Below are positions 1 to 64,000 of a stretch of 64,000 nt of DNA, piece by piece. A program made the translations under genes and the position numbers. The notes below the pieces were generated by a model. The model saw only the letters and a program-made list of their open reading frames with translations, was not told the DNA's origin and did no database searches. Origin of the DNA: Oscillatoriales cyanobacterium (GTDB lineage: Bacteria > Cyanobacteriota > Cyanobacteriia > Cyanobacteriales > Microcoleaceae); the NCBI GenBank assembly GCA_004293365.1, contig RDYN01000046.1, positions 1 to 64,000 of the forward strand, read 5' to 3'. The stretch's first letter is position 1, and each line of letters begins with the position of its first letter.

Positions 1-3000
1 GCAGCGCCATCAAATCCACCACAGACACGCGACCGGTGTCCCGCAGAGTCACGTAGGCGCGGGTAGCATTGTTAGTAGGCGCGATCGACTCCGGTCGGTC
101 TGATGTATTGGGATTACCTACAGGAATGTTAATAGCAACCGCCAATTTATCGCTGCTCTGGGTTTCAACAGTTGATAAAGGGTCTTTGAGGTTAATAACG
201 TTGATTTTGTCGCCCGTGCGTTCTGTTACCAGTGCCAATTCAACGCAGGTAGGAGCGAGGCGGATATTTTCTTCACTTTCTAGTTCGACAGTCTCGTAAT
301 CTCCAGTACCCGGCCCGAAGCGCTTTTTCTGCTTCCTCGACACTACAATGCTGGATTCGCCGAGGGGTACGGTAATCGGAATTTTGACAGCAATTTTGTA
401 GCTATTTTCTCCCAAATCGGTGTTTTTATCCGGTATCAATGTGCCTGGATAAGTTTTGTCGCCGACGCGGAAGCTGACTGTTAAGTCTTTAAATTCACCG
501 CCTAAATCATTGGAGTTATTCAGGAAGTTGCTGCCTGTCAGGACGACGGTTGGTTCGCCATTTTCCAACTTATATTCAGCGGATTGAAGCACTGGAGGTG
601 CGAAGGGGTCTGCTGGGAATAGTGTGGGTATGTTTAGAGTGGCTGTGACGCGGGGAATCCCTTCTGGGTCGAGTTCTACACCCGCCGGAGTGACTACAGG
701 TAAGCCGACTTCAGGAATGGCGATAATTTTCAATCCAGATTTCAGGTATTTAGCCAAGTAAGCCAGCAGTAAAATTGTAGCGGCGAATTGAGCTGTGGTG
801 ACGGCGGCTATACCGATTAAACCGGCATTGGCTGCTAAAAAGCTGTTTTGGAGACCGACATTTGTTGAGAGAAGGGAACCATTTTGGAGACCGACATTTG
901 TTGAGAGAAGGGAACCATTTATATTGGAGGTGGTGAGCAACTTTTCCAATGCCAACTTCTGTAACTCCAGGTCCGGCATTGCTATCATCGCTATTTCGGC
1001 AGTCTCCAAAATACCGGTAAATGGTGGAGAATTAGTGCGAATAGTACCGCTGGCATCGACTACACCGGATTCTTGAATCAGCCAAATTGGAGAATAAATA
1101 TTGTTAGCATCCGGCAGCGAACCTTTTCGCAGGAATAAAATTTCGGTACCAGGAGATAAGCCGGCAGGGGCAGGAATTGCTAATTGAGCGGGAATTTTCA
1201 AGGAGTTGTCGCCCAAGTCTAAATTAAAGCCTCCGGCAAACTGCAAACCGTCGGGAAGTTGTAGCGATAGATCATTGCTGGTTAGAGATGTCAAGCTAAT
1301 AGCTGTATTTTCGGCAAGAGCACCGGGTGGCACCATCACAATTGAACCGTCACTGCCAGTAACAGCACCGCCATTTACTCCTAAAATTGTTCCGGCGGCG
1401 GCAGGAAGGGAGACTCGTACTGGCACGACTTGTTCGGCTGCTCCGTGAATGACGGTGACGTTAGTAACTCCTTCTTCTATTGCAGTTATAATGCCGTCTG
1501 AATTCACTTGCAATAAGTTGGAGTTTCCGGGGAAATAGCGAGTTCCTGTAGAGCCGAATTTCAGATCGGGGGATTTGATGATATTTTCAATTCCTACTAA
1601 AAGCGAGCGTCCCATTCCGGCTGTCATTGTGACTGCTTTGGGATAGACATTCAAACCGTTAATCTCAGCTAGTGCTCCATTAAATTCTGCATCGTTGGTT
1701 GGGGCTGGCAATTTTCCAACTCGCACCGCTGTTACTGCTTGCAGGTTGTTGCGACTCGCGCTCAAAATCGAAGTGCCGTTGACCAAACCCGTCACTTTCC
1801 CGGTCGCGTCAATGGGTGCTACTTCTGGATTTATTGAAGTGTAAGTTAGATAAGAATCTGGCAGCACTACACCTTTTTGGTCGGCAAAATCTCCCAGCAC
1901 AACTAATTCCGTATTTTCTCCTGCATCCAGTCGGGGATTTCGCTTCACAAAATCTAGATTCAGCAGCGGAACATCGCTGACGTTGACTGTCACCCGCGCG
2001 GGCGTTGAACTCCCAAAAGCGTCGCTGGCAAGGAAATCAAAGCTGGCAATTCCAGAGAAACCGGTTGCTGGTTTAAACGATGCTTTGTTAGTTAAGGGAT
2101 TGAAAATTACTGTGCCGTTTACTGGATTGAGGACGCTAATTGTCAGAGGGTCGCCTTCTGCATCTGTGGCAAGATTTTCTAATGAAATAGTTGTCTCTAA
2201 TTCTGTGTAAGTCCGAGCGCTTGTCGGTGAAACAACGGGCGGATTGTTGTCAGAATTCGGGGGATTCGCTTCGGCGAGCAATTGTTGTCCCAGAGTCGTA
2301 TTGCGCCATTCTTTGTCAGGGTTGATGACTGTATCTAGCAGCGGTGCGTTTCCGGTTGCGCCACTAATTTTAAAGATTAGGTCATTGTAATCTCTGTCTG
2401 AGTTAGCGGATGACATATCTTCGAGGGCAAAGGTGTTACCGCTGCCCGTAATGTCGGCTATTTGTAGCAGATGAGCGGTATCGTTGGGATTGGCTGTGGC
2501 GATACTGAATAAGGGACGGTTTTCGGGAAACAAATCCCACAGCCAGGAGTATTGGAGGGATGATTGTACTGTACCGCTGGGTACGAACATGACGGCAAAA
2601 GTGTCTCCAGGGGTCATGTTGAAAGTTTTGATACCCTGATATTCTCCTGAACCAAAGTCGTATTCTCCCGGCATCGAACCGGTGAATTTTGCTCCTTCTG
2701 CACTGTCGCGGATTACAACGTTTCCTAATGTGGAATTAGTTAGGACTCTCCTAGCAGCTTCGGCGATGAATTCTGGAGTACCAGGTGTAAATGTTTCCAT
2801 TCCTGAAAGACTAAAAATGCCGACTTCGCCAGTAAAGTAGCCGCCGTCAAACTGATAGTCAAATTTGACTTGTCCTTGGTCATCTACAAGGAAAGTGCCG
2901 GGAATGGGTGAGTTGGCTGCTGCTGTTATTGAGAAATTTGTTGGGGTATTGGTATTGGTGTGAGAGTCGCCGATACGCTGTGTTGGATTGAGTTGAGTGT

Positions 3001-5242
3001 CTGCAATATTGTCTAGACTTTGAGCAGATTCTTCGGTTTCTGACAGCAGTAAATCGCTGGTTATCTCTGCGGATTGTGGCCCATCAGAATACGCAGGTAG
3101 AACAGCGACAGTTTCTGTTGAATTTGAATTGCTATTATAGTTTGAAGTTGGTTCATGTGGGGATTTAAGAGTTGAGGGTGAAGCGCTTGTTTCGACTTCT
3201 GCTATCTGTGTCGTAACTGCTGCTGTCTCTGATGGAGTTGAGAAGAGTGCTGGGCTTTTCTCAGTTTCTAATTCCGCTGCTGTGAAGGAAACAGTAATGT
3301 TCCGTTCGATTGTATCAGCAGTGAATTCTGCTGTCGAAACCGAATCGGTTTTTGTTGGCAATTCGCTTTCAAGTTCTGATGTTATTTCAGGAAAAGCGTT
3401 CTCATTTTCTAGCGTAGCCGAATCGTTTTTTGTGGAAATAATTGACTCGGTTTTTGTTGGCAATTGTTCGGGTACGGTAGAAACGTTGGAGTTGCTTTGT
3501 TTGGGTGATTGTTCGCCAACGTTAGAGACAAGCGACTCTGTTATTGCAGGAGACTTTTCCGCAATTGGAGCGATAACTGACTCGGTTTCTGCGGGAGGTT
3601 GAGAGATGCTGGAAGTTGCATCTTTGTCGGTTTTGATTAATTCAGCATCTGCTGATTGACTGACAATAGATTCTGTTTTAACTGGCTGTTTAATTTCCGA
3701 AACTGAGTCAGTATTGTTCGGAGTTTTTTCTGGGGTTTTAACTGCTGTTGCTGCTGTCGTCACCGCTACATTTTCACTGGCTGGTGTTTTTGGTATTGTA
3801 GCAGGTTCGATTTTTAATGGGTCAACTTTTCCTGTATCATTCTGTTTGTCAGTTAAAGATTGAGTAGCGGTTTGTACTGGCTTTTGTAAATCGGTTGATT
3901 TGACTTCTGCACTGATATTAGTGTCAGGTAAAACTGGGTTAGATGTGGCTGGAATTAATTGGGCTGTTGGGGGCTGTGTTGTCGGCGGAAGTTGAGAATT
4001 TGAAGTGAGTTTTTCTGTCGGTGTTGCATCGATTGTTGGGGATTTTTTGTCTGAGTCTATCAGGGTAGCTTCGGCAACAGGAAGCTGTTTGTCTGAGTTT
4101 TTTGTTTCTGAAGTCTGGGCAATTGGAGCTTTTTTATCGGAGTCTATTTTGTCAGAAACTTCGGCAGTACGAGATTGTTCGCCTGAGTTGGCTTTCTCCA
4201 CAATTGTGGAGTTTTGAGATTGCTTGTCTGAGTCTATCTTGTCGTCAGTTGTGGCAACTGGGGACTGTTTGTCTGTAGAGGTTTTATCAGTCGATGGAAT
4301 ATTTGGGCTAGCCGCAACAGTTTCGGTTAAATTTGTTACTGCAATTTTCTCGGATTTTTCTGATGAAGTTGTACTGCGATCTGGTATTATGGTTGATGCA
4401 GTTGTAGGTGATGTTTTTTTCGGCTCTGAGCTATCGGCGGTTGACGCAGTTGCAGGTGATGTTTTGTTCGGCTCTAAGTTGTCAACCGTTGATACAGTTG
4501 CAGGTGATGTTTTATTGGGTTCTGAATCACTTTTGAGTGTAGCCCCTGACGATAAGAATGTTTTGTTATCTTCGGGTTTTGAACTCGTTTCAGGGGTTGC
4601 GGGTAATGGTGTTTTTTCCGAAGCTTTTTCTAAGTTTGTGGATGTAGTTATAACGGGTAATGTTTTGTTATTTTCTTTTTCTGAGTTGGTAACTCCGGTT
4701 GGGAGTAATTGTGTTTTATTTTCAGGTAATTTATCACTTGCAGTGGTTGTAGCAGGTGTGGTTTTATTAATTTCTGAGTTACTGACTAACGAGCTGATTG
4801 CAGGTGGGTGAGGAACGGGTTTATTAGAGTCAAAAGGCTCGCTATTTGAGGCAGTTGGATTCGGGTTTGTCAGGGGATCTCCTAATTCCGAGTCGAGTTT
4901 GCCAATTAGAAGGTCAATTTCAGAAGTTGTTGAATCCCTGGAGTAGCTGTTAGTTTTGGTGGCACTGGTTTTAGCAGAAGGTATGCTGTTAATATCGGAG
5001 GCTTTGTTAGTAATAAAAGCATCGGTTTCGGCTCGAATGAATTCGGATTGTGGCGGCTTTGCGGTTTCTATTAAGTTAGGTTGTTCAGAGTTTGATGAAG
5101 AGCCAGGAGTTTGATATAATAAGGTTTTGTTAGTCTGAATTCCCGGCAGTTGTGGGGCAAAAGTTGGGGCAAGTCCGGGAATTAAGGATTCCACTTCTGT
5201 TAAAGGTTCTCTAATCGGGTCGGTTAAAGGCACTCTGGACAC
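1..5242 (-). CDS. Giant DUF4114 surface/secreted protein, 3' end outside window
   Basis: The minus strand is open from a GTG at 5240-5242 to the window edge (1747 codons visible, partial). An in-frame TAA lies nine codons upstream, and no ATG is available near the N-terminus. Residues about 1-680 are low complexity, rich in Ser, Thr, Pro, Lys and Glu. Residues about 775-985 form a DUF4114 domain, shown by the pair FALEDM and DRDYNDLIF that closes this calcium-binding-type beta domain. A cadherin/tandem-95-like domain follows (about 997-1090, with TDAEGDPL), then Big_2-like domains (about 1094-1270) and, at the visible end, YVTN-like propeller blades (AYVTLRDTG, VSVVDL). No classical signal peptide is visible at the N-terminus, so type I or another non-Sec export is more likely. 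It resembles the first half of the calpain mosaic gene at 10419-16118. Surface or extracellular function is an inference; no enzyme domain is seen in this part. Confidence 0.85.
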   Translation of the reverse strand, partial: MSRVPLTDPIREPLTEVESLIPGLAPTFAPQLPGIQTNKTLLYQTPGSSSNSEQPNLIETAKPPQSEFIRAETDAFITNKASDINSIPSAKTSATKTNSYSRDSTTSEIDLLIGKLDSELGDPLTNPNPTASNSEPFDSNKPVPHPPAISSLVSNSEINKTTPATTTASDKLPENKTQLLPTGVTNSEKENNKTLPVITTSTNLEKASEKTPLPATPETSSKPEDNKTFLSSGATLKSDSEPNKTSPATVSTVDNLEPNKTSPATASTADSSEPKKTSPTTASTIIPDRSTTSSEKSEKIAVTNLTETVAASPNIPSTDKTSTDKQSPVATTDDKIDSDKQSQNSTIVEKANSGEQSRTAEVSDKIDSDKKAPIAQTSETKNSDKQLPVAEATLIDSDKKSPTIDATPTEKLTSNSQLPPTTQPPTAQLIPATSNPVLPDTNISAEVKSTDLQKPVQTATQSLTDKQNDTGKVDPLKIEPATIPKTPASENVAVTTAATAVKTPEKTPNNTDSVSEIKQPVKTESIVSQSADAELIKTDKDATSSISQPPAETESVIAPIAEKSPAITESLVSNVGEQSPKQSNSNVSTVPEQLPTKTESIISTKNDSATLENENAFPEITSELESELPTKTDSVSTAEFTADTIERNITVSFTAAELETEKSPALFSTPSETAAVTTQIAEVETSASPSTLKSPHEPTSNYNSNSNSTETVAVLPAYSDGPQSAEITSDLLLSETEESAQSLDNIADTQLNPTQRIGDSHTNTNTPTNFSITAAANSPIPGTFLVDDQGQVKFDYQFDGGYFTGEVGIFSLSGMETFTPGTPEFIAEAARRVLTNSTLGNVVIRDSAEGAKFTGSMPGEYDFGSGEYQGIKTFNMTPGDTFAVMFVPSGTVQSSLQYSWLWDLFPENRPLFSIATANPNDTAHLLQIADITGSGNTFALEDMSSANSDRDYNDLIFKISGATGNAPLLDTVINPDKEWRNTTLGQQLLAEANPPNSDNNPPVVSPTSARTYTELETTISLENLATDAEGDPLTISVLNPVNGTVIFNPLTNKASFKPATGFSGIASFDFLASDAFGSSTPARVTVNVSDVPLLNLDFVKRNPRLDAGENTELVVLGDFADQKGVVLPDSYLTYTSINPEVAPIDATGKVTGLVNGTSILSASRNNLQAVTAVRVGKLPAPTNDAEFNGALAEINGLNVYPKAVTMTAGMGRSLLVGIENIIKSPDLKFGSTGTRYFPGNSNLLQVNSDGIITAIEEGVTNVTVIHGAAEQVVPVRVSLPAAAGTILGVNGGAVTGSDGSIVMVPPGALAENTAISLTSLTSNDLSLQLPDGLQFAGGFNLDLGDNSLKIPAQLAIPAPAGLSPGTEILFLRKGSLPDANNIYSPIWLIQESGVVDASGTIRTNSPPFTGILETAEIAMIAMPDLELQKLALEKLLTTSNINGSLLSTNVGLQNGSLLSTNVGLQNSFLAANAGLIGIAAVTTAQFAATILLLAYLAKYLKSGLKIIAIPEVGLPVVTPAGVELDPEGIPRVTATLNIPTLFPADPFAPPVLQSAEYKLENGEPTVVLTGSNFLNNSNDLGGEFKDLTVSFRVGDKTYPGTLIPDKNTDLGENSYKIAVKIPITVPLGESSIVVSRKQKKRFGPGTGDYETVELESEENIRLAPTCVELALVTERTGDKINVINLKDPLSTVETQSSDKLAVAINIPVGNPNTSDRPESIAPTNNATRAYVTLRDTGRVSVVDLMAL
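847..918 (-). repeat. Perfect 36-bp tandem duplication inside the giant protein
   Basis: Two identical 36-bp units (847-882 and 883-918) lie head to tail. They encode the 12-residue peptide GSLLSTNVGLQN twice on the minus strand. Being a multiple of three, the duplication keeps the reading frame, unlike the 35-bp duplication in the calpain mosaic gene. Confidence 0.9.
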
Positions 5243-5530
5243 TTCTTGAGAAATGGTTAATTTCTTTTAAATCATTATTCAGCGGTTACTCATCATTATC
5301 GGCTAGACTCGATTATAAAGAAATTCGGGAAAATACAGAAGTTCCGAGTTTTTTTTGTGTTGCTAGTCTGTTAGGTTTTCCGTATATTTACTGATTGTTT
5401 TTAAATTTATGCTAAATCTTTATGAAGGTAAGTTTTTTTAGGCAGGAAAATACTTAAATAACCGATCGCACATCCGGTCTCTCTCTGTTAGCATCGGCTT
5501 CAATTATTATCAATAGTCCTGGACGCACTC

Positions 5531-5606
5531 CTAGGAAAGAAACCGGGTTTTTTACCTAATCTGCTGCTCATAGCGAAGTATTGTGGTAAAAAAACCCGGT
5601 TTCTGG
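5531..5606. repeat. Interspersed AAACCGGGTTTTTT hairpin element
   Basis: Inverted arms AGAAACCGGGTTTTTT (about 5538-5553) and AAAAAACCCGGTTTCT (about 5588-5603) flank a core containing CGAAGTATT. The same family occurs at 7344-7450, near 21170, at 23357-23500, near 33105 and near 54590. It lies in the gene-free interval 5243-5920, which otherwise shows no supported gene: only AT-rich leader sequence and the region upstream of the TPM gene. Confidence 0.8.
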
Positions 5607-5920
5607 AGCCCCATAAGTCCCGATCGATTAACGGAACTGCGATCGCCCGCCAGATGAAAATAGAAGGACTTGGACAACCCAAGATACTCACCCCGTCAGG
5701 AAATCGAGCTCTTGTTTAACGGTGGTTTGCAGATCGATCGCGCCCTCTACAGTTAATTGTCAGCCCCTTCCCCGATCGCAAACTTTCCTTCCCCGAACCC
5801 TTCCCCTTGCTCTCGGGTTCCTGTAAAGTAAATAATTGTAAAGAAATATGAGTTTTCTCTTATCCTCTGGTTAAGACCGCCAGCTAACATTCACAATTAA
5901 GACCCGGATTAGAATTTCCT

Positions 5921-6724
5921 ATGTCACAGCTTTTCCCCCGCAAATTTCTAGCCTCTGCTGTCGCCTTTTTTCTGGCTTTGTCGGTGTGGACGATCGCACC
6001 TGCGGCCCATGCTTTCAACAATCCCGATTTGTTGCCGAAGACTCAGACGCCGATTATTGATTTAGCTAAAGCCCTTACGGATATTGAAGAAGAGGGTTTG
6101 GCAAAAAATTTAAACGCCTTTGAAGCCGAAACCGGTTGGAAGCTGCGAGTGCTGACTCAGTACGATCGCACGCCCGGTTTGGCTGTGAAAAGTTATTGGG
6201 GCTTAGATAATAAAAGTGTATTGCTAGTTGCTGACCCCCGAGGCGGCAATTTGCTGAATTTTAATGTGGGCGATGCGCTGTATCCACTGCTGCCCCGGAC
6301 TTTTTGGGTGGAACTGCAAACCCGCTACGGCAATCAGTTTTTTGTGCGGGACAATGGCGAAGATCGATCGATCATTGAATCTTTGGAGTCGATAGAAGGC
6401 TGTTTGCGTCAGGGCGGTTGTCGCGTAGTTCCAGGTTTGCCGAGGGAACAGTGGGTGCTGACTTTAATTACGTCGGTGCTGGGCGGCGTGATCTGCGGGT
6501 TTGCGGCTCAGCCTCGGAAACCGGGAGACGGTGTGTCTTGGCAGTGGGCGCTGATTTTTTCGCCGCTGTGGGGGATTCTGTTTTTGGCCTTCGGAATTGG
6601 GCCGGTGGTAACTCGGACTTCTGATTGGTTGCCTTTGGCTCGAAATGTGGCCGGTTTTGCGATCGGGGCTTTGGTAGCATTCTTGACTCCAGTATTGGGC
6701 AAGTCTCCTTCAGAAGAAAGTTAG
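5921..6724 (+). CDS. TPM-domain membrane protein, Psb32/TLP18.3-like
   Basis: This 267-residue protein starts with a Sec signal peptide (residues 1-31, hydrophobic core LASAVAFFLALSVW then APAAHA). A TPM (TLP18.3/Psb32/MOLO-1) domain of about residues 40-170 follows, with the characteristic IIDLAKALTDIEEEGL start and the NKSVLLVADPRGG strand. The C-terminus holds about three hydrophobic segments (about 178-196, 206-230, 240-260), so the TPM domain would face the lumen or periplasm. Plant and cyanobacterial relatives are tied to photosystem II repair and assembly; that role here is family knowledge, not shown by the sequence. It stands alone, preceded by an AT-rich leader and followed by short repeats. 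Confidence 0.8.
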   Translation: MSQLFPRKFLASAVAFFLALSVWTIAPAAHAFNNPDLLPKTQTPIIDLAKALTDIEEEGLAKNLNAFEAETGWKLRVLTQYDRTPGLAVKSYWGLDNKSVLLVADPRGGNLLNFNVGDALYPLLPRTFWVELQTRYGNQFFVRDNGEDRSIIESLESIEGCLRQGGCRVVPGLPREQWVLTLITSVLGGVICGFAAQPRKPGDGVSWQWALIFSPLWGILFLAFGIGPVVTRTSDWLPLARNVAGFAIGALVAFLTPVLGKSPSEES

Positions 6725-6735
6725 TTTTTGATGAG

Positions 6736-6785
6736 TCATTAGTTATTAGTCATTAGTCATCAGTCATCAGTCATCAGTCATTAGT
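6736..6785. repeat. Simple tandem repeat (TTAGTCATCAGTCA type)
   Basis: Short 7-bp-like units of ATTAGTC/ATCAGTC follow the TPM gene stop. The same microsatellite type occurs after pepP (42256-42400). It shows no coding potential. Confidence 0.7.
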
Positions 6786-6889
6786 GTGACTCTTGGCGCT
6801 CTTTCATCACTCTCGAAAAATAAAAACCGCATCCAATCAATGAAACCCTACTAAATGGACAATTAGCGATCGCTTGGGCGATCGGAACC

Positions 6890-7312
6890 CATGCCTTGAA
6901 CCCCGAGGGTGAAAGTCCTGCTCTATAAGACTTTCAGCTTTTACCAAAAAATGGGGTCTAAAGCCCCGTGCTTTGAGTATCGGCTTTTGGTATAATTATA
7001 TTGGTTGGAAATCCCATGGTGGTGGCTTGTTAAGACTCCTTGAACCAGAAAGCAGAGTTGATATCTGCCAAATATTGGGTAGCGAAAGCCAAGAAAAACA
7101 TAGCTAGGGGAAATAAGTTAAGTACCCAAAGAAACAAAAGCCATGATTAATTTAATCTAACAGTACCTAAGGGCATTAGGAATCTGCCTCGTTCGAGGGA
7201 AAGCATGGGGAGAAGACTGCCTCTACTATCAAAGGGAAGCCTGATATAGCAAGCCGACTTCTGTGAACCATGAATTAGAATCCCCGTCCGCGACGGTCGG
7301 GGAGTATGTCAA
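6890..7312 (+). ncRNA. Orphan transposon-associated structured RNA (HEARO/omegaRNA-like) with IS605-type right end
   Basis: About 420 bases without an ORF carry several short inverted repeats and purine-rich loops, such as GTGAAAGTCC paired with GACTTTCAGC, AGGGGTCT/AGCCCC-like pairing, and GCCTCGTTCGAGGG. The stretch ends in a hairpin (CCCCG 7282-7286 with CGGGG 7298-7302) flanked by GAAT and GAGTATGTCAA. This terminus matches the right end of the tnpB element at 30995-31029, which read on its own strand has GAATCCCCG, CGGGGAGT and GTCAA. Left structured RNA plus right end with no protein between is what an IscB/HEARO or TnpB element would leave after losing its nuclease gene. The HEARO identity is from memory of cyanobacterial examples and is an inference; a covariance search was not possible. 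Confidence 0.5.
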
Positions 7313-7343
7313 GGAATCTGGGGGCCGCAACCAAGTTAACTCG

Positions 7344-7450
7344 TGAAAAACCCGGTTTCTCTGCCTCGCGCGCAAGTCCAAAGAAACCGGGTTTTTTAGC
7401 TTTTTTGTCGGCTGTAACGAAGTATTGCTGTGAAAAAACCCGGTTTCTAG
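7344..7450. repeat. AAACCGGGTTTTTT hairpin family, three-arm copy
   Basis: Three alternating arms (GAAAAACCCGGTTTCT, AAGAAACCGGGTTTTTT and AAAAAACCCGGTTTCTAG) surround a core that again contains CGAAGTATT. It looks like one complete element plus an extra half copy. It directly follows the orphan transposon right end. Confidence 0.8.
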
Positions 7451-7488
7451 ACACCCTGCGTAATTTCTGAAACCCTTGATTAGACTGC

Positions 7489-7556
7489 TTCTTCCTTCTT
7501 CCTTCTTCCTTCTCCCCTCTTCCTTCTTCCTTCTTCCTTCTTCCTTCTTCCTTCTG
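7489..7556. repeat. CTTCCTT microsatellite
   Basis: Pyrimidine-only 7-bp units (TTCTTCC) are repeated about nine times with one CTCCCCT interruption, ending about 60 bp before the cbiC start. The length is probably variable between strains. The rest of 6725-7616 holds no gene. Confidence 0.85.
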
Positions 7557-7616
7557 TTATGACTAAAAGCTGGTAAGCTGATACCTGACAACACACAGGC
7601 GACAGCTATCCAACAA

Positions 7617-8240
7617 ATGGAATGGCACGTAAGCGATGCCCAGAGTCTGGGATTAATCGATAATGAAATTGGCGACCACGGTTTTTCTGCGGCGGAGTAC
7701 GAAATAGTCCGCCGTGTGATATATGCGACTGCTGATTTTGAGTACAAGTCTTTAATTAGTTTTTCCGATCAGGCTTTGCAAGCTGGGGCGGCTGCTTTGG
7801 CTGCACGAACTACGATCGTGGTAGATGTGCCGATGGTGCAGGTGGGCATTACGCCACAAATTCAAAATACCTTTGCGAATCCGGTTTACTGTTCGATGGA
7901 GGCTTTGACGCGCCCTCAAAAGGAACGGACTCGGGCGGCTTGGGGAATTGAAACTTTGGCCAGACGCTATCCTGAGGGGATTTTTGTGGTTGGCCAGGCT
8001 CAAACTTCTTTGTCGGCGCTGGTGGATTTGATTGAGGCTGAGGAAATTCGACCGGCTTTGGTGATTGGAACGCCTTCGGGGTTTGTCGGGGTTGACGTGG
8101 CTAAGTCAAGGCTGCACGATTCGATGGTTCCTCATATTCGGATTGAGGGGCGCAAGGGTTCGGCGGTGGTTGCTGTGGCGATTGTTAACGGTTTGGTGGA
8201 TTTGGCTTGGCAGGCCTATGGCCAAGAGGGGAACAGTTGA
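7617..8240 (+). CDS. cbiC: Precorrin-8X / cobalt-precorrin-8 methylmutase
   Basis: This 207-residue protein is full length for the CbiC/CobH family, which moves the C-11 methyl group to C-12 to form (hydrogeno)cobyrinate in cobalamin synthesis. Family marks are the ATADFEYKSL segment after a helical N-terminus, the DVPMVQVGI strand, and the C-terminal VIGTPSGFVGVDVAKSRL and GRKGSAVVAVAIVNGLV motifs. The ATG at 7617 is the first in frame; the frame stays open a little upstream (AGKLIPDNTQA), so a non-ATG earlier start cannot be excluded. No other cobalamin gene is adjacent, so it is a stand-alone gene, as is common in cyanobacteria with scattered cob genes. Confidence 0.9.
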   Translation: MEWHVSDAQSLGLIDNEIGDHGFSAAEYEIVRRVIYATADFEYKSLISFSDQALQAGAAALAARTTIVVDVPMVQVGITPQIQNTFANPVYCSMEALTRPQKERTRAAWGIETLARRYPEGIFVVGQAQTSLSALVDLIEAEEIRPALVIGTPSGFVGVDVAKSRLHDSMVPHIRIEGRKGSAVVAVAIVNGLVDLAWQAYGQEGNS

Positions 8241-8314
8241 TCGGGTTTATCAGAATTTAAAGCCGACTCGCAGAGGTTCCATTTGTTAAGATACTACTCT
8301 TGGCCATCGATGCT

Positions 8315-9442
8315 CTAACCTTCGGTTGTTTCTAGGCCGAATACTCGATCGAACACTTTAGTCACTTTATAGCCGGAATCTATGGATTCGAGCGGGTCTT
8401 TCCGCAAACGGTGGCGCAAACAGAGAGTCATTACCTTGCGAATATCGTCTACAGTGACCTCTGTGCGGCATTCTAGGGCGGTGTAAGCTTTTGCGGCCCG
8501 ATTTGTGACTAAATCGCCCCGCAGCCCGTCTACGTCCAATTCCGCGCAGACTTGGGAAATTTTTACTCGCAAATCGCGATCGAGATTTACGGATTTTAAT
8601 CTTTCTTGGGCTTCCACCAATTTCTGCTGCATATCGTCTTGTTGGTGCTGATATTTGGCGAGAAACTCGGGCGGATCTTGATCGAAACTCGATCGCTGTT
8701 CGACAATTTCTACTCTCAGATTAGGATCTTTTACAGTGCGAATTTCGGCGTGCATTCCGAATCTGTCGAGCAATTGCGGCCGCAATTCTCCTTCTTCTGG
8801 ATTACCGGAACCGATTAAAATAAATTTAGCCGGGTGGCGGATTGAGATGCCTTCTCTTTCAACAGTATTCCAACCGCTGGCGGCGGAGTCGAGCAAAACA
8901 TCGACTAAGTGATCGTCGAGCAAATTGACTTCATCGACATAAAGAATGCCGCGGTTGGCTTTAGCTAAAAGGCCTGGTTCAAAAGCTTTCACACCTTCGG
9001 ACAAAGCTTTCTCGATGTCGATCGTACCGCAAACTCGGTCTTCGGTAGCGCCGAGCGGCAAGTCTACCATTTGTACTTTTTTGCGGGCGATCGGCATTGT
9101 ACCGTGATGCAAAGTGCGATCGCGCACCTCATCGCTCATCAAATCGGGATCGGTGGGATGGCTGTTAAAAGGATCGTCAGCCACGACTTCAATTTCTGGC
9201 AGTAAATCTGTGAGGGCGCGGATTGTGGTAGATTTGCCTGTACCGCGATCGCCCATAATCATCACGCCACCAATTTTGGGATCGATGACATTCAAAAGCA
9301 GCGCCAGTTTCATCTCCTCCTGGCCAACAATCGCAGTGAAGGGAAAAACAGCGCGGCGGGCTGCGGTGGCGGTAACGGTTGGCAGAGCGCCCGCATTTAC
9401 GTTATTGCTGACTTCGGCAGTAGGAATCACAGGATAACTCAA
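8315..9442 (-). CDS. chlI: Magnesium chelatase ATPase subunit I
   Basis: This protein of about 375 residues is the AAA+ subunit that, with ChlD and ChlH, inserts Mg2+ into protoporphyrin IX, the first committed step of chlorophyll synthesis. Seen are Walker [10 protein letters not shown] (about residues 64-72), Walker [12 protein letters not shown], the sensor segment [21 protein letters not shown], and the C-terminal lid with RNLR-like basic residues. The N-terminal start is ambiguous: TTG at 9440-9442 gives [10 protein letters not shown], while GTG at 9428-9430 has a TTGAG element about 7 bases upstream and may be the true start. No partner chl gene lies next to it. Confidence 0.95.
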
Positions 9443-9804
9443 AATATAATAATTGCCTGTTTATTGTAAGGGATAAGGGATTTTAGATTTTAGATTTTAG
9501 ATTTTGGATTTTGGATCCGATCGAACTGCTTTACATAACAAAACTCAGATTTTTTGTCAACCCTCCCAGGCCCGAAAGTTGCGAGCGATCGGCCCCACAC
9601 CACCAGCGCTACCGCCGCCAGCTTTGGGAATCGCATTCCCAGGTAGCAAGGGCGCGAAACCTTCGCGAATGGTAGCTATCCCCTAGGGAATCGCACCCTA
9701 TTGTAAAGAAATGTAACGATTTTCCGGAATTTGCATAAAAAACTTCAGTTCGCCCAGATAGATAATCAAGAGCACTTTGAAGCAACTATTTTTCAGGGGT
9801 AAAA
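9443..9804. other. Intergenic stretch between chlI and the calpain mosaic region
   Basis: It holds a TTTTAGA-type simple repeat (9480-9515), then a segment with GGGAATCGCATTCCC-like short palindromes around 9625-9710. A leader similar to that upstream of 10419 follows (TTTTCAGGGG before the ATG at 9805). No supported gene is present. Confidence 0.6.
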
Positions 9805-9921
9805 ATGGCTGAACTTAATATCGGGGCGTTGACTGACGGCAAAAGCTACACCGGTAGTGTCGGTACTGCAAATATCTACGACCTTTACAAATTTAACATC
9901 ACGAGTCCGGGAAGTTTTTAA
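9805..9921 (+). pseudogene. Truncated copy of the 5' end of the PPC/calpain gene
   Basis: The 38 codons MAELNIGALTDGKSYTG... through NITSPGSF, then TAA, are nearly identical to the start of the gene at 10419, differing at only a few positions (DG versus DS, NIT versus NIN). The match breaks at GGAAGTTT, where the reading runs into TAA in a separate short repeat. The upstream leader (TTTTCAGGGG, spacing about 5) is also shared, which supports ATG 10419 as the true start of the full gene. This is a partial tandem duplication of the promoter-proximal end; whether the 38-residue peptide is made is unknown. Confidence 0.8.
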
Positions 9922-10071
9922 AAATTATACGGGCATTGTAAAGTTTCTGTAAAGTTTTTACTCTATTTAATTATGACATACAACAACAGTCCGGGAAGTT
10001 TCAAAAAATTATACGGGCATTGTAAAGTTTCTGTAAAGTTTTTACCCTATTTAATTATGACATACAACATC
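9904..10071. repeat. Two 84-bp direct repeats at the break of the truncated copy
   Basis: Two near-identical units (starting 9904 and 9988) begin AGTCCGGGAAGTTT. They then leave the gene sequence for a shared segment with ATACGGGCATTGTAAAG and TTAATTATGACATACAAC. The second unit starts with CAACAGTCCGGG, closer to the intact gene. They mark the duplication junction. The rest of 10072-10418 is AT-rich, non-coding leader with no further structure recognised. Confidence 0.8.
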
Positions 10072-10418
10072 TCAGGTAACAACTCCCGTATTCATACGTA
10101 TTGCTTTTTTTTTTGCTGTTTGATAATATGAAAACCAAGGTGAAATTTGGATTGAGGTCTGAAGCCCTGGCAAATATCACTAAAGCTTTTTCACAAACAA
10201 CTCTCACACTTCTCTGCTTCAGTGAAGCAGGAAAAACTCTGCCGTGAAACTTTCAGTTTTTGGAAAAATTTCTAGGATATCGAAATGCTAAAAAAACGCA
10301 GAGGAGACAACATAAAAACATAAGAGGGCGATCGATTCTCCACAACTCAAACTGATTCTACTCAAATTCAATAGATATTTGAGGAAGTTTTAAACAAATT
10401 ATATTTCAGGTGTACAAA

Positions 10419-11087
10419 ATGGCTGAACTTAATATCGGGGCGTTGACTGACAGCAAAAGCTACACGGGTAGTGTTGGTACTGCAAATATCTACGACCTTT
10501 ACAAATTTAACATCAACAGTCCGGGAAGTTTCAAATTTTCGATCGACAATTTAAGCGGAAACGCCGACATATTTTTATTGGACAACAGCGGCGCAACACT
10601 TTACAGTTCAACCAATGCGGGAACAGCAGCAGACACAATTAGCGCTGACAGCTTAATTGCCGGAGACTATACACTCAAAGTTGTACAAATTAGTGGCGAC
10701 ATCAAATACAGGCTGAATTTAGCAGAAACTAACACTCAACAAGCAGCAGCAGACACCCTCACCGGAGCCAAAGCAGACGATCCGCTTGTCGCAAAAAGCG
10801 CCACAAATCCCGAACAACAAACAGCGAATAAAGATGCAATTACAGGAGAACCTATTGAGGAGAAGACTGTCACCGCAGCACCACCAGCAACTACCGAAGT
10901 TAGTGCAGGTTCCGAAACAACTACCAAATCCAAAACAGAACCACCTGCAACATTAACAACAGCAACAGTTACCACAACAAATAGCACGACACAAGTTAGT
11001 GCAGGTTCCGAAACAATAGCACGACACAAGTTAGTGCAGGTTCCGAAACAACTACCAAATCCAAAACAGAACCACCTGCACCATTAA
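10419..11087 (+). CDS. PPC-domain N-terminal fragment of calpain mosaic gene (frame broken)
   Basis: The ATG at 10419 (MAELNIGALTD) is chosen over the GTG at 10410 because the duplicate at 9805 starts at the same codon. Residues 1-105 match a bacterial pre-peptidase C-terminal (PPC) beta domain: YDLYKFNI, FSIDNLSGNADIFLLDNSG, and the YTLKVVQISGD strand. A Thr/Ser/Ala/Lys linker made of near-repeats (STTQVSAGSETTTKSK) follows. A 35-bp tandem duplication at 10982-11051 shifts the frame and the product would stop at 11087. Deleting one 35-bp copy would fuse this frame with the one that continues into DUF4114. No Sec signal is seen, so any export is probably by another route. Confidence 0.75.
   Translation: MAELNIGALTDSKSYTGSVGTANIYDLYKFNINSPGSFKFSIDNLSGNADIFLLDNSGATLYSSTNAGTAADTISADSLIAGDYTLKVVQISGDIKYRLNLAETNTQQAAADTLTGAKADDPLVAKSATNPEQQTANKDAITGEPIEEKTVTAAPPATTEVSAGSETTTKSKTEPPATLTTATVTTTNSTTQVSAGSETIARHKLVQVPKQLPNPKQNHLHH
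10982..11051 (+). repeat. 35-bp tandem duplication that breaks the reading frame
   Basis: Two exact 35-bp copies (10982-11016 and 11017-11051, each starting TAGCACGACACAAG) lie in the linker. Because 35 is 3n+2, the reading frame changes at the second copy. Loss of one copy would restore PPC-linker-DUF4114 continuity. This could be a slipped-strand switch, a decaying gene, or an assembly error. Confidence 0.9.
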
Positions 11088-11521
11088 CAACAGCAACAGT
11101 TGCCGCCACAACAAATAGCACGACACAAGTTAGTGCGGGCAGCACTTCGGCAATTTCCACCGCTGAAACAACCAGCAAAACTGCTACCGCAAACACTCCT
11201 ACTAGCACTGCAGGCACAACAGATATTGCCGCTAAATCAGGCGAGAATGTAGCTGCTGCCCTGGATTCTGGCCAGCCATCCGACAAAACTAATACCGCTA
11301 CCAATAACGGGGAAGAGACCAAAAAAGAAACTACAAATAGTTCGATCGCGACTGCCGAAACAACAAAAGAAAGCAACTCACCGACTAACAAACCAATAAC
11401 AGCAGCCAACCCTTTTACATCCGGTAAATTTGTTGTTGATTCTACGGGGAAAGTCAGCATCGATTATCTATTAGATGGTGGCTTCTATCGCGGTCAACTA
11501 GCGATTATCAGCCTCAAAGGG

Positions 11522-13057
11522 ATGGAGAAGTTTGTACCCGGATCGGCAGAGTTTTTGAAAGAAGCTGCGGGTCGGGCACTGAGCAACTCTGAAAAAGGTC
11601 ACATAGTTATCGACGATTTGAGCGAAGGTGCGAGATTTTCAGGTAATTTACCCGAAGGTAATTTTAACGAGGGATCTCACTTAGGAGTCAAGACGTTTGC
11701 GATGACTCCCGGTGATGAATTTGGCTTCATGCTCGTACCGAACGACACGGTAAAATTCCTGTACGACTATCCCGGTTTCGGGGGCGATAAACGTCCTTTA
11801 TTCTCGATGGTAACCGCTAATCCGAACGAAGCATTTCATTTGGGTCAACTTGCCGATCTTACCGGAGAAGGGAATACCTTTGCTATGGAGGATATGCGGT
11901 TCGATTTAGGGACTGATAAGGATTACAACGATATTATTTTCCAAGTGCGCGGTGCTAAAGGTAAAGCTGCTTTGATGGATGATGTAGTAAACCCGAATAA
12001 GGATTGGCGGAAAACTGATTTGGGCAAGCAAGTGCTTGATTACGCTACAGGGAAGGTGGTGAAAGATCCGGTAACAGATAAGCCGATCGCCGAGCCGCCG
12101 GTGGTGAAAGATCCGGTAACAGATAAGCCGATCGCCCAGCCACAGGTTGTGAAAGATCCGGTAACAGATAAGCCGATTTCCGAGCCGCCGGTGGTGAAAG
12201 ATCCGGTAACAGATAAGCCGATCGCCGAGCCGCCGGTGGTGAAAGATCCGGTAACAGATAAGCCGATTTCCGAGCCGCCGGTGGTGAAAGATCCGGTAAC
12301 AGATAAGCCGATTTCCGAGCCGCCCGAGCCACAGGTTGTGAAAGATCCGGTAACAGATAAGCCGATTTCCGAGCCACAGGTTGTGAAAGTTCCGGTAACA
12401 GATAAGCCGATTTCCGAGCCGCCGGTTGTGAAAGATGCGGTGCAAGATCGGCCGATCGCCGATGAGCCAAATATCAAAAATCCGGTGCAAGATCGGCCGA
12501 TCGCCGATGAGCCAAATATCAAAAATCCGGTGCAAGATAAACCGATTTCCGAGCTATCGGTTGTGAAAAATCCGGTGCAAGATAAACCGATTTCCGAGCT
12601 ATCGGTTGTGAAAAATCCGGTGCAAGATAAATCGATTTCCGATGAACCAATTATCAAAGGATCGGTGCAAGATATGCCGCCCGAAGCTGAACCAACAGTC
12701 AAACATAAAATTGATCCATCGTCGCAAAAACTAGCTGTATTCAGTGCTCCAATATCATCATCTTCTCCAAACTCGGCACCGGTAGTAACTGCTAGCAATC
12801 AAACAGTAAATGCTGGTGCAAGTATCAGCCCGAGTTTCTCTGTAAGTGACGCAAATGGCGATCGGATCAGCAATTACTATTTCTCAGATTTAAACAGCAG
12901 CAGCACGAGCGGTTACTTCACCATTAACGGTGTGAAACAAACCAAGGAATTCACGATACTTGCAGAGCAATTGAGTAACGTGCGTTTTGTCGGCGGTTCA
13001 GTTGCAGGTACCGACTCTGTTTCGATCGCCGCTTATGATGGTAAAGTTTGGCGGTAG
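11522..13057 (+). CDS. DUF4114 and VKDPVTDKPI-repeat fragment of calpain mosaic gene
   Basis: The frame is open from the 35-bp duplication (about 11017), and coding similarity clearly extends upstream of the ATG at 11522 (FVVDSTGKVSIDYLLDGG belongs to the same DUF4114 domain), so this ATG is not a natural start. DUF4114 spans roughly 11410-11970 with MEDMRFDLGTDKDYNDIIFQ, parallel to the giant protein at 1-5242. Next come 14 units of about 15 residues (12058-12720), a short hinge, and the first of seven repeats of about 100 residues (VVTASNQTVNAG, DANGDR, LSNVRFVGGS). The frame ends at 13057 because about 46 bp between two repeats is missing, relative to the intact junction at 13310-13370. 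Confidence 0.75.
   Translation: MEKFVPGSAEFLKEAAGRALSNSEKGHIVIDDLSEGARFSGNLPEGNFNEGSHLGVKTFAMTPGDEFGFMLVPNDTVKFLYDYPGFGGDKRPLFSMVTANPNEAFHLGQLADLTGEGNTFAMEDMRFDLGTDKDYNDIIFQVRGAKGKAALMDDVVNPNKDWRKTDLGKQVLDYATGKVVKDPVTDKPIAEPPVVKDPVTDKPIAQPQVVKDPVTDKPISEPPVVKDPVTDKPIAEPPVVKDPVTDKPISEPPVVKDPVTDKPISEPPEPQVVKDPVTDKPISEPQVVKVPVTDKPISEPPVVKDAVQDRPIADEPNIKNPVQDRPIADEPNIKNPVQDKPISELSVVKNPVQDKPISELSVVKNPVQDKSISDEPIIKGSVQDMPPEAEPTVKHKIDPSSQKLAVFSAPISSSSPNSAPVVTASNQTVNAGASISPSFSVSDANGDRISNYYFSDLNSSSTSGYFTINGVKQTKEFTILAEQLSNVRFVGGSVAGTDSVSIAAYDGKVWR
12058..12720 (+). repeat. Fourteen 45-bp units encoding VKDPVTDKPI-type peptide
   Basis: The units run VVKDPVTDKPI followed by AEPP, SEPP or AQPQ. They diverge towards the 3' end into VQDRPIADEP and VQDKPISELS forms. 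One unit carries an extra three residues (EPPEPQ). The 5' units are almost identical in DNA, indicating recent expansion or conversion. The alternating Pro, acidic and Lys pattern suggests an extended spacer. Confidence 0.9.
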
Positions 13058-13326
13058 TAACTGCTAGCAATCAAACAGTAAATGCCGGTGCGAGTATTAC
13101 CCCGAGTTTCTCTGTTACGGACGCGGATGGCGATCGGATCAGCCATTACTATTTCTCAGATTTAAACAGCAGCAGCACGAGCGGTTACTTCACCCTTAAC
13201 GGTACGAGACAAAACGGCCCATTTACGATACTTGCAGAGCAATTGAGTAACGTGCGTTTTGTCGGCGGTTCAGTTGCAGGTACCGACTCTGTTTCGATCA
13301 TGGTAAAGTTTGGGCCGGTAAAGTAG
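13048..13326 (+). pseudogene. Second ~100-residue DxDGD repeat, isolated in its own frame
   Basis: This piece codes one repeat module (VVTASNQTVNAG, TDADGDR, LSNVRFVGGSVAGTDS) in a third frame. It is entered through the missing 46 bp near 13050 and left through a missing 10 bp near 13299: the preceding copy reads TCGATCGCCGCTTATG where this one reads TCGATCATGG. It has no start signals of its own and is best read as part of the 10419-16118 composite. Confidence 0.75.
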
Positions 13327-16118
13327 TGACGATGACTACTCAAAAAGTCAATCAGGCGCCGGTAGTAACTGCTAGCAATCAAACAGTAAATGTCGGTGCG
13401 AGTATTACCCCGAATTTCTCTGTAACTGATGCCGATGGCGATCGCATCAGCCTGTACTATTTCTACGACCAAAATACCAGCAGCACTAGCGGTTATTTTA
13501 CCGTTAATGGCGTCCAACAAACCAGCGGATTCTCTGTAACTCCCGAACAGTTGAGCACCGTGCGTTTTGTTGGCGGTTCAGTTGCAGGTACCGACTCTGT
13601 AACCATCTATGCTTCTGACGGTCAAACTTGGGGTTCTCAAGCAGTTACGATGACTACAAAAGCCAATCAGGCGCCGGTAGTAACTGCTAGCAATCAAACA
13701 GTAAATGTCGGTGCGAGTATTACCCCAAATTTCTCTGTAACTGACGCCGATGGCGATCGCATCAGCCTGTACTATTTCTACGACTCAAATACCAGCAGCA
13801 CTAGCGGTTATTTCACCGTTAATGGCGTTCAACAATCAAGTGCATTCTCTGTAACTCCCGAACAGTTGAGCACCGTGCGTTTTGTTGGCGGTTCGGTTTC
13901 AGGTACCGACTCTGTAACCATCTATGCTTCTGACGGTCAAACTTGGGGCTCTCAAGCAGTTACGATGACTACAAAAGCCAATCAGGCGCCGGTAGTAACT
14001 GCGACCAATCAAACAGTAAATGCTGGTGCGAGTATTGTCCCCAATTTCTCTGTAACTGACGCCGATGGCGATCGGATCAGCCTGTACTATTTCTTAGACT
14101 CAAATACCAGCAGCACTAGCGGTTACTTCACTCTTAACGGCGTTCAGCAATCAAGTGCATTCTCTGTAACTCCCGAACAGTTGAGCACCGTGCGTTTTGT
14201 CGGCGGTTCAGTTGCAGGTACCGACTCTGTAACCATCTATGCTTATGACGGTCAAACTTGGGGTTCTCAAGCAGTTACGATGACTACAAAAGCCAATCAA
14301 ATACCATTCGTAACTGTCAGCGACCAAACTGTGCGCCGCAGTCAAACCATTCAGCCATCTTTTGGCGTCACCGATGCTGATGGAGACAAAATTACTCGCT
14401 ACGCTTTTTACGATAACAACAACAGCAGCACAAGCGGTTATTTCACGGTTAATGGTGCCGCGCAAGCTGCCGAGCAAACTTTCTACGTGGATGCGGATAA
14501 GCTGAGTACAGTTCGTTTTGTTGGCGGCAGCACTGCGGGCAGCGATTATGTGTACGCGCGAGCCTATGACGGCACTGATTGGAGTAACTGGAACGGCTAT
14601 ACCATCCAAACTCAAGCTGGTTCTACTCCCACAGTCAGCGCCAGCGACCAAACCGTGACAGCCAATGAGTCAATTAAACTATCCTTGAGCGCCACTGATG
14701 CTGATGGGGACAAAATTACTAGCTACAAATTCTACGATGCCAACACCAGCAGCACCAGCGGTTATTTCACGGTAAATGGCGCCGCGCAAGCTGCCGGTCA
14801 AACCTTCTACGTGGATGCGGACAAGCTGGATACAGTGCGTTTTGTTGGCGGTACAGCAGTCGGCGCGGATGCGGTATATGTGGCTGCTGCTGATGGAGTT
14901 GACGGTTGGGGTGCTTGGAAGCCGTTTAATGTTTCTACATCAGCGGCTGCTGATTGGTTTGAGAAAAATATTAAAGATTTGGCGATTCGTTCCTTGGCCC
15001 GATCGCGCTTTCAAGATGGTTGGCTCGATCGCCAAGACATGATAGACATCTTCAGGGATGCCAAAGACGGCGGGGTAGTAGATGCTAACGAGTTTGCTGA
15101 CCTCCAGGCTTTAACCAAGAACACTGACTTCATCAAAATGCCGGATCACGTGCGGGTATTGTCTGCCAAAATTGCTGAAGGAAACCCAGCCAACAACAGC
15201 TATCAAGGCAGTTATTTGGGTAATTTGTACGCTGGTAGCAGTGACAACCAACTCGAAAAGCTGATTCAAGAACACTTCTTCGGGGGCGATCGTCCATTAC
15301 CGCTCGGAGAGTATTCCTACGGCAGCGCATCCAATGTTGTGTATCGTTATGCTGAAGGCAATTTGTTCCTAAATGGCGTCAGTTACGAAGATGTCAGACA
15401 AGGAAGCGTCGGGGATTGCTATTACTTGGCATCCTTAGCCTCTGTTGCGCTAAAGACACCAGATGCCATTCGAGAGATGTTTATCGACAATGGCGACGGA
15501 ACTTACACAGTGCGTTTCTTTAACAAGGGTAAGGCTGACTATGTAACAGTCGATCGGTATTTACCTGTTAATAGCGATGGAACCCTTCCCTTTGCCAAAG
15601 TGGGCAAAGGTAAAAAATACGATGATTCAACCAATGAGTTGTGGGTCGCTTTAGCTGAAAAAGCCTATGCTCAGATGAATGAAGCGAGCTGGCTTGGTCG
15701 ATTGTTGTTGGTTCCAGGAACTACCGATCAATATGTTAACCTCAACGGACTTAACAGCTACAAAGGCATTGAAAATGGTTGGAGTGGTTATTCTACAGAT
15801 CACATTAGCAACAAAAAAGGTACTGCTGATTGGATACAATCATCTACACCTAATACAGTAGTTGACGCCTTCAATTATGGAAAAACAATAATCTTTAGCT
15901 CTAAGGATTTTGATTCCACCAAATTATCTAATGTAGTTGACAATCATGCTTACACAATGGTTGGCTACAATCAAGCTACTGGACTGTTTAAACTGTTTAA
16001 TCCTTGGGGAGTGGAAGGCGAATTATATTGGAGTGATTTCACTTTTAAACCGGGAATCATAGAATTAACTTGGAACCAGATACAAAGATACTTTAGCCAG
16101 TGGACGGTGAATGGTTAA
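13326..16118 (+). CDS. Calpain-type cysteine protease with DxDGD repeats (C-terminal part of mosaic gene)
   Basis: The 930-residue open frame is in the same phase as the gene start at 10419. Five modules of about 105 residues (residues about 1-530) repeat VTASNQTV, TDADGDR/K, SSTSGYFT and RFVGGS; the DADGD motifs suggest calcium binding. An EF-hand-like segment (DAKDGGVVDANEF, about residues 578-590) precedes the protease. The calpain (peptidase C2) core is intact: Cys698 in GSVGDCYYLASLAS, His874 in DNHAYTMVGYN and Asn892 in LFNPWG. The probable ancestral product is one protein of about 1900 residues beginning at 10419. As it stands the ATG at 13326 overlaps the previous stop (ATGA) and has no convincing ribosome site. 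A calcium-activated extracellular protease is inferred. Confidence 0.85.
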   Translation: MTMTTQKVNQAPVVTASNQTVNVGASITPNFSVTDADGDRISLYYFYDQNTSSTSGYFTVNGVQQTSGFSVTPEQLSTVRFVGGSVAGTDSVTIYASDGQTWGSQAVTMTTKANQAPVVTASNQTVNVGASITPNFSVTDADGDRISLYYFYDSNTSSTSGYFTVNGVQQSSAFSVTPEQLSTVRFVGGSVSGTDSVTIYASDGQTWGSQAVTMTTKANQAPVVTATNQTVNAGASIVPNFSVTDADGDRISLYYFLDSNTSSTSGYFTLNGVQQSSAFSVTPEQLSTVRFVGGSVAGTDSVTIYAYDGQTWGSQAVTMTTKANQIPFVTVSDQTVRRSQTIQPSFGVTDADGDKITRYAFYDNNNSSTSGYFTVNGAAQAAEQTFYVDADKLSTVRFVGGSTAGSDYVYARAYDGTDWSNWNGYTIQTQAGSTPTVSASDQTVTANESIKLSLSATDADGDKITSYKFYDANTSSTSGYFTVNGAAQAAGQTFYVDADKLDTVRFVGGTAVGADAVYVAAADGVDGWGAWKPFNVSTSAAADWFEKNIKDLAIRSLARSRFQDGWLDRQDMIDIFRDAKDGGVVDANEFADLQALTKNTDFIKMPDHVRVLSAKIAEGNPANNSYQGSYLGNLYAGSSDNQLEKLIQEHFFGGDRPLPLGEYSYGSASNVVYRYAEGNLFLNGVSYEDVRQGSVGDCYYLASLASVALKTPDAIREMFIDNGDGTYTVRFFNKGKADYVTVDRYLPVNSDGTLPFAKVGKGKKYDDSTNELWVALAEKAYAQMNEASWLGRLLLVPGTTDQYVNLNGLNSYKGIENGWSGYSTDHISNKKGTADWIQSSTPNTVVDAFNYGKTIIFSSKDFDSTKLSNVVDNHAYTMVGYNQATGLFKLFNPWGVEGELYWSDFTFKPGIIELTWNQIQRYFSQWTVNG

Positions 16119-16152
16119 GGTATTTCATACCACCCCTGCTTCCTAGTTAGTT

Positions 16153-16190
16153 GACAAGTGACTGGGAAATCTTTTCTCAGTCACTTGTTT
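16153..16190 (+). terminator. Hairpin terminator after the calpain gene
   Basis: Inverted arms ACAAGTGACTGGGAAA and TTTCTCAGTCACTTGT (one mismatch) are separated by a few bases and followed by TTTGA. The position, 35 bp after the calpain stop and 30 bp before the foldase ATG, fits a factor-independent terminator. Confidence 0.7.
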
Positions 16191-16220
16191 GAATCATTGA
16201 AAACTTAAAATCCGAAAAAC

Positions 16221-16982
16221 ATGGAATCTATTGATTTCTTAAAAGTCAACAACCAAAGCATTTCTCTCAGTCAAGCCATTGGCTATCTCAAGGCTTCGGG
16301 CAAATTTGGCTTGTTTTTAGCAGAAATTTTGCGCCAGCACATTTTAGAACATGAACTGAAGGAAGTTGAAGCCATTGATATTGATGTGGCCGAGTTAGAA
16401 CAAGCAATTGTAAATTTTCGGATAGAAAAGCAATTGCTAGACGGGCAAATTTTTCAAAACTGGCTGGCAAAAAATGGGATCGGTTATGGCGAGTTCCGGC
16501 AAGGAGTCACCAATGACCTAAAGTTAGAAAAGCTGAAAGCTAAGATTGGCGAACCGAAACTAGAGGAATATTTTAAGGCGCAAAAGCCTTTCTTCGATCG
16601 CGTCGTTATCTCCCGCATTATTGTCAGCGATCGAGAACTCGCCAACAAACTCAAAGAAGAAATATTAACCGAAAAAAAAACATTTGAAACTTTAGCAAAA
16701 GAGTATTCTTTCACCGATGACCGAATATTTAATGGGATGATGGGTGCTGTGAGTCGTGGCACTTTGCCTGATATCCTGAAAGAGCGTGTGGATTTTGCTC
16801 AGGCTGGGGAAATTATTGGACCGATCGAAATTGAAGGGCGTTACGGTTTATTTCGCGTGGAACAATTCCTAGATGCTTCGTTGGAAGATGGAAAACTCAA
16901 ACAAGAATTACAAAATCAGTTGTTTGAACAGTGGTTGCAAGAAAAGCTGCAAAGCATGGAGATTAAATTAGAGGTTAAGTAG
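16221..16982 (+). CDS. PpiC-type peptidyl-prolyl isomerase (parvulin family)
   Basis: This 253-residue protein has a helical N-terminal part (about 1-110, SurA/trigger-like chaperone module) and a PpiC rotamase domain (about 128-225). Landmarks are RVVISRIIVSDREL, TFETLAKEYSFTDDR, GMMGAVSRGTLPD, and AGEIIGPIEIEGRYGLFRVEQ. There is no signal peptide or lipobox, so it probably acts in the cytoplasm. It follows the calpain mosaic gene after a terminator. Soluble parvulins of this shape are often found beside genes for exported multi-repeat proteins or type I secretion genes in cyanobacteria, so a role as a dedicated foldase for the neighbour is an inference. Confidence 0.8.
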   Translation: MESIDFLKVNNQSISLSQAIGYLKASGKFGLFLAEILRQHILEHELKEVEAIDIDVAELEQAIVNFRIEKQLLDGQIFQNWLAKNGIGYGEFRQGVTNDLKLEKLKAKIGEPKLEEYFKAQKPFFDRVVISRIIVSDRELANKLKEEILTEKKTFETLAKEYSFTDDRIFNGMMGAVSRGTLPDILKERVDFAQAGEIIGPIEIEGRYGLFRVEQFLDASLEDGKLKQELQNQLFEQWLQEKLQSMEIKLEVK

Positions 16983-17096
16983 TTGACTTGCAAGGTTCAA
17001 GGTGCGATCGCACTTTCCCTTATCCGAGAGTGCGAGATCCCTTGAAGTCGAGAAAATTTGCCATAATTGAGATACAGTAACTGGGAGGATGAATCT

Positions 17097-17540
17097 ATGT
17101 ACGCAACTTCCGACAAATCAATGGGCAAAGTTTTAGTTACGCTGACAGTTACCAATCGTGCCGACCAGTCCGCTGCTGCACGGGGATTCATTCCAACTGA
17201 GGAAATACGTTCGATCACCCTAGATAACGTGGTGGTAGATACCGGTGCTACTACATTATGCCTGCCTCCAGGGGCGATCGCCCAACTCGGCCTCGAACTG
17301 CTTAAAGAAGTGGATGTGGCCACCGCAACGGGACTCAGCAAAGCGCGCATCTTTCAAGATGCTAAGATTTCACTTTGCGGTAGAGAAGGCACTTTTGAGT
17401 GCCTGGAATTACCCGGAGGGCGAGATGCTTTAATTGGCGTAATTCCTCTCGAAGCCCTCGGTTTAGAACCAGATTTGCGCCACCAAACTTTAAAGGTTTT
17501 ACCCTCGGAATCTGTCGATACTTATTTGACGATTATGTAG
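17097..17540 (+). CDS. Small clan AA (retropepsin-like) aspartic protease
   Basis: The 147-residue protein starts at ATG 17097, preceded by GGGAGG at 17083-17088. A longer TTG start at 17067 would place that ribosome site inside the gene. The single-lobe aspartic protease signature VVDTGATTLCLP (about residues 48-59) supplies the catalytic Asp of a homodimer. A downstream hydrophobic strand with DALIGVIPLEALGL corresponds to the second ILG-type motif of the family. No transmembrane segment is visible. Substrate is unknown; proteins of this size are common in cyanobacteria, often near small toxin-antitoxin genes as here (17682-18321). Confidence 0.75.
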   Translation: MYATSDKSMGKVLVTLTVTNRADQSAAARGFIPTEEIRSITLDNVVVDTGATTLCLPPGAIAQLGLELLKEVDVATATGLSKARIFQDAKISLCGREGTFECLELPGGRDALIGVIPLEALGLEPDLRHQTLKVLPSESVDTYLTIM

Positions 17541-17681
17541 CTGATTTTTTTTGTCGAAAGAGCGATCGCAATTCCTACCCAGTCCCGCAACAACGAAAAA
17601 AAATTATCTCGTCAATTCACAGTCATGACACAACAATGTTCTGTGCGTACCAGGAGTCGGCAAGCATGGCAACCGCTTTAG

Positions 17682-18014
17682 TCAAATAAACTCTAGATGG
17701 TTTTGCATATCCGACGGTTCTAGTACCTCCCAAATCAAAATTAAACCGCGCACAATTTCACCAAGTGAACGACTATTTTGGTGGCAGTAAACAATACCAG
17801 AATGCTCTAAACCGCGCTGATGAATTGCTAAAAAATCGTCGTCCTGGGTAAATATTACTCGCTGTTGAGAAATCGCGAAAGCTAATTGTTCTTCATCAAC
17901 TGCACCTAAAAGTCCTGCTTCTGGTGTAGTTGTGACATCAATACCTCGCCTTCTCAAAGCTTCTGCGATCGCCCGTTCGACTTGCTCATCAAAGTGAAAT
18001 CGTATCTTGTCCAA
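17682..18014 (-). CDS. DUF5615 PIN-like protein (putative toxin)
   Basis: This 110-residue protein has the PIN-like DUF5615 layout: FHFDEQVERAIAEALRRRG at the start supplies the first acidic residue, VDEEQLAFA the middle one, and VIFTQDDDFLAIH the conserved TxDDDF motif. Such proteins are considered nuclease-type toxins or relatives. Its start overlaps the end of the DUF433 gene by 26 bp (17989-18014), showing translational coupling, and the order antitoxin-then-toxin is normal for this pairing. Confidence 0.8.
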   Translation of the reverse strand: MDKIRFHFDEQVERAIAEALRRRGIDVTTTPEAGLLGAVDEEQLAFAISQQRVIFTQDDDFLAIHQRGLEHSGIVYCHQNSRSLGEIVRGLILIWEVLEPSDMQNHLEFI

Positions 18015-18321
18015 GATTCTGCCCTCTTAATTTCTGTTGCACCTTGGAAGGATTTTTTGCTTGCAATTCCTGGACAAAAGCTTCACTATCTCGTATTTGT
18101 TGCCGGATTTCCTCAAAATGGTCGTGGTAATAAGTCAATGCTGCATATACATCCGCTAGGGTGATTGTGGGATGCCGCGACACAATTTCATCAGGAGACA
18201 TACCCATTTTTTCATGCCAAATGACCACATCTTGAACCCTAATTCGATGCCCAGCAATGCGGGGTTTGCCACCGCATACTCCGGGAGTAATTTCAATATG
18301 TTCTGCAATCACTGCTGTCAT
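17989..18321 (-). CDS. DUF433 antitoxin-like protein
   Basis: This 110-residue protein opens with the DUF433 signature ITPGVCGGKPRIAGHRIRVQDVV, a winged-helix-like DNA-binding module, followed by MSPDEIVSRHPTITLADVYAALTYY. It lies first in a two-gene unit with the DUF5615 protein and overlaps it by 26 bp. DUF433 proteins usually repress their own operon and neutralise the partner; that is family knowledge. A second, partnerless DUF433 gene is at 61402-61695. Confidence 0.85.
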   Translation of the reverse strand: MTAVIAEHIEITPGVCGGKPRIAGHRIRVQDVVIWHEKMGMSPDEIVSRHPTITLADVYAALTYYHDHFEEIRQQIRDSEAFVQELQAKNPSKVQQKLRGQNLGQDTISL

Positions 18322-18459
18322 ATAATTTCCTCAAAATTCAAGTGAGCATCTATATTAGTTTATCCCAAACCAGGTCTACTTGACAATTAGGGCGATCGCC
18401 ATGAAACGATATAAGGATTATTGTATATGAACAAATAACCAATAACCAATAACTAACAA

Positions 18460-21051
18460 CTACCACTGGGGTTCCGAAGCCATCAAAGCAGTCGCATCTT
18501 CGCTCGGTAAAGGCTTAGCAAAAAAATAACCTTGGCCGTATTCGCAGCCGATCGCCCTTAACCTAGCTAATTGTGCCGCCGTCTCCACGCCCTCAGCAAT
18601 CACATCCATTCCCAAAGCGTGGGCCAGGGTGACAATTGTTCGGACGATCGCCACATTGTCCCCCTCACCCAATTCCATCAGCCCCACAAAGGACTTATCA
18701 ACCTTCAACGTATCCGTAGGAAACCGACTCAAATAACTCAACGACGAATAACCAGTCCCAAAATCATCAATTCCCAACTTGACATTTAACGCTTTCATCT
18801 GCTTTAAAACCCCGATCGCCGACTCCACATCATCCATCACCACACTCTCAGTAATCTCCAACTTCAAATTCTCGGGACGCAAACCCGTTTCTGCCAAAAT
18901 AGCCTTCAGGCGATCGACTAAATCCGCCTGAGCAAACTGCTTCCCAGATAAATTTACACTCATAATCAAAGGGCGATCGAAATCAAACATTTCTTCCCAG
19001 AGTCGCAACTGCCGGCAAGCTTCCTCCAATACCCACTCACCAAGCGGCACAATTGCCCCCGTTTCCTCAGCCACCGGAATAAACTTGACCGGCGAAATCA
19101 AGCCCCGCTGGGGGTGCTGCCACCGCACCAAAGCCTCAAATCCAATAATCTTCCCGCTGGCCAAACACACAAACGGCTGGTAGTGCAGCAAAAACTCCCG
19201 ACGCTTCAGGGCCATCCGCAAATCAGTTTCCAACCGCAACCTCTCCAATGCCAAATCGTGCATCGAAGCATTAAACACCTGATACCTTCCCGTTCCCAAA
19301 GCCTTGGCCCGGTACATCGCCGTGTGGGCGTCTCGCAGCAAGTGTTCCGGCTGTTCCCGGGCGGTAGCAGTTGGTTCGCCCCCCACCGCAATTCCGATAC
19401 TAGCCGTGACAAACACCTCCTGCCCTCTCACCTCAAAAGGCACAATTAAAGCTTGGTGAATTCGATCGGTCAAATCGATCGCACTCCCGAGATCGACATT
19501 CCTCGCCAAAATCGCAAAATCGTCACCCCCCACCCGCGCCACAGTATCCGCGCGAGCAATACTTGCCCTCAGCCTCCGCACCACGGCGATCAACAGTTCG
19601 TCCCCTACCAAATGACCTAGAGAATCATTAATTACCTTAAATCGGTCTAAATCAATAAACAGCACTGCAAACAGATAGCTGTGGTGGCCTTTATTGTGGG
19701 CGATCGCCCGCCCCAAACATTCCACAAACAAATCCCGGTTCGGCAAACCCGTCAGACAGTCGTGAAAAGCATCGTAAACCTTCCTGTAAGCGCTGACGCC
19801 CACACCAGTCACCACCAAACCCAAAGCCGGCGATACCAGCGGCACCCACCCACCCCCAATAAAAATCGCAAAACTAATTCCCAGCAGCCCCATCAACACC
19901 GCGCCCCCAACCAATACCGCCCTCGCCGGGTGCACGATACGCCAAGCCACAACCCCGCCAAGCACAGCCCAAGAAGCGTTCCACAAAATTTCTGCCCATT
20001 GCGGCCAGATCCAAAACAGCGATCGCCCCTCCAAAACGGCACTCAATATTTGGCTGAGCATTTGGGCGTGCAGGATCACCCCCGGCATTTTCGGAGTTTG
20101 TTTTTGAACCGGACTGTAGGGCGTCAGAAACACGTCTCTGGTACTAGGTGCTGTCGTTCCGATCAGCACAATTTTGTCCTTTATCCAGCTTGGGTCAATT
20201 TCCCCCTTCAATACCTGCGAGATACTGACTTGTCGCGCTACATTCTTCCCCGATCGGTATTTGAGCAGAATTTGGTAGCCTCTGGCATCGAGATTTGCAT
20301 AGCCGCCGCTGTCAGACTTTAAAGGCAGAAATTCTGCTTTACCCCAGTTGATTTGGTGGGGATTGACAGGGCTATTTTTCTGCTGCACTCTGTCTTTGAG
20401 ATACAGCAGAGCCAGTTGCAAAGAAAACGACGAAACAGTAGTCTTGTTTGCTTGCGAGACTGAGAGTAAATGGCGGCGCACCACGCCGTCAGCGTCGAGC
20501 ACGAAGTCGTTAAAACCGATTCGATCGGGCGGTATTCCTTGGGGCGCCGGGACTCCCGGACTTTCTGCATCGCTCATTTTGGCGATCGCCACTACATTCG
20601 GTGCTTTCAGCTTGACCAGCAATTCTTCGTGTCCCGGTGGTTGCGGCAAATCTCGGTACAAGTCCAAACCGATGACTTTTGGCTGGTACTTTTGCAATTT
20701 TGTCAAGGTTTGGGCGATCGCACCGTCGGAAACCGGAAATCTCCCCAAAGCTTGAATATCGGCCTCGGAAATTCCCACGATCAGCAGCCTCGGATCGCGG
20801 CCCGCATCGGGCTGCAAGCGTACTAACGAGTCAAAACTGCCCAATTCCCAGCTTTGCAGCCATCCCAACCGTTGAACTCCCAGATTCAGCAGCGTTACAG
20901 TAGCACCCGCCAGCATTGCAGGCAAAATTCTGACCCGGCGGCCTGGAGAACTCAGATCGAGGCCAGTGGCGACAGACAGTACATAACGAAGATTTCGAGA
21001 GAATTTGGGAGTCACAGAAAAAATATATGGGTGCAAATTCGCTTCGCACAA
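18460..21051 (-). CDS. CHASE2-GGDEF-EAL membrane signalling protein
   Basis: This 863-residue protein has one N-terminal membrane segment (about 42-60) and an extracytoplasmic CHASE2 sensor (about 65-340, with SFDSLVRLQP, LIVGISEADI and VLIGTTAPSTRD). Two or three membrane helices follow (about 355-425), then GGDEF (about 430-590) and EAL (about 600-855). The GGDEF active site reads GGDDF, a usually tolerated variant. The EAL module keeps EALVRW, the NLS-type strand, DDFGTGYSSLSYL, the VDKSFV Lys and the QGYFFAKPL end, so c-di-GMP phosphodiesterase activity looks intact. Which activity dominates cannot be told. The gene is monocistronic, divergent from dapB. Confidence 0.9.
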   Translation of the reverse strand: MCEANLHPYIFSVTPKFSRNLRYVLSVATGLDLSSPGRRVRILPAMLAGATVTLLNLGVQRLGWLQSWELGSFDSLVRLQPDAGRDPRLLIVGISEADIQALGRFPVSDGAIAQTLTKLQKYQPKVIGLDLYRDLPQPPGHEELLVKLKAPNVVAIAKMSDAESPGVPAPQGIPPDRIGFNDFVLDADGVVRRHLLSVSQANKTTVSSFSLQLALLYLKDRVQQKNSPVNPHQINWGKAEFLPLKSDSGGYANLDARGYQILLKYRSGKNVARQVSISQVLKGEIDPSWIKDKIVLIGTTAPSTRDVFLTPYSPVQKQTPKMPGVILHAQMLSQILSAVLEGRSLFWIWPQWAEILWNASWAVLGGVVAWRIVHPARAVLVGGAVLMGLLGISFAIFIGGGWVPLVSPALGLVVTGVGVSAYRKVYDAFHDCLTGLPNRDLFVECLGRAIAHNKGHHSYLFAVLFIDLDRFKVINDSLGHLVGDELLIAVVRRLRASIARADTVARVGGDDFAILARNVDLGSAIDLTDRIHQALIVPFEVRGQEVFVTASIGIAVGGEPTATAREQPEHLLRDAHTAMYRAKALGTGRYQVFNASMHDLALERLRLETDLRMALKRREFLLHYQPFVCLASGKIIGFEALVRWQHPQRGLISPVKFIPVAEETGAIVPLGEWVLEEACRQLRLWEEMFDFDRPLIMSVNLSGKQFAQADLVDRLKAILAETGLRPENLKLEITESVVMDDVESAIGVLKQMKALNVKLGIDDFGTGYSSLSYLSRFPTDTLKVDKSFVGLMELGEGDNVAIVRTIVTLAHALGMDVIAEGVETAAQLARLRAIGCEYGQGYFFAKPLPSEDATALMASEPQW

Positions 21052-21281
21052 GTCTGTTCCACAGAATTGAGCTTATTATGAGATTGAGTGTAATTTTTTC
21101 AGAAATTGTGCCGAAACCGAGTTTATTTAAGTTAATTACTCGATTTTGCCAAGTATTTCGGGAGGGGAAACCGGGTTGTTGAAGATTTGCCGACAAGTCC
21201 TGTTTTTTATTCCCCTGTTTCCCTAAATTCCCACAAGCGTTAAAATTTAGTCGATCGAAGTTTCAGGATATTTTTGAGATT

Positions 21282-22109
21282 ATGGCGAATCAACTTCCGA
21301 TTCCGGTGATTGTTAACGGTGCTGGCGGCAAGATGGGCCGCGAAGTAATTAAGGCGATCGCCAATGCTGATGACATGACTTTATTTGGGGCTGTAGACCG
21401 TTCTCCTGAGTGCCTCAACGCCGATGCGGGGGAATTAGCCGGATGCGGCCCGTTAGAAGTTCCCGTCACTGACGACTTGCAAGGAATGCTGGTATTAGCG
21501 TCTCAGGAAAAGCAGTTAGGCGTGATGGTAGATTTTACGCACCCTTCGTCAGTCTATGAAAATGTGCGATCGGCTATAGCTTATGGTATACGCCCGGTAG
21601 TTGGGACTACAGGATTGAGCAGCAAGCAAATTGATAACTTAGGTGAATTCGCTGACAAAGCCAGCATCGGCTGTTTGATTATACCCAATTTCTCGATCGG
21701 CATGGTTTTGCTGCAACAAGCCGCCGTCACCGCATCTCAGTATTTTGAACACGTAGAAATTATCGAGCTGCACCACAATCAAAAAGCCGACGCTCCCAGC
21801 GGCACGGCGATTCAAACTGCCCAAATGCTAGCAGAATTGGGAAAAACTTTCAATGTGCCCGAAGTTGAGGAAACCGAAAAAATAGCCGGAGCTCGCGGTT
21901 CGGTAGCCGATGAAGGGATTCGGATTCACAGCATCCGTTTACCAGGCTTAATTGCCCACCAAGAGGTAATTTTTGGCGGTGCAGGTCAAGTTTATACTTT
22001 ACGGCACGATACGAGCGATCGCGCTTGTTATATGCCGGGAGTTTTGTTATCGGTGCGAAAAGTTCTAGAATTGCGATCGCTCGTTTACGGATTGGAAAAA
22101 ATACTCTAG
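21282..22109 (+). CDS. dapB: 4-hydroxy-tetrahydrodipicolinate reductase
   Basis: This 275-residue protein is full length for DapB, which reduces 4-hydroxy-tetrahydrodipicolinate with NAD(P)H in lysine and diaminopimelate synthesis. The Rossmann start [12 protein letters not shown] (about residues 10-21), [17 protein letters not shown], the catalytic/substrate motif [13 protein letters not shown] (about 164-176), and the C-terminal [16 protein letters not shown] are all present. The ATG at 21282 follows an AT-rich leader. The gene is single and divergent from the c-di-GMP protein. Confidence 0.95.
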
Positions 22110-22196
22110 AAAATTAGGAATTAGGAATTGGGCGAAGCGAAGCGGAGGGATTGGGAATTGGGAGTAAATAACCAATAATCAATAACTAATAACCTA

Positions 22197-22515
22197 ATTA
22201 TGTAGGGTGCGCAATGCGCACAAATTATGTAGGTTGCGCAATGCGCACAAATTATCTAGGGTGCCCAATGGCAAATTATGTAGGGTTGCGCAATGCCCAC
22301 AAATTATCTAGGGTTGCGCAATGCCCACAAATTATCTAGGGTTGCGCAATGCCCACAAATTATCTAGGGTGCCCAATGCGCAAAATTATCTAGGGTTCCC
22401 AATGCGCACAAATTATCTAGGGTTCCCAATGCGCACAAATTATGTAGGGTTCCCAATGGGCACAAATTATGTAGGGTTCCCAATGGGCACAACCGTGCGC
22501 AATGCGCACCCTACT
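22197..22515. repeat. Eleven tandem ~28-bp units (AAATTATCTAGGGTTGCGCAATG)
   Basis: Units of 24-28 bp of the form AAATTATSTAGGGTT/GCGCAATGCSCAC run head to tail. The array closes with GTGCGCAATGCGCACCCTAC, the reverse complement of the unit core, so it looks like a palindromic element whose left arm has amplified. There are no constant-length spacers, so it is not CRISPR. It fills most of the dapB to 22627 gap. Confidence 0.85.
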
Positions 22516-22626
22516 AATTTTTTGTCCGGTTCATATTTAACACGCCCGACTGTTACCAATAACCTATTACCAATTCTCCATGCCCATGCCCTGCGCAAGC
22601 CCATTCCCCATACCCCATGACAAATT

Positions 22627-23334
22627 ATGCTAATTCCCTTAACCCGAGAAACCTTTCAAGAACTAATCCCCCCCGTCGCCACCGGAGCCCAATACAAATA
22701 TATTTGGGGAAAACCACCCGATTTTTTGAGGCGAATGTTAATCTCTGCGGTAGCCGTAGTATTCCTGCTAGTAATCTATAACTTTGCAGGTTCCGATGTC
22801 GGGCCGCTAGTTTTAATTACCGGATTGATAGCTGGTTTGTACTGGTTGTGGGGGCCGATTTTCTGGGCGAGTTTGCGGAATGCAGAATGTCGCAAATATA
22901 AATATTGCGGTTTTTGGCAAGGACGAGTTTTGGATATTTATATCACCGATGAAGTCACAAGTCAAGAAGAAACAGTCAATCAAAAAGGACAACTCGTAAT
23001 TGTAGACAACCTAGAACCGCGCATCAATATAGAAGTCGGCGACAAAACCGGATTTACTACCACACTCAAAGCGCCATTGCAAAAAAATCATCAAGGAATT
23101 GTCCCCGGCCAAGCTGCTTTAATGTTAATCATGTCCAATCAAGAAGATTTGGGCAGAATTGCCAAAGTATCAGATATTTACATTCCCAGTCGCGAAGTAT
23201 GGGTGAGTGATTATCCTTATTTACGCAAAGATTTGTTTGTCGAAATGAGTCAACAAATTAAAAAAGGTAGAAACAAAAAAACGGGCGATAATGATAGTAG
23301 AAGCACAAAAAGACGATCGTCCGCCGACTATTAA
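22627..23334 (+). CDS. Conserved membrane protein with two helices, function unknown
   Basis: This 235-residue protein has a soluble start (RETFQELIPPVATGAQYKY), two membrane helices (about 37-57 and 60-80) and a cytoplasmic region of about 150 residues. That region contains a beta-rich stretch (GQLVIVDNLEPRINIEVGDKTGF) and ends in a very basic tail. I recall close relatives in many cyanobacteria, sometimes labelled phosphate ABC transporter permease. The sequence lacks the transporter permease loop, so that label is not supported here. The ATG at 22627 follows a spacer of tandem repeats; no operon partner. Confidence 0.7.
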   Translation: MLIPLTRETFQELIPPVATGAQYKYIWGKPPDFLRRMLISAVAVVFLLVIYNFAGSDVGPLVLITGLIAGLYWLWGPIFWASLRNAECRKYKYCGFWQGRVLDIYITDEVTSQEETVNQKGQLVIVDNLEPRINIEVGDKTGFTTTLKAPLQKNHQGIVPGQAALMLIMSNQEDLGRIAKVSDIYIPSREVWVSDYPYLRKDLFVEMSQQIKKGRNKKTGDNDSRSTKRRSSADY

Positions 23335-23348
23335 TTCCATCGGCGCGG

Positions 23349-23735
23349 GTAGTGGCGAGAAACCGGGTTTTTGCGACATACTTCGCCATCGTCCCAAATC
23401 TCCGTAAAAAACCCGGTTTCTAGGAGCTCAGGTTAGTGGCGAGAAACCGGGTTTTTGCGACATACTTCGCCATCGTCTCAAATCTCCGTAAAAAACCCAG
23501 TTTCTCCAATCCCCGCCTCCCCAACCAACCCATAAACCAACCCCAAATCCATCCGCTACATCCGCTACAAAATCTGTAAAAAACCCAGTTTCTCCAATCC
23601 CCGCCTCCCCAACCAACCCATAAACCAACCCCCAATCCATCCGCTACATCCGTTACAAAACCCAGTTTCTCCAATCCCCGCCTCCCCAACCAACCCATAA
23701 ACCAACCCCCAATCCATCCGCTAAATCCCGCACAT
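23349..23735. repeat. Composite repeat block: AAACCGGGTTT elements and three ~75-90-bp tandem units
   Basis: Two copies of GTGGCGAGAAACCGGGTTT followed by a CGACATACTTCGCCATCG core lie at 23349-23425 and 23432-23500. Three tandem units beginning AAAACCCAGTTTCTCC and containing CCGCCTCCCCAACCAACC follow (about 23491, 23580 and 23657). The block ends about 70 bp before the ATG of the TPR-CHAT gene. On the minus strand it produces long but spurious open frames. Confidence 0.85.
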
Positions 23736-23803
23736 TGCTCGCTGCCAATCTTGCATTCCCCCCCACAAACAATGTAAAATATCCCAAACACGGGCAGTCA
23801 AAA

Positions 23804-24259
23804 ATGAACCAACCACTGCGCCAAACCTATCTCACCCTAATTGAATCTCTCCTCACCTGTCCCAGCGAAGAACAAACCGCCATCCTGCAAGCCAATCTAG
23901 AATTATTAGACGATGAATTTGCCCAATATTTGCGAGAGTGGGCAACAGAAACACTGCCCAACTTCGATGCAGACAAAGCAGAAACTCGTGCCAATATATT
24001 ATACAATTTAAATCTAAAAATTTCAAGTCTTCAGCAAGGCAGTCGCAGAAGCAACATAGAGATTGCGATTGCTTGTCTGGATATAGGATTAACTATTTTT
24101 ACCCGCGAAGATTACCCAGAAGATTGGGCAATGTTTCAAAACAGTATAGCAATTGCTTACAGCCAGAGAATCAAGGGAGACAGGGGCGATAATCTAGAAA
24201 GGGCGAGATCCTGTTATGAATTAGCTTTGTCCGTTTACACCCGCGATGCTTTCCCCTAA
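23804..24259 (+). CDS. TPR N-terminal part of CHAT protein, ended by in-frame TAA
   Basis: The ATG at 23804 (MNQPLRQTYL) gives 151 residues: a helical N-terminal domain (about 1-75) then TPR-like helices (AMFQNSIAIAYSQRIKGDRGDNLERARSCYELALSVYTRDAFP). The next unit repeats this sequence 132 bp later. At 24257-24259 the frame meets TAA in the context TTCCCC-TAA-AATTGG, where the repeat expects Pro-Gln-Asn-Trp, so a single C-to-T change (CAA to TAA) explains it. The same frame continues at once with ATTQNNLAAAYS. Either the gene is a recent pseudogene or the stop is suppressed or a sequencing error. Confidence 0.75.
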   Translation: MNQPLRQTYLTLIESLLTCPSEEQTAILQANLELLDDEFAQYLREWATETLPNFDADKAETRANILYNLNLKISSLQQGSRRSNIEIAIACLDIGLTIFTREDYPEDWAMFQNSIAIAYSQRIKGDRGDNLERARSCYELALSVYTRDAFP

Positions 24260-24283
24260 AATTGGGCGACGACTCAAAATAAT

Positions 24284-25135
24284 TTGGCTGCTGCTTACAG
24301 TGACAGAATCAAGGGAGACAGGGGCGATAATCTAGAAAGGGCGAGATCCTGTTATGAATTAGCTTTGTCGGTTCGCACCCCTACCGCTTTACCCCTTGAC
24401 TGTCTGCAAACAGGGCGAAACTTAGGCAATTTAGGATTTGACGAAAGCTTGTGGGAAACAGCCATCTTCGGCTACGAAAAAGCCATCGAAGCAGTGGAAC
24501 AAAGTCGCGAATGGGTAACATCCGACAACCGCAAACGAGAACTAATCGAAAAAAATCTCAACGTCTACGAAAAAATGATCCAATCCTGCATCAACCACCA
24601 ACAATATCACAAAGCCATTCAAACGATCGAACGCAGCAAATCCCGCTACCTAGTCGAACTCTTCACCAACAGCGAAATCTATCCCAAAACAGCCACCGAA
24701 TCCGAAAAACAGCAACTCCAAAACCTGCGCCGCCAAATCGCCACCCTCCAACAATCCCTAGAAACATCAACACCCACTCCAACTCCAACTCCCCCCCTTG
24801 TAGGGGCGGTGCCCCCGTGCCCGCCCTCTGGCGAGGGCGTTCCAGATGACTCTCCCCCTCTTCCTCCCCCCCTTACCAAGGGGGGGCCGGGGGGGGGTTC
24901 CCGAAGACTCAGACACCCAACGCACAACTCAAACCCGCACCCTCACCCCCCAATCACAAAAACAACAAAAAGACAAATTAGCAACAGCATTACAGCAACT
25001 AGAACAATTCCTAGAAATCTTCAAACAGCGAGAACCAGAATTCAAACTAACTCAAAAAATCTCACCCATAGACATCGCCGAATTCCAGCAAACATTAGAT
25101 CCAAAAACCGCCATTATAGAATGGTACATCGGTAA
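24284..25135 (+). pseudogene. TPR middle part of CHAT protein, same frame, then frameshift
   Basis: This continues the frame of 23804. It has one more copy of the TPR unit, a helical region (LWETAIFGYEKAIEAVEQSREWV, KAIQTIERSKSRYLVELF) typical of the segment before CHAT, and a coiled coil ending at SLETSTPTPTPT. From about 24788 the sequence enters an inserted GC-rich repeat (TAGGGGCGGTGCCCCCG and two C/G-homopolymer arms). Beyond it the authentic protein resumes in another frame, so the last ~75 residues of this reading are not genuine. The ATG at 24284 is internal and lacks a clear ribosome site. Confidence 0.7.
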
Positions 25136-26474
25136 TTCCCCAGAGGGCGGGCACGGGGGCACCGCCCCTACGGGATTTGCCTTCATCATCACCCACAACA
25201 ACATAGAATTAGTCACATACACCACAACCGAAATAGCCGAATTAGAAACTTGGAAAGATGAATATCTCGACCAATACCGCGACAAAAAAACCAACAAAAT
25301 CTGGCAAAAAACCCTACCCGACAAACTGCAAAAACTCTCCGAAATATTGCGCCTCAACGAAATAGTCGCCCAAATCCCAGAGAATTGCCAACAACTAATC
25401 TTAGTCCCCCACCGCTACCTGCATTTATTCCCCCTCCACGCCCTACCATTCACATTCAAAGGCGAACCCAAAGAAACCGCCCCTAGGAAATACCTGCTAG
25501 ATTGCTTCCCCAGCGGCGTGCAATACGCCCCCAGCTTGCAACTCCTAGAAATCGTCAAAAACCGCAGCAAAACCCGCAAAACCCCGGCCCCCGAATTGCA
25601 ACCATTATTTGCCATTCAAAATCCCACCGAAGACTTAACCAATACCGACATGGAAGTAGAAACCATCAAACAAAGATTCAATCCCCACCACATCTTAATC
25701 AAAAACCAAGCCACCAAAATCGCCTTCACCGAAAACGCCAAAAACCTCTCAAACGCCACCTATATCCATTTTTCCTGCCACGGATTATTCGACTTTAACA
25801 ATCCCCTGCTATCCCTACTAGCCCTAGCCGGTTCCATAGAAACAACCTCAGAAATTAACCCGCCGCAAATCCCCGAAATTAACCCCCCCCAACCCCCCCT
25901 TGCTAAGGGCGGGCTTCAAGAGCAAATTAACCCCCCCCAACCCCCCCTTGGTAAGGGGGGGCTTCAAGAGAATAAAGTCAAAAAACAGCGCTATGTCACC
26001 ATGCGAAGCGGCAAAATGGTCATCCCTGAAAAATGCCTAACCTTAGGAGAAATCTTCAGCAATTTAGAGTTACCCCAGTGCAACCTCGTGACACTTTCCG
26101 CCTGCGAAACCGGGTTAACAAACTCAACAGCAATGACAGATGAGTACATCGGTTTACCCAGCGGCTTCTTGTATGCAGGAAGCATGAATGTAGTCAGCAC
26201 ATTATGGAAAATTGATGATTTTGCGACAGCCATATTCACGATCAAATTTTACCAAGAATTGCAACTACAAAAAGCAGTAGCCGTCGCCTTAAATGCCACG
26301 CAAAACTGGATGCGCTCTGTCACCCGGGAGGAGTTTATGGTTTGGATTGAATTATTAAAATTAGATGAAGATTCGATGGAAAAAGTCAAAAATTGGTTAA
26401 GTTTTGATAGAAGCAATGAACCGCCTTTCCGCAAACCCAAATATTGGGCGGCATTCTTTGCTACTGGATACTAG
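24846..26474 (+). CDS. CHAT-domain cysteine protease (C-terminal part of TPR-CHAT gene)
   Basis: Genuine coding resumes near 24905 (QRTTQTRTLTPQSQKQQKD). The CHAT (caspase HetF associated with TPRs) domain covers about residues 180-540 of this frame. The catalytic pair is intact: His312 in IHFSCHGLFD and Cys420 in LSACETGL, with QLILVPHRYLHLFPLHALPF and GFLYAGSMNVVSTLW flanking. Three short repeat-derived peptides interrupt it: PEGGHGGTAPTG near residue 100 and two NPPQPPLxKGGLQE units near 345-375, located between the catalytic His and Cys. The stated start at 24846 lies in repeat DNA; the natural protein probably started at 23804. CHAT proteases act in regulated cell death and defence (for example Csx29). 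Confidence 0.85.
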   Translation: MTLPLFLPPLPRGGRGGVPEDSDTQRTTQTRTLTPQSQKQQKDKLATALQQLEQFLEIFKQREPEFKLTQKISPIDIAEFQQTLDPKTAIIEWYIGNSPEGGHGGTAPTGFAFIITHNNIELVTYTTTEIAELETWKDEYLDQYRDKKTNKIWQKTLPDKLQKLSEILRLNEIVAQIPENCQQLILVPHRYLHLFPLHALPFTFKGEPKETAPRKYLLDCFPSGVQYAPSLQLLEIVKNRSKTRKTPAPELQPLFAIQNPTEDLTNTDMEVETIKQRFNPHHILIKNQATKIAFTENAKNLSNATYIHFSCHGLFDFNNPLLSLLALAGSIETTSEINPPQIPEINPPQPPLAKGGLQEQINPPQPPLGKGGLQENKVKKQRYVTMRSGKMVIPEKCLTLGEIFSNLELPQCNLVTLSACETGLTNSTAMTDEYIGLPSGFLYAGSMNVVSTLWKIDDFATAIFTIKFYQELQLQKAVAVALNATQNWMRSVTREEFMVWIELLKLDEDSMEKVKNWLSFDRSNEPPFRKPKYWAAFFATGY

Positions 26475-26482
26475 GGAAACAG

Positions 26483-26890
26483 GTTTATCGGTATCTGCAA
26501 TGGGATGGGGCGGGTTGACAATTCCTGCGATTTGATGACATAAATTTCGGCGAAGTGAGCCCCTACAAATCTGGGTACTTTAGATGTATAATTGTCATAT
26601 CAAATATCGTAGGGGCGGGTTAACCAACCATATTTGATTCGCACAAACAATTCACATAAACCCGCCCCTACCCCACCAATCAACCCCGAACGCAGAAAAC
26701 GTTTATCTGTATCTGCAATGGGATGGGGCGGGTTGACAATTCCTGCGATTTGATGACATAAATTTCGGCGAAGTGAGTTCCTACAAATCTGGGTACTTTA
26801 GATGTATAATTATCATACCAAATATCGTAGGGCGGGTTAACCAACCATATTTAATTCGCACAAATAATTCACATAAACCCGCCCCTACCC
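26483..26890. repeat. Two ~190-bp direct repeats with internal palindrome (period 218)
   Basis: Near-identical copies start at 26483 and 26701. Each contains GGGATGGGGCGGGTTGACAATT, an ATAAATTTCGGCGAAGTGAG core and a hairpin with arms GTAGGGGCGGGTT (26609 on) and AACCCGCCCCTAC (ending 26671). They occupy the whole gap between the CHAT gene and the next gene and contain no ORF. Confidence 0.85.
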
Positions 26891-26941
26891 AACAACCCAT
26901 TTGTGATTACAATCCCACATTGTATTAACGGAGAATTATTT

Positions 26942-27307
26942 ATGAACCCGGACAAAAACCTCATTGCTTTTATAAATTTGCTGACTGAATGTCCAAAAAT
27001 ATTTCAATTAGACTCAGAAGCATGGAAAGATTTACCTAATTTGGCAAAAGCAATAACCAACTTAGCAGACCATGAATCCGCCATTGGTGATACGATCAAA
27101 GATTGGTGTACGCAGCATGGCGATTTAGGAGAAGCATTAAGAGATGAGTTGCGAGAAATCTCCGATCCGGGTGACGCCCTTCACAGTACACTAGAACCGA
27201 TCGCAAATCTCACCAAAAGAGCACCTGAGATCATTATGAAAGCTTACGAAGAAATGCAAAAACTCGAACAAAAAAATATTGCAGATAGCAAGAATGAATC
27301 CAAATAA
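26942..27307 (+). CDS. Small helical protein of unknown function downstream of CHAT
   Basis: The 121-residue reading starts at ATG 26942 (MNPDKNLIAFINLL), preceded by GGAG at 26930-26933; an earlier in-frame start at 26903 lies in repeat DNA. It is predicted all-helical and acidic, with segments LIAFINLLTECPKIF, AWKDLPNLAKAITNLAD, GEALRDELREI and a C-terminal charged helix (KAYEEMQKLEQKNIA). I recognise no family. Size and helicity would fit an adaptor or effector-associated domain. It overlaps the next gene, so the two are co-translated. Confidence 0.65.
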   Translation: MNPDKNLIAFINLLTECPKIFQLDSEAWKDLPNLAKAITNLADHESAIGDTIKDWCTQHGDLGEALRDELREISDPGDALHSTLEPIANLTKRAPEIIMKAYEEMQKLEQKNIADSKNESK

Positions 27308-28868
27308 CCGAGTAGGCGCCCCAAACGTTCATTTATTCGCCTTCCACGTCTGGGATATCCTATCATCAGGCTCAATTTCCCCTACAAATCCCCGACAACC
27401 AGCCCTACCACCAACCTCGAATCCCCAACATCTCTGGGAAAAATGTAACGAAATTCTGCAAGAAAAACTCCATATTAATGCCGAATTTAACGATACCAAT
27501 TTATACAAAACTGCACAACCACCAGGCCGCCGCGTGAATCTGATGATCGGAAAAGCGGTCAACAATCGGGGTTCGTTGTATTTAAGCAAACATATCAGCC
27601 ATGAAAACCAGGAGATTTCCCTCACCGGATTGGCCCAACCCCTGCGGATTGATGACAGTTACGCTTTGGGCTTCAACCTGCGCGTCCCCGAAAAAACTAA
27701 TGATACAAAAACACCTGATGTCGATATTAGTATCTTCCAGCGGTTCAATCCCGATAACTGTTTGCTGCAAAATTCGGTTAATAGTTATTTCCCTCAAACT
27801 CTCTTACTTACCGCTTGGCTAACCGAAGCACAAAAAGCCGCTGTCCAAGAAGATCCCAATTATATCAAAAGTTTAGGTCAACTTTGTCTAAAATCCTTTA
27901 TTTCCGGTGAGAATTTCCCAGAATTTTACCGTGAAGGCGAATTATTTGGTAGCCCAATTCTGGAATACGGCTATCCCAATTACCCTGATAAATTCGGACA
28001 GATTCTGATTTGGTTTTTCGAGAGTCAAACCACGGGTGATATCTGGGATACCTACTACTCCGATTTTTTAGATTTATGCTTGTACCGCAATAAAGTCATT
28101 CTTGCTTACAAAGAAAGTCGCGCCTATTATTTGGAAATTCGCAAGGAATACGCACAAATCGATGTCGATATTGAAAGCACTTTTCAGTATTTGCAGCATG
28201 ATGAAGCCTATCAGCGCCAAGGAAAGGACTCTCGTTTAAAGAAAGAGGAATTAGAGTATCTCGAAAGTCAGACAATTAATATGCCGCCCCGCGCTGTTAA
28301 GTATGCGCGCCTGCTGATTGAGATGGAAATTAGGCAAAATACGATCGCCATTAACGCCAAAAATTACCAAAATAAATTAAATCAAATAAGTCTTGACATC
28401 AAAGCCAGAAAGATTTATAATAATAGGGATACCAAAAATTATTCTGACTTGAGCTTCCTAGAATTATTCAGCAAAGAAACCTGCCCGCAGTTCAGCGAAC
28501 AAATCAAAGCTGACCTAGGTTACTTCAAATACGGTACGGTGGCCTTAGACAAGGCGATGGAAGCAATTAGGGGCGTAGTGGCGATCGCCCAAGCCGATCG
28601 CGATGCAAAATTAGAAGCAACGATTCAAACAGTAGGTTCTGCTTTGGGATTGGTCGGCATAGTAGCTAGCGTAGCTCCATACTCGATCAAACAAGACCCG
28701 CCCGATCGCAAATTTTACTTCCCGTTGAGCAACATTGAAATCCCGTCATTTCTTCTAGTGCTGCTGATTAGTATGGGTGCGGGTTTTGGTGTGTGGATGT
28801 CGGTATGGGCGATCGCCAAAATCAAGCAAATCCTACCAAGAATCAAGCAGCGGCTGCCTTTCCGCTGA
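27294..28868 (+). CDS. Unknown protein with C-terminal membrane hairpin, CHAT neighbour
   Basis: The ATG at 27294 (MNPNNRVGAPNVHLF) lies inside the last codons of the previous gene, giving a 14-bp overlap; an ATG at 27279 is possible. Of about 524 residues, the first 230 look globular and beta-rich (VHLFAFHVWDIL, VNLMIGKAVNNRG, YALGFNLRVPEK, DVDISIFQRF). Residues about 250-420 are helical and charged, probably coiled coil. Two membrane segments close the protein (about 442-460, VGSALGLVGIVASVA, and 480-505, FLLVLLISMGAGFGVWMSVWAI), followed by a basic tail. No known domain is recognised. A soluble sensor or cleavage region tethered by a C-terminal hairpin, next to a CHAT protease, suggests a protease target or membrane effector; this is inference. 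Confidence 0.7.
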   Translation: MNPNNRVGAPNVHLFAFHVWDILSSGSISPTNPRQPALPPTSNPQHLWEKCNEILQEKLHINAEFNDTNLYKTAQPPGRRVNLMIGKAVNNRGSLYLSKHISHENQEISLTGLAQPLRIDDSYALGFNLRVPEKTNDTKTPDVDISIFQRFNPDNCLLQNSVNSYFPQTLLLTAWLTEAQKAAVQEDPNYIKSLGQLCLKSFISGENFPEFYREGELFGSPILEYGYPNYPDKFGQILIWFFESQTTGDIWDTYYSDFLDLCLYRNKVILAYKESRAYYLEIRKEYAQIDVDIESTFQYLQHDEAYQRQGKDSRLKKEELEYLESQTINMPPRAVKYARLLIEMEIRQNTIAINAKNYQNKLNQISLDIKARKIYNNRDTKNYSDLSFLELFSKETCPQFSEQIKADLGYFKYGTVALDKAMEAIRGVVAIAQADRDAKLEATIQTVGSALGLVGIVASVAPYSIKQDPPDRKFYFPLSNIEIPSFLLVLLISMGAGFGVWMSVWAIAKIKQILPRIKQRLPFR

Positions 28869-28989
28869 CAGTTGACAGCAAGATTAGTAGGGTGTGTCGC
28901 GATCGATAGTATCCAAAACAGACGAAATATCGATCGAGCGACGCACCAGCAACAGACAATATTGTTACATTAACTTTCCATCCTTGATA

Positions 28990-29595
28990 TTACTTTTCCG
29001 AATCGCCGCGATTGGACTTGTCAAAAAACGCCGTCAGCGAGTTCCAAGCCGACTTAGCAGTCTCTTTCAATCGAGCACCAATCGACTCAATTTCTCCCAC
29101 AACAACGTGCCAATTCTTTTCCGTTTCCTTGTGGATGTGCTCGACAGCTCGATCGATGCGATCGCGTTCGACTAATTTATTTTGTTCCACCGCTTCCCGC
29201 GCTTGTCGCACCGCTTTCAAATAAGCTTCGCGGCTGACTTCGCCGGCATCTTGCACCTGGGCTTGAGCCCGGGTTTTAATTGCATCCACCACCAGCCAAT
29301 TTTTCTCGGATTCCTTTTTCAACAGGCTGACAGCCTCAGTCATTCTCTCTTTGGCGATCGACTTATTTTGTTCGATCGCACCTGAAGCCTTTTGGAGGGC
29401 TTTCAAATAAGCTTCGCGGGTGAGATCGCCCGCTGCTTGCACTTCGGCGGCGGCGCGTTTTTTAATTGCTTCAAACAAAGCCGCTGTTTCTGCGATCGTC
29501 TCATCAGTCGCATCGGGCATCTCTTTTTTTACGATCGCCGTGGTTTCGGGAGTAGCCTCTACAATTGTTACTTCAGTCAAATTTGGATCTGTCAT
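28990..29595 (-). CDS. Helical protein made of two ~62-residue repeats
   Basis: This 201-residue acidic protein has a short leader, then two clear repeats. The first has AAAEVQAAGDLTREAYLKAL and IEQNKSIAKERMTEAV; the second has AQAQVQDAGEVSREAYLKAV and VEQNKLVERDRIDRAV. Each ends in EKNWxVV. The C-terminus has an amphipathic stretch (ARLKETAKSAWNSLTAFFDKS). It is predicted all-alpha, apolipoprotein- or phasin-like, without membrane segment or signal. A strong purine-rich ribosome site (GGAGACGA) precedes the ATG at 29595. I do not recognise a family with certainty; membrane-surface or stress association is a guess. Confidence 0.7.
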   Translation of the reverse strand: MTDPNLTEVTIVEATPETTAIVKKEMPDATDETIAETAALFEAIKKRAAAEVQAAGDLTREAYLKALQKASGAIEQNKSIAKERMTEAVSLLKKESEKNWLVVDAIKTRAQAQVQDAGEVSREAYLKAVRQAREAVEQNKLVERDRIDRAVEHIHKETEKNWHVVVGEIESIGARLKETAKSAWNSLTAFFDKSNRGDSEK

Positions 29596-29607
29596 ATCAA
29601 TCGTCTC

Positions 29608-29675
29608 CTTTTGTAGTCCGCGAAGGCGGACTTTGTATGTGTAGCGCCAGAATTCATTCTGGCATTTAAGACTGG
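29608..29675. repeat. GTCCGCGAAGGCGGACTTTG hairpin element
   Basis: The short palindrome GTCCGCGAAGGCGGAC is followed by TTTGTATGTGTAG and the inverted pair CCAGAATTCATTCTGG. A close relative lies at 40225-40262 after ftsH (AGTCCGCGCAGGCGGACTTTG). The rest of the gap to the macro-domain gene shows nothing further. Confidence 0.7.
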
Positions 29676-29850
29676 CCCTAAAAACTTAGTCATGTTCTCC
29701 TACATTCTATCTGCCCAAGTTGAGCTCGCGTGTAGGATACCGCCAACTTGCAGGTACGGTTTAGCGCACTTTAATTTTTGATAAGTGACTTTACCTAAAA
29801 AAACACAACACCCATAAACGAGGTTTCTAAACACTGTAAAAGGGGGAAAT

Positions 29851-30489
29851 TTAATCCTTTGAATTTTCCAACTGCAAATCTCCGGCATCGCCAGCATATA
29901 ACAAGCGGTGAGATTTTTGGGCATCCAGCCAAGATTTAGGAAATTGGTATTGAGATAGGAGGATATCTGCGATCGCGACTTGCATCTGATGCGCGCAGAT
30001 ATCCGGCGGCACTTTACCTGTGCCCGTACCCATGCCGGGAATCGCGATCGTTTCAATAATATGTTTGACAGGCGTTCCGTCTGGAACCGTGCCAAATTTT
30101 ACGAGAGTTAAAATAGCGCGGGTTGCTAGATAAACATTGACGGTCTCTGTTAAAATTGTCGGAACCCGCATGGTTGGGGCAGCGATTAAATAGGGAATTT
30201 CTGCATGATCGGTATCTACAACTTCGGCTAATCCTACTAATAGTTCGCCCTGATGGCGAGTCTGAATGAGTTTTTGCAGGCGTTCTTGAACCTGGTCTCC
30301 AAAATATTCCGAAATCTCTAAATCTAAGCCGCCGTCCATGAAGCCAAAACTATTGGTCGGACTCACAAGCGCATCGCATTTCACATCAAAGATTGAGCCG
30401 CGATGTATCTTGACATTTTGCATATTACCGCAAGTTTGTTCCCAGGCTCTAACTAAGTCATCGTCTGCAGCAGCCAGCACAATTTGCAT
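29851..30489 (-). CDS. Macro-domain (ADP-ribose-binding) protein
   Basis: This 212-residue protein carries a macro domain over most of its length: VKIHRGSIFDVKCDALVSPTNSFGFMDGGLD supplies the ligand-binding Asn and Gly-rich loop, and ETIAIPGMGTGTGKVPPDICAHQM the second phosphate-binding loop. Members bind or hydrolyse ADP-ribose derivatives; this subtype (PTNSFGFMDGG) resembles the group annotated as phage-tail-like macro proteins. It is monocistronic, with HIP1-like sites around its start, and no ADP-ribosyltransferase gene is seen beside it. Confidence 0.85.
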   Translation of the reverse strand: MQIVLAAADDDLVRAWEQTCGNMQNVKIHRGSIFDVKCDALVSPTNSFGFMDGGLDLEISEYFGDQVQERLQKLIQTRHQGELLVGLAEVVDTDHAEIPYLIAAPTMRVPTILTETVNVYLATRAILTLVKFGTVPDGTPVKHIIETIAIPGMGTGTGKVPPDICAHQMQVAIADILLSQYQFPKSWLDAQKSHRLLYAGDAGDLQLENSKD

Positions 30490-30595
30490 ACATACTCTCT
30501 ATAATTTTAAAATGGCGATCGCCATTTTAATCATACAATACATTACATGAGTTCGCTCAATCTAAAATCCAAAATCTAAAATCTAAAATTCTTAG

Positions 30596-30994
30596 ATGCT
30601 GCAAGACCCCAATCTCCGCCATCCGATCGCAATTAGTTTCGGTGCCATTGCCGGTGCATTGAGCCGGTATTATATCACCTTGTGGTTTGCCAACCGTTTC
30701 GGCACGGCTTTTCCCTACGGAACTTTTTTTATTAACATCACCGGTTGCTTGGCTATGGGATTTTTTATCACCCTGGTTTTTGAACGGGTGCCGGCTGTTC
30801 CGTCGGAGGTGCGGTTAATGGTAGCAACGGGATTTTTGGGGGCTTATACTACTTTTTCGACTTACGGTTTAGAGACGAATGTCTTGTTGCGCGATCGATC
30901 CTATAGCTTGGCAACTTTTTACTGGGTTGGTAGTGCCATACTCGGAGTAATTGCCGTTCAGTTAGGCAGCACTTTAGCACGAATTGGCAAATAG
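30596..30994 (+). CDS. crcB: Fluoride channel Fluc/CrcB
   Basis: This 132-residue protein with four membrane helices fits the dual-topology fluoride exporter. Diagnostic motifs are [12 protein letters not shown] near the start, [18 protein letters not shown] (Asn of the pore) and the Phe-box helix [17 protein letters not shown] with the central Na+-site break. The leader is a CTAAAATC simple repeat; no fluoride riboswitch was recognised. The TAG stop at 30992-30994 is directly followed by the right end of a tnpB element, so any native downstream sequence has been displaced. Confidence 0.92.
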
Positions 30995-31029
30995 TTGACA
31001 CTCCCCGGTCTGAAGACGCGGGGATTCTT
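30995..31029 (-). repeat. Right-end hairpin of the tnpB element
   Basis: The arms ACTCCCCGG and CGCGGGGATT pair imperfectly around GTCTGAAGACG, itself a small palindrome. In known TnpB elements the guide RNA (omegaRNA) spans the tnpB 3' end and this right end, and its guide is the flanking DNA. Here that flank would be the antisense of the crcB 3' end. Confidence 0.7.
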
Positions 31030-32323
31030 AAGGACAAACTTTGGGGGATGAATCCACCCAAAGTTTAATTCTTAAAGGGTTAGTCAGCAACCCTCTACCC
31101 AATCGCTCAATAATTGAGTCTGTGGCTACTTTTGATTTTCTGATGATATTAGCTGCACCATTAACATCTGCATTAATTAACAACCCAGTGCTAGAACGGT
31201 ACAAGCCTCGCTTGATTCGCTGACCCGATGGCTGCCAATTGTCGGGTTTTTCACCGACTTTCACGGGCAACAAATCTTGGTCTAAAAAACTCGCTTTTGA
31301 TGTGTAGGATTCGTCTTGTTCGAAAAATCGCCATCCCCTTAAGTCGCATTCTTGTTGTAGTCTATCCTTGACTTTAGCTGTGGGTATTTGGACAAAATTT
31401 TGGTTGGTCACTCCCCCCATATTGACTTCTTGCTTCTGTCCTTTATTCCAGCCAAAAACCATGACATTAATTTGGGAGTTTTCGCAATAATCCACGATGG
31501 CTCTAACTGCTTTGTTGACAGCATCTCTCATTCTTCTTGTACGAGTGTCTGACAACTGTTGCAGCCTGGTCGATGAGAAACCTTTGGGTAATTTATGTCG
31601 AGCGTGTTCCGATTGGACTCGCGCCTTTTCTTTGTTAAACCCTTGGTTCCAAGACTTCAATTTGTGACCATCAATGATGAAAGATTTACCATTACTAGAA
31701 ACACAAGTTAACCAGTTGTTGATCCCGTGGTCGATGCCCAAAACTCCTGTTACTTCCAAGCTGCAACTAGGGGCTTGTTCAGTCAGAGATTTGTGGACGT
31801 ATTCGACCCATACCTGACCATTCCTAGGAATTAACCTGAGTTCTTTAATCTGGCAATCTTTGAGTCTTTCCGGTAGGGGAATCCAGAGAGCATCTGTCCC
31901 GAAGTGTTCTTTACCTTTGTTTCCCAGAGGCAGTCTCACCTGATTGCCGACTATTTTCAAGGCTTGTCCCGGATAGGAAATCTGGTACATACCGCCTGGA
32001 GTTCTGTACTTGGGCAATCTCGGTTTTTGATTAAGTTCCCCTTTCTTGGCTAACTTTTCTAAGGCTCGGAAAGAGCTAAAAGATTCAGCAACAGATTTTA
32101 AGGATTGTTGAGCAACTTGAGAGTAAAGCAATCCGTAATTTTCGTTGGTTTTGGCAATCTTGTACAGGTCGGGATATTTGATGGCGCCTTGGTCCTTAAA
32201 GTACCGTTGCCGACTCTCGTAAGTGCCGACATTAAACAGGTTATTTGACCATCTTAGTAGTTGCTCAACAATGATTTTGTGGAATCCCTTTAAATGCCAA
32301 ACATCTTTTTGTACTGCGTACAT
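31028..32323 (-). CDS. tnpB: TnpB-type RNA-guided nuclease (IS605 OrfB family)
   Basis: This 431-residue protein appears full length. The N-terminal helix-turn part runs from WHLKGFHKIIVEQLLRWSNN. The split RuvC catalytic residues are all visible: Asp198 in GIDHGINNW, Glu338 in EQDESYTSK and Asp386 in INADVNGAANI. The CxxC pairs that usually form a zinc ribbon between the last two motifs are absent; instead there is DNWQPSGQRIKRGLYRSSTG, a form I recall from many cyanobacterial relatives. The product is probably an active nuclease scaffold, by motif intactness. The start at ATG 32323 fits the family N-terminus (YAVQKDVWHLK). Confidence 0.9.
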   Translation of the reverse strand: MYAVQKDVWHLKGFHKIIVEQLLRWSNNLFNVGTYESRQRYFKDQGAIKYPDLYKIAKTNENYGLLYSQVAQQSLKSVAESFSSFRALEKLAKKGELNQKPRLPKYRTPGGMYQISYPGQALKIVGNQVRLPLGNKGKEHFGTDALWIPLPERLKDCQIKELRLIPRNGQVWVEYVHKSLTEQAPSCSLEVTGVLGIDHGINNWLTCVSSNGKSFIIDGHKLKSWNQGFNKEKARVQSEHARHKLPKGFSSTRLQQLSDTRTRRMRDAVNKAVRAIVDYCENSQINVMVFGWNKGQKQEVNMGGVTNQNFVQIPTAKVKDRLQQECDLRGWRFFEQDESYTSKASFLDQDLLPVKVGEKPDNWQPSGQRIKRGLYRSSTGLLINADVNGAANIIRKSKVATDSIIERLGRGLLTNPLRIKLWVDSSPKVCP

Positions 32324-33396
32324 TTAATTTACAGTTTGTTGTCATAGGTTTACTATACACCAATTGCCTACCTGTGGACACCTAGCTACTTGGTCTCTAC
32401 TGCGGGCAATATCTGTACACAAACAGTTAAGCGTTACATTGAAGATCTTTGAGAGTGGGCAGGATAAATCCTGCAACGCCCTTTCATCCCTGGACTAAAG
32501 TCACAGGGTTTTCAGGGTAATTCTTGTAAAATACTAATTGAGCATCTGTAGGGAGGGAGCATCTCAGTTTTGCAAGAAGCATTTCTAAAGAGCAGACTGA
32601 AGTCCGCACGTGCGTTCCTTTTTTTGAGCGGGGGAACACTGTAAATGCAAAACTGAGATGCTCCCTGTAGGGAAATGTCAATGGGGTGTCCGGGTGGCAG
32701 GTCATCAAAGGACAGATAATTTGTATAAAATCAGTAATCTCAAAATCAAGTTTTTTCAGATAGACTAGGTTTTGGCGATCGTTATTATTTTCTGCCTTAA
32801 TTGATCTCTCGCAGATTTTACCAGAAAGTAGTTGACAGTTGACAGTTGGCTGTGAGGGAAGCCGAAGAGTTGATAGTATACCCATTCTCAAAGGCGATGA
32901 AGTAATTGGTAATTGGTAATTGGTAATTGGTAATAGATCGCGCTCCCCGAACTCACACTCTTTTCTGCTATAGCGGTTATCAAAAAAGTGAGGTATGCCC
33001 TAAACCAGGCCCTGGCCTAGGCCCGGCCCTGGCCTATTCCCTATTCCCAGTCGTCAGCGAATCTTTCTGAGAACCGCTATATATCAAAAACATAATACCA
33101 AAAAACCCGGTTTTCAGAATATATCTTCATTTGCGTCCTGGTGCCGCATCTGCCAAAAAATTCGGTTGCTCGCGCTGCCCGTGTAAATCATAATAACTGC
33201 AACCAGTGGTGTCAATAGGCTATAAACTGGATTCAGGAAGGCGTGCAGCACAGGTTGATACCAGTTAGCACAAAAATGCAACTGTAGGTCAAGTCCAAAT
33301 CTGCTGACTCAGTAAGTCATTCCCAATTCTTTAATCCCAAATCCCAAATCCCAAATCTAAAATCTAAAATCTAAAATTGCATGAGGAGAGTCATCA
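32324..33396. other. Repeat-rich gene-free region between tnpB and mgtE
   Basis: It contains small hairpins near 32455-32520 (possible element left end) and a 21-bp perfect inverted repeat (32554-32666, listed separately). There is a GGTAATT run (32905-32935), a GC-rich CCAGGCCCTGGCC cluster (33003-33035) and a CTATAGCGGTT/AACCGCTATA inverted pair (about 32970 and 33070). A TCTAAAATCTAAAA run lies before mgtE. A 136-codon minus-strand reading (32484-32891) crosses these repeats and is not convincing. Confidence 0.6.
32554..32666. repeat. 113-bp MITE-like element with perfect 21-bp inverted ends
   Basis: Arms at 32554-32574 and 32646-32666 are perfect reverse complements (core CATCTCAGTTTTGC). 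The interior holds GACTGAAGTCCGCACGTGCG and a T-rich tract, with no ORF. The size and clean terminal inverted repeats fit a miniature element. Confidence 0.75.
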
Positions 33397-34794
33397 GTGA
33401 CAGAAAACAATTATCAATCGTCTTCTCTACCCACCTACGCGCGAAAAGAACTCCGGGAATTAGTTCGATCGCAGTTAAAGGCTTTGTTGGAACAAGGAGA
33501 CTTTCAAGCAGCAAAAGCAATTTTGCAGCCGGTGCAGGAAGCAGACATCGCTGAAGCTATCGAAGGCCTGCCAGAAACCATGCAAGTAATAGCTTTTCGG
33601 TTGCTTTCTAAAGACGAAGCGATCGCAGTTTACGAATATCTCGACTCCAGCGTTCAGCAGTCCCTCTGCGAAAAATTCAAACGCCAAGAAGTCCTCGATA
33701 TTGTAGACAAAATGTCCCCGGACGATCGAGCTAAACTATTTGATGAACTGCCGGCCATCTTAGTCCGCCGCCTCTTAGGTGAAATGAGTCCAACGGAACG
33801 GGAAGCTACTGCCCAACTCTTGGGTTACGAAGCCAGTAGCGCCGGCAGGATTATGACCCCGGAATACATTTCACTCAAAGAAAGCTTTACCGTTGCTCAA
33901 GCTTTAGACAGAATTCGCTCTTTGGCTAAAACTACCGAAACCATTTATTCTCTTTACGTCACTGATGCCGCGCGACGGTTGAGCGGCATTTTATCCTTGC
34001 GGGATTTAGTCACTTCTCCCCTCGACAAAACTGTCGGCGAAATTATGACCCGCGAGGTAGTTTCTGTGCAAACGGGAACGGATCGAGAAGAAGTAGCTAG
34101 GCTGATCCAGCGTTACGATTTTTTAGCCGTGCCCGTTGTAGACCGCGAACAGCGTCTGGTGGGGATCATTACAGTTGATGACGCGATCGACATTTTAGAA
34201 CAAGAAGCCGCCAAAGATATTTATACCTTGGGTGGCGTCCAGTCCGGCGGCGACAATTATTTTCAGACCGATTTAATCACCGTCGCCCGCAAAAGGGTCG
34301 TGTGGCTGTTTGTTCTGCTGTTAACCAATACTGTCACCGGGGCAATTATTAGAGCTCAAGAAGATATTTTGCACCAAGTAGTCGCCCTAGCAGCCTTTAT
34401 TCCGCTGCTGACGGGCACTGGAGGCAATGTCGGAGCCCAGTCCTCAACTGTGGTAATTCGCGGTTTGAATACTGATGAAATTACAGCAATGGGCCCCTTT
34501 CAAGTAATTGTCCGCGAGGGGATGGCGGGAGCGCTCCTAGGAGCTATATTGGGGACGGTAGCGACGGGGTGGGCTTACACTCTGCAAGGGAATTTAGCAG
34601 TGGCGATCGCGGTGGGGGTGAGTTTGCTGGCGATCGCAATTTTAGCTTCTATTGCCGGTTCTGCTCTGCCGTTTCTCTTTCGTTCTTTGGGTTTAGACCC
34701 CGCTTTAATGTCTGCTCCTTTTATTACCACCGCAGTTGATGTCCTCGGAGTCTTAATTTATTTCACTTTAGCTCGACTAATTTTGCAAATATAA
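33397..34794 (+). CDS. mgtE: Magnesium transporter MgtE
   Basis: This 465-residue protein starts at GTG 33397 with GAGGAG at 33384-33389. Domains in order: MgtE N superhelical domain (about 25-130), two CBS domains (about 135-260, with MTPEYISL and MTREVVSVQ), a connecting plug helix and five membrane helices (about 290-460). The channel motif GTGGNVGAQSSTVVIRGL is intact. It admits Mg2+ (and Co2+) and is gated by cytosolic Mg2+ at the N/CBS domains. It stands alone after a repeat-rich leader. Confidence 0.95.
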   Translation: MTENNYQSSSLPTYARKELRELVRSQLKALLEQGDFQAAKAILQPVQEADIAEAIEGLPETMQVIAFRLLSKDEAIAVYEYLDSSVQQSLCEKFKRQEVLDIVDKMSPDDRAKLFDELPAILVRRLLGEMSPTEREATAQLLGYEASSAGRIMTPEYISLKESFTVAQALDRIRSLAKTTETIYSLYVTDAARRLSGILSLRDLVTSPLDKTVGEIMTREVVSVQTGTDREEVARLIQRYDFLAVPVVDREQRLVGIITVDDAIDILEQEAAKDIYTLGGVQSGGDNYFQTDLITVARKRVVWLFVLLLTNTVTGAIIRAQEDILHQVVALAAFIPLLTGTGGNVGAQSSTVVIRGLNTDEITAMGPFQVIVREGMAGALLGAILGTVATGWAYTLQGNLAVAIAVGVSLLAIAILASIAGSALPFLFRSLGLDPALMSAPFITTAVDVLGVLIYFTLARLILQI

Positions 34795-34941
34795 TATATT
34801 TATGTAGATTGGCATAATAAAAAACCGATAGTAATTTTAAATTCCGTGATGTACAGCCTCCCAATTCCTTATACCCTATGTCCTATGCCCAATGTCCTAT
34901 GCCCAATTCCCAATTCCCAATTCCCAATTCCCAATTAATTT

Positions 34942-35865
34942 ATGTCATCATCTAATTCATCAACCAAAATTCAAAATCCCAAATCGAGCAATTTGTTAGA
35001 AACTGCTGAATTAATCTTTCTTGCACTCTCGGCTGTAGGATTGGCTGCTAGTTTGGTTTTGCAGCAGAGCATTTATGTGGAAGTTCCTGTAGTGATTTCG
35101 CTCTTTTTGAATTTTGTGAACCGCCAGAAGTTTCGCGGGCAAGTTAAAACAAGTACGGCGGCAGTGTTCGATCGCGTAAACCAACAAGCCGCTACGAGCG
35201 ATCGGGCGATCGAACAATTACAACTTGCTGTAAATTCTCTAGATACAGCTCTTGCCCAAACATCTCGCGAAAATCTCAATGTTGGCCAGGCAGAAAATTC
35301 CCACTCTCTAATTGCAGCAATTGAGAACCTGCGCCAGCGGCTCATAATTTTAGAAAAAACTATTAAAATGATTCAAAGCGAGATCGAAATCACCAGCCGC
35401 CAATTCAAACAACGACCGGAGTTGCAACAAGTCGAAACTTTGACAACAATCATTCTGGACTTGCAGGAGTTTATCAACGAACTGCCGCAATGGGGAAATT
35501 TGCAGCAGCGGCAGCTAAGTGAACTTCAGCAACAAGTAGATAATGCTTTGGCTCAGCTTTCTCAAGAAATTGCTGTGATTCCGGGCCGGGTAGAGGAGGC
35601 TGTAGCTAGTCGCGGCGCGGAAATTAACCAACCGTTGGGTTCTGGTTTGAATGCCGAGCCCAAAAATGCCGATCGAGCTAAAACCCAGAATGAGAAAATT
35701 CGCCAGAAATATCCCAGGGCTTACGTAAAGTGGAGTCGGGAGGAAGATGAGAATTTGCAGCAAGAATATGCAAACTGCCAAGAAATTAGTGAATTGTCTC
35801 AGAAATTTCAGCGACAACCTGTTGCCATTCGTTCGCGATTGCAGAAATTAGGATTGCTCGAATAA
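34942..35865 (+). CDS. Coiled-coil membrane protein with C-terminal SANT/Myb-like domain
   Basis: Of 307 residues, the N-terminus holds two hydrophobic segments (about 22-42 and 44-62). A long coiled coil follows (about 75-220: AIEQLQLAVNSLDTAL, IENLRQRLIILEKTIKMIQSEI, LSELQQQVDNALAQLSQEI). The last 50 residues (KWSREEDENLQQEY, ISELSQKFQRQPVAIRSRLQKLGL) resemble a small helix-turn-helix module found at the ends of assorted cyanobacterial proteins. No known enzyme domain is present. It is preceded by a CCCAATT microsatellite (34885-34935) and has no operon partner; a tethering or structural function is only a guess. Confidence 0.65.
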   Translation: MSSSNSSTKIQNPKSSNLLETAELIFLALSAVGLAASLVLQQSIYVEVPVVISLFLNFVNRQKFRGQVKTSTAAVFDRVNQQAATSDRAIEQLQLAVNSLDTALAQTSRENLNVGQAENSHSLIAAIENLRQRLIILEKTIKMIQSEIEITSRQFKQRPELQQVETLTTIILDLQEFINELPQWGNLQQRQLSELQQQVDNALAQLSQEIAVIPGRVEEAVASRGAEINQPLGSGLNAEPKNADRAKTQNEKIRQKYPRAYVKWSREEDENLQQEYANCQEISELSQKFQRQPVAIRSRLQKLGLLE

Positions 35866-35934
35866 TATTGAAGGAATTGGGAATTGGGAATTGGGAATTC
35901 GGAATGGGGAATTGGTAATGGGGAATTTTGCCTT

Positions 35935-36110
35935 CTTCCTGCTTCCTAATAACTAATAACTAATAACTAATGACTAATAGCTAATAACTAACAACTAACA
36001 ACTAATGACTAATAGCTAATAACTAACAACTAACAACTAACAACTAATGACTAATGACTAATAACTAATAACTAATGACTAATGACTAATGACTAATAAC
36101 TAATAACTTC
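35935..36110. repeat. ACTAATAACTAATGACT microsatellite
   Basis: About 170 bp of short units of ACTAATA, ACTAATG and ACAACTA fill much of the 35866-36238 gap. An AATTGGGAATTGGG run (35875-35925) precedes it, and a GCGATCGC pair (36122 and 36148) lies before the minus-strand gene end. Confidence 0.85.
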
Positions 36111-36238
36111 TTCCATAACAAAGCGATCGCCCTTTTTTTCAAAAGAGCGATCGCGTTGTTTATTTATTCAGTACCTGCTGCCAACAGCGGGCCACTAACA
36201 TCACATCTCAAGGCTTTTTAGCCTTGGTCTACCTCATT

Positions 36239-36754
36239 CTAGAAATCTTGCGGTAACAAAGAACTTAAACGCTCCAATAAAGGATCGGAATCCCGACGAG
36301 GAGCAACCTCAGCATCAGAAACTACATCATTCGCTACAGACTCAGACTCGATCGGGTCAGGCTCTACTACTTTTGAAACTTGGGCAAAAGAAACTTGAGC
36401 AAACTTACTGTCAACACTCCCCTGCAACTGATCCAACTGCGCGCCCAATTGACTCAGGTGATGTTCCAGTCCTTCCAAACGGCTTAATTCCTCAGCAGAA
36501 ACATTGCGCTCAAACTCAGCAAATCTGACCGCAAGTTCAGCAATACGCTCTTCCAACCGCTGAGAGCTATCTGTAGAGCTAGCAGACTCAGATACAGACA
36601 AAAACTGCCACAAAGCTTGTTTGCAGAGATTGCTGAAAGTCTGATACTTCGTAAAAGCCAACTCTTTTTCAATAGCGGCCAGCAAAGTTTGATCGGCAGC
36701 ATCTTCCGTAAACGCCACCGAGAAATTTGCCTTATTTTTTGCCCACAGTGCCAT
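36239..36754 (-). CDS. ParR-like partner of actin-like ATPase
   Basis: The 171-residue reading starts at ATG 36754 (MALWAKNKANFSVAF); TTG 36763 is a weaker alternative. The N-terminus (FSVAFTEDAADQTLLAAIEKELAFTKYQTFSNLCKQALWQFL, shown here in part as a beta strand followed by two helices) has the ribbon-helix-helix pattern of ParR-type adaptors. A coiled coil (about 55-115, RLEERIAELAVRFAEFE and LEHHLSQLGAQLDQLQ) and an acidic tail follow. It sits 20 bp after the ParM-like gene in the same direction. Together they look like a type II segregation pair, here apparently in chromosomal context. Family assignment is by pattern only. Confidence 0.6.
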   Translation of the reverse strand: MALWAKNKANFSVAFTEDAADQTLLAAIEKELAFTKYQTFSNLCKQALWQFLSVSESASSTDSSQRLEERIAELAVRFAEFERNVSAEELSRLEGLEHHLSQLGAQLDQLQGSVDSKFAQVSFAQVSKVVEPDPIESESVANDVVSDAEVAPRRDSDPLLERLSSLLPQDF

Positions 36755-36774
36755 AGGGTTCAAGCCTTAATGCG

Positions 36775-37857
36775 TTACTTTATCGTGGCTAGCTGAGCCT
36801 CAGCATAAATAAACTGTCCCAAAGCATTAGCTTTCCGAGAAGGCTGAGCCAAGTGAGCCTTCAGATTGGCGTCTTTCAGCAAAGGTTGGAGTACCTCCCA
36901 GAAAAACTCGCCTCCACCGCCAGTCAGAACTACATCCGTCACCCGTTCCGGCAACCACTGTACCAAACGTTCGGACAGTTCGTTAGCGAAAGCCTCCCGC
37001 AAATCCTTAATAATTGGATCTAAATTGGTCGGCTTAGTCGCTCCTCTAGGACGGTAGAAACGCTGCCCTTCGGGTTTATTCACCCCTTCCAATAAAGACA
37101 GGGATTGAGGGTCTGCCCCCGGAATTTTTGAGGCAACTTGTTCGTAGAATTTGTTCATGGCGAAGGAATCGCTTTTAGAAGCGGCCCGGGCGAACCGGAA
37201 ACGATCGACCATTAACAAATCCGTAGTTTGGTGTCCGATATCGACCACAGCCACCGACAGTTCCGGCAACTCCGGTACAAACTCCTTGTTGTCTTGAGCT
37301 TCGCACCAAATCAGGCTGCCGAATCCTTCCGGCATCACCCAAACGTGGCGGATGTCAATTTCCAAACGCTCGCCGCGGTATACCACAACGTGGGGAGAGC
37401 GCAGTTGGCTGATAATCTCTTCCTTTTCTTTCTCGAACTGATCCTGCGAATAAAAAGGCAAACCCAGCACTACTGCCATTTCGCCCTTCATCTGGAAATA
37501 TCCAGCACAGGAAAAAACCTTAACCAAAGCATCTACTACTTTCGACTGGTCAGCCCCACCGAGATTAGCGCCAAAGTCAGCGGCCAGTTGACCGATGGCG
37601 TACCCCTTGCCCTGGTGCTCCAGCCACATATCCAACAGAGGGTCTGTTGCTTTTGACTCAAAGCTGCCGCCCCGCACCTTTTCCACGGGCATAGTAGCCA
37701 CGTTGGCAGGGATGAAAACAACACCATTTGGGTTGCGACTCACGCAAGCTTTAGTTGCTGTACGACCCAAATCAGCACTAATAATCGATTTGTGAGAAGC
37801 GATCTTAGTCTGCTGCGTCAGCATAGCCGAATTAGGAACAAGCTGTCTAGTTGTCAT
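36775..37857 (-). CDS. ParM/Alp-type actin-like ATPase
   Basis: This 360-residue protein has the actin fold landmarks of the ParM/StbA group: phosphate-1 loop ISADLGRTATKACV (about 25-38), phosphate-2 loop VAVVDIGHQTTDLLMV (about 201-216), and adenosine loop VVLTGGGGEFFWEVL (about 308-322). The start at ATG 37857 is kept; ATG at residue 12 is possible. It is the first gene of a pair with the ParR-like protein and is divergent from ftsH. Filament formation and DNA or cell-positioning roles are inferred from the family. Confidence 0.8.
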   Translation of the reverse strand: MTTRQLVPNSAMLTQQTKIASHKSIISADLGRTATKACVSRNPNGVVFIPANVATMPVEKVRGGSFESKATDPLLDMWLEHQGKGYAIGQLAADFGANLGGADQSKVVDALVKVFSCAGYFQMKGEMAVVLGLPFYSQDQFEKEKEEIISQLRSPHVVVYRGERLEIDIRHVWVMPEGFGSLIWCEAQDNKEFVPELPELSVAVVDIGHQTTDLLMVDRFRFARAASKSDSFAMNKFYEQVASKIPGADPQSLSLLEGVNKPEGQRFYRPRGATKPTNLDPIIKDLREAFANELSERLVQWLPERVTDVVLTGGGGEFFWEVLQPLLKDANLKAHLAQPSRKANALGQFIYAEAQLATIK

Positions 37858-38260
37858 TGAAATGTGTTACCTCACTGAGCCTCACCATTATCATGCCTTA
37901 TCCCTGGACACTGCCGCGCTTAAAGACAGTGGGTTTTGAGGCGATTCTTCTAACTCTACCTAGATCGGTATTGAAATCAGCACCAAATATTATATTCGGG
38001 ACGATCGCCCAAACATGGATTTTAGATTTTAGATTTTAGATTTTAGATTAAACAGGCGACAAGAGCGGCCGCTCGGACGGGGGTCAGATACCCTGGATGC
38101 TTGATTGTCGGTTTTATTCTCGATCGCGACAATAGGCCCTATTGCCCGATGTTGCATTGTTAAGTTAAATTTAGTTAAGATTCTGAGTGTAAACATTTGT
38201 CACACTAATCCGAGACCGCCAGCTTACCCGATTTGTCCCCAACTCAAGGCACCCGCATTT
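37858..38260. other. Divergent promoter region between parM-like gene and ftsH
   Basis: It has a TTTTAGATTT run (38020-38050), a GCGGCCGC-like site near 38067, and the ftsH leader with AAGTTAAATTTAGTTAAGATTC. The open frame upstream of ftsH (from 38105) encodes a Cys/Pro-rich stretch unlike any FtsH N-terminus and is not counted as coding. Confidence 0.55.
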
Positions 38261-40147
38261 ATGAAAATTTCTTGGCAAACTATACTACTTTGGACTTTAC
38301 CAGCCCTAGTCATCGGCTTTTTCCTGTGGCAGGGAGCCTTCGCCGCAGCCCCGGCAGAAATGAGCAAGAACACCGCCAGCACCCGCCTGAGCTACGGTAG
38401 ATTCTTAGATTACCTAAACGCCGATCGAGTCACCAGTGTTGATTTGTACGACGGAGGCCGGACTGCGATCATCCTAGCCGTCGATCCCGAACTGGACAAT
38501 CACGAGCAGCGGTGGCGCGTGGACTTGCCCTCAAATGCCCCGGAACTCGTTTCTCGACTCAGAGACTCCAAAATTAGCTTCGACACTCACCCCTTGCGGA
38601 ACGACGGCGCCATCTGGGGAGTGTTAGGCAATCTAGTATTTCCCCTACTGTTAGTAGGAGGGCTGTTCTTCCTGTTCCGCCGCGGCGGCAACGTGCCAGG
38701 GGGCCCTGGCCAAGCCATGAATTTTGGCAAATCCAAAGCGCGCTTTCAAATGGAAGCTAAAACAGGCGTACTGTTCGACGACGTAGCAGGCGTAGAAGAA
38801 GCCAAAGAAGAACTCGCCGAAGTCGTGACTTTCCTCAAAAAACCCGAACGCTTTACCGCAGTCGGCGCCAAGATTCCCAAAGGCGTACTGCTAGTGGGCC
38901 CTCCCGGAACAGGCAAAACCCTGCTGGCAAAAGCGATCGCAGGTGAAGCCGGCGTCCCTTTCTTCAGCATCTCCGGTTCGGAATTTGTGGAAATGTTCGT
39001 AGGTGTCGGCGCATCCCGCGTCCGCGACTTGTTCAAGAAAGCTAAAGAAAATGCTCCTTGTATAATTTTTATCGATGAAATCGATGCAGTGGGCCGCCAG
39101 CGCGGTGCCGGTATCGGTGGCGGTAACGACGAACGGGAACAAACCCTGAACCAGTTGCTGACCGAAATGGACGGTTTTGAGGGCAATACTGGCATCATCA
39201 TCATTGCTGCTACGAACCGCCCCGACGTGCTCGACTCGGCGTTGCTGCGTCCGGGTCGTTTTGACCGCCAAGTGACGGTTGATACACCGGATATCAAGGG
39301 CAGGTTGGAAATTCTGGAAGTTCACTCGCGCAACAAGAAGCTGTCTGAGGAGATTTCTTTGGATGCGATCGCCCGCCGCACTCCCGGTTTTACCGGCGCT
39401 GATTTGGCTAACTTACTCAACGAAGCTGCTATTTTGACAGCAAGACGCCGCAAAGAAGCGATTACGATGCTCGAAATTGACGATGCAGTCGATCGCGTGG
39501 TTGCAGGTATGGAAGGCACACCGCTGGTGGACAGCAAGAGCAAGCGCTTGATTGCTTACCACGAAATCGGCCACGCGATCGTCGGTACTGTAATTCAAGC
39601 CCACGATCCCGTCCAAAAAGTTACCTTAGTTCCTCGCGGACAAGCCCGCGGCTTAACCTGGTTCATGCCCAGCGAAGACCAAGGTTTGATTTCGAGATCG
39701 CAAATTTTAGCCCGGATTAGCGGTGCTTTGGGCGGCCGCGCAGCCGAAGAAGTAGTTTTCGGGGATGCTGAAGTCACCACCGGTGCCGGCAACGACTTGC
39801 AGCAAGTTAGCGGTATGGCCCGCCAAATGGTGACTCGCTACGGGATGTCTACTTTGGGCCCGATCGCCCTGGAAGCTCAGCAAAGCGAAATTTTCCTCGG
39901 CCGCGACTACACGGCGCGATCGGAATATTCCGAAGAAATTGCCTCTCGGATTGACGGACAAGTCCGGGAAATTGTCGATCGCTGCTACGAAGATGCCCGC
40001 CGAATTATTCGCGACAATCGCAGCGTGGTCGATCGTTTAGTCGATTTGTTAATCGAAAAAGAAACCATCGACGGCGAAGAGTTGCGCCTAATCGTCTCTG
40101 AATACACTTTTGTTCCTGAAAAAGAACAATACGTTCCTCAGCTTTAA
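38261..40147 (+). CDS. ftsH: ATP-dependent zinc metalloprotease FtsH (Slr0228-like)
   Basis: The ATG at 38261 gives 628 residues ([11 protein letters not shown]), matching the usual length of the thylakoid FtsH2-type protease; an ATG-less upstream extension is rejected. There are two membrane helices (about 5-25 and 123-143) around the lumenal domain. The AAA module has Walker A GPPGTGKT, Walker [12 protein letters not shown], second-region-of-homology [20 protein letters not shown], and the zinc site HEIGH with the distal acidic ligand region. The family degrades damaged D1 and other membrane proteins with FtsH3. Single gene, divergent from the actin-like pair. Confidence 0.96.
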
Positions 40148-40328
40148 AAAGCTAATCTTCACGGCAAATATTCAGGGCGAATAGAATTCGCTCCTACACA
40201 GACAAAACCCGCCTGCGCGGGTTGAATTAATTCAGTCCGCGCAGGCGGACTTTGTTTGTGTAGAAGCGGTTTCAACCGCCGAGTTGATTTTTGATAGAAT
40301 AACCGCAGATGAACGCAAATTAACGCAG

Positions 40329-40727
40329 ATGAAAACTAGATTTTACAAGCATAAAACTCAGAATTTGTCAATAGTTTTAATAGCAAGTTTAATTTTTATT
40401 CCCCTCAATACTTTGAGCGCCCGCGCCGAAAAATTAAGATGTTTTGTGGATATTTGTATTGACCCCAGCAGCGTAAAATTAAGTAAATCCAATTTTCCCG
40501 GTGCTCCCTCTTATTCCGTCAGAACTGTTTTAGGAACTCAGCAGTTTAGTAACGAGAAAATGCGGGTGCAGATGGAAGTTAACTGCAAGCAGCGAGAGTT
40601 TAGAACTGTCCGAGTTAGCGAAGATGGCGAAAATTGGTCGAATTTCGATCCGAGGTGGACTTTGGTCGATCGCAACTCATCTTTGTCTCGGATGGTTGAC
40701 TATAGTTGTAAATTGGCGATCGAATAA
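40329..40727 (+). CDS. Small exported protein of unknown function
   Basis: The 132-residue product starts at ATG 40329 (MKTRFYKHK), preferred over 40284 because it gives a clean signal peptide (basic n-region, IVLIASLIFIPLNTL, cleavage near SARA-EK). The mature part has four cysteines (LRCFVDICID, VNCKQREF, DYSCKLAIE) that may pair, and a strand-rich pattern. It resembles the small surface-adhesin-like E family of periplasmic proteins (xWSNFDPRWTLV near the end). Family is uncertain; periplasmic location is well supported. Confidence 0.65.
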   Translation: MKTRFYKHKTQNLSIVLIASLIFIPLNTLSARAEKLRCFVDICIDPSSVKLSKSNFPGAPSYSVRTVLGTQQFSNEKMRVQMEVNCKQREFRTVRVSEDGENWSNFDPRWTLVDRNSSLSRMVDYSCKLAIE

Positions 40728-40769
40728 GCCTAAAATGTCGATCGAGTTATTGTAATTATTGTAGTTATT

Positions 40770-40907
40770 GTAGGGTGCGTCAGGGGGCTGAATGTTTTGT
40801 ATCAACTCAAAAATTATCCCCTCCTGATGCTTAGTCATTGTAGGGTGCGTCAGGGGGCTGAATGTTTTGTATCAACTCAAAAATTCCCCCCCCCTGACGC
40901 ACCCTAC
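40770..40907. repeat. Tandem pair of GTAGGGTGCGTCAGGGGG elements (period 70)
   Basis: Two copies begin at 40770 and 40840, each followed by CTGAATGTTTTGTATCAAC. The block closes with CCCCCTGACGCACCCTAC, the inverted partner. The same GTAGGGTGCGTCAG/CTGACGCACCCTAC palindrome recurs at 52431-52493. Confidence 0.85.
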
Positions 40908-40965
40908 GGCTTAAAATAGCGATCGCGACTTAAGACTCTATCTCAAATCTAAAATCTAAAATCGG

Positions 40966-42255
40966 ATGACCAACCCCAGCGAATACCGGCAAAGACGCGA
41001 ACAGTTAATGGCAAAAATTGGCAGCGGGACGGCGATATTTCGCAGCGCGCCCGCAGCCGTCATGCACAACGATGTTGAATACGCCTACCGACAAGATAGC
41101 GATTTTTTCTATTTAACTGGTTTCAACGAAGCGGAGGCGGTAGCAGTGCTCGCACCGCACCACGAAGAACACAAATTTATCCTGTTTGTGCAGCCAAAAG
41201 ACTTGGAAAAAGAAACTTGGCACGGTTATCGCGCTGGAGTTGAAGGCGCTAAGGAGTTGTACGGCGCCGATGAAGCGTTTCCCATCGCCGAACTTGCGGA
41301 AAAATTGCCGAAATATTTAGAAAAGGCCGATCGCATATATTATCACTTCGGGCGCGATCGCAGTTTCGACCAAACCGTGCTCGATCGCTGGCAAAGCTTG
41401 ATGCGTACCTACCCCAAACGCGGTACAGGCCCTACTGCGATCGAAGATTCCAACATCATTTTACACCCGATGCGGCTGGTAAAAAGCCAAACAGAATTAG
41501 CCTTAATGCGAAAAGCCGCTAATATCTCCGTTACAGCCCACAACCGCGCCCGAGAATTTGCCCAACCAGGCAGGTACGAATACGAAATTCAAGCAGAAAT
41601 AGAACATATTTTTGGCATGAACGGCGGCACTCCCGCTTATCCTTCAATTGTGGCATCCGGTTACAATTCCTGCGTCCTCCACTACATCGAAAACACCCGC
41701 CAAATGCAGGAAAATGATTTGCTGCTAATAGATGCCGGTTGTGCTTGCGGCTACTACAATGCCGATATTACTCGCACCTTTCCCGTCAGCGGCAAATTCA
41801 CCGCCGAACAAAAGACTATTTACGACTTAGTTTTGCAAGCACAAACCCAGGCAATTAGTCAAGTATATCCCGGAAATCCTTACAGCAAAATTCACGAAAC
41901 AGCCGTGCGCGTTTTGGTGGAAGGTTTAATGGATTTAAAACTTTTGGTCGGCGACATTGAAGAGATAATTAAAGAGGAGAAATACAAGCCCTTTTATATG
42001 CACCGCACTGGTCACTGGCTGGGATTGGACGTGCACGATGTTGGTGTTTATCAGTACGGCGAAAATCCGCAACTTTTGCAGGCGGGACAAGTCCTGACGG
42101 TGGAACCGGGGATTTATATTTCTCCTTATATTAAACCCGTTGAGGGACAGCCGGAGGTTCCTGAAAAATGGCGCGGTATTGGTGTGAGAATTGAAGATGA
42201 TGTTTTGGTGACTGTTGACAGTCATGAAGTCTTGACTGCGGGAGTTCCTAAATGA
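40966..42255 (+). CDS. pepP: Xaa-Pro aminopeptidase (aminopeptidase P)
   Basis: This 429-residue protein has the N-terminal creatinase-like domain (about 1-165, HNDVEYAYRQDSDFFYLTGF) and the pita-bread metallopeptidase domain. The five metal ligands are visible: Asp in LLIDAGCACGYYNADITRTF (two Asp), His in HRTGHWLGLDVHDVG, Glu in LTVEPGIY and Glu in GVRIEDDVLV. It removes N-terminal residues preceding proline with Mn2+. The ATG at 40966 follows a TCTAAAATCTAAAATCGG leader. It is a single gene, followed by a microsatellite. Confidence 0.95.
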   Translation: MTNPSEYRQRREQLMAKIGSGTAIFRSAPAAVMHNDVEYAYRQDSDFFYLTGFNEAEAVAVLAPHHEEHKFILFVQPKDLEKETWHGYRAGVEGAKELYGADEAFPIAELAEKLPKYLEKADRIYYHFGRDRSFDQTVLDRWQSLMRTYPKRGTGPTAIEDSNIILHPMRLVKSQTELALMRKAANISVTAHNRAREFAQPGRYEYEIQAEIEHIFGMNGGTPAYPSIVASGYNSCVLHYIENTRQMQENDLLLIDAGCACGYYNADITRTFPVSGKFTAEQKTIYDLVLQAQTQAISQVYPGNPYSKIHETAVRVLVEGLMDLKLLVGDIEEIIKEEKYKPFYMHRTGHWLGLDVHDVGVYQYGENPQLLQAGQVLTVEPGIYISPYIKPVEGQPEVPEKWRGIGVRIEDDVLVTVDSHEVLTAGVPK

Positions 42256-42766
42256 ATTCATTAGTCATTAGTCATTAGTCATTAGTCATTAGTCATTAGT
42301 CATTAGTCATAGTGCTGTCCCCGCGATCGAACGTTATTAGTCATCAGTCATCAGTCATTAGTCATTAGTCATCAGTCATTAGTCATCAGGAAGAAGAGAA
42401 ATGGAAGTCGGAAGAAGAAGGAAAGTAATTATAGTCCTGGACTCATAACGGGCGTTGTGTAGGGCGCGCTAGGCGCAACGCTATAATTCGCGCGTCAAAC
42501 CTTTTTTTGGTGTTAGTCGTATTAATGCTAAGCTGGACAAAACTCAAGTCCGCAACTGCAAAAAAAAGAACCCTACCATTTGAGATTAAAAAATTGAGAA
42601 TGGCTTATTATGTATAGGTTTGGAGCTGGCAAAGCAGTTGCATTAGTTTGGGAACTGGTATAAGGTACTCGCCATTTGTCTTACCCATTACCCATTACCC
42701 ATTACCCATTACCCATTACCTATTACCCATTACCACTTTGTACCTCACTCATTTGAGGATTGCTAT
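42256..42766. repeat. ATTAGTC microsatellites and spacer before the PAS kinase
   Basis: From 42256 to about 42390 runs a head-to-tail ATTAGTC/ATCAGTC array interrupted by CATAGTGCTGTCCCCGCGATCG. A GAAGAAG-rich stretch and a TTACCCA array (42680-42730) follow. The remaining leader has no supported gene. Array lengths probably differ between isolates. Confidence 0.8.
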
Positions 42767-45694
42767 ATGTGTATTGATCCCACAAAGATCGATCGACCTC
42801 TCGAAAGCTGCGAAGCATTAGTCGCAGAGCAAAGCGCAAAAATTCGGCAACTGGAAGAGGATTTGCAGCAGCAGAGAGAATTGTGCCAGAAATTAGCAGC
42901 ACAACTCAAAGCAGTCGAGAATGCCGACTATTCGGGATCCGCAACTGAGTTGGATATCACCGAGGACGATCGCACTGAGTTAATCGCATCTCTCGAAAAA
43001 AGCCAGGAAATGTACCGAACTCTCATCAAACATTATCCGAATGGTTCGGTATTTTTGTTCGATCCTGATTTGCGCTATACTCTGGTTGACGGTCAAGGTT
43101 TGGCAGTAGTTGGTTTGTCCAAAGAACTGTTGGAAGGCAAAACCTTGTGGGAAATATCGCCGCCAGAAGATTTGGAACTTTTTGAGACCAAATATCGCGC
43201 AGCTTTAGCAGGAGAAGAGAATAATTTTGAATATAAATATCGCGATCGATTTTATTCAATAACAATTTCTCCAGTGAAAAACGACCAGGCAGAAATTTTT
43301 GCAGGCATGGTAGTTACTCAAGATATTACAGAAAAAAAGCAATCAGAATTCGCGCTGCAACGCCTGAAAAATGAGCTAGAAATAAAATATCAAAAGCGCA
43401 CTGAAGATTTAAGAATAGCTAACCAACACTTGCGGGAAGAAATTATCGATCGCTGGCGCACCGAAGAATTTTTGCGGGAAAGCCAGCAACAGCTAGAATT
43501 GTTTTTTTCTCAATCTTTAGATGGTTTTTTCTTTATGATGTTGGACGAACCAGTGTACTGGGACGATACCGCTGACAAAGAAAAAGTCTTGGATTACGTA
43601 TTTGCGAACGGGCGGGTAACGAAGGCAAACGATGCTTTTATAGCTCAATACGGAGCGACTAGGGAAGAGTTGATGGGCTTGGGGCTTAACTCTTTCTTGT
43701 CCCACAACTTGGCTGTTGGCAGAGAGATTATCGGGCAATTATTTGATGCTGGCAGAATTCACATCGAATGTGACAATCGCAAGTTAGATGGGACTCCTAT
43801 TTGGGTGGAAGGCGACTATATTTGCATTTACGATTCCCACGGCAAAATCGTCGGACATTTTGGCGTGCAGCGCGATATTAGCGATCGCAAAAAAGCAGAA
43901 GCTGCCCTCCGAGATAGCGAAGAACGCTTTCGCGCAACCGTCGAACAAGCCGCAGTCGGCATTACCCACTGCGACAAAAAAGGCCGCTTTTTGCGAGTCA
44001 ACCAAAAATTTTGCAATATTTTGGGATATACTGCCGAAGAATTGCTGTGCCGAACTTGGATGGATGTCAGTTATTGTGAAGATATAGCTCCCGGCTTGGC
44101 GAAAAATAGCAGGTTGTTTGCTAGGGAAATTGACTGTTTCAACATAGAAAAACGCTTGGTGCGTCGAGATGGTTCTTTAGTTTGGGTAAATATCACTGTT
44201 TCCCTAGTCGAAGAACCGTTGAGCGGAGCAGTTTACAACATAGCAGTCATAGAAGATATTAGCGATCGCAAAAAAGCTGAAGCAGCACTGAAGGAAAGCG
44301 AAGAAAGGTTCCGACAGCTAGCAGAAAATATTGAAAGCGTGTTTTGGATGGTAGACGTTCAACCCCAGGAAATGATTTATGTCAGTCCGGGTTACGAAAA
44401 GATTTGGGGGAGAAGCTGCGCTGATTTGTATGATTCAGGGCACTTTTTTGCAGAGTCTATCCATCCAGAAGATCGTTCTCGCGTTATTGATACTTTCACT
44501 AAACAAGTTCTAGCTGAAGACGAGATAGAATATCGCATTGTCAGACCGGACGGCGAAATCCGCTGGATTCGCGATCGGGCTTTTCCAATTAGAAACCAAG
44601 CTGGTAAAGTTTACCGCGTTGTTGGGATTGCAGAAGATATCAGCGATCGCAAACAGGCAGAAAAAGCGATCCGTGAAAGTGAAGAACGCTTCCGCCAGCT
44701 TGCAGAAAATATCCAAGATTCCTTCTGGCTAGTTTCTGCTGACTTTACCGATTTATTGTATCTGAGTCCAACTTACGAACAAATCTGGGGGCGCAGCCGC
44801 GAAAAATTGTATGCCACTCCGATAAAATGGATGGAGTTTGTGCATCCAGAGGATATACATTTGCTGCAAGAGGCTTTGCCGCGAGTGTTGCAGGGCGAGT
44901 CCACCAGTACCGAATATCGGATTTTTCTGCCAGACGGTACAATTCGCTGGGTGTGCGATCGAGCTTTTCCCATTTATGACGAAGCGGGCAAAATTTATCG
45001 GCTGGCGGGTATTTGCGAAGATATTAGCGATCGCAAATTGACTTCTGCCCGCATCCAAGCAGCACTGCGCGAAAAAGAAGTATTGCTCAAAGAAATTCAC
45101 CACCGAGTCAAAAATAATATGCAGGTAGTTTCCAGCCTGCTGCAACTTCAAGCTCAATACATTGAAGACGAACCGACGCTAGCTTTATTTGAAGAAAGCC
45201 AAACCCGCATCCATTCAATGGCTCTGATTCACGAGCAACTTTATCAATCGGAAAATATCGATCGCATTGACCTTCCCCCCTACGTCGAAAACTTGGTTGC
45301 TAATTTGTATCAATCTTTTGGTTGCGGCAACACTTCCATCCAATTCAATCTCAATGTTGACCCCATATATTTAAATATAGAAACGGCAATTCCTTGCGGT
45401 TTAATTATTAACGAACTGGTTTCTAATTCCTTAAAATATGCTTTTATTCAAAGTTTATCTGGAGAAATTAATATTAATTTCGATGGAAGTAATTTCCCAG
45501 AATTTCATTTAAGTATTCAAGACAACGGCAGCGGATTTCCGGCAGACTTTGATGTGGAAAGTAGCGAAACATTAGGATTGCGATTAGTTCGGATGTTGAG
45601 TCAGCAATTAGAAGGAACTCTTGTTATTGACACGGAGTGCGGAACTTGTTACCATATTACTTTCCTTGAGTTAAATTATCGGCGTCGCATTTAA
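42767..45694 (+). CDS. Multi-PAS sensor histidine kinase (HisKA_2 type)
   Basis: This 975-residue cytoplasmic kinase has an N-terminal coiled coil (about 10-55). Five PAS/PAC units lie at about 75-190, 243-372, 378-505, 507-632 and 634-757; units 4 and 5 share SEERFRQLAENI and IWGRS and look like an internal duplication. A HisKA_2 dimerisation domain contains the phospho-acceptor region EIHHRVKNNMQVVSSLL (His around 778-779). A HATPase_c follows (NELVSNSLKYAF, IQDNGSGFP, GLRLVRML). No membrane segment is present. It is 9 bp upstream of the receiver-kinase hybrid, so the two form an operon and probably one phosphorelay. Confidence 0.9.
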   Translation: MCIDPTKIDRPLESCEALVAEQSAKIRQLEEDLQQQRELCQKLAAQLKAVENADYSGSATELDITEDDRTELIASLEKSQEMYRTLIKHYPNGSVFLFDPDLRYTLVDGQGLAVVGLSKELLEGKTLWEISPPEDLELFETKYRAALAGEENNFEYKYRDRFYSITISPVKNDQAEIFAGMVVTQDITEKKQSEFALQRLKNELEIKYQKRTEDLRIANQHLREEIIDRWRTEEFLRESQQQLELFFSQSLDGFFFMMLDEPVYWDDTADKEKVLDYVFANGRVTKANDAFIAQYGATREELMGLGLNSFLSHNLAVGREIIGQLFDAGRIHIECDNRKLDGTPIWVEGDYICIYDSHGKIVGHFGVQRDISDRKKAEAALRDSEERFRATVEQAAVGITHCDKKGRFLRVNQKFCNILGYTAEELLCRTWMDVSYCEDIAPGLAKNSRLFAREIDCFNIEKRLVRRDGSLVWVNITVSLVEEPLSGAVYNIAVIEDISDRKKAEAALKESEERFRQLAENIESVFWMVDVQPQEMIYVSPGYEKIWGRSCADLYDSGHFFAESIHPEDRSRVIDTFTKQVLAEDEIEYRIVRPDGEIRWIRDRAFPIRNQAGKVYRVVGIAEDISDRKQAEKAIRESEERFRQLAENIQDSFWLVSADFTDLLYLSPTYEQIWGRSREKLYATPIKWMEFVHPEDIHLLQEALPRVLQGESTSTEYRIFLPDGTIRWVCDRAFPIYDEAGKIYRLAGICEDISDRKLTSARIQAALREKEVLLKEIHHRVKNNMQVVSSLLQLQAQYIEDEPTLALFEESQTRIHSMALIHEQLYQSENIDRIDLPPYVENLVANLYQSFGCGNTSIQFNLNVDPIYLNIETAIPCGLIINELVSNSLKYAFIQSLSGEININFDGSNFPEFHLSIQDNGSGFPADFDVESSETLGLRLVRMLSQQLEGTLVIDTECGTCYHITFLELNYRRRI

Positions 45695-45703
45695 GAAAAA
45701 AAG

Positions 45704-46936
45704 ATGAATCCTATAAAAATTTTGGTAGTAGAAGACGAAATAATTGTCGCCCAGGACATAGCAGGCCGATTAAAAAAGCTGGGTTATGCAGTAACAGCTA
45801 TTGTTGCTTCAGGAGAAGAAGCTATAGAAAAAGTAGACGAAAGTCCGCCAGATTTAGTGCTGATGGATATCGTGCTTAAAGGTGAGATGGACGGCGTGAC
45901 AGCAGCCGAAAAAATCAGAAAGAAGATAGATGTACCGACAGTATTTTTAACAGCTTATGCCGACGATAAAACGATGCAAAGAGCGAAAATTACAGACCCA
46001 TTCGGTTACATTATCAAACCATTTCAACAAAATGATTTGCGGGTGGCGATCGAGATTGCCCTCCACAGGCACGAAATCGAAACCAAAATGCGAGCAGCTC
46101 TCAAAGCTTCGGAAGCAGCCAGAGAGTCGGTGGAAGAAAAAGCGCACCGCCAAAACCAGTATATTTCAATGGCTGCTCACGAATTGCGTAACCCGCTGAA
46201 CACAATTTTAATCTCTGCCGAGCTCCTAGAGCTCGATCGCGCTCGCCGCAGTGAGGAATCTCAAGTCAAAACCCTGCGCCTAGTGCACTCAGCTACCCAA
46301 AAGATGAACCAGCTAATCGACGATATGCTGTTCATGGGCCGAGCAGAAGCAGGAAGACTCAAATGCAATCCATTACCGATAAATTTAGTCGAATTTTGTC
46401 AAGATTTGCTGGATCAATTGCAGTTAGGACATGAAGCCAAGCACACACTAAGATTAAGCCCGTCAGGCGTTACCAGCGCGATGTTAGATCAACAATTGCT
46501 GCACGGCATTATTTCTAACTTAATCGTCAACGCCATAAAATATTCTCCCGACGGCGGGCAAATAACCTTAGAATTGGAATGCCGTCTACCAGGCGAGGGA
46601 GACAAAGAAGCTATTTTTTGTTTGTCTCCTCAGTGTTTGTTTCCCAATTCCCAATTTACCAATATTAACTCTCCTTTGCTAATTATCCGCATCCGAGACG
46701 AAGGTATGGGCATCCCAGAAACCGAAGTAGGGAAAATATTTGAAATGTTTTACCGCTGCAAGAATAGTGGAAAGATTAAAGGTAACGGTTTGGGATTGAC
46801 GATTGTTAAAAAAGCTGTGGATTTGCAAGGAGGTGCGATCGCCTGCGAAAGCAAAATCGGGGTTGGTACGACCTTTACAGTCGCGCTTCCTTATGTTGCC
46901 CTTTCCTCGAAAACTCAGAGATCGGACAGCGGTTGA
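45704..46936 (+). CDS. Receiver-histidine kinase hybrid
   Basis: This 410-residue protein begins with a receiver domain (1-125): acidic pair VVEDE, phospho-acceptor Asp in LVLMDIVLKG, the Thr/Tyr-type switch FLTAYAD and Lys in YIIKPF. A linker helix, HisKA with His in AAHELRNPLNT (about 160) and HATPase_c (NLIVNAIKYSPDGG, DEGMGIPE, GNGLGLTIVKK) follow. The loop between N and G1 boxes carries an unusual segment (CLSPQCLFPNSQFTNINSP) that resembles translated intergenic CCCAATTCCCAA repeat. The last codons (RSDSG) run into a 63-bp repeat. The operon partner is the multi-PAS kinase. Confidence 0.9.
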   Translation: MNPIKILVVEDEIIVAQDIAGRLKKLGYAVTAIVASGEEAIEKVDESPPDLVLMDIVLKGEMDGVTAAEKIRKKIDVPTVFLTAYADDKTMQRAKITDPFGYIIKPFQQNDLRVAIEIALHRHEIETKMRAALKASEAARESVEEKAHRQNQYISMAAHELRNPLNTILISAELLELDRARRSEESQVKTLRLVHSATQKMNQLIDDMLFMGRAEAGRLKCNPLPINLVEFCQDLLDQLQLGHEAKHTLRLSPSGVTSAMLDQQLLHGIISNLIVNAIKYSPDGGQITLELECRLPGEGDKEAIFCLSPQCLFPNSQFTNINSPLLIIRIRDEGMGIPETEVGKIFEMFYRCKNSGKIKGNGLGLTIVKKAVDLQGGAIACESKIGVGTTFTVALPYVALSSKTQRSDSG

Positions 46937-47020
46937 AACCGCTGTCGCGAGTCAAACATGCGCCTGCCTCCGCAGGTTGAAGATGCAGACGACGGTTGAA
47001 ACCGCTGTCGCGAGTCAAAC
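46930..47020. repeat. Two 28-bp direct repeats (CGGTTGAAACCGCTGTCGCG)
   Basis: Identical 28-bp copies starting CGGTTGAAACCG and ending GAGTCAAAC begin at 46930 and 46993, period 63. The core GGTTGAAACC is palindromic. The first copy overlaps the stop of the hybrid kinase gene. Confidence 0.8.
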
Positions 47021-47054
47021 TTGCACCCACTAGAGAGCGGGTTGAAGTCTGCAA

Positions 47055-47639
47055 CTAATCATCAAAGCGTTGCAAAATCCACTCAACCCCCGCAGCTAAA
47101 TTTGCAGCAATAAAATCCGGTTTAGTATGGTGCTGATACTCGCCGCTCAACACGCTTTCCCCGTAACCAGTCTGCACCAAAATACCAGTACAACCGGCAT
47201 TGTGAGCCATATCAACATCAGTCGCTTTATCCCCCACCATAAAACTATTCGACAAATCCAAATCGTGTTCCCAAGCCGCCGCTACCAACATCCCCGTATT
47301 CGGTTTTCGCCAAGTCGTATACCGGGTAAATTCTGGATTTGTTCCGCCTTCTGCTTCGCTCAAATAAGGACAATAATAAAGAGCATCTAACCTCGCTCCG
47401 GCTTCTTTTTTTAGTAACAAACACAGGCGTTTGTGCAAAGCTTCAACGTGGCTGACTGGATAATAACCCCTCGCAGGCCCCGATTGATTGGAAACCAAAC
47501 AGCAAAATATTTGTCTGTCATTTAAACGGCGTACAGCTTCGGCTGTGCCGGGGATTAAATTCAAGTCTTCTAATTTGTGAATGTAGCCAGCTTCGATATT
47601 GAGGACGCCATCGCGGTCGAGAAATACTGCTCGTTTCAT
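47055..47639 (-). CDS. gmhB: HAD phosphatase, D-glycero-D-manno-heptose bisphosphate phosphatase-like
   Basis: This 194-residue protein fits the HAD histidinol-phosphate/GmhB subgroup. Motif I is FLDRDGVLN (nucleophile and acid Asp), motif II VSNQSGPARG, motif III region WRKPNTGML, and motif IV MVGDKATDVDMA. The zinc-loop Cys/His set of classical GmhB is only partly present (YYCPYLSEAEGG), so the exact substrate could differ. It would remove a phosphate from a sugar bisphosphate for lipopolysaccharide or glycan synthesis. It is convergent with the kinase operon, single gene. Confidence 0.8.
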   Translation of the reverse strand: MKRAVFLDRDGVLNIEAGYIHKLEDLNLIPGTAEAVRRLNDRQIFCCLVSNQSGPARGYYPVSHVEALHKRLCLLLKKEAGARLDALYYCPYLSEAEGGTNPEFTRYTTWRKPNTGMLVAAAWEHDLDLSNSFMVGDKATDVDMAHNAGCTGILVQTGYGESVLSGEYQHHTKPDFIAANLAAGVEWILQRFDD

Positions 47640-47824
47640 AGAATTGCGATCGGATTGTAGATACTGTCTGGAACTGTCAAGGAGTAGCGCTCAAATAATT
47701 TGCGATCGAAGGCTTTTGGGATTTCTAAAATCTCCAAAGCCGTGGGACTCCAATTATACTCTAGCTACCCTGAAAAATCAAGACAGTATCTACAGATATT
47801 GCAATTAATTTATCCGCCCAGTCA

Positions 47825-48544
47825 CTACTTTTTGTACCAAGCTTGGCGCCACTGTTTCATTTGCTCAATCTCTTGCTTTTGCGAAGTCAAAATCTCTTGA
47901 GATAATTTCTTCATTTCCGGCCGTTTCGACTTCTTCAACGCATCTTGGGCCATCACTAAAGCTCCTTCGTGGTGGGGAATCATCGCATGCAGAAATCGCA
48001 GGTCAAATTCAGCATCAGCAGCGCCTAAATCCATGCTCATCATCATGCTTTGCATTTGTTCGGGAGTCATTGGCATCATGTGACCCATTTGAGCTTGATA
48101 AGCCATTGGCGTACTGTCGGCTTTGGCATACCAAGTTTTTCGCCACTGTTTCATTTGATTGATTTCGCGGTTTTGAGCGGCAATAATGTTATTAGCTAGT
48201 TTTTTCATTTCCGGGCGTTGGGATTTGTTTAGCACATCTTTTGCCATGTTTACAGCACCTTGATGGTGTACTGTCATGCCATCAATAAATCGCAAATCGT
48301 AGTCGGCATCCGCCGGGCCTAAATCCATTGACATATTGTGATTCATGCCATGATTCATACCATCCATTCTGCCACTTTGTCCCGCGTCTTGCTTGTTGTT
48401 CGCTTGGGTTGCTGCGGTAATATTTGGGGCTTGAGTTGGGCTGGTAGGAGATTTTGAACAAGCTGCTAGAATTCCGCTGGTTGCGGTGGCTGTGGCGGTC
48501 AATATTAGTGCTGCCAAGCCTGTTTTTAATGAAATTGGTTTCAT
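47825..48544 (-). CDS. DUF305 lipoprotein with two ferritin-like repeats
   Basis: The 239-residue reading starts at ATG 48544 (MKPISLKTGL), giving a lipobox signal (GILAAC) with Cys at about residue 29; an upstream ATG at 48607 would bury it. A Met/His-rich linker (MDGMNHGMNHNMSMD) suits copper binding. Two DUF305 helical units follow: DLRFIDGMTVHHQGAVNMAKD and DLRFLHAMIPHHEGALVMAQD, each ending in EIxQMKQWRxxWY. DUF305 proteins are commonly found with copper resistance genes, and the divergent neighbour here is a copper chaperone and CopA. A periplasmic metal-binding role is inferred. Confidence 0.85.
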   Translation of the reverse strand: MKPISLKTGLAALILTATATATSGILAACSKSPTSPTQAPNITAATQANNKQDAGQSGRMDGMNHGMNHNMSMDLGPADADYDLRFIDGMTVHHQGAVNMAKDVLNKSQRPEMKKLANNIIAAQNREINQMKQWRKTWYAKADSTPMAYQAQMGHMMPMTPEQMQSMMMSMDLGAADAEFDLRFLHAMIPHHEGALVMAQDALKKSKRPEMKKLSQEILTSQKQEIEQMKQWRQAWYKK

Positions 48545-48708
48545 AGATTTCAGCTTGTCACCGAGAGATGAAATTAAGATGAAATTTACAAAAATTTCAA
48601 ATCTCAAATCTCAAATCTCAAATCTACTTGACTCTCCTGCTAACTGGAGACTTTACAATGGAGTTAATTCATCTATGAAGCAGAGTAGTTTCTGCTGAGG
48701 TTCCAATT

Positions 48709-48909
48709 ATGAATTTACAGCTAAAAGTTCCCAAAATGGCTTGTTCGGCTTGTGTGAATACAATAACAAAAGCAGTTCAAGCCATTGACTCAGCCGCTAC
48801 TGTTGAGGCGGATCTCAAGACAAAATTGGTCGCGATTCAAACCGCTAAGCCGGAAAGTGAGGTTAAAAAAGCGATCGCATCTGCTGGCTATCCAGTCAGT
48901 AGATTTTAG
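48709..48909 (+). CDS. HMA-domain copper chaperone
   Basis: This 66-residue protein is a lone heavy-metal-associated domain with the metal motif MACSACV (Cys at residues 12 and 15) and the betaalphabeta-betaalphabeta pattern ending SAGYPVSRF. It is the Atx1/CopZ type: it carries Cu(I) to CopA, encoded 276 bp downstream. The divergent DUF305 gene shares the short intergenic region, which may hold a shared metal-responsive promoter. Confidence 0.85.
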   Translation: MNLQLKVPKMACSACVNTITKAVQAIDSAATVEADLKTKLVAIQTAKPESEVKKAIASAGYPVSRF

Positions 48910-48963
48910 ATTTTAGATTTTAGATTTATATCATGTCCGCAGAGAACGACCATGATAAGATTT

Positions 48964-49020
48964 GTTTGTAGTGAGGACTTCAGTCCTCATAATCAGAGGA
49001 CTGAAGTCCTCACTACAAAC
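48964..49020. repeat. Perfect 25-bp inverted repeat of the GTAGTGAGGACT family
   Basis: Arms at 48964-48988 and 48996-49020 are perfect reverse complements around a 7-base loop (core TAGTGAGGACTTCAGTCC). The family recurs three times in the MBOAT upstream region (57325-57804). It lies between the copper chaperone and copA. Confidence 0.9.
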
Positions 49021-49185
49021 CGTTTTTATTATAGTAGTAATTTAGAGGAGATAATATTACTCCACAGATGAACCTTGGAGATTTAATAAAAGTCTAAAAT
49101 TTTTGATTCTCCACCACCGCCCTGCGGTGGCTTGTATCCATTTTTGGGGGTCATTTGCAGGCAGAAAGTAATTGTCTAATTTAGG

Positions 49186-51444
49186 ATGGCATTTATGGAC
49201 AATCTCACACTTAAATTGCGGGGCATGAGTTGTGCAGCTTGTGCTTCCTCTATCGAACAAGCAATTCAATCTGTCCCCGGCGTAAGTGAGTGCAGCGTCA
49301 ATTTTGGGATGGAACAAGCAACCATCCAATACGACTCGAAGCAAACCAACTTAGCAATCATTCAAGAAGCTGTTGATGCGGCGGGATACGAAGCTTTGCC
49401 CCTGCAAGAAATGGCAGGGGATGATGCAGAAAAAGCCGATCGCAAATCCGCATCTCAAAACTTGCAGCGAAAACTCTGGATCGCAGGCAGCATCAGCATT
49501 ATACTGGTTTTGGGTGGCATTCCAACCATGACAGGCGTTCACCTGCCATTCATTCCCCCATGGCTGCACAATTTTTGGCTGCAATTAGTGCTGACATCAC
49601 CAGTACAGTTTTGGTGCGGTAAATCGTTTTATGTCGGGGCTTGGAAATCCTTTAAACGGCGCGTCGCAACTATGGATACCCTGATTGCTTTGGGGACAAG
49701 TGCTGCTTACTTTTATTCGGTATTTGTGACATTTTTCCCCGGTTTCTTCACTTCCCAAGGTTTGACTCCCAGCGTTTATTACGAAGTTGCCGCCAGCGTT
49801 GTCGCCTTAATTTTGTTGGGGAAAAACCTAGAAAATCGGGCGAAGGGAGAGACTTCGGAAGCAATTCGCAAACTCATGGGTTTGCAAGCAAAAACTGCTC
49901 GAATTATTTGCAACGGAGAAGAGTTAGAAGTACCCATCGCCCAAGTGGCAATTGGCGACATCGTGCAGGTGCGCCCGGGCGAGCAAATCCCCGTAGACGG
50001 AGAGGTGATTGAAGGTGCTTCGACGGTAGATGAAGCAATGGTTACGGGGGAAAGTTTGCCTGTCAAAAAGCAGCTTGGCGATGAAGTTATAGGAGCGACA
50101 ATTAACAAAACTGGCAGCTTTAAGTTTCGCGCGACAAGAGTTGGAAAAGATACATTTTTAGCTCAAATTGTCAAGATGGTGCAGGACGCCCAGGGCTCAA
50201 AAGCCCCGATTCAAAAGTTAGCAGACCAAGTAACAGGTTGGTTTGTTCCCGCAGTAATTGCCGTGGCTTTAGCTACTTTTATTATTTGGTTTAACGCGAC
50301 GGGTAACTTCACTTTGGCGACGGTGACAATGGTGGAAGTGCTGATTATCGCCTGTCCCTGTGCTTTGGGTTTGGCGACTCCGACTGCTGTGATGGTTGGC
50401 ACTGGAAAAGGTGCAGAAAATGGAATTTTAATTAAAGGAGCAGAGAGTTTAGAAAAAGCTCAAAGAATTCAAATTATTGTGTTAGATAAAACTGGAACGC
50501 TTACGGAAGGTAAGCCGACGGTAACTGATTTTGTGACAATTAAAGGAACGGCGGACAGCAATGAGTTAAAATTGCTGCAATTGGCGGCTTCTGTAGAGCG
50601 AAATTCCGAGCATCCTTTGGGGGAAGCTGTGGTGAGGTACGCTCAATCTCAAGAGGTGAAGTTGACAGATATTCAGGATTTTGAGGCGATCGCGGGCAGC
50701 GGCGTGCGAGGGGTTTCGAGGGGAAAGCCGATCGCCCTGGGAACCCTGAGATGGATGCAGGAATTGGGCTGCGATACTGAATATCTGGAGCTGCGCGCGC
50801 GAGCTTTTGAAGCTGCGAGCAAAACGGTGGTTTGGATGGCTGTAGAGGGCAAAATTGAGGCAATTCTGGGCATTGCTGATGCTCTGAAACCTTCGTCGGC
50901 GCGGGCGGTGAAGGCGCTGCAAAAACTCGGTTTGGAGGTGGCGGTGCTGACTGGGGATAACCGATCGACTGCGGAGTCGATCGCCCGATCCGTAGGAATT
51001 ACTCGCATTTTTGCCGAAGTTAGACCCGACCAAAAAGCCGCTCAAATCCAAGCGCTGCAAGGGGAAGGCAAAATTGTGGCGATGGTGGGAGACGGGATTA
51101 ACGATGCACCGGCTTTGGCCGCTTCGGATGTGGGAATTGCGATCGGTACCGGCACAGATGTGGCGATCGCAGCCAGCGATATTACCTTAATTTCAGGAGA
51201 TTTGCAAGGGATAGTTACAGCAATTCAACTTTCGGGCGCCACCATGCGGAACATCCGCGAAAATCTGTTTTTTGCCTTTATTTACAACATCGCTGGAATA
51301 CCGATCGCAGCGGGCGTTTTGTACCCAATTTTTGGCTGGCTGCTCAATCCGATTATCGCTGGTGCAGCAATGGCTTTCAGTTCTCTTTCGGTAGTGACTA
51401 ATGCTTTGCGATTGCGGCATTTTAAAGCCAAATCTATTGTATAA
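49186..51444 (+). CDS. copA: Copper-exporting P1B-type ATPase
   Basis: This 752-residue protein has an N-terminal HMA domain ([14 protein letters not shown], Cys at about 14 and 17), eight membrane helices, the actuator TGES loop (VTGESLPV), the membrane metal site CPC in [15 protein letters not shown], the phosphorylation motif [11 protein letters not shown], the HP dipeptide (SEHPLGEAV) and the [10 protein letters not shown] hinge. CPC plus HMA indicates Cu(I)/Ag(I) export (or thylakoid delivery, PacS/CtaA-like; the two cannot be separated by motif). The first of two close ATGs (49186, 49195) is used. Confidence 0.95.
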
Positions 51445-51463
51445 ATTAGGAGGAATTTGAAAA

Positions 51464-51730
51464 ATGTTTAGCCAGCGTCAAGTTTTAGGAAGTCTCGCAG
51501 GTTTAGGAATTATCCTCGGAATTGCGTCGGGAGTTCGAGCAAATCAAATATCAACCCATCCGGCAAATTCAACAGCTCAATTTCGGCAGATTGAACAGCC
51601 GCTAAGTTTAAAAATTGGCATAACAGCAGGCGGATTGAGCTTAATTGGTTTAGAATTATGGTGGTTTTTGTTCAGTAAAACTCAAGCTAAGCCTCAATAC
51701 GGTTCAGTTAAGCCCGGAGATCCCCCCTAG
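51464..51730 (+). CDS. Small membrane protein following copA
   Basis: This 88-residue protein has an N-terminal signal/anchor (LGSLAGLGIILGIASGVRA), a short extracytoplasmic loop and a second helix (IGITAGGLSLIGLELWWFLF). It starts 20 bp after copA with AGGAGG-type ribosome site (TTAGGAGGAATTTG), so it is in the same operon. The last residues (KPGDPP) are read from a CCCCCCTTAACAAGGGG-type repeat, showing that the repeat supplies the stop. No family recognised; linked to copper export by position only. Confidence 0.7.
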   Translation: MFSQRQVLGSLAGLGIILGIASGVRANQISTHPANSTAQFRQIEQPLSLKIGITAGGLSLIGLELWWFLFSKTQAKPQYGSVKPGDPP

Positions 51731-51869
51731 CCCCCCTTAACAAGGGGGGGACAAGAGAATTGTCTTTCGTCCCCCTACAACCAGGAGGATGCGAGGGGGA
51801 TCTCCGGGGGACAAGAGAATTGTCTTTCGTCCCCCTACAACCAGGGGGATGCGAGGGGGATCTCCGGGG
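51731..51869. repeat. Two 60-bp direct repeats of the CCCCCTTAACAAGGGGG family
   Basis: After a CCCCCCTTAACAAGGGGG hairpin, two copies (about 51750 and 51810) of ACAAGAGAATTGTCTTTCG-containing sequence follow, with CCCCCTACAACCAGG and GATGCGAGGGGGATCTCCGG. Related remnants lie at 54480-54560 and 61104-61280. Confidence 0.8.
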
Positions 51870-51987
51870 CACAAACAGTTTTAACAATCGCGTATCGAGC
51901 TAAAATCAAGTAAATTTTCCCGGGGCGTTTTTTTTCAGCGAAATCTCGCTAAAATTGATCGAGCTTAAAAAATTTGGAGTGAGCTAA

Positions 51988-52416
51988 ATGCAACTACTAC
52001 ACACGATGCTCCGAGTCGGAAACCTGGAAGAGTCCCTCAAATTTTACACCGAGGTTCTGGGGATGAGATTGCTGCGGCAAAAGGACTATCCAGATGGTAA
52101 ATTTACTCTGGCTTTTGTGGGCTACGGCGACGAATCCGACACTACAGTTTTGGAATTAACGTACAATTGGGGCGTCGCAGAGTACAATTTGGGTGATGCT
52201 TACGGTCATATTGCGATCGGCGTTGACGACATTTACGGTACTTGTGAAGAAATTAAAGCCCGCGGCGGCAAAGTTACTCGCGAACCGGGCCCGATGAAGC
52301 ACGGTTCAACTGTCATCGCTTTTGTACAAGATCCTGATGGATATAAAGTTGAATTAATCCAATTCAAAAATCAAGGTAGCAGCAGTCAGAAACTAACTGC
52401 GGAAGCAGCATCTTAG
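51988..52416 (+). CDS. gloA: Lactoylglutathione lyase (glyoxalase I)
   Basis: This 142-residue protein is the Ni/Co-type single-domain-pair glyoxalase I. The metal ligands are His5 (LLHTMLRV), Glu in VLELTYNWG, His in YGHIAIGV and Glu in GYKVELIQF. It isomerises the hemithioacetal of methylglyoxal and glutathione to lactoylglutathione. The N-terminal [20 protein letters not shown] segment is typical. The tail after IQF (about 15 Ser/Gln-rich residues) is extra compared with short family members. Single gene. Confidence 0.95.
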
Positions 52417-52430
52417 TCGTGGTAGTCGTG

Positions 52431-52493
52431 GTAGGGTGCGTCAGCAACAAACTTTTTGACTTACGTTAAAACTCCGGTTCTGACGCACCCTAC
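52431..52493. repeat. GTAGGGTGCGTCAG palindromic element
   Basis: Perfect 14-bp arms (52431-52444 and 52480-52493) surround AT-rich DNA. It is the same family as 40770-40907 and may also end gloA transcription. The TCGTGGTAG unit before it is duplicated. Confidence 0.8.
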
Positions 52494-52523
52494 AAAGGGG
52501 ATGCGAAAGGATTTTCAACACTT

Positions 52524-54296
52524 TTAATTCGATCGCACCGACGGTACAAATTGCTGCAAGTAACTCTTTTGCCACAAAATAGAAAAACTGTTGCCTATTT
52601 GGCTTAAACTATCAAATTTAGGAATCAATTGAGATTCTCGGCGCTTGTCTAACGAAGCTAGCGTCGCAAAGAATATAGATAATACTAACAAAAATATCAC
52701 CATCACAATAAAAAACATAGTCCAATAGACTAGAAATTCACTTTGGTAGTAGTTGACGGTCAATATCGAGTTAATCACTGCATCGGATAAATACAAAAGC
52801 AGCCCTGTTGAAAACCACACTCCTAACAATAGCCACGTCCACTTAAACATCTGTGTTGCAGTCTTGTTATTTTTGGACGCCGAAAGTTCTAAATCTCTAA
52901 TTTTGCTGTTAATTTTTGATGTGACTTCATACAAAGTAGACTGCAAAGAATCTCTGATTAAATTCAAATCGTTGTCGAGGTTTATGCACTGCTCGGACGT
53001 GCTTTTGTCAACACTCACGTTTTGGAGTTTCCTGCGGTGTTCAGCCAGTTTATTACCAAGGGTCTGATCCCATTCTTGCAGCCGCTCTACTGTCAAATAC
53101 AAAAGTTCCCTATTTGCATCTAACAAGCTCTGACAATCTAGAATCGACTTAACTAACTTGCTCAAATTGTTAATATGTTCGTCTACAGTATTTTGGTATT
53201 CCCTCTGTTTATCTGACAAGAAATTTGCCATTGCGACATCATCGCCGCACAGCGACACAGCATCAGAATACACGCCGTCAATTTCCTTTTTACCTAGATA
53301 TAGTGACGCTTTGCACTCCTCAATTTCGGGAATGGTCAGAGATTCTAAAGACTGATGTTCTACATGAAATTTATATAGGAGCGCTGTCATAATTTGCGCC
53401 GATTTTCGGTCTAGCCGATCTTGGTAAGGTTCTAACATAATTGCCGCTCGATTTTTGATCGCCGCCTCCGGGTGGTGCAGAAACTCAAAAACTTTGGCAA
53501 CTATTTGGGAGAATTCCCACTCCTTAAAATTATTTTTCGCCACATCCAAAAAGTTGGTGATGGCTGCATCCTTTTCGGCATGAAATTTGTACCCATCATC
53601 CGTAACTGCGATCGCAGGAAATACGCGATCGATCCAAAACAGATATTCCTCGCAATCCATTAACACACCCAGCAGCAGCCAGCTAGGGCCGTAGACCCAA
53701 AAATCGAGACAATTCTCGTATTCCTTACCGCTGTCCATTCTGCTGTTGTCGCTCAAAGCAAATTTATTGCTGGCTAACAGTTTAATTTGCTCTTCTACAA
53801 CCCGCTGCTCAATTTCTGCTGCATTAATTGTGACATGGCCAGCAGATTCCTTGCCTTGTGCTTGCCATTCATCCAACAAAATTGACTGAATGCTAACAGC
53901 AGCACACCACCGAATTAAAGGAGTCGCTCCCTCATACGCTTCCTGTTCCAACACCGCCAGCCGATTTTCGCTAAAATCACTTGATACAGGTTCCTCACTT
54001 GATATAATACCCTCTCGCACCTTGCCAACTGCTTGAATTGCCAAAGCCCGAAACAGCAAATTTGGATGCGGTTTTCTAGCGGACTCCGGTATATCTTCCC
54101 CTAATCTTCCGCTTTTGGGCACGTCCAAAACTTCAGCAAAAGGACCGATTCCGCATTGTTGGAAGATGCCTTCAACGGTGTTTATTCTTTCCCAAGGTTG
54201 AGTATATTTGGTGAGACTGAAGATGAGCGCTGTGTCGCTGCACTCCATTGACTCAGGGATGCTAGTGCGATCGATTTTCCAGAGATTGCTTGTCAT
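52524..54296 (-). CDS. Large helical protein with C-terminal membrane hairpin, unknown
   Basis: The 590-residue product starts at ATG 54296 (MTSNLWKIDRT); a further ATG at 54314 is possible. Residues about 1-330 are helical and HEAT-like (LFRALAIQAVGKV, IRWCAAVSIQSILLDEW, AAIKNRAAIMLEPYQDRLD). About 330-480 forms a coiled coil (KQREYQNTVDEHINNLSKLV, LRDSLQSTLYEV). Two membrane helices follow (about 500-520 and 535-565), then a short basic cytoplasmic end. Family unrecognised. Architecture (soluble helical or scaffold part, coiled coil, terminal membrane hairpin) parallels the CHAT-linked protein at 27294-28868 but without visible sequence similarity. Confidence 0.65.
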   Translation of the reverse strand: MTSNLWKIDRTSIPESMECSDTALIFSLTKYTQPWERINTVEGIFQQCGIGPFAEVLDVPKSGRLGEDIPESARKPHPNLLFRALAIQAVGKVREGIISSEEPVSSDFSENRLAVLEQEAYEGATPLIRWCAAVSIQSILLDEWQAQGKESAGHVTINAAEIEQRVVEEQIKLLASNKFALSDNSRMDSGKEYENCLDFWVYGPSWLLLGVLMDCEEYLFWIDRVFPAIAVTDDGYKFHAEKDAAITNFLDVAKNNFKEWEFSQIVAKVFEFLHHPEAAIKNRAAIMLEPYQDRLDRKSAQIMTALLYKFHVEHQSLESLTIPEIEECKASLYLGKKEIDGVYSDAVSLCGDDVAMANFLSDKQREYQNTVDEHINNLSKLVKSILDCQSLLDANRELLYLTVERLQEWDQTLGNKLAEHRRKLQNVSVDKSTSEQCINLDNDLNLIRDSLQSTLYEVTSKINSKIRDLELSASKNNKTATQMFKWTWLLLGVWFSTGLLLYLSDAVINSILTVNYYQSEFLVYWTMFFIVMVIFLLVLSIFFATLASLDKRRESQLIPKFDSLSQIGNSFSILWQKSYLQQFVPSVRSN

Positions 54297-54719
54297 AATT
54301 TGTCGCCATGACAATTGCTAGATCTTAACGTCGTTGTCCGATGCTGAATGCAACTCTACATCTACTGCTGCTTTTTGTCAATATTAGTCTCGAACGCAGT
54401 TGACGCATAATAAGCTGGGAACCAAATTTCACGAGTATATTTCTGGTTGCTTCATGCGATCGAGTTCAGTAAAGGCTGATACCCCCTAGGCCTGATTAAG
54501 GAGAATAAGATAGTTCTTCAAGTCCCCCAACAATCAGGGCGATGCGAGGAACTCCGAAGGCTCGACAGTGTTAACTGAACGGTATGGTTGCTAAACCCGG
54601 TATTTTCCGTAGCAACCGGGTTGAGCGAGGCAAATATCTGTCGGCGACTAAGTATATAAATTTACACAAATCCGATAAAATGTCTAATTTGGAGGCTATT
54701 TTTATTTGCTCGAATCAAC
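54297..54719. other. Gap with repeat remnants
   Basis: It holds a CCCCCAACAATCAGGGCGATGCGAGG segment at about 54520-54560, related to the 51750 repeats, and AAACCCGGTATTTTCCGTAGCAACCGGGTT, a degenerate AAACCGGGTT element (54592-54622). A 69-codon plus-strand frame (54584-54793) crosses this and the end of the SGNH gene and is not supported. Confidence 0.55.
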
Positions 54720-55694
54720 CTAGGATGCTGGTTTCTTTTTCGGGATTTTTAAGATTTTGTCCTTCGCCATTTCGTCAACAATTAAGTCGCTGATAATTTG
54801 AGCTCCGTGGGAGGTAAAATGCACGCCGTCATTAATTTTTACATAGCCTCGCTTCCCCGATTTATCAGCAACTACCGGAACAAATTTTCCGGCTTCTGCA
54901 AAACTTTCCCAAGTCGAAATAAATTCTATTTTCGGTGAAGATTTGGTCGCATTTTTATAAATCTCGTTCATGATGGGAAAAGCTTTGAGATACGAAGATT
55001 TGTTAGATATGGATTGACCTACCCAATACACTTTTCTAACGGAGGATGAACCAAGTAATTTGGCATATTTATCTACTCTTTCTTGATAAGCTTTTTGCCA
55101 TTCTGGGGTCAGGATGGCCCGGTATTTTCCTTGAGAATCAATGATATCTTGAGGGTCGTTGCCTCCGAACAAAATTATGACTACATCCGGCCGATAATCC
55201 TGGATAAGTTCGCTGGTTCTGGCATACCAGTCATAATAATCTATCCGATTTAAGCCGCTCGATACTTTGTAGTCAAGTTTTGTATTTGCGATATTGTATT
55301 TTTCCTTGAGAGTGTACTGAATTTGAGTTCCTAAGTCGAACATTACTGAATCGCCAATAAATAAAAATTTGCGATAAGGTACGGTTAGTTTGGGTTTAGC
55401 TGTAGTTGGTTTTTTAGCAGGCTTTGGGGCTGCAACAGCAGGTTTTGTTGCGGTTTTGACCGGAATTTTTTCGGGTTTCTTGGAAATGCTATCGAAGTTA
55501 ATATCTTTGATATTGCTCCAAAAATCTTGTTCGGATTTCCTGAAGCCGTCTATTTCGATCTGGCGCGCTGCTTGTTTGATTTCGTTACTGGCGAAGGGAG
55601 TTGAAGAAAAGCTTTTCAGAAATAAGGATAAGTTGGAAAATATTAAGGTGAGAATTACAGAGGTAACTATCAACAAAATTTCTCGGTCTCTCAT
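54720..55694 (-). CDS. SGNH/GDSL-type (DUF459) hydrolase, partner of MBOAT
   Basis: The 324-residue reading starts at ATG 55694 (MRDREILLIV); a TTG at 55712 is weaker. One N-terminal membrane anchor (about 6-24) is followed by a Lys/Pro/Ala linker, then an SGNH hydrolase domain (about 120-320). Block I FIGDSVMFDLG holds the Ser, GGNDPQD is block III, and DGVHFTSHG supplies the Asp and His of block V. It sits 170 bp downstream of the MBOAT gene on the same strand. MBOAT plus SGNH pairs move acetyl or other acyl groups across the membrane to polysaccharides (AlgI/AlgJ-like), which is the likely role here. Confidence 0.85.
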   Translation of the reverse strand: MRDREILLIVTSVILTLIFSNLSLFLKSFSSTPFASNEIKQAARQIEIDGFRKSEQDFWSNIKDINFDSISKKPEKIPVKTATKPAVAAPKPAKKPTTAKPKLTVPYRKFLFIGDSVMFDLGTQIQYTLKEKYNIANTKLDYKVSSGLNRIDYYDWYARTSELIQDYRPDVVIILFGGNDPQDIIDSQGKYRAILTPEWQKAYQERVDKYAKLLGSSSVRKVYWVGQSISNKSSYLKAFPIMNEIYKNATKSSPKIEFISTWESFAEAGKFVPVVADKSGKRGYVKINDGVHFTSHGAQIISDLIVDEMAKDKILKIPKKKPAS

Positions 55695-55863
55695 AAGAAG
55701 GAAGTTCGGCAACGAGCAATGTACGGGATGTAACGGATGTAACGGATTTATTTCAGTCCGATGGAAGCCCGAATTCTGAAGGAGGAAGAAGGGAAGAAGA
55801 CATAGACAGCAATCTTTTTAGATCTCCGTATTTTACGTTTAATTAGGTGGATTTACTTGTTTA

Positions 55864-57279
55864 TTAGAAGTTAAAGTAAATAAAAGGTGGGACGGTACTC
55901 GGGCCTAACATTAAGATAGCATACACGAGTATGGAAACTAAAACAACCCGAAAGAATAGGTTGTTTAATGACAATACTGTTTGCAATACCTTGGAAACGA
56001 TCTCGCCCCACAGGTTGATCGCGCCAATGACGGCAATTACTAGATACAATTGCCAAAAGTTGAATTGAAAAGTTGCAAACGAAAAACGAAAGATTCCCTG
56101 AAAAAACCTCATGGCAGTTTCCCAGTTGGGTGTGCCGAAAAATACCCAGCTACAGGTAACAAAGGTAAAGGTTAACAACCAACTGCAAAATTTAGTAAAT
56201 CTGGGAAAGGCATAGTCTAATTTGAGGTGGATAGCTTGGGGAATATCTTTACATAGATGGTTGACAATCAGTCCTAAACCGTGAATTGCTCCCCAGACAA
56301 TAAAGTTTAATCCTGCGCCGTGCCAAAATCCGCCGATCGCCATTGTTATCAGTAAATTTACGTACTTCCGCAATTTGCCGTATTTATTACCACCTAACGG
56401 AAAGTAAAGGTAATCCCTCAACCACTCGGAAAGACTGATGTGCCACCTTTTCCAAAATTCTTGCAAGCTGAGCGATCGGTATGGCATATTGAAATTGGCA
56501 ATGGGTTTGAAACCCAACAAGCAAGAGATGCCGTTAGCCAAATCCGAGTAGCCGCTAAAATCTACATAAATCAAACAAGAATAGGAAATTGCCGCCAGAA
56601 TTAAATCGATGCTGCTGTATTGCTGCGGAACTTTGAATGGTAGTTGAGTGAAGTTAAACAAAAAGCTGGATAAAGTATATTTTTTGAAGAGTCCCGACAA
56701 AATTAAAACGATAACTTCTTCGATTTGATAGTCGTATTTTTTGGGTGAATTTAGCTGCGAGTAAAATTCGCCAGGGCGCGAGATTGGCCCGGAGGCAATT
56801 TGGGGAAAGTAGGTTATGTAGGTGGCGTAGTCTATAAATTTAGGACAGGGAATTTTGTGCTGGTAGCAGTCGATTAAATGGGAAATTATTCTAAATGTGT
56901 AGAATGATATGCCGACGGGGGCGATTATTTGTAATGTTTGAAAATTCGCGGGAATTTTAAGCTGGTTTAATATCTCAAATAACGAAGTTACAAAGAAGTT
57001 GCAATATTTGAAAAAGCCGAGATTGGCAATGTTGACAATTATGCCGAAGATGAAGGCAATCTTTGGCTGTTTGCCGTGAACGACTGCTCGGAGAATGATA
57101 TAATTGTAGGCTGTACTTAAAATGAGGAGGCAGAGAAAGTCTAAGCTCCAAAAGGAATAAAATAATAAACTGGAAATTAGCAAGACAATTTTATATAAAT
57201 TGACTTTGGGCTTCAAAGAGAGGATGGCACTAAAAAGAATTAGGAAAAATACTAGAAATTGGTAAGTTGGAAATAACAT
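55864..57279 (-). CDS. MBOAT O-acyltransferase (AlgI-like)
   Basis: The ATG at 57279 (MLFPTYQFLVFF) is used; TTG 57288 is an alternative. At 471 residues with about 10-12 membrane helices it matches AlgI/DltB-type MBOAT proteins. Motifs: PVGISFYTFRIISHLID, DFSGYSDLANGISCLLGF, RSLSLQEFWKRWHISLSEWLRDYLYFPLGG (with the conserved His) and GGFWHGAGLNFIVWGAIHG with the catalytic His. It would pass acyl groups to an extracytoplasmic acceptor with the SGNH protein downstream. Its first ~41 codons and leader are present in two further tandem copies upstream (57392-57804). Confidence 0.92.
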   Translation of the reverse strand: MLFPTYQFLVFFLILFSAILSLKPKVNLYKIVLLISSLLFYSFWSLDFLCLLILSTAYNYIILRAVVHGKQPKIAFIFGIIVNIANLGFFKYCNFFVTSLFEILNQLKIPANFQTLQIIAPVGISFYTFRIISHLIDCYQHKIPCPKFIDYATYITYFPQIASGPISRPGEFYSQLNSPKKYDYQIEEVIVLILSGLFKKYTLSSFLFNFTQLPFKVPQQYSSIDLILAAISYSCLIYVDFSGYSDLANGISCLLGFKPIANFNMPYRSLSLQEFWKRWHISLSEWLRDYLYFPLGGNKYGKLRKYVNLLITMAIGGFWHGAGLNFIVWGAIHGLGLIVNHLCKDIPQAIHLKLDYAFPRFTKFCSWLLTFTFVTCSWVFFGTPNWETAMRFFQGIFRFSFATFQFNFWQLYLVIAVIGAINLWGEIVSKVLQTVLSLNNLFFRVVLVSILVYAILMLGPSTVPPFIYFNF

Positions 57280-57372
57280 AGGTCTCAATAAAGTAAAATT
57301 TTTAGTAGAGCAATAAAGAGGTTTGTAGTGAGGACTTTAGTCCGCAGAAATTGATGCGGACTAAAGTCCTCA

Positions 57373-57501
57373 CTACGAACCAAGACATAACCTGGAAATT
57401 AGCAAGACAATTTTATACAAATCGACTTTGGGCTTTAAACAGAGGATGGCGCTAAAAAGAATTAGGAAAAATACTATAACTTGGTAAGTGGAAAATAGCA
57501 T
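57373..57501 (-). CDS. 42-codon leader copy 2 (duplicated MBOAT N-terminus)
   Basis: Starting at ATG 57501 it reads MLFSTYQVIVFFLILFSAIL, then LKPKVDLYKIVLLISR, and leaves the MBOAT sequence at the hairpin, ending LCLGS at TAG 57373-57375. It keeps one membrane helix. The leader identical in type to the MBOAT gene precedes it, so it may be transcribed. Whether the peptide is made is unknown. Confidence 0.4.
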   Translation of the reverse strand: MLFSTYQVIVFFLILFSAILCLKPKVDLYKIVLLISRLCLGS

Positions 57502-57592
57502 AGATGTCAATAAAGTAAGATTTTTAGTAGAGCAATAAAGAGGTTTGTAGGGAGGAATTTAGTCCTTTGATGGATGCGGACTAAAGTCCTCA

Positions 57593-57721
57593 CTACGAAC
57601 CAATAAATAACCTGGGAATTAGTAAGACAATTTTATATAAATTGACTTTGGGCTTTAAGGAGAGGATGGCACTAAAAACAATTAGGAAAAATACTAGAAA
57701 TTGGCAAATTGGAAATAACAT
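57593..57721 (-). CDS. 42-codon leader copy 3 (duplicated MBOAT N-terminus)
   Basis: Starting at ATG 57721 it reads MLFPICQFLVFFLIVFSAIL, then LKPKVNLYKIVLLIPR, ending LFIGS at TAG 57593-57595 in the hairpin. It has the same length and stop position as copy 2, with no frame-disrupting change although several codons differ. Function unproven. Confidence 0.4.
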   Translation of the reverse strand: MLFPICQFLVFFLIVFSAILSLKPKVNLYKIVLLIPRLFIGS

Positions 57722-57804
57722 AGATCTCAATAAAGTAAAATCTTTAGTAGAGCAATAAAGAGGTTTGTAGTGAGGACTTTAGTCCGCATCAATTTCTGCG
57801 GACT

Positions 57805-58104
57805 CGCATTCCGAACGATCGAACGAAGACATAATATGAGACGGTAGTGCTGTGTCCGTGCAGTATTGTAGGTAATGGAGAACCTGTATATTTTCATAAG
57901 TTCGATCGCCCGATCCGGTCATGGCGCACAAAAAATCGCTGGGGATTGGGGGCTTGCAGATATTGCAAGAGGCTAACTATGTGATAACTTCCGCGCTCGT
58001 TAACCGCACTCATAGATTCACAATCGTGTTTCAAGATTATGATGGTTGTGAGACCATGTATTAACGGATAACAACAGGAATCCCCTTGATTGCGAGGAAC
58101 CAAC
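57805..58104. other. clpB upstream region
   Basis: About 300 bp hold the end of the third leader repeat, HIP1-like CGATCGAACG sites near 57817, and the clpB leader ending in GAGGAACCAAC before the GTG. A 77-codon minus-strand frame (57894-58127) overlaps the clpB start and has no family features. No promoter could be fixed by eye. Confidence 0.5.
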
Positions 58105-61032
58105 GTGCAGCCAACAGACCCTAGCAAATTTACAGATCAAGCCTGGGAAGCCATTGTCAAATCCCAGGATGTAGCCCGCCGCTTTGCCAATCAGCAGCTA
58201 GAGGTTGAACATTTAGCGATCGCCATTCTAGAACAGCAAGGCTTGGGCAACAGCATTCTCAGCAAGGCTGGAGTAGATGTCCCCCGCTTCGCCCAACAGT
58301 TAGAAGCTTTTGCCAAACGACAGCCCAGAGTTGCCAACGCTGACCAACTATACCTCGGCCGCGGCTTAGAAGTGATGTTAGATGCTGCTGAGTCTGCCAG
58401 ACAGACTTGGCAAGATAATTTTATCGCCGTTGAACATTTATTAATAGGCTTGCTAGAAGATGAACGAGTTGGTAGGCGATTGCTGACTAGGGGCGACGGG
58501 CCGCCGGGCCGCCCCGGATACGATCGCAAACCGGCCCCCGGTACGATCGATCGCCCGAAACTCGATGAAGCAATCAAATCAATTCGCGCTACTACCAAAG
58601 TCAAAGATCAAAGCCAAAGCCAAAGCCAAAGCCAAAGTCAAAGTCAAAACCAAAATTCCGACGCCAACTCCGACGCCCTCAGCAAATACGGGCGCGATTT
58701 GACAGAAGCCGCCAAAGCAGGCAAACTCGACCCAGTAATCGGCCGCGACGAAGAAATTCGCCGCGTCGTGCAAGTTCTTTCCCGCCGCCAAAAAAACAAT
58801 CCAGTGTTAATTGGCGATCCCGGAGTCGGAAAAACTGCGATCGCCGAAGGTTTGGCCCAGCGAATTGTCAACGGCGACGTACCCGAATCATTGAAAAACC
58901 GCCAGCTATTCAGCCTCGACATGGGCAGTTTAATTGCTGGGGCAAAATTCCGGGGCGAATTTGAAGAACGGTTGCGTTCTGTCCTGCGAGAAGTTATCGA
59001 TTCCGACGGGCAAATTGTCCTATTTATTGACGAATTGCACACCGTTGTTGGCACTGGCGGCGGCGGAAGTTCCGGTTCGGGAATGGATGCGGGAAATTTG
59101 TTGAAACCGATGTTAGCCCGGGGCGAATTGCGCTGTATCGGCGCTACAACTCTCGATGAATTTCGCAAAAATATTGAAAAAGATCCGGCACTGGAACGCC
59201 GCTTTCAACAAGTATTTGTCGGGGAACCGACTGTGGAAGATACTGTTTCAATTTTGCGCGGCTTGAAAGACCGTTACGAACGCCACCACGGGGTAAAAAT
59301 TACTGATTCGGCGCTGGTTGCGGCTGCAACTCTGTCTTTTCGCTATATTTCCGATCGCTTTTTGCCGGATAAGGCGATCGACCTTGTAGACGAAGCGGCC
59401 GCCCATTTGAAAATGGAGATTACCTCCAAACCCGTGGAATTGGAAGGGATCGACCGCCGGGTGATGCAGTTGGAAATGGAAAAATTGTCGATCGAAGGCG
59501 AGGGAAAAGGTTCTCCAACGGCCACCATCACCCCCCGCATCGAACGCATTAAATCTGAGATTGAGATTTTAAAAGCCAAGCAAGAAAAATTATCTTCGCA
59601 GTGGTTGGGCGAAAAGCAGTTGTTGGATGCGATCAATAAATTGAAAGCAGAAGAAGACCAACTGCGAGTGCAAATAGAACAGGCAGAAAGAGCTTACGAT
59701 TTGAATAAAGCGGCACAGTTGAAGTACGGTAAATTGGAGACTGCGGTGCGCGATCGCGAAGCGAAGGAAGCCGAGCTTTTGAAACAGCAAGCTCAAGGTT
59801 CTTCGCTGCTGCGGGAAAAAGTTACTGAGGGCGATATTGCGGAAATTGTGGCTAAATGGACTGGCATTCCAGTCAATCGGTTGTTAGAATCGGAACGCCA
59901 AAAATTGCTGCAATTGGAAAGCCATTTGCACAAGAAAGTCATCGGTCAAGAGGAGGCTGTAACGGCGGTTGCTGCGGCGATTCGGCGGGCGCGGGCGGGG
60001 ATGAAAGATCCCGGTAGACCGATCGGCTCTTTCTTGTTCATGGGCCCCACAGGCGTCGGTAAAACCGAGTTAGCGCGGGCGTTGGCGGAGTTTTTGTTTG
60101 ATAGCGATGATGCGATTATCCGCATCGATATGTCGGAATATATGGAGAAGCAAAACGTCTCCCGGCTAGTCGGAGCTCCCCCGGGATACGTCGGTTACGA
60201 CGAAGGCGGACAACTTTCCGAAGCAGTGCGGAGACATCCTTATTCGGTAGTGCTGTTTGACGAAGTGGAAAAAGCGCACCCGGATGTATTTAACATTTTG
60301 CTGCAAGTGTTGGATGACGGCAGAATTACCGATTCTCAAGGTCGAGTGGTTGACTTTAGAAATACCGTAATTGTAATGACTAGCAATATCGGTAGCGACC
60401 ACATTTTAGACGTGTTTACTAAGAAGGGAAAAACTGCCAAAAAACCCGCAAGTCGAAAGCAGGAACCGAAGGAGGTGTCAATTCCCAAGACAGATTATAA
60501 AGTTGCTGAGGATGGTACTGTCGAGGTGTCAGCCCAGCGAGTCGATACACTAGACAAGAGTGAAAAAGACAACAGTGAAAGTGAAGATTTACCGACTCAA
60601 GAACGGGAGACAGACCAAGAGTACGAGCAAATGTTGAAACGGGTGATGACAGCTTTGCGATCGCACTTTCGGCCAGAATTTCTCAATCGCGTGGACGAGA
60701 TCATTTTGTTCCACACGTTGAGCAAGATCGAACTGCGGCAAATTGTCAGCATTCAAGTGAAGCGGATCGAGCGGCTGTTGGCGGAGCAAAAAATTACTTT
60801 GGAACTGTCAGATGCGGCGAAAAACCACATTACAGATGTTGGTTACGACCCGGTTTACGGCGCTCGTCCGCTGAAACGCGCTATCCAGCGGGAGTTGGAA
60901 AACCCGCTGGCTAACAAGATTCTGGAAAATGCGTTTACCGAAGGCGATACAATTGCGATCGACTGCGTAAATAACACTTTGCAGTTTCGCAAAAAAGACT
61001 CTCTCCCCGCGTTAGTAGGTAACAGTTTGTAG
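58105..61032 (+). CDS. clpB: ClpB disaggregase with two atypical inserts
   Basis: The GTG at 58105 (GAGGA seven bases upstream) gives 975 residues beginning [17 protein letters not shown], the standard cyanobacterial ClpB start. The Clp_N domain (1-145) is followed by AAA1 (Walker A GDPGVGKT, Walker B FIDELHT), the coiled-coil middle domain, AAA2 ([18 protein letters not shown]) and the D2-small domain. It rescues aggregated proteins with DnaK. Compared with usual ~870-residue members there are two inserts: a Gln-Ser run ([13 protein letters not shown], about residues 173-190) after the N-domain, and about 65 charged residues in AAA2 after [12 protein letters not shown] (about 768-835). The IGL/F ClpP-binding loop is not evident, consistent with ClpB. 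Confidence 0.93.
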
Positions 61033-61103
61033 TTGCGTTAGGAACAGGCTTTCTGGCCATTGGTGTCAACTTAACATCAAAGGTATTCAGAGACTGCTGT
61101 TGG

Positions 61104-61320
61104 GTGATTTAAGGCCGGATCCCCCCTAACCCCCCTTAACAAGGGGGGGATAAGAGTCTTCTCTTTCGTCAACCCCTACTCCCCTTTTTAAGGGATCTTT
61201 CCAACTAGCAAATCTATTTGCGAAGAAGGACAAAACTCTTCTCAAAGTCCCCCTTCTTAAGGGGGATTTAGGGGGATCGGGCCTAGGCTATAAACGAAAG
61301 ATACAAAAGTTTTCTGGCTT
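61104..61320. repeat. CCCCCTTAACAAGGGGG family block after clpB
   Basis: Arms of C and G homopolymers (CCCCCCTAACCCCCC / AAGGGGGG) alternate with TAAGAGTCTTCTCTTTCGTC and CCCCCTTCTTAAGGGGG segments. They form several nested hairpins. Related blocks are at 51731-51869 and, inside the CHAT gene, near 24860-24900 and 25880-25970. Confidence 0.75.
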
Positions 61321-61324
61321 AAGT

Positions 61325-61735
61325 TGACACCAATAACTTTCTGGCCTGTTCCACAAATAATTAATCTTCTTTTGTCCCAGAAAGCCTGGTAGTTTAAAAT
61401 CATGAAACAACTAACTAGAATCACTCTGAATCCAGAAGTAATGGGTGGGAAACCCTGCATTCGCGGCTTGCGAGTCACTGTGGGTACTATAGTCGGACTG
61501 ATGGCATCGGGACACTCACCGTCAGGCATTTTGCAAGCCTATCCCTACCTGGAAGAAGCAGATATATATGAAGCGCTTGCCTATGCAGCGTGGCGAGTTG
61601 AAGAAGTAGAAATTCCTATCAAAGTTGAACAGGCCAGAAAGCCTGTTATTCAAAAATTAGGAACAGGCTTTCTGGCCTGTTCCACAAATAATTAATCTGC
61701 TTGTGGAACAGGCCAGAAAGCCTGTTCTTGAAAAT
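61325..61735. repeat. AACAGGCTTTCTGGCCTGTTCC element copies around the DUF433 gene
   Basis: The palindrome GGAACAGGCTTTCTGGCC / GGCCAGAAAGCCTGTTCC occurs near 61038, 61335, 61630-61690 and 61705-61730, with a shared flank CACAAATAATTAATC. Copies bracket and run into the 3' end of the DUF433 gene. Confidence 0.85.
61402..61695 (+). CDS. Lone DUF433 protein with repeat-derived C-terminus
   Basis: The 97-residue product starts at ATG 61402. Residues 1-76 are a normal DUF433 antitoxin-like domain: ITLNPEVMGGKPCIRGLRVTVGTIV and SGILQAYPYLEEADIYEALAYAAWR. The last ~20 residues (EQARKPVIQKLGTGFLACS) are a translation of the AACAGGC palindromic element inserted at the end of the gene, which supplies a new stop. 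No DUF5615 toxin follows, unlike the pair at 17682-18321, so it is orphaned or acts as a stand-alone regulator. Confidence 0.8.
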   Translation: MKQLTRITLNPEVMGGKPCIRGLRVTVGTIVGLMASGHSPSGILQAYPYLEEADIYEALAYAAWRVEEVEIPIKVEQARKPVIQKLGTGFLACSTNN

Positions 61736-61756
61736 AGTCAAGCGTGCTACTTAATA

Positions 61757-61987
61757 TTACGAATTGCCCATCGTGCGGCTGGTGTAAGCATCCATGCTGT
61801 AGGCGGGAACGCGAACGCTGTAATCAATTTCTGTTCCAGTCACCGATTTTGCCAGTTGTTCAAAAGATTTATCATTCCAATTGCGATCGTGGATGGGCTT
61901 TGACTGTTCGCCCAAGAAATATGCTTGAGTACCAATTAATGATGCTGCGACCCAGCCGACGACCAAAAGAGCGATTACAATAGTCAT
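61757..61987 (-). CDS. Small single-helix membrane protein conserved in cyanobacteria
   Basis: The 76-residue reading starts at ATG 61987 (MTIVIALLVVGWVAASLIG) after GAAAAAGCAAAA; the longer frame (from 62104) adds a non-conserved basic stretch and is rejected. One membrane helix (residues 2-24) is followed by a hydrophilic part with DRNWNDKSFEQLAKSVTG and YSVRVPAYSMDAYTSRTM. I recall close homologues in many cyanobacteria, possibly the Ssl2148/Psb35-type photosystem II assembly factor; this identity is uncertain. It sits alone, convergent with the DUF433 gene. Confidence 0.65.
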   Translation of the reverse strand: MTIVIALLVVGWVAASLIGTQAYFLGEQSKPIHDRNWNDKSFEQLAKSVTGTEIDYSVRVPAYSMDAYTSRTMGNS

Positions 61988-62424
61988 TTTTGCTTTTTCC
62001 TTAAGTTTTGTTGCTTTATGTAAATAAATGTAACAAAAATTTGCGAAGAGCGTCAAGTTAGTATAATGTCGTGCGAACCGTCCAGCAGGTACGGGATACC
62101 GCACCTTTGAGGGAAATTTAGGGTGTGCTTAGCCAGCACCGGTATATAGGGGGTGCTTAGCAAGCACTGGTATATAGGGTGTGCTTAGCCAGCACCAGTA
62201 TCCCAATTGTGAACTGTATCCGCAATAACAAAATAGATTGTTTAAATTCTTTAATTAAGAAATTATAAGTTGTGCGATCGTAAATTACGATTAAAACTCT
62301 GCCGCTGGCATGACGAATCGCGGCAAAATTATGCGTTATGATTTATCAGTTTGGATTTGAACTAACAAATCCCAATTACCAAATCCCAATTACCAAATCA
62401 AAATTACCAATCACCCTAAAAAAT
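61988..62424. other. Gap with triple GGTGTGCTTAGCCAGCAC repeat before treS
   Basis: Three units of about 30 bp (GGGTGTGCTTAGCCAGCACC followed by GGTATATA) lie at 62121-62205. A leader with CCCAATTACCAAAT runs precedes treS. A stretch at 62270-62335 (GTGCGATCG, GACGAATCGCGGC) shows no gene. Confidence 0.6.
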
Positions 62425-64000
62425 ATGCCCAACTCAATGTTAAATAACGATCCATTGTGGTTCAAAGACGCCATCATTTACGAAGTACCAATTCGCGCTT
62501 TTGCAGACAGCAATGCAGACGGCATCGGCGACTTTCGGGGACTCACAGAAAAACTGGATTACCTGCAAAACTTGGGAGTAACAGCAATTTGGGTACTGCC
62601 ATTTTTTCCATCGCCGCTCCGAGACGACGGCTACGATACATCTCACTATACCACTGTCAACCCGATTTACGGCACGTTAGAGGACTTTAAAGAGCTTTTG
62701 GAAGCAGCGCACCAGCGCGGAATTAGAGTTATTATTGAGTTAATTGTTAATCACACTTCCGACCAGCACGCATGGTTTCAGCGAGCGCGGCGCGCCCCGA
62801 AAGGCAGCAATGAAAGAGATTTTTATGTCTGGAGCGACACTCCGGAAAAATATCAAGATGCTCGAATTATTTTTCAAGATTTTGAGACTTCTAATTGGGC
62901 GTGGGATCCGGTAGCAAAAGCTTATTACTGGCACCGTTTTTATGCTCACCAACCAGATTTAAATTACGACAATCCCGCCGTCCGCCAAGCCATCTTAGAT
63001 GTGGTAGATTTTTGGTTGGAACTGGGAGTAGATGGACTGCGGATGGATGCCGTGCCTTATCTGTACGAGCGCGAAGGTACTAACTGCGAAAACTTGCCAG
63101 AAACTCACGTATTCCTCAAGCATTTGCGAAAACACGTAGATGAGAAATTCCCGAACCGGATGCTGCTTGCTGAGGCGAATCAGTGGCCCGAGGATGCGGT
63201 TGAATATTACGCGGGTGGAGATGAATGTCACATGAACTTTCATTTCCCGCTGATGCCGCGTTTATTTATGGCTTTGCATATGGAAGATAGCTTTCCTATT
63301 AGCGATATTCTCCAGCAAACTCCGCACATTCCCAATAACTGTCAGTGGGCATTATTTTTGCGGAATCACGATGAATTGACGCTGGAAATGGTGAGCGATG
63401 AAGACCGAGATTATATGTATCGGGTTTACGCTCAAGATACTCAGGCAAGAATTAATTTGGGTATCCGCCGCCGCTTGGCTCCGCTGATGGGAAATAACCG
63501 CCGCCGCATTGAGTTGATGAATGCTTTGCTGCTGTCTCTTCCTGGTACGCCGGTGCTTTATTACGGCGATGAAATTGGGATGGGTGATAATATCTATTTG
63601 GGCGATCGCAACGGGGTGAGAACTCCGATGCAGTGGAGCAGCGATCGCAATGCCGGTTTCAGCCGCGCTAACCCGCAGCGGCTGTACGCGCCGCCAATCG
63701 TTGACCCTGAATATCACTACGAATCTGTGAACGTGGAAGCGCAGCGGGCGAATCCGAGTTCTCTTTGGTGGTGGATGAAACGCTTGATTGCTGTGCGCCA
63801 GCGATTCCAAGCATTCGGCCGCGGCACTTGCGAGTTTCTGTACCCTGAAAACCGCAAAGTTTTAGCTTTTGTACGCACTTATCAAGACGAACACATCCTC
63901 GTAGTCGCTAATTTGTCGCGCTTCGTGCAGACGGCAGAATTAGACCTTTCTCCGTTTAAAAATGCTGTTCCGGTGGAGATTTTCGGGCGCGCTGAGTTTC
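62425..64000 (+). CDS. treS: Trehalose synthase (maltose alpha-D-glucosyltransferase), 3' end outside window
   Basis: The ATG at 62425 ([13 protein letters not shown]; the ATG at 62437 is also possible) opens a frame that runs off the window (525 codons visible). It is a GH13 enzyme: [33 protein letters not shown], catalytic nucleophile Asp in [15 protein letters not shown], acid Glu in [11 protein letters not shown] and transition-state Asp in [13 protein letters not shown]. The stretch [15 protein letters not shown] marks the TreS subfamily, which interconverts maltose and trehalose. The C-terminal beta domain begins at about residue 470. In many cyanobacteria TreS carries a maltokinase fusion; whether that is so here lies beyond the window. 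Confidence 0.92.

What the first reader, a model, noticed from the sequence alone, without database searches (positions are those of the whole stretch)
10419..16118. Calpain mosaic gene with three frame-changing indels that together restore the frame
PPC-linker-DUF4114-VKDPVTDKPI repeats-seven DxDGD modules-EF-like-calpain is split over three frames by a 35-bp duplication (+35), a missing ~46 bp and a missing 10 bp. Each changes the frame by the same step, and the sum (-21) is divisible by three, so start and calpain catalytic core are in the same phase. The protease triad (Cys, His, Asn) is intact, which is unusual for a decaying gene. Either the gene varies its frame through repeat recombination, or it decayed very recently, or assembly of a repeat-rich locus is wrong.
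Basis: seen in the sequence. Interest (0 to 1): 0.75.

Follow-up and report, generated by a model that had tools for sequence, protein, structure and literature searches.

The report
Recently broken giant calpain effector gene
A very large cyanobacterial gene for a probably secreted calpain-type protease has been broken by three reading-frame changes, and its two nearest relatives are broken in other ways, so the intact-looking protease at its end is best read as the remains of a recently lost gene at a site where such genes swap their business ends.

Summary
PPC, DUF4114-to-module 1, module 2, and modules 3-7 plus calpain lie in frames 0, 2, 1 and 0. The breaks are an exact 35-bp direct repeat at 10980-11051 and module spacings of 272 and 308 instead of 315. 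The restored phase means little: the start frame meets 47 stops first. Intact homologues show PPC, linker and DUF4114 in one frame. The two nearest calpain relatives found are also broken, differently: G011 by a 7-bp tandem repeat in the same linker, G193 by an insertion sequence. Catalytic residues are intact, strict neutrality on the window branch is rejected, and 1887 coding-frame codons hold no stop, so loss is probably recent. The first half of the gene matches a same-site allele in draft genome G014 ending in subtilase, GH19 and SH3 domains; the second half and a PPIase match G011. Other DUF4114 giants end in EndoU, ADP-ribosyltransferase or CHAP domains. Best reading: a recently inactivated, chimeric allele of a tip-swapping, polymorphic-toxin-like protein family. 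Reversible frame switching is possible, best for G011, but unproven; misassembly of the window is not excluded.

The parts
8315..9442 (-). Left flank: ChlI-like gene (name recalled from sequence, no family search run on it), 375 aa; marks the variable site
   Evidence: matched in 6 of 6 genomes probed, 87-97% nt identity
9690..9921 (+). 5' stub: upstream region plus a 38-codon copy of the gene start (ATG 9805, stop 9919-9921)
   Evidence: matches gene starts in G014, G011, G006
9904..10069 (+). Two tandem copies of an 84-bp element between the stub and the second start; the matching stretch in G014 appears as one copy
   Evidence: (period 84, 2.0 copies, 96% matches)
10419..11087 (+). PPC domain and start of linker, frame 0
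   Evidence: PPC 1.5e-9
10980..11051 (+). Lesion 1: exact 35-bp direct repeat in the Thr-rich linker; frame 0 to frame 2
   Evidence: linker comparison with G014
11000..13057 (+). Frame-2 block: rest of linker, DUF4114, VKDPVTDKPI-type array, module 1; first start codon in this frame is 11522, inside the DUF4114 region
11702..11953 (+). DUF4114 domain
12055..12679 (+). 45-bp (15-residue) repeat array; no match in the loci compared
   Evidence: (no similarity 12300-12699 to L212, L011, L063)
12758..13057 (+). Module 1, shortened at its end (lesion 2, about 13050)
   Evidence: spacing 272
13045..13326 (+). Module 2, frame 1, shortened near 13309 (lesion 3)
   Evidence: spacing 308
13326..16118 (+). 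Modules 3-7, EF-like stretch and calpain domain, frame 0, 930 aa from a GTG
15360..16037 (+). Calpain (Peptidase_C2) domain; Cys 15417, His 15945, Asn 15999
16221..16982 (+). PpiC-type peptidylprolyl isomerase gene next to the calpain gene
17668..18389 (-). Right flank shared with G014: two small genes (DUF433 / DUF5615-like, names recalled from sequence)
   Evidence: 85.5% over 723 bp to L212

Best explanation
The stretch is a recently inactivated, chimeric allele of a giant, probably secreted protein gene: PPC, repeat linker, DUF4114, repeats, cadherin/Ig-like modules, calpain tip, followed by its own PpiC-type isomerase. In intact relatives this is one frame. Shown: the frame breaks, intact homologues, different breaks in the two nearest relatives found, same-site exchange of the C-terminal half against G014, and conserved catalytic residues. 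Inferred: that translation from 10419 stops at 11087 so that no calpain product is made, that the ancestral protein was exported with help from the isomerase, that it acted as an effector against other cells, and that the allele is a dead end lost recently (by selection or by drift in culture). The linker and the near-identical modules break often because they are repeats; the equal phase of the two ends is accidental.
For: 47 frame-0 stops between the PPC and calpain frames. One-frame homologues: G014 2061 aa, G006 2622 and 2745 codons, G122 1857 and G138 1952 codons with DUF4114 and calpain in one frame. Nearest calpain homologues broken otherwise: G011 by a 7-bp tandem repeat in the same linker; G193 by an insertion sequence (6 copies at 100%, DDE transposase, 14-bp flanking repeat). 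Four-sequence calpain test: omega = 1 on the window branch rejected, 2 delta lnL 23.6; omega 0.34 there, 0.23 elsewhere, difference not significant (2.6). No stop in 1887 codons; a rough bound of 0.016 neutral substitutions per site since loss. Same-site allele swap with G014: similarity up to about 12050, none at 12300-17499, again from 17500. Another DUF4114 gene of the same genome is broken in its linker by a 62-bp tandem repeat.
Against: Conserved triad and low omega also fit a gene still in use. A free-ratio model fits better than one omega (lnL -3925.75 against -3940.64) and puts 0.56 on G011 and 2.7 on a very short G193 branch, so the rates are not simple. Pairwise window-G011 omega is fairly high for calpain (0.37) and modules 6-7 (0.62), so constraint may have weakened earlier. 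The neutral bound ignores indels. No expression, reads or second isolate were available. G014, the key same-site comparison, is 86% complete with 7% contamination and has two chlI-like hits. G122 and G138 are only 58% and 50% identical in the calpain domain. G180 and G083 could not be judged because of N gaps.
Confidence: 0.7

Rival explanations
1. Assembly or sequencing error in a repeat-rich locus of a draft genome; the real gene is one frame.
For: G000 is a 218-contig draft; other drafts have N gaps inside repeats of this family; all three lesions lie in or beside repeats.
Against: No N in the gene. Lesions 2 and 3 do not remove whole repeat units. The same linker is broken in G011, assembled in 6 contigs. 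No read data could be examined.
Confidence: 0.15
2. Phase variation: tandem repeats in the linker whose length is not a multiple of three switch expression of the DUF4114-calpain part off and on.
For: Three linker breaks in this family are two-copy tandem repeats of 35, 7 and 62 bp; in G011 it is the one break seen between PPC and the calpain end; such repeats can in principle be lost again.
Against: Only two copies each, unlike known contingency repeats (recalled). Two other confirmed linker breaks, G011:C3c and G040:C425, are one-base changes, so breakage is not special to repeat number. The window has two further breaks. No mixed population was seen or could be sought.
Confidence: 0.09
3. 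The pieces are made as separate polypeptides by reinitiation: the module-2 stop overlaps a GTG that begins the 930-aa modules-calpain frame.
For: TAG at 13324-13326 overlaps GTG 13326; module 2 has a TTG at 13048 just before the previous stop.
Against: The first start of the DUF4114 frame is 11522, over 430 bp beyond the PPC stop and inside the domain region; homologues do not share these starts because they are in one frame.
Confidence: 0.04
4. Programmed ribosomal frameshifting joins the frames.
For: Overlapping frames at the linker in both G000 and G011.
Against: The needed step differs between the two (step 2 in G000, step 1 in G011), and no classical slippery site was seen by eye in the overlaps.
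Confidence: 0.02

Closest known systems
Cyanobacterial calpain homologues (MEROPS C2), including the DUF4114-calpain protein K9TN70 of Oscillatoria acuminata PCC 6304 (Rawlings 2015, PMC4631099, passages seen)
   Same: C-terminal calpain domain with Cys, His, Asn; DUF4114 upstream in K9TN70; PPC domain in other members; patchy occurrence
   Different: Broken into frames; PPC, DUF4114, a 15-residue repeat array and modules in one locus; adjacent PPIase. PMC4631099 and PMC9380684 have no hit for 'pseudogene' or 'frameshift'
Polymorphic toxin systems (Zhang et al. 2012, PMC3482391, passages seen)
   Same: Long proteins with shared N-terminal parts and different C-terminal enzymes (EndoU, ART, CHAP, GH19, calpain); same-site exchange of the C-terminal half
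   Different: No immunity gene identified here; export route unknown; no hit for 'DUF4114' or 'calpain' in the first 300,000 of 357,715 characters held of that paper
TIGR04500 PpiC-related peptide maturation proteins
   Same: Window PPIase matches over residues 6-248 (E 2.5e-25)
   Different: 89 bits against a cut-off of 180, so not a member by NCBI's rule; the cargo is a giant protein
Contingency (phase-variable) loci
   Same: Tandem repeats of non-triplet length within coding sequence
   Different: Two copies only, several other lesions, no evidence of switching

Membership tests
Calpain family (Peptidase_C2) | Family profile over curated cut-off | tested here: met
   75.5 bits against 23.8; m-calpain, PDB 1kfu, E 2.8e-12
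Calpain family (Peptidase_C2) | Cys, His, Asn triad | tested here: met
   6 of 6 aligned sequences; that these are the catalytic residues rests on alignment and known calpain biology
Calpain family (Peptidase_C2) | Proteolytic activity | not testable with these tools
   No experiment
Polymorphic toxin-like family | Shared N-terminal part with varied C-terminal enzyme domains | tested here: met
   DUF4114 giants examined end in or carry calpain, EndoU, ART-PolyVal, CHAP, GH19/SH3; one examined, L099, showed only S8 beside DUF4114
Polymorphic toxin-like family | Exchange of the C-terminal part at one site | tested here: met
   Window against G014, one pair; G014 is a draft with 7% contamination
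Polymorphic toxin-like family | Cognate immunity gene directly downstream | tested here: inconclusive
   Window and G011 have a PPIase there. A 165-199 aa ORF follows the calpain in several distant loci (e.g. L013, L014, L018, L071); two were scanned in Pfam and gave nothing above cut-off
Polymorphic toxin-like family | Toxic activity and secretion | not testable with these tools
   No experiment
Pseudogene | Frame disrupted relative to intact homologues | tested here: met
Pseudogene | Relaxed selection on its branch | tested here: inconclusive
   omega 0.34 against 0.23, 2 delta lnL 2.6; omega = 1 rejected: recent loss or continued function
Phase-variable contingency locus | Repeat-number differences within a population | not testable with these tools
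   One genome per species, no reads
TIGR04500 peptide maturation protein (the PPIase) | Score over curated cut-off | tested here: not met
   89.4 against 180 bits

The most novel reading that the evidence does not exclude
DUF4114 giants of filamentous cyanobacteria are a tip-swapping effector family, and their long repeat linker between the N-terminal domain and DUF4114 works as an off/on switch: non-triplet tandem repeats (7, 35, 62 bp) silence the whole effector end reversibly, so that each clone carries a varying set of active tips, calpain among them.
Probability: 0.1. Interest if true: 0.8.

Novelty: new variant of a known kind. Interest (0 to 1): 0.5.

Why it matters
Broken alone, the gene is a recent pseudogene and ordinary. 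What lifts it is the setting: the two nearest relatives found are broken independently, and the same site in a congener holds an allele with the same first half and a different enzyme end. That places bacterial calpains, whose role is unknown, in a setting that looks like contact or matrix warfare rather than house-keeping, and makes it testable through intact homologues. It also warns that a clean catalytic triad and equal phase of two ends do not show that a gene is expressed.

Tried and rejected
Programmed frameshifting: rejected, the needed step differs between G000 and G011. An RNA element in the G193 insertion: no Rfam match in L063 4000-5800; it is an insertion sequence. The 5' stub as a lesion private to the window: rejected, G014 shares the layout. 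The idea that each frame-2 border is a chimera joint: rejected, the change of best match lies between about 12050 and 12700, inside the frame-2 block. A repeat-only mechanism for linker breaks: weakened, two of five confirmed linker breaks are one-base changes. Splits between the two DUF4114 copies in G010 and G022 could not be used because of N gaps; G041 has two ORFs there without N and was not resolved. First pairwise dN/dS for the G011 modules and calpain was run out of frame and was redone. A literature search on PPIase with type I secretion in cyanobacteria gave 0 papers; one on pseudogenes and giant genes gave 10 listings, none opened.

Survey counts, read by me from the listing: 76 DUF4114 stretches (70 fetched, plus L122-L125, L011 and the window). 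14 were set aside (8 without the motif, 3 cut at an edge, 3 with N in the linker). Of the 62 left, 5 have a linker break confirmed by comparison or by a tandem repeat (window, G011 calpain, G000:C67, G011:C3c, G040:C425), 5 break in or just before the DUF4114 domain, 7 are uncertain (L168, L173, L174, L176, L179, L183, L190), and 45 showed no break in this screen; those 45 were not inspected one by one.
Full report
1. Observation. The four reading frames and three frame changes exist as described. The PPC frame stops at 11087; the DUF4114 frame is open from 11000 to 13057; module 2 from 13045 to 13326; modules 3-7 with calpain from 13251 to 16118. The 35-bp repeat is exact, and the module spacings are 272, 308, 315 and 315. 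Pfam supports PPC, DUF4114, Ig/cadherin-like modules and Peptidase_C2; m-calpain is the best solved relative (E 2.8e-12). The start frame holds 47 stops from 11085 to 13248, so equal phase of start and calpain cannot give a fused product, and it arises by chance in about one of four triples of frame-changing indels.

2. Copies and relatives. The own genome (7.3 Mb, 218 contigs) has no second calpain hit: of the four matches, three are parts of this gene and one is a weak module match. With the calpain domain as query, 2 of 29 genomes of the genus (G000, G011), 6 of 61 of the family and 63 of 388 sampled from the order match. The nearest are G011 (74%), G193 (68%) and G180 (62%). G011 sits at the same site (ChlI-like gene before, PPIase after). 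From its chromosome length I recall it as Oscillatoria nigro-viridis PCC 7112, and G138 as O. acuminata PCC 6304; no tool named them.

3. Relatives are broken too. In G011 the PPC ORF (L011 7161-7796) is out of frame with a 1654-codon frame that carries DUF4114, modules and calpain; the cause is an exact 7-bp tandem repeat in its 102-bp linker units. In G193, a single-contig genome, module 1 is interrupted by an insertion sequence with six copies at 100%, a DDE transposase and a 14-bp flanking repeat. G122 and G138 keep DUF4114 and calpain in one frame. G180 and G083 have N gaps and were not counted. A more distant calpain gene in G348 also changes frame inside the protease.

4. Intact first halves and the swap. 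G014 has, at the same site, the same 5' stub, PPC, linker and DUF4114 in one 2061-aa frame, but then subtilase, GH19 and SH3 domains. Nucleotide similarity to the window is 79-91% in 400-bp steps from 8300 to about 12050, absent at 12300-17499, and 81-88% from 17500. From 12700 to 17099 the window instead matches G011 (73-87%) and G193 (70-78%). In G014 no PPIase-like ORF was seen between the gene and the right flank in an ORF list of at least 150 aa. So the window allele combines a G014-type front with a G011-type calpain and PPIase end. The window DUF4114 is 85% identical to a G006 gene but 61% to G011's, and its synonymous distance to G011 is saturated, whereas PPC (0.44), calpain (0.48), PPIase (0.60) and the ChlI-like gene (0.42) agree, which also points to mosaicism. 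Caution: G014 is 86% complete, 7% contaminated and shows two ChlI-like hits.

5. A family of tips. DUF4114 occurs in 21 of 29 genomes of the genus. Giants that I scanned carry EndoU (L122, E 8.2e-8), ART-PolyVal (L204, 7.5e-10), CHAP (L123, 1.2e-7), GH19 with SH3 (L212, 2.2e-6 and 1.9e-29) or only S8 beside DUF4114 (L099), besides calpain. EndoU and ART lie at the very C-terminus. This resembles polymorphic toxins. No immunity gene is shown. Searches on DUF4114 with cyanobacteria (7 papers), polymorphic toxin with cyanobacteria and calpain (1) and with EndoU (7) gave no title or abstract start describing this family; of these I saw passages of PMC4631099 and PMC3482391 only. Rawlings 2015 lists K9TN70 as DUF4114-calpain and does not treat the family as a toxin system in the passages seen.

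6. The isomerase. All 29 genomes of the genus have some PpiC-type match, but 78% and 43% relatives exist only in G011 and G006; the rest listed are 25-30%. In G006 it stands directly behind a linker-DUF4114-subtilase giant. In L014 a PPIase-like ORF (by eye) and a C39-ABC transporter lie next to a calpain gene. I infer a dedicated export or folding helper; NCBIfam TIGR04500 is hit below cut-off.

7. Selection and age. Pairwise omega between window and G011 is 0.28 for PPC, 0.37 for calpain, 0.62 for modules 6-7, 0.22 for the PPIase and 0.07 for the ChlI-like gene. On four calpain sequences (372 columns), the window branch has omega 0.34 against 0.23 elsewhere (2 delta lnL 2.6); omega 1 is rejected (23.6). 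A free-ratio model is better than one ratio by 29.8 in 2 delta lnL and gives uneven values, including 2.7 on a very short G193 branch. In 1887 codons no stop occurs; with a stop fraction of 0.0325, loss should be no older than about 0.016 neutral substitutions per site. Loss was therefore recent, unless the gene is somehow still used.

8. How common are breaks? In the genus-wide screen 5 of 62 judgeable DUF4114 stretches have a confirmed linker break: three tandem repeats (35, 7 and 62 bp) and two one-base changes. The 62-bp case is in the same genome as the window (G000:C67); its homologue in G007 is one frame through linker and DUF4114, though that gene ends early further on. Frequent loss, with repeats as weak points, explains this without a switch.

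9. Verdict. Recently inactivated chimeric allele (0.7). Misassembly 0.15, phase variation 0.09, separate polypeptides 0.04, programmed frameshift 0.02.

Noticed in passing
window 9690-10419: A 38-codon truncated copy of the gene start precedes the real start, with two 84-bp copies between; G014 has the same layout, so it may be an old leader arrangement.
   Followed up: partly
window 2-5242 (-): A second DUF4114 giant (frame open to the window edge) lies on the other side of the ChlI-like gene; homologues occur beside it in G007 and G016.
   Followed up: partly
L213 (G007) and L215 (G018), next to the ChlI-like gene: At the same site G007 has an AAA_21 ATPase gene followed by a second ORF (possibly RloAB-like, recalled), and G018 a similar-looking pair; the site looks like a variable or defence hot spot.
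   Followed up: partly
L099 (G006:C99): The PPIase relative stands behind a DUF4114-subtilase giant, so the isomerase is not tied to calpain.
   Followed up: partly
L013, L014, L018, L071 and similar loci: A 165-199 aa ORF follows distant cyanobacterial calpain genes, with an apparent lipoprotein-like start in some; possible inhibitor or immunity protein.
   Followed up: partly
L204 (G011:C3): A DUF4114 giant ending in ART-PolyVal is frame-broken in its linker by one base relative to a 97% identical copy, G011:C3a.
   Followed up: partly
G193 against Microcoleus-type G011 calpain: Calpain synonymous distance between different families (0.52) is as low as within the genus (0.49), suggesting horizontal exchange.
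   Followed up: no
L100 (G348): A PPC-calpain gene changes frame inside the protease domain.
   Followed up: no
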